A model generated the notes under the pieces. The model saw only the letters and a list, made by a program, of their open reading frames with translations. It was not told the DNA's origin and made no database searches. This document shows, piece after piece, positions 1-12,135 of a stretch of 12,135 nucleotides of DNA; the stretch's first letter is position 1; the number at the start of each line of letters is the position of its first letter. The stretch comes from Deltaproteobacteria bacterium RBG_13_61_14 (lineage in GTDB: Bacteria > RBG-13-61-14), in NCBI GenBank assembly GCA_001797815.1, contig MGQK01000035.1:29335-41469 (forward strand), given 5' to 3'. A program made the translations under genes and the position numbers.

Positions 1-1
1 C

Positions 2-1537
2 GAGATGATCCGGAGCCGGGCCGAGCAGGCCGAGGTGGAAGCGCTGTTCAGTCTGGAGGACGCGGGCTCGGCCGGCGGCTTTCTCAAAGCGCAGGACTTT
101 TCCGGGGACGAGGTGCTCGTCCGCCGGGTTGTCAGCCGCTCCGGCCGGCACCGCCTCTGGATCAACGGCCGGCTGGCGACCCAGACCCTGCTCTTCGAGC
201 TGGGCCGGCACCTGGTGGACATTTACGGCCAGCACGAATACCAGACCTTGCTCCGGCCCGAGCATCATATCGAGCTGTTGGACGCCTTTGGCGGGCATAG
301 CCGCGAGCTGGAGGCCTACGAGCAAGCCTTTGCCCGTTTCCAGGCGCTCCTCCTGGAGCGAAAGCGCCTGGGCCAAAGCGAGGCCGAGAAGCGGGAGCGG
401 CAGGAGTTCATGGAATTCCGCATCCGGGAGATCGAGCGGGTCCAGCCCCGGCCGGGCGAGGATGAGGATCTGCGCCAGGAGCGGGAGCGGCTCCGCCATG
501 CCGAGCAGTTGCACTCGGCCGCGGATGAAGGCGCCGCGAAGCTTTATGAAAGCGACGCCGCGGTGGTGGAATCGCTCCGCCTCTTGACCCAGCGGCTGGC
601 CGCGGCTTCAGCTCACGACCCGGCGCTCCAAGGCCCGGCCGAGCAGTCCGAGACCGCGGCGACTCTCCTGGAGGAGTGCGCCCGCGAGCTTCGCGCCTAT
701 GCCGACCGGGTCGAGTCGGACCCGGAGCGGCTGGTCCAGGTGGATGACCGGCTGGCCGAGATCCAGCGGCTCAAGCGCAAGTACGGGGAGCGGGTGGAAG
801 ATGTCCTGGCCCTGCTCGAATCCAGCCGGCAGGAGCTGAATTCTCTTTCCCGCAGTGAAGAGCGCCTGAAGGAGCTGGACCAGGAGCTTCTGAAGGCGCG
901 CGAGCAATGCCTGGCGCTGGGCCGCGTCCTCACCCGCAAACGGCAGGAAGCGGGCGAGCGCCTGGCCCGCCGGGTGAAAGAAGAATTGAAGCGGCTGGAC
1001 ATGCCCCAGACCGCGTTCGCGGCCCGGCTGATCCCGGTCGCCGGCGAAGAGGGCCTCGCCGCCTCGGGCCTGGAGCAAGTCGAGTTTTACCTGTCGCCCA
1101 ACCCCGGCGAAGAATTGAAACCTCTGGCCAAGATCGCTTCCGGCGGTGAGCTTTCCCGGATCATGCTCGCGCTGCGCACGCTGCTGGTCGCTCCCGGCGG
1201 AGTGAGCACGCTGGTCTTTGATGAAGTGGACGCCGGCATCGGCGGCGCGACCGCGGAGGTGGTCGGCCGCAAGCTCAAGGAACTGGCCCGCTCCCACCAG
1301 GTGCTCTGCGTCACCCACCTTCCCCAGATCGCCTGCTTTTCCGATACCCACTACCGGGTGAGCAAGTCCCGATCCGGCGGCCGGACCGTGACCGCGGTCG
1401 AGCGGCTGAGCGCCGAGGACCGGGTGGAGGAGCTTTCCCGCATGCTCGGCGGGGTCCAGATCACCGAGAAGACCCGGGCCCACGCCCGGGAGATGATGGA
1501 AGCCGCGGCCAAATCTTCCCCGGAGGTCGGCCGTTGA
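2..1537 (+). CDS. recN: DNA repair protein RecN (5'-truncated by window edge)
   Basis: RecN is an SMC-like ATPase that acts at DNA double-strand breaks in recombinational repair. The reading frame is open from base 2. The first ATG, at 5, is probably internal, because the residues after it (MIRSRAEQAEVEALF) match the family's strand beyond the Walker A region. The true start and the Walker A loop lie upstream of the window, and I estimate 50-80 residues are missing. Counting from that ATG, a Q-loop-like YGQHEYQ lies at about 74-80 and charged coiled-coil arms at about 110-345. The ABC signature SGGELS is at 379-384 and Walker B LVFDE at 403-407, followed by DAGIGG. The switch histidine is in VTHLPQIA. 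The C-terminal head is complete, ending at TGA 1535-1537, and the gene overlaps the next by 3 bp. Family assignment is secure from the signature and Walker B blocks. Confidence 0.95.
   Translation, partial: EMIRSRAEQAEVEALFSLEDAGSAGGFLKAQDFSGDEVLVRRVVSRSGRHRLWINGRLATQTLLFELGRHLVDIYGQHEYQTLLRPEHHIELLDAFGGHSRELEAYEQAFARFQALLLERKRLGQSEAEKRERQEFMEFRIREIERVQPRPGEDEDLRQERERLRHAEQLHSAADEGAAKLYESDAAVVESLRLLTQRLAAASAHDPALQGPAEQSETAATLLEECARELRAYADRVESDPERLVQVDDRLAEIQRLKRKYGERVEDVLALLESSRQELNSLSRSEERLKELDQELLKAREQCLALGRVLTRKRQEAGERLARRVKEELKRLDMPQTAFAARLIPVAGEEGLAASGLEQVEFYLSPNPGEELKPLAKIASGGELSRIMLALRTLLVAPGGVSTLVFDEVDAGIGGATAEVVGRKLKELARSHQVLCVTHLPQIACFSDTHYRVSKSRSGGRTVTAVERLSAEDRVEELSRMLGGVQITEKTRAHAREMMEAAAKSSPEVGR
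1522..1527 (+). promoter_or_regulatory. Ribosome binding site fixing a TTG start
   Basis: GGAGGT lies 6 bases before the TTG at 1534 and inside the last codons of recN. A strong Shine-Dalgarno sequence at good spacing supports TTG rather than a later ATG as the start of the PmbA/TldE-type gene. Confidence 0.65.
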
Positions 1538-2892
1538 AAAATCCGGCCAGTCTCGCGCCGGCCGAGGCGATGGACTACGCCTGTAAAGCCCTGAGCGCAG
1601 GCGGGATCGGCGCCTGGGAGCTTTTCCTCCATCAGGAGCAGACCTTGAACGTCGAAGTCAAGGACCGGGCGGTGGAATCGCTCGAGGGCGCCAGGCACGC
1701 CGGCATGGCGCTGCGCCTGATCGAGTCCGGCCGGATGGGTTTCTCCTATACCAGCGACTTGAGCCCGGCCGCCCTCGAGGAACTGGTGGCCCGGGCCCGG
1801 GCCGCCGGCCGGGAGGTTTCGCCCGACCCGCTCTTCTCCTTTGCCGAGCCGGATCCGGCGCCCATGTCTCAACTCGCCATTCATGATTCGAGCCTGGCCG
1901 GAAGGCCCGAGTCAGACAAGATCGCCCGGGCCGCGGCGCTCGAATCCGCGGCCTTGGCCTTTGACCCGCGGCTGAAAAGGGTGCGCAAGGCCGAGTATTC
2001 CGAGACCGAGGACGAGGTTTACCTGTGGACCTCGGAAGGGCTCCAGCGTCGCGATCGCCGCACGCTGTGCCTGGCTTCGCTGGGCGCGGTGGCCGAGTCG
2101 GGATCGGATTCGCAGATCGCCTGGGAGCTTGATTTCAGTCACTGGTATGATAAACTGGACATCGCCAGCGTCGGCCGGCGGGCCGCGGCCAAGGCGGTGG
2201 GGCTCTTGGGCGCCGGCCCGGTCCCGAGCCGGCGCTGCCCGATCGTGTTGGAGCCGGAACCCGCGGCCGAGCTGTTGGGCGTGCTGGCCGAGGCCGCCAG
2301 CGCGGAAGCGGTGGTCAAGAACCGGTCCTGGCTGGCGGGCAAGCTGGGCCAGCGAGTGGCATCGCCGGCGGTAACCATCCTTGATGACGGCCGCTTCGAG
2401 GACGCGCCGGATTGTTTTCCTTTTGACGGAGAGGGCGAGCGCAGCCGGCGCACGGTGGTGGTGGAAGATGGCCGGCTCGACTCTTTTCTCTTTGACCGCT
2501 ACCGCGGCCGGCAGATGGGAGCCGCCTCCACCGGCAACAGCCGGCGGGAAAGTTGGACCGTGCCCCCGCAGGTGGGCACTTCCTGCTTCTTCATCCGGCC
2601 GGGCCGCGAAGAGGGCCGGGCTTTGGTCGGTCAGTTGTCCCGGGGCGTGCTGGTGGAGCAACTGCTGGGGATTCACCTGGCCGATGCGGTGACCGGAGAA
2701 TTTTCCGTGGGCTGTGTCGGCCACCTGGTCGAGCGGGGCGAGCGGGGGGCGCCGGTGACCGGGGTGGTGCTTTCCGGCCAGGTGGGCAAGCTGTTCAATC
2801 GAGTGGAAGCCGTGGGGTCGGATCTGAGGTTCTTCGGGGAAATGGGCTCGCCCAGCCTCCTCATCGGCAAGGTGGCCTTGAGCGGCAAATGA
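1534..2892 (+). CDS. pmbA: TldD/PmbA family protein, TldE (PmbA)-type
   Basis: PmbA/TldE is the partner of the metalloprotease TldD. The TldD-TldE heterodimer degrades unfolded peptides and matures some modified peptides such as microcins. The 452-residue length is typical. The C-terminal half carries family blocks: FPFDGEGERSRR, then the RYRGRQMGAASTGNSRR region, then GEFSVGCVGHLVERGE and near the end GSPSLLIGK. The HExxxH zinc motif of TldD is absent, so this is the non-catalytic E-type subunit rather than TldD. No tldD lies in the window. The start is TTG at 1534 with GGAGGT 6 bases upstream. It overlaps recN by 3 bases (TTGA), so the two are probably cotranslated. Family membership is firm; the symbol rests on the missing zinc motif and overall pattern. 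Confidence 0.87.
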   Translation: MKNPASLAPAEAMDYACKALSAGGIGAWELFLHQEQTLNVEVKDRAVESLEGARHAGMALRLIESGRMGFSYTSDLSPAALEELVARARAAGREVSPDPLFSFAEPDPAPMSQLAIHDSSLAGRPESDKIARAAALESAALAFDPRLKRVRKAEYSETEDEVYLWTSEGLQRRDRRTLCLASLGAVAESGSDSQIAWELDFSHWYDKLDIASVGRRAAAKAVGLLGAGPVPSRRCPIVLEPEPAAELLGVLAEAASAEAVVKNRSWLAGKLGQRVASPAVTILDDGRFEDAPDCFPFDGEGERSRRTVVVEDGRLDSFLFDRYRGRQMGAASTGNSRRESWTVPPQVGTSCFFIRPGREEGRALVGQLSRGVLVEQLLGIHLADAVTGEFSVGCVGHLVERGERGAPVTGVVLSGQVGKLFNRVEAVGSDLRFFGEMGSPSLLIGKVALSGK

Positions 2893-2943
2893 AGCCGGGC
2901 GCGCCCGGGCCGGCGACCTGACCATGGGCTGAAAGGATTGCTG

Positions 2944-2948
2944 AAAGG
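2944..2948 (+). promoter_or_regulatory. Ribosome binding site choosing ATG 2955
   Basis: AAAGG at 2944-2948 is 6 bases before ATG 2955 but directly abuts the in-frame TTG at 2949. This favours ATG 2955 as the start of the PP2C phosphatase. The AAAGG is the second half of a short direct repeat (GCTGAAAGG, twice, 2930-2948). Confidence 0.55.
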
Positions 2949-2954
2949 TTGAAC

Positions 2955-3713
2955 ATGAATTTTGTGGCGTTTGGTGCGACCGACGTGGGTCAGGTTCGAG
3001 AGAAGAACGAGGACGCGTTCCTGGTGGACGACGCCTGGCGCTTCTACCTGGTCGCCGACGGGATGGGCGGACATGCCGGCGGCGGCTTCGCCTCCAACCA
3101 CGCGGTGGCCACGGTGACGGAAGAGCTCAAGCGCCAGGAAGACAGCCAGGACATGACCCAGCCCTTGCGCACCGACGCCGACCGCACCCACACCCAAACG
3201 CAGCTCTTGCACGCGCTCAAGCGCGCCAACGAGGCCCTGTTCCTGCGCTCGATCTCGGACAGCCAGCTCCGGGGCATGGGAACCACCCTGACCGCAATCA
3301 GGTTCGATGAGCGCTATGCCAACCTCGCCCACGTGGGCGACAGCCGGGCCTACCTGGTCCGCGAGGGCAAATTATGTCAGCTCACGTCCGACCACTCCTG
3401 GGTGCAGGAGCAGGTCCGCTCGGGCGTGCTCACCGCGGAAGAGGCCCGCCTGCACCCGCTCAAAAACATCATCACCCGCAGCATGGGCCACGAACGGGAG
3501 GTGACGGTGGACCTGTTCAAGGAGGAATACCGGATCGGCGACCGCTACCTGCTCTGCTCGGACGGGCTGACCAACATGGTGGAAGACGACGAGATCCTGG
3601 CCACGGTGATGAAGGAGGCGCCCGAGCCCGCGGTCCGCCGCCTGATCCAGCGGGCCAAGGAAGAAGGCGGCCTCGATAACATCACCGTGATCGTGGTCGC
3701 CCTCGAGGCCTGA
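2955..3713 (+). CDS. PP2C-family Ser/Thr protein phosphatase (Stp/PppA type)
   Basis: This cytosolic, metal-dependent (Mn/Mg) phosphatase removes phosphate from Ser/Thr and is the usual antagonist of Hanks-type kinases. With the start at ATG 2955 it has 252 residues, the normal size of bacterial stand-alone PP2Cs. All core motifs are present: GATDVGQVREKNEDAF at 7-22 with metal-binding D20, ADGMGGHAGGG at 34-44 (D35, G36), GMGTTL at 108-113, AHVGDSRAYL at 125-134, SDGL at 202-205 (D203) and GGLDNIT at 238-244 (D241). No membrane segment or sensor domain is visible. It ends 2 bp before the kinase start, so the two are almost surely one operon. A 62-bp spacer separates it from the PmbA-type gene. 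The exact substrate is unknown; the adjacent kinase is the obvious candidate. Confidence 0.93.
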   Translation: MNFVAFGATDVGQVREKNEDAFLVDDAWRFYLVADGMGGHAGGGFASNHAVATVTEELKRQEDSQDMTQPLRTDADRTHTQTQLLHALKRANEALFLRSISDSQLRGMGTTLTAIRFDERYANLAHVGDSRAYLVREGKLCQLTSDHSWVQEQVRSGVLTAEEARLHPLKNIITRSMGHEREVTVDLFKEEYRIGDRYLLCSDGLTNMVEDDEILATVMKEAPEPAVRRLIQRAKEEGGLDNITVIVVALEA

Positions 3714-3715
3714 CC

Positions 3716-4978
3716 ATGGCCGCCCGGCGGGAGATCCGGGAAAAATTCGAGATCATCGGCCACCTGGGTTCGGGCGGCATGGCCGAGGTGTTCCTGGCCC
3801 GCCAGGATTCCCTGGAACGCCTGGTCGCCATCAAGGAGCTCAAGCCCGCCTTTGCCGAAAACCCCGAACTCTATGAGCGGTTCCTGCGCGAAGCCCGCAC
3901 CGGCGCCGCCCTGGTCCACGAAAACATCGTCCAGGTCCACCACTTCGGCGAGAGCGACCGCGGACCCTTCATCGTCCTGGAATACGTGGACGGGATTGAC
4001 CTCAAAACCCTGATCCAGCGCCTGGGCTCGGTCCCCCCGCGGGCCGCGCTCCCCATCTTCCACGCCGTGGCCCGGGCGCTCGCCTATGCCCACGGCCGCG
4101 GCCTCGTGCACCGTGACGTCAAGCCCGGCAACATCATGCTCGGCAAGCACGGCGAGGTCAAGCTCATGGACTTCGGCATTGTCCGCGCCACCGATTCGGA
4201 CCTCACCCGCACCGGCGCCTTCCTGGGCACGCCCTCGTATATGTCGCCCGAGCAGTTCCAGGGAGAAAAGCTGACCCCGGCCTCCGACCAGTTCTCGCTG
4301 GGTATCGTGATCTACGAGGCGCTCACCGGGGTCAAGCCCTTCCGCGCCGATGACGAGACCTCGCTCTCGAAAAAGATCCAGACCCAGCGCGAGCTGCCGC
4401 CGCGGCGGCTCAATCCCGAAGTCCCGCGCCGCTTCCAGTGGCTGGCCCGACGCTGCCTGAAAAAGAAGCCGGGCCAGCGCTACCCCGACACCCTGGAGCT
4501 CCTGCGCGCGCTCGAGAACCTGATGACCCACCAAGAGCGCACCCGGGGCGTGGCGCTGCTGGCCGAGTTCCTGTCGAGCTCCGGCGCGCTCGAGGGCAAG
4601 GAGCGCACCACGGTGGTGACGGGCGAACCGAAAAAGGAACCGATGCCGGCCACGCCCATCTCCATTCCGCCGGCGCGCGAAGCCAAGTCCAAGACGGGCA
4701 AAAGCCAGGTCTCCAAGGCGGACAAGTCCCGGGCGCCGGCGCCCAAGAGCACGCTCACGCCTGAGCCCTCACCGGCGGAACGGATTCGGGCCGCGGTGGG
4801 GCCGGCGGAACCCGAAGCCCCGTCGCTGCGCTGGCTGTGGCGGTTGATCATGCTTTTGATCCTGATCCTCAGCGCGACCATCGCCTACGCGCTCTCGGAC
4901 TACTACACGCCCTATCTGCCCAAGGCCGTGAAAACCTTCCTCTCGCCGGCGCCGGAACCGTCCCCGCCGCCGAAATAG
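3716..4978 (+). CDS. Membrane-anchored Hanks-type Ser/Thr protein kinase
   Basis: The protein has 420 residues: an N-terminal kinase domain (about 10-270), a Ser/Pro/Lys-rich linker (about 300-368), one membrane helix (about 371-393) and a short tail rich in proline. Visible catalytic elements are the glycine loop LGSGGMAEV (17-25), VAIK with ATP-anchoring K40, HRDVKPGNI with catalytic D134, the metal-binding DFG at 152-154, GTPSYMSPEQ with the activation-loop SPE at 177-179, D191 in DQFSLG, and R255 in GQRYP. It is therefore expected to be active. The arrangement is PknB-like, but the roughly 27 residues after the helix hold no PASTA or other recognisable sensor. Start is ATG 3716, 2 bp after the phosphatase stop, with GAGG 7 bases upstream. 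Targets cannot be read from the sequence; the adjacent phosphatase probably reverses its action. Confidence 0.94.
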   Translation: MAARREIREKFEIIGHLGSGGMAEVFLARQDSLERLVAIKELKPAFAENPELYERFLREARTGAALVHENIVQVHHFGESDRGPFIVLEYVDGIDLKTLIQRLGSVPPRAALPIFHAVARALAYAHGRGLVHRDVKPGNIMLGKHGEVKLMDFGIVRATDSDLTRTGAFLGTPSYMSPEQFQGEKLTPASDQFSLGIVIYEALTGVKPFRADDETSLSKKIQTQRELPPRRLNPEVPRRFQWLARRCLKKKPGQRYPDTLELLRALENLMTHQERTRGVALLAEFLSSSGALEGKERTTVVTGEPKKEPMPATPISIPPAREAKSKTGKSQVSKADKSRAPAPKSTLTPEPSPAERIRAAVGPAEPEAPSLRWLWRLIMLLILILSATIAYALSDYYTPYLPKAVKTFLSPAPEPSPPPK

Positions 4979-5033
4979 GTTTCCATTCAGCAGCCGACCG
5001 GATGAACGATCGGAAAAAGGAGAGACGGGGCCG

Positions 5034-6104
5034 ATGACCGCGGAAGTGTATCTGGCCCGGCTTCCGGACGGCGCCCCGCCGGCGGCGCAGGCCGAGGCGG
5101 TTCGCAGGGTGCTGACGGCTGCCGGGTTTATCAGCCGGCTGGCCAAGAAGGACCTGGTGGCGATCAAGGTCCACGTGGGGGAGGTAAACAACGTCACCCA
5201 TCTCCGGCCCGAGCTGGCCGCGGCCGCGGTGAAGATGATCCGGACGGCCGAGGCCTGGGCCTTTCTGACCGACACCTCCACCCTTTACAGGAGCCGGCGC
5301 GACCACGCCATCAAGCATGTCCTCCACGCCCATGCCCACGGCTTCACCATCGAGGCCACCGGCGCGCCCTTCCTGCCGGTGGACGGACTGGTGGGCCGGC
5401 ACGAGGTGGAGGTGAAGGTGAACGGCGAGTTGCACGAGAGAGTGAAAGTGGCCGGCGAAATTCTGCTGGCCGATGCCCTGCTGGTGCTCAGCCACCCCAC
5501 CGGCCACATGGGTACCGGGCTGGCCGCGGCCCTCAAGAACGTGGGCATGGGGCTTTCCTCCCGGGCCGGCAAGATGCGGCAGCACAGCTCGATCCAGCCC
5601 GAGGTGATGGCGGAGAAATGCCAGAACTGTGGCAAGTGCCGCAAATGGTGCCCGGTGGACGCGATCGCGGAGCGGGGTGATTCTTCCTGGATTGACCCGG
5701 AGCGCTGCATCGGGTGCGGCGAATGCCTGGCCGTGTGCCGGCAGGGGGCGGTGAAGTTTGACTACCGGATCCAGTCCGAGCCGCTGCAGAAGAGCATGAT
5801 CGAGCACGCGGCCGGCGTGCTCCGGCACTTCGGCTCGAAGGCGGCGTTTGTCAACGCGCTGGTGAACATGACCAGGGACTGCGATTGCTTAAACAAGGTG
5901 CAGGAGAAGATCATGCCCGACCTGGGGATGCTGGCTTCCAGCGACATCGTGGCCGTGGACCAGGCGACCCTGGACTTGACCGCCGAGGCCCAGGGCAAGA
6001 ACCTGGCCGCGCTCGCCTATTCCGTGCTCAATCCCGCCATCCAGATTGCCCACGCCGAGAAGCTGGGGCTTGGCAGCCGGCGGTATCATTTGGTGGAACT
6101 ATAG
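5034..6104 (+). CDS. DUF362 protein with two 4Fe-4S clusters
   Basis: This 356-residue protein belongs to the DUF362 family, often fused to a ferredoxin module; no reaction is established for most members. The N-terminal DUF362 portion includes IKVHVGEVNNVTHLRPE at about 44-60, a family hallmark, and HPTGHMGTGLAAALKNVGMG at 154-173. A 2[4Fe-4S] ferredoxin module follows: C196-x2-C199-x2-C202-x3-C206-P and C225-x2-C228-x2-C231-x3-C235. A further DCDC motif (C283, C285) after the ferredoxin is common in this family and could bind metal. No signal peptide or membrane segment is evident, so it is probably cytosolic. The start at ATG 5034 has AAAGGAGA 9 bases upstream. It follows the kinase by 55 bp and precedes the repeat-bounded S23 cassette by 6 bp. 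An electron-transfer or redox role is inferred from the clusters only. Confidence 0.88.
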   Translation: MTAEVYLARLPDGAPPAAQAEAVRRVLTAAGFISRLAKKDLVAIKVHVGEVNNVTHLRPELAAAAVKMIRTAEAWAFLTDTSTLYRSRRDHAIKHVLHAHAHGFTIEATGAPFLPVDGLVGRHEVEVKVNGELHERVKVAGEILLADALLVLSHPTGHMGTGLAAALKNVGMGLSSRAGKMRQHSSIQPEVMAEKCQNCGKCRKWCPVDAIAERGDSSWIDPERCIGCGECLAVCRQGAVKFDYRIQSEPLQKSMIEHAAGVLRHFGSKAAFVNALVNMTRDCDCLNKVQEKIMPDLGMLASSDIVAVDQATLDLTAEAQGKNLAALAYSVLNPAIQIAHAEKLGLGSRRYHLVEL

Positions 6105-6110
6105 CAAGAA

Positions 6111-6138
6111 GGCTTTCGGCGTTAGGCTTTAGGCATTA
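6111..6138 (+). repeat. Left heptamer array (GGCNTTA x4)
   Basis: Four consecutive 7-bp units: GGCTTTC, GGCGTTA, GGCTTTA, GGCATTA. The first is degenerate at its last position. They begin 6 bp after the DUF362 stop codon. The complement of units 2 and 3 plus 3 bases matches the right array perfectly over 17 bp. Confidence 0.8.
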
Positions 6139-6148
6139 GATCAAGAAG

Positions 6149-6154
6149 AGGAGG
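6149..6154 (+). promoter_or_regulatory. Ribosome binding site of the S23 gene
   Basis: AGGAGG lies 1 base before ATG 6156 and 4 bases before the in-frame ATG 6159. The spacing makes the second ATG the more likely start. This is the strongest Shine-Dalgarno in the window and lies inside the cassette, so the gene carries its own translation signal. Confidence 0.6.
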
Positions 6155-6158
6155 GATG

Positions 6159-6521
6159 ATGTCCCGGGATTATCGCAAATTGAGAGCTTTTTCTTTGGCT
6201 AAGGCGTTAGTTATTCAGATTTATCGGGTTACCCGACATTTTCCTCGCGAAGAACTTTTCGGCTTGACCAGACAGATGCGGAGAGCGGCAATCAGTGTTC
6301 CCGCGAATATTGCTGAAGGAGCAGGAAGGAACACGCTTCGTGATTACGTTAATTTTCTGAATATTGCTATGGGCTCTTTATCCGAGCTCAGCTATTATCT
6401 TGAACTATCCCTGGAACTGGGGTATCTGAATGAGAAAGATCATCTTCAGATTGGGGCACAGTGTGATGAGGCTTCCCGGACCCTGCAAGGTCTGATCCAG
6501 GCGCTGAGGAAAAAACTCTGA
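6159..6521 (+). CDS. Four-helix-bundle protein, S23/23S rRNA IVP family
   Basis: This small protein of 120 residues (121 if ATG 6156 is used) belongs to the S23 family first met in intervening sequences of 23S rRNA genes and now known at many other sites. Its function is unsettled; structures show a pentamer-forming four-helix bundle. Family blocks seen: LRAFSLAKALVIQIYRVT near the N-terminus, then FPREELFGLTRQMRRAAISV, the hallmark PANIAEGAGRNT, and NIAMGSLSELSYYLELSLELGYL near the middle to end. Start at 6159 is chosen because AGGAGG is only 1 base from ATG 6156. Codon use and base composition are AT-richer than all neighbours, suggesting recent acquisition. It reads in the same direction as the flanking DUF362 and thiolase genes and lies wholly between the two inverted arrays. 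No rRNA sequence surrounds it. Confidence 0.9.
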   Translation: MSRDYRKLRAFSLAKALVIQIYRVTRHFPREELFGLTRQMRRAAISVPANIAEGAGRNTLRDYVNFLNIAMGSLSELSYYLELSLELGYLNEKDHLQIGAQCDEASRTLQGLIQALRKKL

Positions 6522-6539
6522 ATTTGCAGTTTTGGATAC

Positions 6540-6578
6540 TTAAGCCTAAAGCCTAACGCCTAAGGCCTAAGGCCTTAT
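6540..6578 (+). repeat. Right heptamer array (TAANGCC units)
   Basis: Consecutive 7-bp units read TTAAGCC, TAAAGCC, TAACGCC, TAAGGCC, TAAGGCC, then a degenerate end. They are the reverse complement of the left array's units. The 17-bp core GCCTAAAGCCTAACGCC at 6544-6560 pairs perfectly with 6118-6134. The array ends about 25 bp before the thiolase start, so it forms most of that gene's upstream region. Confidence 0.8.
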
Positions 6579-6603
6579 CCAGGAGTCTAACGGAGCAACA
6601 GAA

Positions 6604-7998
6604 ATGCGAAGTGTTTACGTGATCGGGGCGCATACCATCAAGTTCGGGAAATACCTGGATCAGGGCGTCAAGGACCTGTGCGGCTGGACCGTGGCCGGGG
6701 TGCTGAAAGACGCCGGGCTCGAGCCGTCGGCCATCGAGTCGGCCTGGTTTTCCAACTCGGGCTGGGGAATCCGCAACTTCCAGCATTGCATAAGGGGCCA
6801 GGTGGCGCTGCGGCCCTTCGGGATTGACGCCATCCCCATCACCAACGTGGAGAACGCCTGCGCCGGCGGGTCCACCGCCTTCCACAGCGCCTGGAAGGAC
6901 GTGGCCTCCGGGCTGTTCGATATCTCGCTGGCGGTGGGCGTGGAGATGCTCTACGACCGGAACAAATACGCCGTGTTCGCCGGGTTCCTGGGCGGATTGG
7001 ACGTAGGCACGCTCGCGGAGCAGGTTGAGCGGTTGAAAGAAATCCCGCCCGAGCTGAAAGAGATTCCCCCGGCACAGCTCGAGGCCGTCCGCCAGACCAG
7101 GAAGGCCCGGAAGCCCAAGACCCTGCGCGACCGGGCTCAGGACTATTGGGACCGGTTCGCGGTGTTCGTGATCCTGGGCGAGACCATCGGTTACGACACC
7201 ATCCGGAAAATGATGGGCGCCGGCAAAGGCGGCGGCGACCACTCCGCGTTCATGGACGTCTATGCTTATGCCGCCCGCCGGCATATGCAGAAATACGGCT
7301 CCACCCAGCGCCAGCTCGCGGTCATCGCCTCCAAGAACCATGGGCACTCGACCCTGAACCCCAACGCCCAATACACTTTTGAAGTCTCGGTGGAAGAGGC
7401 GCTCTCGGACCGCCTGGTCAGCTATCCCCTGACCCGCGCCATGTGCGCGCCCATCGGCGACGGCGCCGCCTCCGCCATCCTCGCCTCGGAAGAAGTAGTC
7501 AAGCGGTTGGGGGTCTCTTCGCGAGCGGTGAAGGTCCGCGCCTCGATCCTGGCCTCGGGTCGGACCCGGGGAATGGACGATCCCGACATCGCCGAGCGGG
7601 CGTCCGCGCAGGCTTATGAGAAGGCCGGAGTCGGACCGGCTGAGATCAACCTGGCCGAGGTCCACGATGCCACCGCCTTCGGCGAGCTGCACCAGACCGA
7701 AGCGCTCGGCTTCTTCCCCAAAGGCGAGGGCGGGGTTCAGGCGGAGCAAGGCGTGACCAGGCTGGGCGGGAGCCTCCCGGTCAACACCTCGGGCGGGCTC
7801 ATCTCCCGCGGCCATCCCATCGGCGCCTCGGGCCTGGCCCAGATCCACGAGCTGGTGACCCAACTTCGCGGCGAGGCGGGCAAGCGCCAGGTGGAGAGCG
7901 CCCGGCTGGCCTTGGCCGAGAACGGCGGCGGCGCGCTCGGCAACGAGGAAGCCGCCATGTGCGTGCACATTTTGGAGTCACCGGCAGGAAGGCTTTAG
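6604..7998 (+). CDS. Thiolase family protein, SCP2/SCPx-type
   Basis: Thiolases make or cleave 3-ketoacyl-CoA using an acyl-cysteine intermediate. This 464-residue protein has the nucleophile C86 in NVENACAGGSTAF, a histidine in KNHGHSTLNPNAQ near 244-256, and the catalytic RGHPIGASG with H404. The final loop is ENGGGALGNEEAA, lacking the second cysteine of classical degradative thiolases, which fits the SCP2-type branch (cd00829-like). It is some 70 residues longer than the usual 390-400. The extra part is a charged stretch near 130-180 containing a tandem LKEIPPE/LKEIPPA repeat (144-157). ATG 6604 has GGAG 8 bases upstream. SCP2-type thiolases are often next to a DUF35 OB-fold partner, which is not seen here; a crotonase lies convergently downstream. 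The substrate is unknown. A lipid or sterol-like acyl-CoA role is inference only. Confidence 0.9.
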   Translation: MRSVYVIGAHTIKFGKYLDQGVKDLCGWTVAGVLKDAGLEPSAIESAWFSNSGWGIRNFQHCIRGQVALRPFGIDAIPITNVENACAGGSTAFHSAWKDVASGLFDISLAVGVEMLYDRNKYAVFAGFLGGLDVGTLAEQVERLKEIPPELKEIPPAQLEAVRQTRKARKPKTLRDRAQDYWDRFAVFVILGETIGYDTIRKMMGAGKGGGDHSAFMDVYAYAARRHMQKYGSTQRQLAVIASKNHGHSTLNPNAQYTFEVSVEEALSDRLVSYPLTRAMCAPIGDGAASAILASEEVVKRLGVSSRAVKVRASILASGRTRGMDDPDIAERASAQAYEKAGVGPAEINLAEVHDATAFGELHQTEALGFFPKGEGGVQAEQGVTRLGGSLPVNTSGGLISRGHPIGASGLAQIHELVTQLRGEAGKRQVESARLALAENGGGALGNEEAAMCVHILESPAGRL

Positions 7999-8000
7999 GT

Positions 8001-8020
8001 GTAATGTCATGAGGCATTAC
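8001..8020. repeat. Short inverted repeat after thiolase stop
   Basis: GTAATG at 8001-8006 and CATTAC at 8015-8020 pair across an 8-base loop, 2 bases after the thiolase stop. No T-run follows, so it is at best a weak terminator or RNA-stabilising hairpin. The segment also shares AGGCATTA with the left heptamer array. Confidence 0.35.
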
Positions 8021-8051
8021 ATCTACTATCTACTGCTCAGAAAATAGCGGT

Positions 8052-8079
8052 GTAGGGGCGCGATTAATCGCGCCCCTAC
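8052..8079. repeat. Perfect 28-bp palindrome between convergent genes
   Basis: The arm GTAGGGGCGCGATT (8052-8065) is followed immediately by its exact reverse complement (8066-8079), with no loop base. It lies in the 151-bp spacer between the stop codons of the thiolase (+) and the crotonase (-). It resembles the GTAGGGGCG...CGCCCCTAC palindromes dispersed in many environmental bacterial genomes (from general recollection). It could serve both genes as a bidirectional terminator, but no T-run follows on either strand. The rest of the spacer shows nothing clear. Confidence 0.75.
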
Positions 8080-8149
8080 GTTCCCATTTTCATGATTTCT
8101 GGGTGCCGCCTCTCGGCATAAATGACTGCATACTACCTGCTCTCTTCAC

Positions 8150-8914
8150 TCAAAACTCCCCGTGCCGGCCTTTGCCGCCCATGAATTTGGCCAGGGCTTC
8201 ACCCAGTTCCGGACTTCTCAGCGCCTCCATCCCGTGGCGGAGCTCGTTCTGGATGGCATCGGGCCAGCTCAGGCTGAATTGCTCATGCGCGGAGAGGCGG
8301 TCGTGCCGCATACAGACCTGGGGAAACTCGGCCAACTGCGCCGCCAGCTTTTCCGCTTCTTTCCGGCTGGCGCCGTCCGGGACCACCCGGTTGGCCAGGC
8401 CCCAGGCATAAGCTTCTTCCGCCCCCACCGGCCGGCCGGTTAAAATCATGTCCAGCGCCCGGCTCAGCCCGATCAGCCGCGGCAGCCGGATGGTGCCGCC
8501 GTCAATCAGGGGCACGCCCCAGCGCCGGCAAAACACGCCGAACACCGCGCTCTTCTCCGCCACCCGCAGGTCGCAGAGCAGCGCCAGCTCCAACCCGCCG
8601 GCCACCGCATAACCCGCCACCGCGGCGATCACCGGCTTGCCAAGAAGCATCCGGCTCGGGCCCATCGGGCCGTCGCCGTCCGGCGCCACCCGGTTCACGT
8701 TCCGGCCGGTGGCGACGGCCTTGAGGTCCGCGCCCGCGCAAAAGGTGCCGCTCTTGCCCCAGAGCACGGCCGCGCACATCTTCTCGTCCGCCTCGAACTG
8801 GCGGAAGGCGTCGGCCAACGCTTGCGCGGTCGGACCGTCCACCGCGTTCCGCGCCTGGGGCCGGTCCAGGATGATAGTCATCACCTTGCCCTTGCGTTCC
8901 ACCTGCACCGCCAT
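8150..8914 (-). CDS. Enoyl-CoA hydratase/isomerase (crotonase) family protein
   Basis: Crotonases bind acyl-CoA and stabilise an enolate through an oxyanion hole. This 254-residue protein has the normal length. Visible features are the N-terminal strand VMTIILDRPQARNAV, the first oxyanion-hole block FCAGADLK (58-65) and the second, AVAGGLELALLCDLRVA (103-119). E109 corresponds to the first catalytic glutamate of rat hydratase (E144). The position of the second (E164) falls in FGVFCRRWGVPLIDGG (125-140) and is C129, with D138 nearby. Standard hydratase chemistry is therefore doubtful, and another crotonase reaction is possible. The start on the minus strand (complement of 8912-8914) has AAGGAG 10 bases and AAGGA about 5 bases upstream. 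It is convergent with the thiolase and has its own likely promoter at 8952-8981. It may work on the same acyl-CoA pathway. Confidence 0.9.
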   Translation of the reverse strand: MAVQVERKGKVMTIILDRPQARNAVDGPTAQALADAFRQFEADEKMCAAVLWGKSGTFCAGADLKAVATGRNVNRVAPDGDGPMGPSRMLLGKPVIAAVAGYAVAGGLELALLCDLRVAEKSAVFGVFCRRWGVPLIDGGTIRLPRLIGLSRALDMILTGRPVGAEEAYAWGLANRVVPDGASRKEAEKLAAQLAEFPQVCMRHDRLSAHEQFSLSWPDAIQNELRHGMEALRSPELGEALAKFMGGKGRHGEF

Positions 8915-8951
8915 CGGTTTCCTTCTCCTTGCTGGTCGCCTTCTCTTTCTT

Positions 8952-8981
8952 ATTCAAATCACAGTGCTCCCTGACTGTCAA
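8952..8981 (-). promoter_or_regulatory. Putative sigma70 promoter for the crotonase gene
   Basis: Read on the minus strand, a perfect TTGACA (-35, 8976-8981) is followed after 18 bases by TTGAAT (-10, 8952-8957; 4 of 6 consensus). It ends about 37 bases before the crotonase start. Its -35 lies 10 bp from the edge of the 57-bp palindrome. Assignment is by motif only. Confidence 0.5.
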
Positions 8982-8991
8982 ATCCGGGATG

Positions 8992-9048
8992 TTAACCTAG
9001 GGGCCTGACCCCATGTTAACTTAACATGGGGTCAGGCCCCTAGGTTAA
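8992..9048. repeat. 57-bp palindrome (REP/MITE-like)
   Basis: Two exactly complementary 28-bp arms (8992-9019 and 9021-9048) flank a single C at 9020. The arms contain CCTAGGGGCCTGACCCCATG and its complement. It lies in the 208-bp spacer between the divergent crotonase and exbB genes, between two outward-facing promoters. A palindrome this long with no drift between the arms suggests recent origin or maintained pairing. GGGGTCAGGCCCC-type palindromes recur in many environmental genomes (from recollection), so it is likely a non-autonomous dispersed element. No gene or transposase is inside it. Confidence 0.8.
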
Positions 9049-9060
9049 GTGCGATAGTGC

Positions 9061-9089
9061 TTGCCCTTCGTATCGGCTGGTGATAGAAT
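9061..9089 (+). promoter_or_regulatory. Putative sigma70 promoter for the exbB operon
   Basis: TTGCCC (-35, 9061-9066; 4 of 6) and TAGAAT (-10, 9084-9089; 5 of 6) are separated by exactly 17 bases. A TG at 9081-9082 forms an extended -10 (TGATAGAAT). An AT-rich stretch follows, and the start codon at 9123 would leave a leader of about 25-30 bases. It begins 12 bp beyond the 57-bp palindrome. Confidence 0.6.
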
Positions 9090-9122
9090 ATATTTAATTT
9101 TGCTCCGGGGCGGCATGCGGAT

Positions 9123-9803
9123 ATGTGGAACCAGTTGATGAGCTATTTCCCGCTCCTCGAAAAAGGCGGACCGGTGATGATCCCCATCATCCTGGGGTCT
9201 ATCATCGGTCTTGCTATTATTGCGGAGCGGTTCTGGGCGCTGGTGCTCCGGCGCTCGCGGATCATGCCCCGCGGCCTGCTCGCGGAGGTGCAGGACCGGC
9301 TCGGTCGCGGCGAGATCAACGAGGCGATCACCGCCTGCAAGCGGGACGACTCCAGCCTGGCCCGGATCCTTTTGGCCGGGCTTCGCTACCAGGGCGCGGG
9401 GCGGGAGATCATCCGGGAGAGTTTGGAGGACGTGGGCCGGCGCGAGGCGTCCGACCTGGAGCGTTACCTGGCGCTCCTGGGCACCATCACCGCGGTCGAG
9501 CCGCTGCTCGGCCTTTTGGGCACGGTCATCGGCATGATCAAGATGTTCGGCGTGATCGCCACCGAGGGGCCGGGCAACCCGGCCTCGCTCGCCGAGGGGA
9601 TCGGCGAGGCGCTGATCACCACCGCCGGCGGCTTGACCGTGGCCATCCCCTGTTACCTGTTTTACCGGTGGTTCATCTCCCGCGCGCAAAGGTTGGTCCA
9701 GGAGATGGAGGATCACGCGCTGGTGCTCCTGGACCAGCTCCAGGCGGAAGAGGACCGTGCCCGCCAGGCGCCGGCGGTTGGCAAGGAGCCGGCCAGCTCA
9801 TGA
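9123..9803 (+). CDS. exbB: MotA/TolQ/ExbB proton channel family protein
   Basis: This inner-membrane protein, with ExbD/TolR, forms a proton-driven motor that energises TonB-dependent outer-membrane transport or Tol-Pal function. It has 226 residues with three membrane helices: about 15-40, 117-140 (TITAVEPLLGLLGTVIGMIK) and 162-184 (EALITTAGGLTVAIPCYLFY). The last two hold the conserved GLLGTV and TTAGGL blocks that line the channel. A cytoplasmic helical loop spans about 45-115. ATG 9123 lacks a strong Shine-Dalgarno (only a G-rich GGGGCGG upstream). It overlaps exbD by 4 bp (ATGA). No tonB, tolA, tolB or pal is in the window, so ExbB and TolQ cannot be told apart; the symbol is provisional. 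Confidence 0.9.
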   Translation: MWNQLMSYFPLLEKGGPVMIPIILGSIIGLAIIAERFWALVLRRSRIMPRGLLAEVQDRLGRGEINEAITACKRDDSSLARILLAGLRYQGAGREIIRESLEDVGRREASDLERYLALLGTITAVEPLLGLLGTVIGMIKMFGVIATEGPGNPASLAEGIGEALITTAGGLTVAIPCYLFYRWFISRAQRLVQEMEDHALVLLDQLQAEEDRARQAPAVGKEPASS

Positions 9804-10231
9804 GGTTTCGGACCCGCGAGCTGGAAGACCCGCGGCCGGACATCACGCCGCTGGTGGACGTGGTCTTTCAGCTCATCATCTATTTTGCGGTCTCGACCTC
9901 CTTCGCCATCACCGGCGGCTTCAAAGTGAAACTGCCGGAGGCGAGCGCGCCCCGGCTGATCGACCAGTCGGAGCGGATCTCGGTCGTGGTGCAGGCCGGG
10001 GGCGAGATCGCCCTGGACGGCCGGCCGGTCAGCGAGACGGATCTGGAGAGCGGGCTCAAGCAAGCCGCGGCGAAAAATCCCAAGGCGCTGGTGGTGATCA
10101 AGGCCGATCGTTCGGTCAGCCACGGCCTGGTGGTCACGATCATGGACCTGGCCCAGGAGGCCGGGCTTGACCGCCTGGCGATTGCCACCGAGCGGAAAAC
10201 TCGGGAAGCGGAAGCGGAGGTGCCGCCATGA
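9800..10231 (+). CDS. exbD: ExbD/TolR biopolymer transport protein
   Basis: This is the 143-residue partner of the upstream channel protein. A single membrane helix (about 17-38) contains ITPLVDVVFQLIIYF, where D20 is the proton-carrying aspartate of the family. A periplasmic domain (about 40-135) follows, with KLPEAS and VVIKADRSVSHG. The start ATG 9800 overlaps the exbB stop in ATGA and has AAGGAG (9783-9788) 11 bases upstream. The same frame stays open further upstream through exbB, but that part has no family similarity and the ATG here gives the correct N-terminus. It overlaps the next gene by 4 bp (ATGA at 10228). The C-terminus ends in a short acidic/basic tail. ExbD versus TolR is not decidable here. 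Confidence 0.9.
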   Translation: MRFRTRELEDPRPDITPLVDVVFQLIIYFAVSTSFAITGGFKVKLPEASAPRLIDQSERISVVVQAGGEIALDGRPVSETDLESGLKQAAAKNPKALVVIKADRSVSHGLVVTIMDLAQEAGLDRLAIATERKTREAEAEVPP

Positions 10232-10527
10232 GGATGCGGTATTTGGTTCTGGCCGGAGCGCTGGTCTCTGGGATCGTGGGGTTCACCGTGTTCAGCGACC
10301 AGGGCCTGCTCGGGCTTTACCGGATCGAGCAGGAGAAGACGCGGCTGGAGCTTCGGCTGGCGCAGCTCCAGGCGGAAAACGAGCGGCTCCGCGGCGAGAT
10401 CGAGCGGTTGAAGAGCGATCCCGCTTATCTGGAAAAAGTGGCCCGCGAAGAGCTGGGCATGGTGCAGCAGGACGAGTTGGTCTTCCAGTTCAAGTCCGAG
10501 CCGGCCCCCACGCCGGCAGCGCCCTGA
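10228..10527 (+). CDS. ftsB: FtsB/DivIC-like septum formation initiator
   Basis: This 99-residue single-pass membrane protein has a short cytoplasmic start, a membrane helix at about 5-22, a coiled coil at about 32-65 (EQEKTRLELRLAQLQAENERL region) and the family's closing block DPAYLEKVAREELGMV at about 68-83. FtsB/DivIC proteins bridge FtsQ and FtsL in the divisome and activate septal wall synthesis. The start has GGAGG (10216-10220) 7 bases upstream and overlaps the exbD stop in ATGA. Its stop overlaps the next start by one base (TGATG). The usual eno-ftsB-ispD neighbourhood is absent. Family assignment is good; the symbol is provisional, as a stand-alone DivIC-domain paralogue would look the same. 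Confidence 0.82.
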   Translation: MRMRYLVLAGALVSGIVGFTVFSDQGLLGLYRIEQEKTRLELRLAQLQAENERLRGEIERLKSDPAYLEKVAREELGMVQQDELVFQFKSEPAPTPAAP

Positions 10528-12135
10528 TGGCTTCGGCTCCGCCACCGCCTCGATCTCGACTCCCCTCCTTTTTCCGGCCCCTCGTCCTTTTTCTCCTGGC
10601 CCTGGGTTACGCCGCCTTGATCGTGCGCGGCTACTTCGCCCTGCCGGCCCGGTTCGGCTTTTTTCAGATCGCGCTGCTCATCGCGCTCCTGCTGGGACTG
10701 GCTTTCCTGCTCTTCCGCCCGCTCGCCGGCCCGGCCGAGCGCTTCGGCCAGGGGCTCGAGTTCGGGCTCGCGCTCCTCCTGGCCGGATGGGTGGCCGTGC
10801 AGGTGACCGGGGGCCTGAGCTCGCCGGCCTATCCGCTGCTCTACCTGCTCTTCGCCATCCTCGCGGCCGTGATCCAACCCGCAGAAATCCTGATCCTCTT
10901 CCTCTTCCTGGCCGGCCTGGAAGGCCTAGTCACCTGGAGCCAGCCCGCGCCGGCGCAAACCCTCTCGGCTTACCTCTCGCACCTCGCCCTGTTCGCGGCC
11001 TTCGGCCTGATCCTGGGCCTGCTCGTCCGGATCGAGCGCCGCGGCCGGCTGCGGGCGCAGGGCGTGCTGGAAAACCTCAAGCGCGACGCGGCCGAGTTCC
11101 ACCACCAGGGCGCGGAATTCCGCGAGTTGTTCGCGCTCTCTTCCGCGGACCAGGAAGCCAACGCCTTTCACTCGGTCTTTGCCCTGGACGACGCCTTTTC
11201 CTCCATGATCGAGCTCGTCCGCCGCACGCTTCCCTGCCACACCGCGGCGCTCTACTGGCACGACCCCCAAAGCCGCGGCTATCACCTGCGCGAGATCGTC
11301 TCGGCCGGCGAAGACCTGGAGACCGCGAGAGAGCTTTTGCCCGGCCAGGGGCTCCTGGGCTGGGCGATCGCCGAGCGCAAGCCTTTGCGGATCGGCCGGC
11401 GCCGGCAGATCGGACAGAGCTTGAACTACTACCGCCGGGACCCGGGCATCCGCTCGCTGATGGCGGCGCCGCTCATTGAAGGCGACCAGGTGATCGGGCT
11501 GCTCCTGGCCGACAGCACCGAGCCGGATGCCTTCCGGGCGCAGGACGAGAAACTCCTGCTCGCCTTCAGCCGGCAGTTGCTCGAGATCCACGAGCACGCG
11601 CTGCTTTTGCGGCGCACCTCCATCGAGGCGGCCAAGTTCAAGGGCCTGACCGAGCTTAGCCACAAGCTCAATGCCACCCTCAACCTGGACGAGATCCTGG
11701 CCACGGTGCTGCGGGCGGCGCGGCCGATCGTGAGCTACGACCTGGCGGCGGTCACCCTTAAGGAGGAAGAGGGCGAGGGCCAGGTGGTGGCCGCGGCCGC
11801 GGGCGAAGGCTCGGAGGGGCTTTCCGGCCAGGTCTTCGCGCCGGCAGGTTCCCTGGTCGGGTGGGTGCTGCAAGAGCGGAAGTATTTCTCCCACCCCCGG
11901 CTGCGCGAGCGGGAGATCAAAACCCCGGTCTTCCACAAGAAGCTCGACCCGCCCGGCCGGCAATCGCTGCTCGGTTATCCCTTGCGCCTGAGCGAGGAGA
12001 TTCTCGGGACTGTGGTTTTCCTCAGCCAAAAGCCGGCCGCGTTCTCGCCTTACGAGGTCCAGGTCGCCGGGCTGATCGCGGACCTGGCCGCGGTCGCCAT
12101 CAGCAACGCCCAGCTTTACCAAAAGACCGAGAAGC
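10527..12135 (+). CDS. Membrane sensor protein with two GAF domains (3' end outside window)
   Basis: The frame opens at ATG 10527, overlapping the ftsB-like stop by 1 bp, and stays open for 536 codons to the window edge. The product starts with a proline-rich leader and about five hydrophobic helices (roughly 18-36, 46-65, 78-96, 101-136, 148-167). A charged helix at about 168-200 connects to two GAF domains. GAF1 is about 220-360 (GQGLLGWAIAERKPLRI, MAAPLIEGDQVIGLLLAD) and GAF2 about 385-532 (SLVGWVLQERKYF, LLGYPLRLSEEILGTVVFL). GAF domains bind small ligands or act as dimer hubs. The output domain (GGDEF, histidine kinase or SpoIIE-type phosphatase are the usual ones) is beyond the window. 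No clear Shine-Dalgarno is seen, so translation probably couples to the upstream gene. It is the last visible member of the exbB chain. Confidence 0.85.
   Translation, partial: MASAPPPPRSRLPSFFRPLVLFLLALGYAALIVRGYFALPARFGFFQIALLIALLLGLAFLLFRPLAGPAERFGQGLEFGLALLLAGWVAVQVTGGLSSPAYPLLYLLFAILAAVIQPAEILILFLFLAGLEGLVTWSQPAPAQTLSAYLSHLALFAAFGLILGLLVRIERRGRLRAQGVLENLKRDAAEFHHQGAEFRELFALSSADQEANAFHSVFALDDAFSSMIELVRRTLPCHTAALYWHDPQSRGYHLREIVSAGEDLETARELLPGQGLLGWAIAERKPLRIGRRRQIGQSLNYYRRDPGIRSLMAAPLIEGDQVIGLLLADSTEPDAFRAQDEKLLLAFSRQLLEIHEHALLLRRTSIEAAKFKGLTELSHKLNATLNLDEILATVLRAARPIVSYDLAAVTLKEEEGEGQVVAAAAGEGSEGLSGQVFAPAGSLVGWVLQERKYFSHPRLREREIKTPVFHKKLDPPGRQSLLGYPLRLSEEILGTVVFLSQKPAAFSPYEVQVAGLIADLAAVAISNAQLYQKTEK

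Follow-up and report, generated by a model that had tools for sequence, protein, structure and literature searches.

Why does a gene of the S23 family, which is otherwise familiar from the intervening sequences (IVS) of 23S rRNA, lie between two protein genes of Deltaproteobacteria bacterium RBG_13_61_14, and why is it framed on either side by inverted arrays of a 7-bp unit? The stretch of DNA analyzed here, termed the window, comprises 12,135 nucleotides. All positions refer to it, and the cassette and its neighbors are composed as follows.

5034–6104, plus strand: host gene for a DUF362/4Fe-4S protein (profile match), flanking and outside the element
6105–6110, plus strand: junction CAAGAA, directly after the DUF362 stop codon; a similar GAAGA(G) often precedes the first unit in gene-less copies
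6111–6139, plus strand: left heptamer array GGCTTTC GGCGTTA GGCTTTA GGCATTA G, three strict units and one degenerate unit (6111–6138)
6148–6154, plus strand: Shine-Dalgarno sequence GAGGAGG, upstream of the ATG at 6156
6156–6521, plus strand: gene for an S23/23S rRNA-intervening sequence protein, a four-helix bundle of 121 amino acids (Pfam PF05635)
6540–6577, plus strand: right heptamer array, inverted, TTAAGCC TAAAGCC TAACGCC TAAGGCC TAAGGCC TTA, four strict units and one degenerate unit (6540–6574)
6604–7998, plus strand: host gene for a thiolase-like protein (profile match), flanking and outside the element

The encoded protein is a member of the S23 family, as it matches positions 1–105 of the 106 positions of PF05635 with an E value of 2.4e-35 and 121 bits (curated cut-off 33.8). 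A weaker match (E 1e-4) was obtained for bAvd, PF22296. S23 is the sole gene of the cassette, and neither a transposase nor another known DNA-moving enzyme is encoded inside it. The original prediction of four heptamer units on the left and five on the right holds for the counts, with the qualification that one unit on each side is degenerate. The perfect 17-bp inverted core that it described, GGCGTTAGGCTTTAGGC, is present at 6118–6134 and 6544–6560, and the right array runs on into a AAGGCCTT palindrome. The window contains 13 copies of GGCNTTA as compared to 2.4 expected, and no more than 6 were obtained in any of 200 shuffles. With a length of 30 nt and 87% complementarity, the arms constitute stem-capable inverted repeats framing the S23 open reading frame, and the cassette thus indeed has the plan in common with the rRNA intervening sequences. 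It is also AT-richer than its surroundings, as had been stated (47% GC versus 66% for the whole window), the S23 reading frame ranking among the six lowest of 589 windows in GC content, and the gene has its own strong Shine-Dalgarno sequence. The S23, DUF362 and thiolase genes all reside on one strand, and since no sigma-70-like promoter was detected in the window, the simple interpretation is that S23 is expressed by read-through.

The cassette is not inserted in a 23S rRNA gene; its neighbors are the genes for DUF362 and thiolase. Its position outside rRNA had been taken as a peculiarity. The position itself is correct, while the peculiarity is not: rRNA detectable with Rfam was present at none of the 100 S23 loci scanned, the window locus included, so that location outside rRNA is the rule.

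The host genome contains eight S23 genes, all of which, judged by eye, have inverted 7-bp arms, each with its own unit (TGGTTCC, GTAGGTN, GGCNTTA, GTATGTN, CCCTTCN-like, GTGAAGG, ATTGCGG and ATTTTAG). Among these eight, GGCNTTA is found at the window cassette only. The arms are weak at two loci (L005, L006) and abut runs of N at two others. Note that these runs lie where arrays are expected, i.e., upstream of L004 and downstream of L007, and they are possibly assembly gaps caused by the repeats.

Inverted arrays with a unit that changes from gene to gene were also seen in relatives of the host, and the survey was extended to 111 S23 loci. These represent more than 20 phyla, two metagenome-assembled genomes of archaea among them; 80 named loci were drawn by one peptide pattern, and one branch of S23 is over-represented. 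A lag-7 self-match run with a score of at least 12 occurred in 45% of the 300-bp S23 flanks and in only 4% of windows 1 kb off. Lag 8 was mildly enriched (10% versus 2.5%), a few loci showed lag 9, and other basic periods were not enriched. When a score of 9 was applied, arrays were present on both sides at 71 loci, on one side at 32 and on neither at 8, numbers that depend on the thresholds and on some arms being hidden by contig ends or N runs. Where both sides had the same period, the arms were inverted rather than direct in 65 of 67 cassettes. Their similarity amounted to 0.75 within a cassette as opposed to 0.51 between cassettes, and little room is left between the arrays beside the S23 reading frame. 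Furthermore, the more closely two S23 proteins agree, the more alike are their heptamers (Mantel r 0.48, reached in 0 of 2000 permutations). The arms being inverted, specific to their cassette and in step with the protein, the arrays belong to the S23 gene and not to the target. The expectation that GGCNTTA/TAANGCC arrays would recur at other S23 genes was thus confirmed for the plan, period 7 and inverted, and failed for the sequence of the heptamer, which is cassette-specific. S23 genes elsewhere are not devoid of arrays, nor are arrays restricted to this locus and unconnected with S23, the two outcomes named beforehand as speaking against the proposal.

The order of units agreed between the two arms better than after shuffling in only 5 of 49 cassettes. 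The idea of arms as exact inverted copies was accordingly rejected, and it seems that the unit is recognized rather than one exact stem. The phylum labels are scattered over the S23 tree, and diverged S23 genes are under purifying selection (dN about 0.09–0.15, dS about 0.9–1.3, dN/dS roughly 0.1–0.15). A minority of loci, mostly from Bacteroidota and some from Planctomycetota, has units of 8 bp (9 bp in L072); loci with units other than 7 bp are L057, L060, L071–L073, L076, L080, L108, L114, L017 and L022. Contigs C2, C3, C7, C12 and C13 of genome G010 carry 18–19 partial S23 matches, many of them as divergent pairs about 200 bp apart, which is an uncommon layout and perhaps a different derivative.

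Throughout the host genome there are copies of the arrays that share the unit but enclose no gene. They were assessed in a 280-kb sample and by genome-wide pattern counts. The sample contained 29 period-7 arrays, several of which face each other as inverted pairs at a distance of some tens of bases, and the GGCNTTA array pattern matched 317 times across the genome as compared to 73 times for the reversed pattern. Many of these matches belong to hairpins of about 105 bp, in which four to five units are followed by an AT-rich core that shows no obvious conservation and then by a mirror array. The GGCNTTA pattern was also counted in 13 other genomes and remained at or near the control level in 12 of them. 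Twenty-one of the 29 sampled arrays fit one of the eight S23 cassettes of the host itself, whereas foreign sets of eight cassettes matched 2.0 arrays on average and 8 at most, none of 200 such sets reaching the mean for the host's own. The host thus harbors many gene-less copies that share the ends of the gene-bearing copy, as is typical of MITE-like non-autonomous elements. Dispersed arrays are few in some other S23-bearing genomes. Genome G048, which lacks a PF05635 S23 gene, nevertheless has many heptamer arrays, including long GGCAATA/GGCAGTA arrays of about 20 units (e.g., contig C1, 1078760–1078895); it also possesses two Avd genes, both in the vicinity of matches to reverse transcriptase.

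Insertion can be followed on cyanobacterial plasmids, some of which carry S23 genes. The cassette on plasmid C of Trichormus variabilis is missing from plasmids of Fremyella, Nostoc linckia and N. carneum that are 97–98% identical, and several further plasmid sites are empty in relatives at about 90–94% identity. Altogether, empty sites were found for five cyanobacterial insertions (plasmids about 90–98% identical) and in Picosynechococcus (89%). The inserted piece is the whole cassette with its arrays, 414–518 bp in length. Scars vary from a duplication of 5–8 bp (GTAAT, then AAA versus TAA) or of 3 bp to losses of 2, 11, 16 and 32 bp. The larger losses were seen where the compared plasmids are less similar, and changes after the insertion may contribute to them. 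With S23 as the only gene and with variable scars, the transposase gene and fixed target duplication of a classical DDE insertion sequence are both missing. One insertion is common to two plasmids (L131, L132), whose left arrays differ by two heptamers, and a Brasilonema plasmid (L143) has a gene-less array pair at the same site. Plasmid E of Nostoc C052 bears a remnant of an S23 cassette there (L142, 1260–1400), suggesting loss after insertion. A gene-less copy has also jumped into an S23 gene: on a Nostoc N6 plasmid (L144, 1081–1640), a nested insertion of 182 bp, built from arrays of the same heptamer and devoid of a gene, interrupts S23, whereas Nostoc C052 has an uninterrupted copy without this element.

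The cassettes insert whole between closely spaced genes, gaps in CRISPR-cas operons included. In Picosynechococcus PCC 7003, a cassette lies between cas10 and cmr3 (L133, 1986–2342) at a place that is empty in PCC 7002, and in Anabaena sp. 90 one is found between cas6 and cas4 (L137, 1998–2366). Where the neighbors are co-directional, S23 is oriented like them in 51 cases and opposite in 4, a count made with a simple ORF caller that misjudges some GC-rich loci, among them the window, which is truly co-directional. No indication of carriage by phages was obtained when 50,697 phage records were searched by tblastn with one S23 query. For the window copy itself, the thiolase orthologs of two genomes that belong to the host's order are preceded by a different gene and by neither S23 nor DUF362, so there is no clean empty junction. 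With arrays of the same kind at S23 genes elsewhere and empty sites in relatives, the proposed minimal mobile unit without a transposase gene has gained substance, and the data are compatible with movement in trans.

In our view, the window probably contains the protein-coding copy of a minimal mobile element, with S23 as the cognate protein and gene-less copies that are moved in trans. Its ends would be the inverted arrays of the degenerate 7-bp unit, and its single gene that for the S23 four-helix-bundle protein. S23 would be made by read-through of host operon transcription; an S23 oligomer may then recognize its own heptamer, as DNA or as RNA, and could provide the specificity for copying or inserting its own cassette along with the gene-less copies. 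A role of S23 as specificity factor would explain both the match of the dispersed arrays to the host's own heptamers and the co-variation of heptamer and protein. Cutting and joining might be performed by S23 itself, by a Y1 (HUH) transposase acting in trans, or by host repair. Several points speak against this reading: S23 is not known to have a catalytic domain, the scars are unlike those of a classical transposase, 8 of the 111 loci lack arrays, G048 has many arrays and no PF05635 gene, other S23-bearing genomes have few dispersed arrays, the window copy has no direct empty site, and the unit order of the arms is mostly not conserved.

In principle, S23 could also be a passenger or helper, while chromosomal Y1 (HUH, REP-associated type) transposases act in trans on the array hairpins in a REP-like manner. 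Of 93 S23-positive genomes, 77 (83%) have Y1_Tnp, as compared to 67 of 148 S23-negative ones (45%; OR 5.8, p 4e-9, uncorrected for phylogeny). This association holds within the strata with and without DDE_Tnp_1, which itself shows no association with S23 in the 241 genomes. In addition, at least 19 Y1 genes were counted in the host and 10 in G048, which bears arrays but no S23. On the other hand, the association, perfect in the first 60 genomes, is broken in the set of 241 by 16 S23-positive genomes without Y1, one of which (G095) has ten S23 genes, and arrays are not more frequent near the host Y1 genes than in the background. Y1 as an obligatory partner is thereby rejected. The match of each S23 to its own heptamer would moreover be left unexplained. 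We consider it rather doubtful that Y1 enzymes are the principal agents. A single host Y1 gene does lie between inverted arrays of a TTTAGTT-type heptamer (L165, 910–937 and 1911–1932); the other host Y1 genes do not. Retro-mobility, in which the Avd-related S23 and a reverse transcriptase acting in trans would copy an array-ended RNA, could draw on the weak similarity to Avd, the predominant sense orientation and the variable scars. It appears highly improbable, because RVT_1 is absent from the host with its eight S23 genes and from most S23-rich genomes, and because reverse transcriptases are not associated with S23 in 60 genomes (5 of 24 S23-positive versus 10 of 36 S23-negative). On these grounds, a reverse-transcriptase partner was rejected, and the host does not possess the enzyme that defines a diversity-generating retroelement.

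If, instead, no dedicated element existed, the arrays would have arisen by slippage and spread through repair or template switching at hairpins, with S23 carried in between. Variable scars, the change in copy number by whole heptamers between L131 and L132, and a unit that contains no recombinase gene would suit such a process. It is difficult to reconcile with two-armed cassettes inserting as a whole at one place, with heptamers that track the S23 protein sequence, with dispersed arrays that fit the host's own S23 cassettes and with period 7 being singled out, and we regard it as improbable. A purely RNA-level element, whose arms pair in the transcript and are cut by RNase III such that S23 is freed from the operon mRNA, with a role in processing or stability, would agree with the predicted RNA fold of the window arms, a strong stem with a z score of -4.15. 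The IVS in the 23S rRNA of Coxiella (428 nt), consisting of an S23 reading frame with terminal inverted repeats, is cleaved by RNase III and has three tandem heptamers, GACAGAT, before the reading frame, the number of which varies between strains (PMC4990558). Dozens of gene-less copies and the empty sites would remain unaccounted for, however, and the unit order usually does not match between the arms. This explanation is very unlikely to suffice. An RNA-level role could exist alongside mobility.

The mobile element that we favor can be compared with several known systems. The 23S rRNA IVS of Coxiella, Leptospira and Brucella likewise have an S23 reading frame between terminal inverted repeats. 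They reside inside 23S rRNA and are excised by RNase III, whereas the cassettes described here lie between protein genes and have empty sites and gene-less relatives. REP/BIME sequences, which go with RAYT (Y1) proteins, are small dispersed hairpins to which the gene-less heptamer copies can be likened, and S23 for its part co-occurs statistically with Y1 genes. S23 itself, however, does not belong to the Y1 proteins, some S23-positive genomes have no Y1 gene, and the ends are repeated units rather than a single palindrome. As with MITEs and their parental insertion sequences, a single copy bears the gene, and its ends recur in many copies that have none; unlike a MITE parent, the S23 element has no transposase, arrays instead of fixed terminal repeats, and variable scars. 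Avd of the diversity-generating retroelements belongs to a related four-helix-bundle family, yet the S23 host, in contrast to Avd systems, is a genome without reverse transcriptase. Heptamer repeats have been described for Xanthomonas (GGGAATC) and Nostoc, many of those in X. campestris as inverted pairs (PMC4692102), and TAACTGA repeats for Beggiatoaceae and others (PMC4679880). Like the S23 arrays, they are intergenic and degenerate. Unlike the S23 cassettes, they were described as gene-less, with neither S23 nor a mobile element, and the functions proposed for them, G-quadruplex formation and regulation, differ from a reading as mobile DNA. Structures of S23 proteins have been solved for 2rld and for 2gsc, the latter being XCC0516 from X. 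campestris (PMC4990558), and we predict that XCC0516 is flanked by GGGAATC arms.

A literature search, from whose range most subscription journals and bioRxiv were excluded, yielded no publication that connects S23 to heptamer arrays or, beyond rRNA, to a mobile element. Tentatively, and with slightly less than even confidence, we propose that S23 proteins, which range from CPR bacteria to archaea, serve the mobility of unrecognized minimal elements with self-specific arrays of 7–9 bp units, that the 23S IVS are their rRNA-resident members, and that the heptamers of Xanthomonas, cyanobacteria, Beggiatoaceae and others are gene-less copies. S23 has long been an orphan whose crystal structure is available but which has no function and is misleadingly called a ‘ribosomal protein’; the heptamer repeats are another orphan, hitherto viewed apart from it. 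Their connection provides S23 with a testable role. The rRNA intervening sequences would then be one of the places where a general element has inserted. The findings point to a mobile element of about 420–520 bp that encodes a single small protein and no recognized recombinase, and this may be a rare case in which the ends of an element evolve as populations of repeats while staying matched to their own protein.
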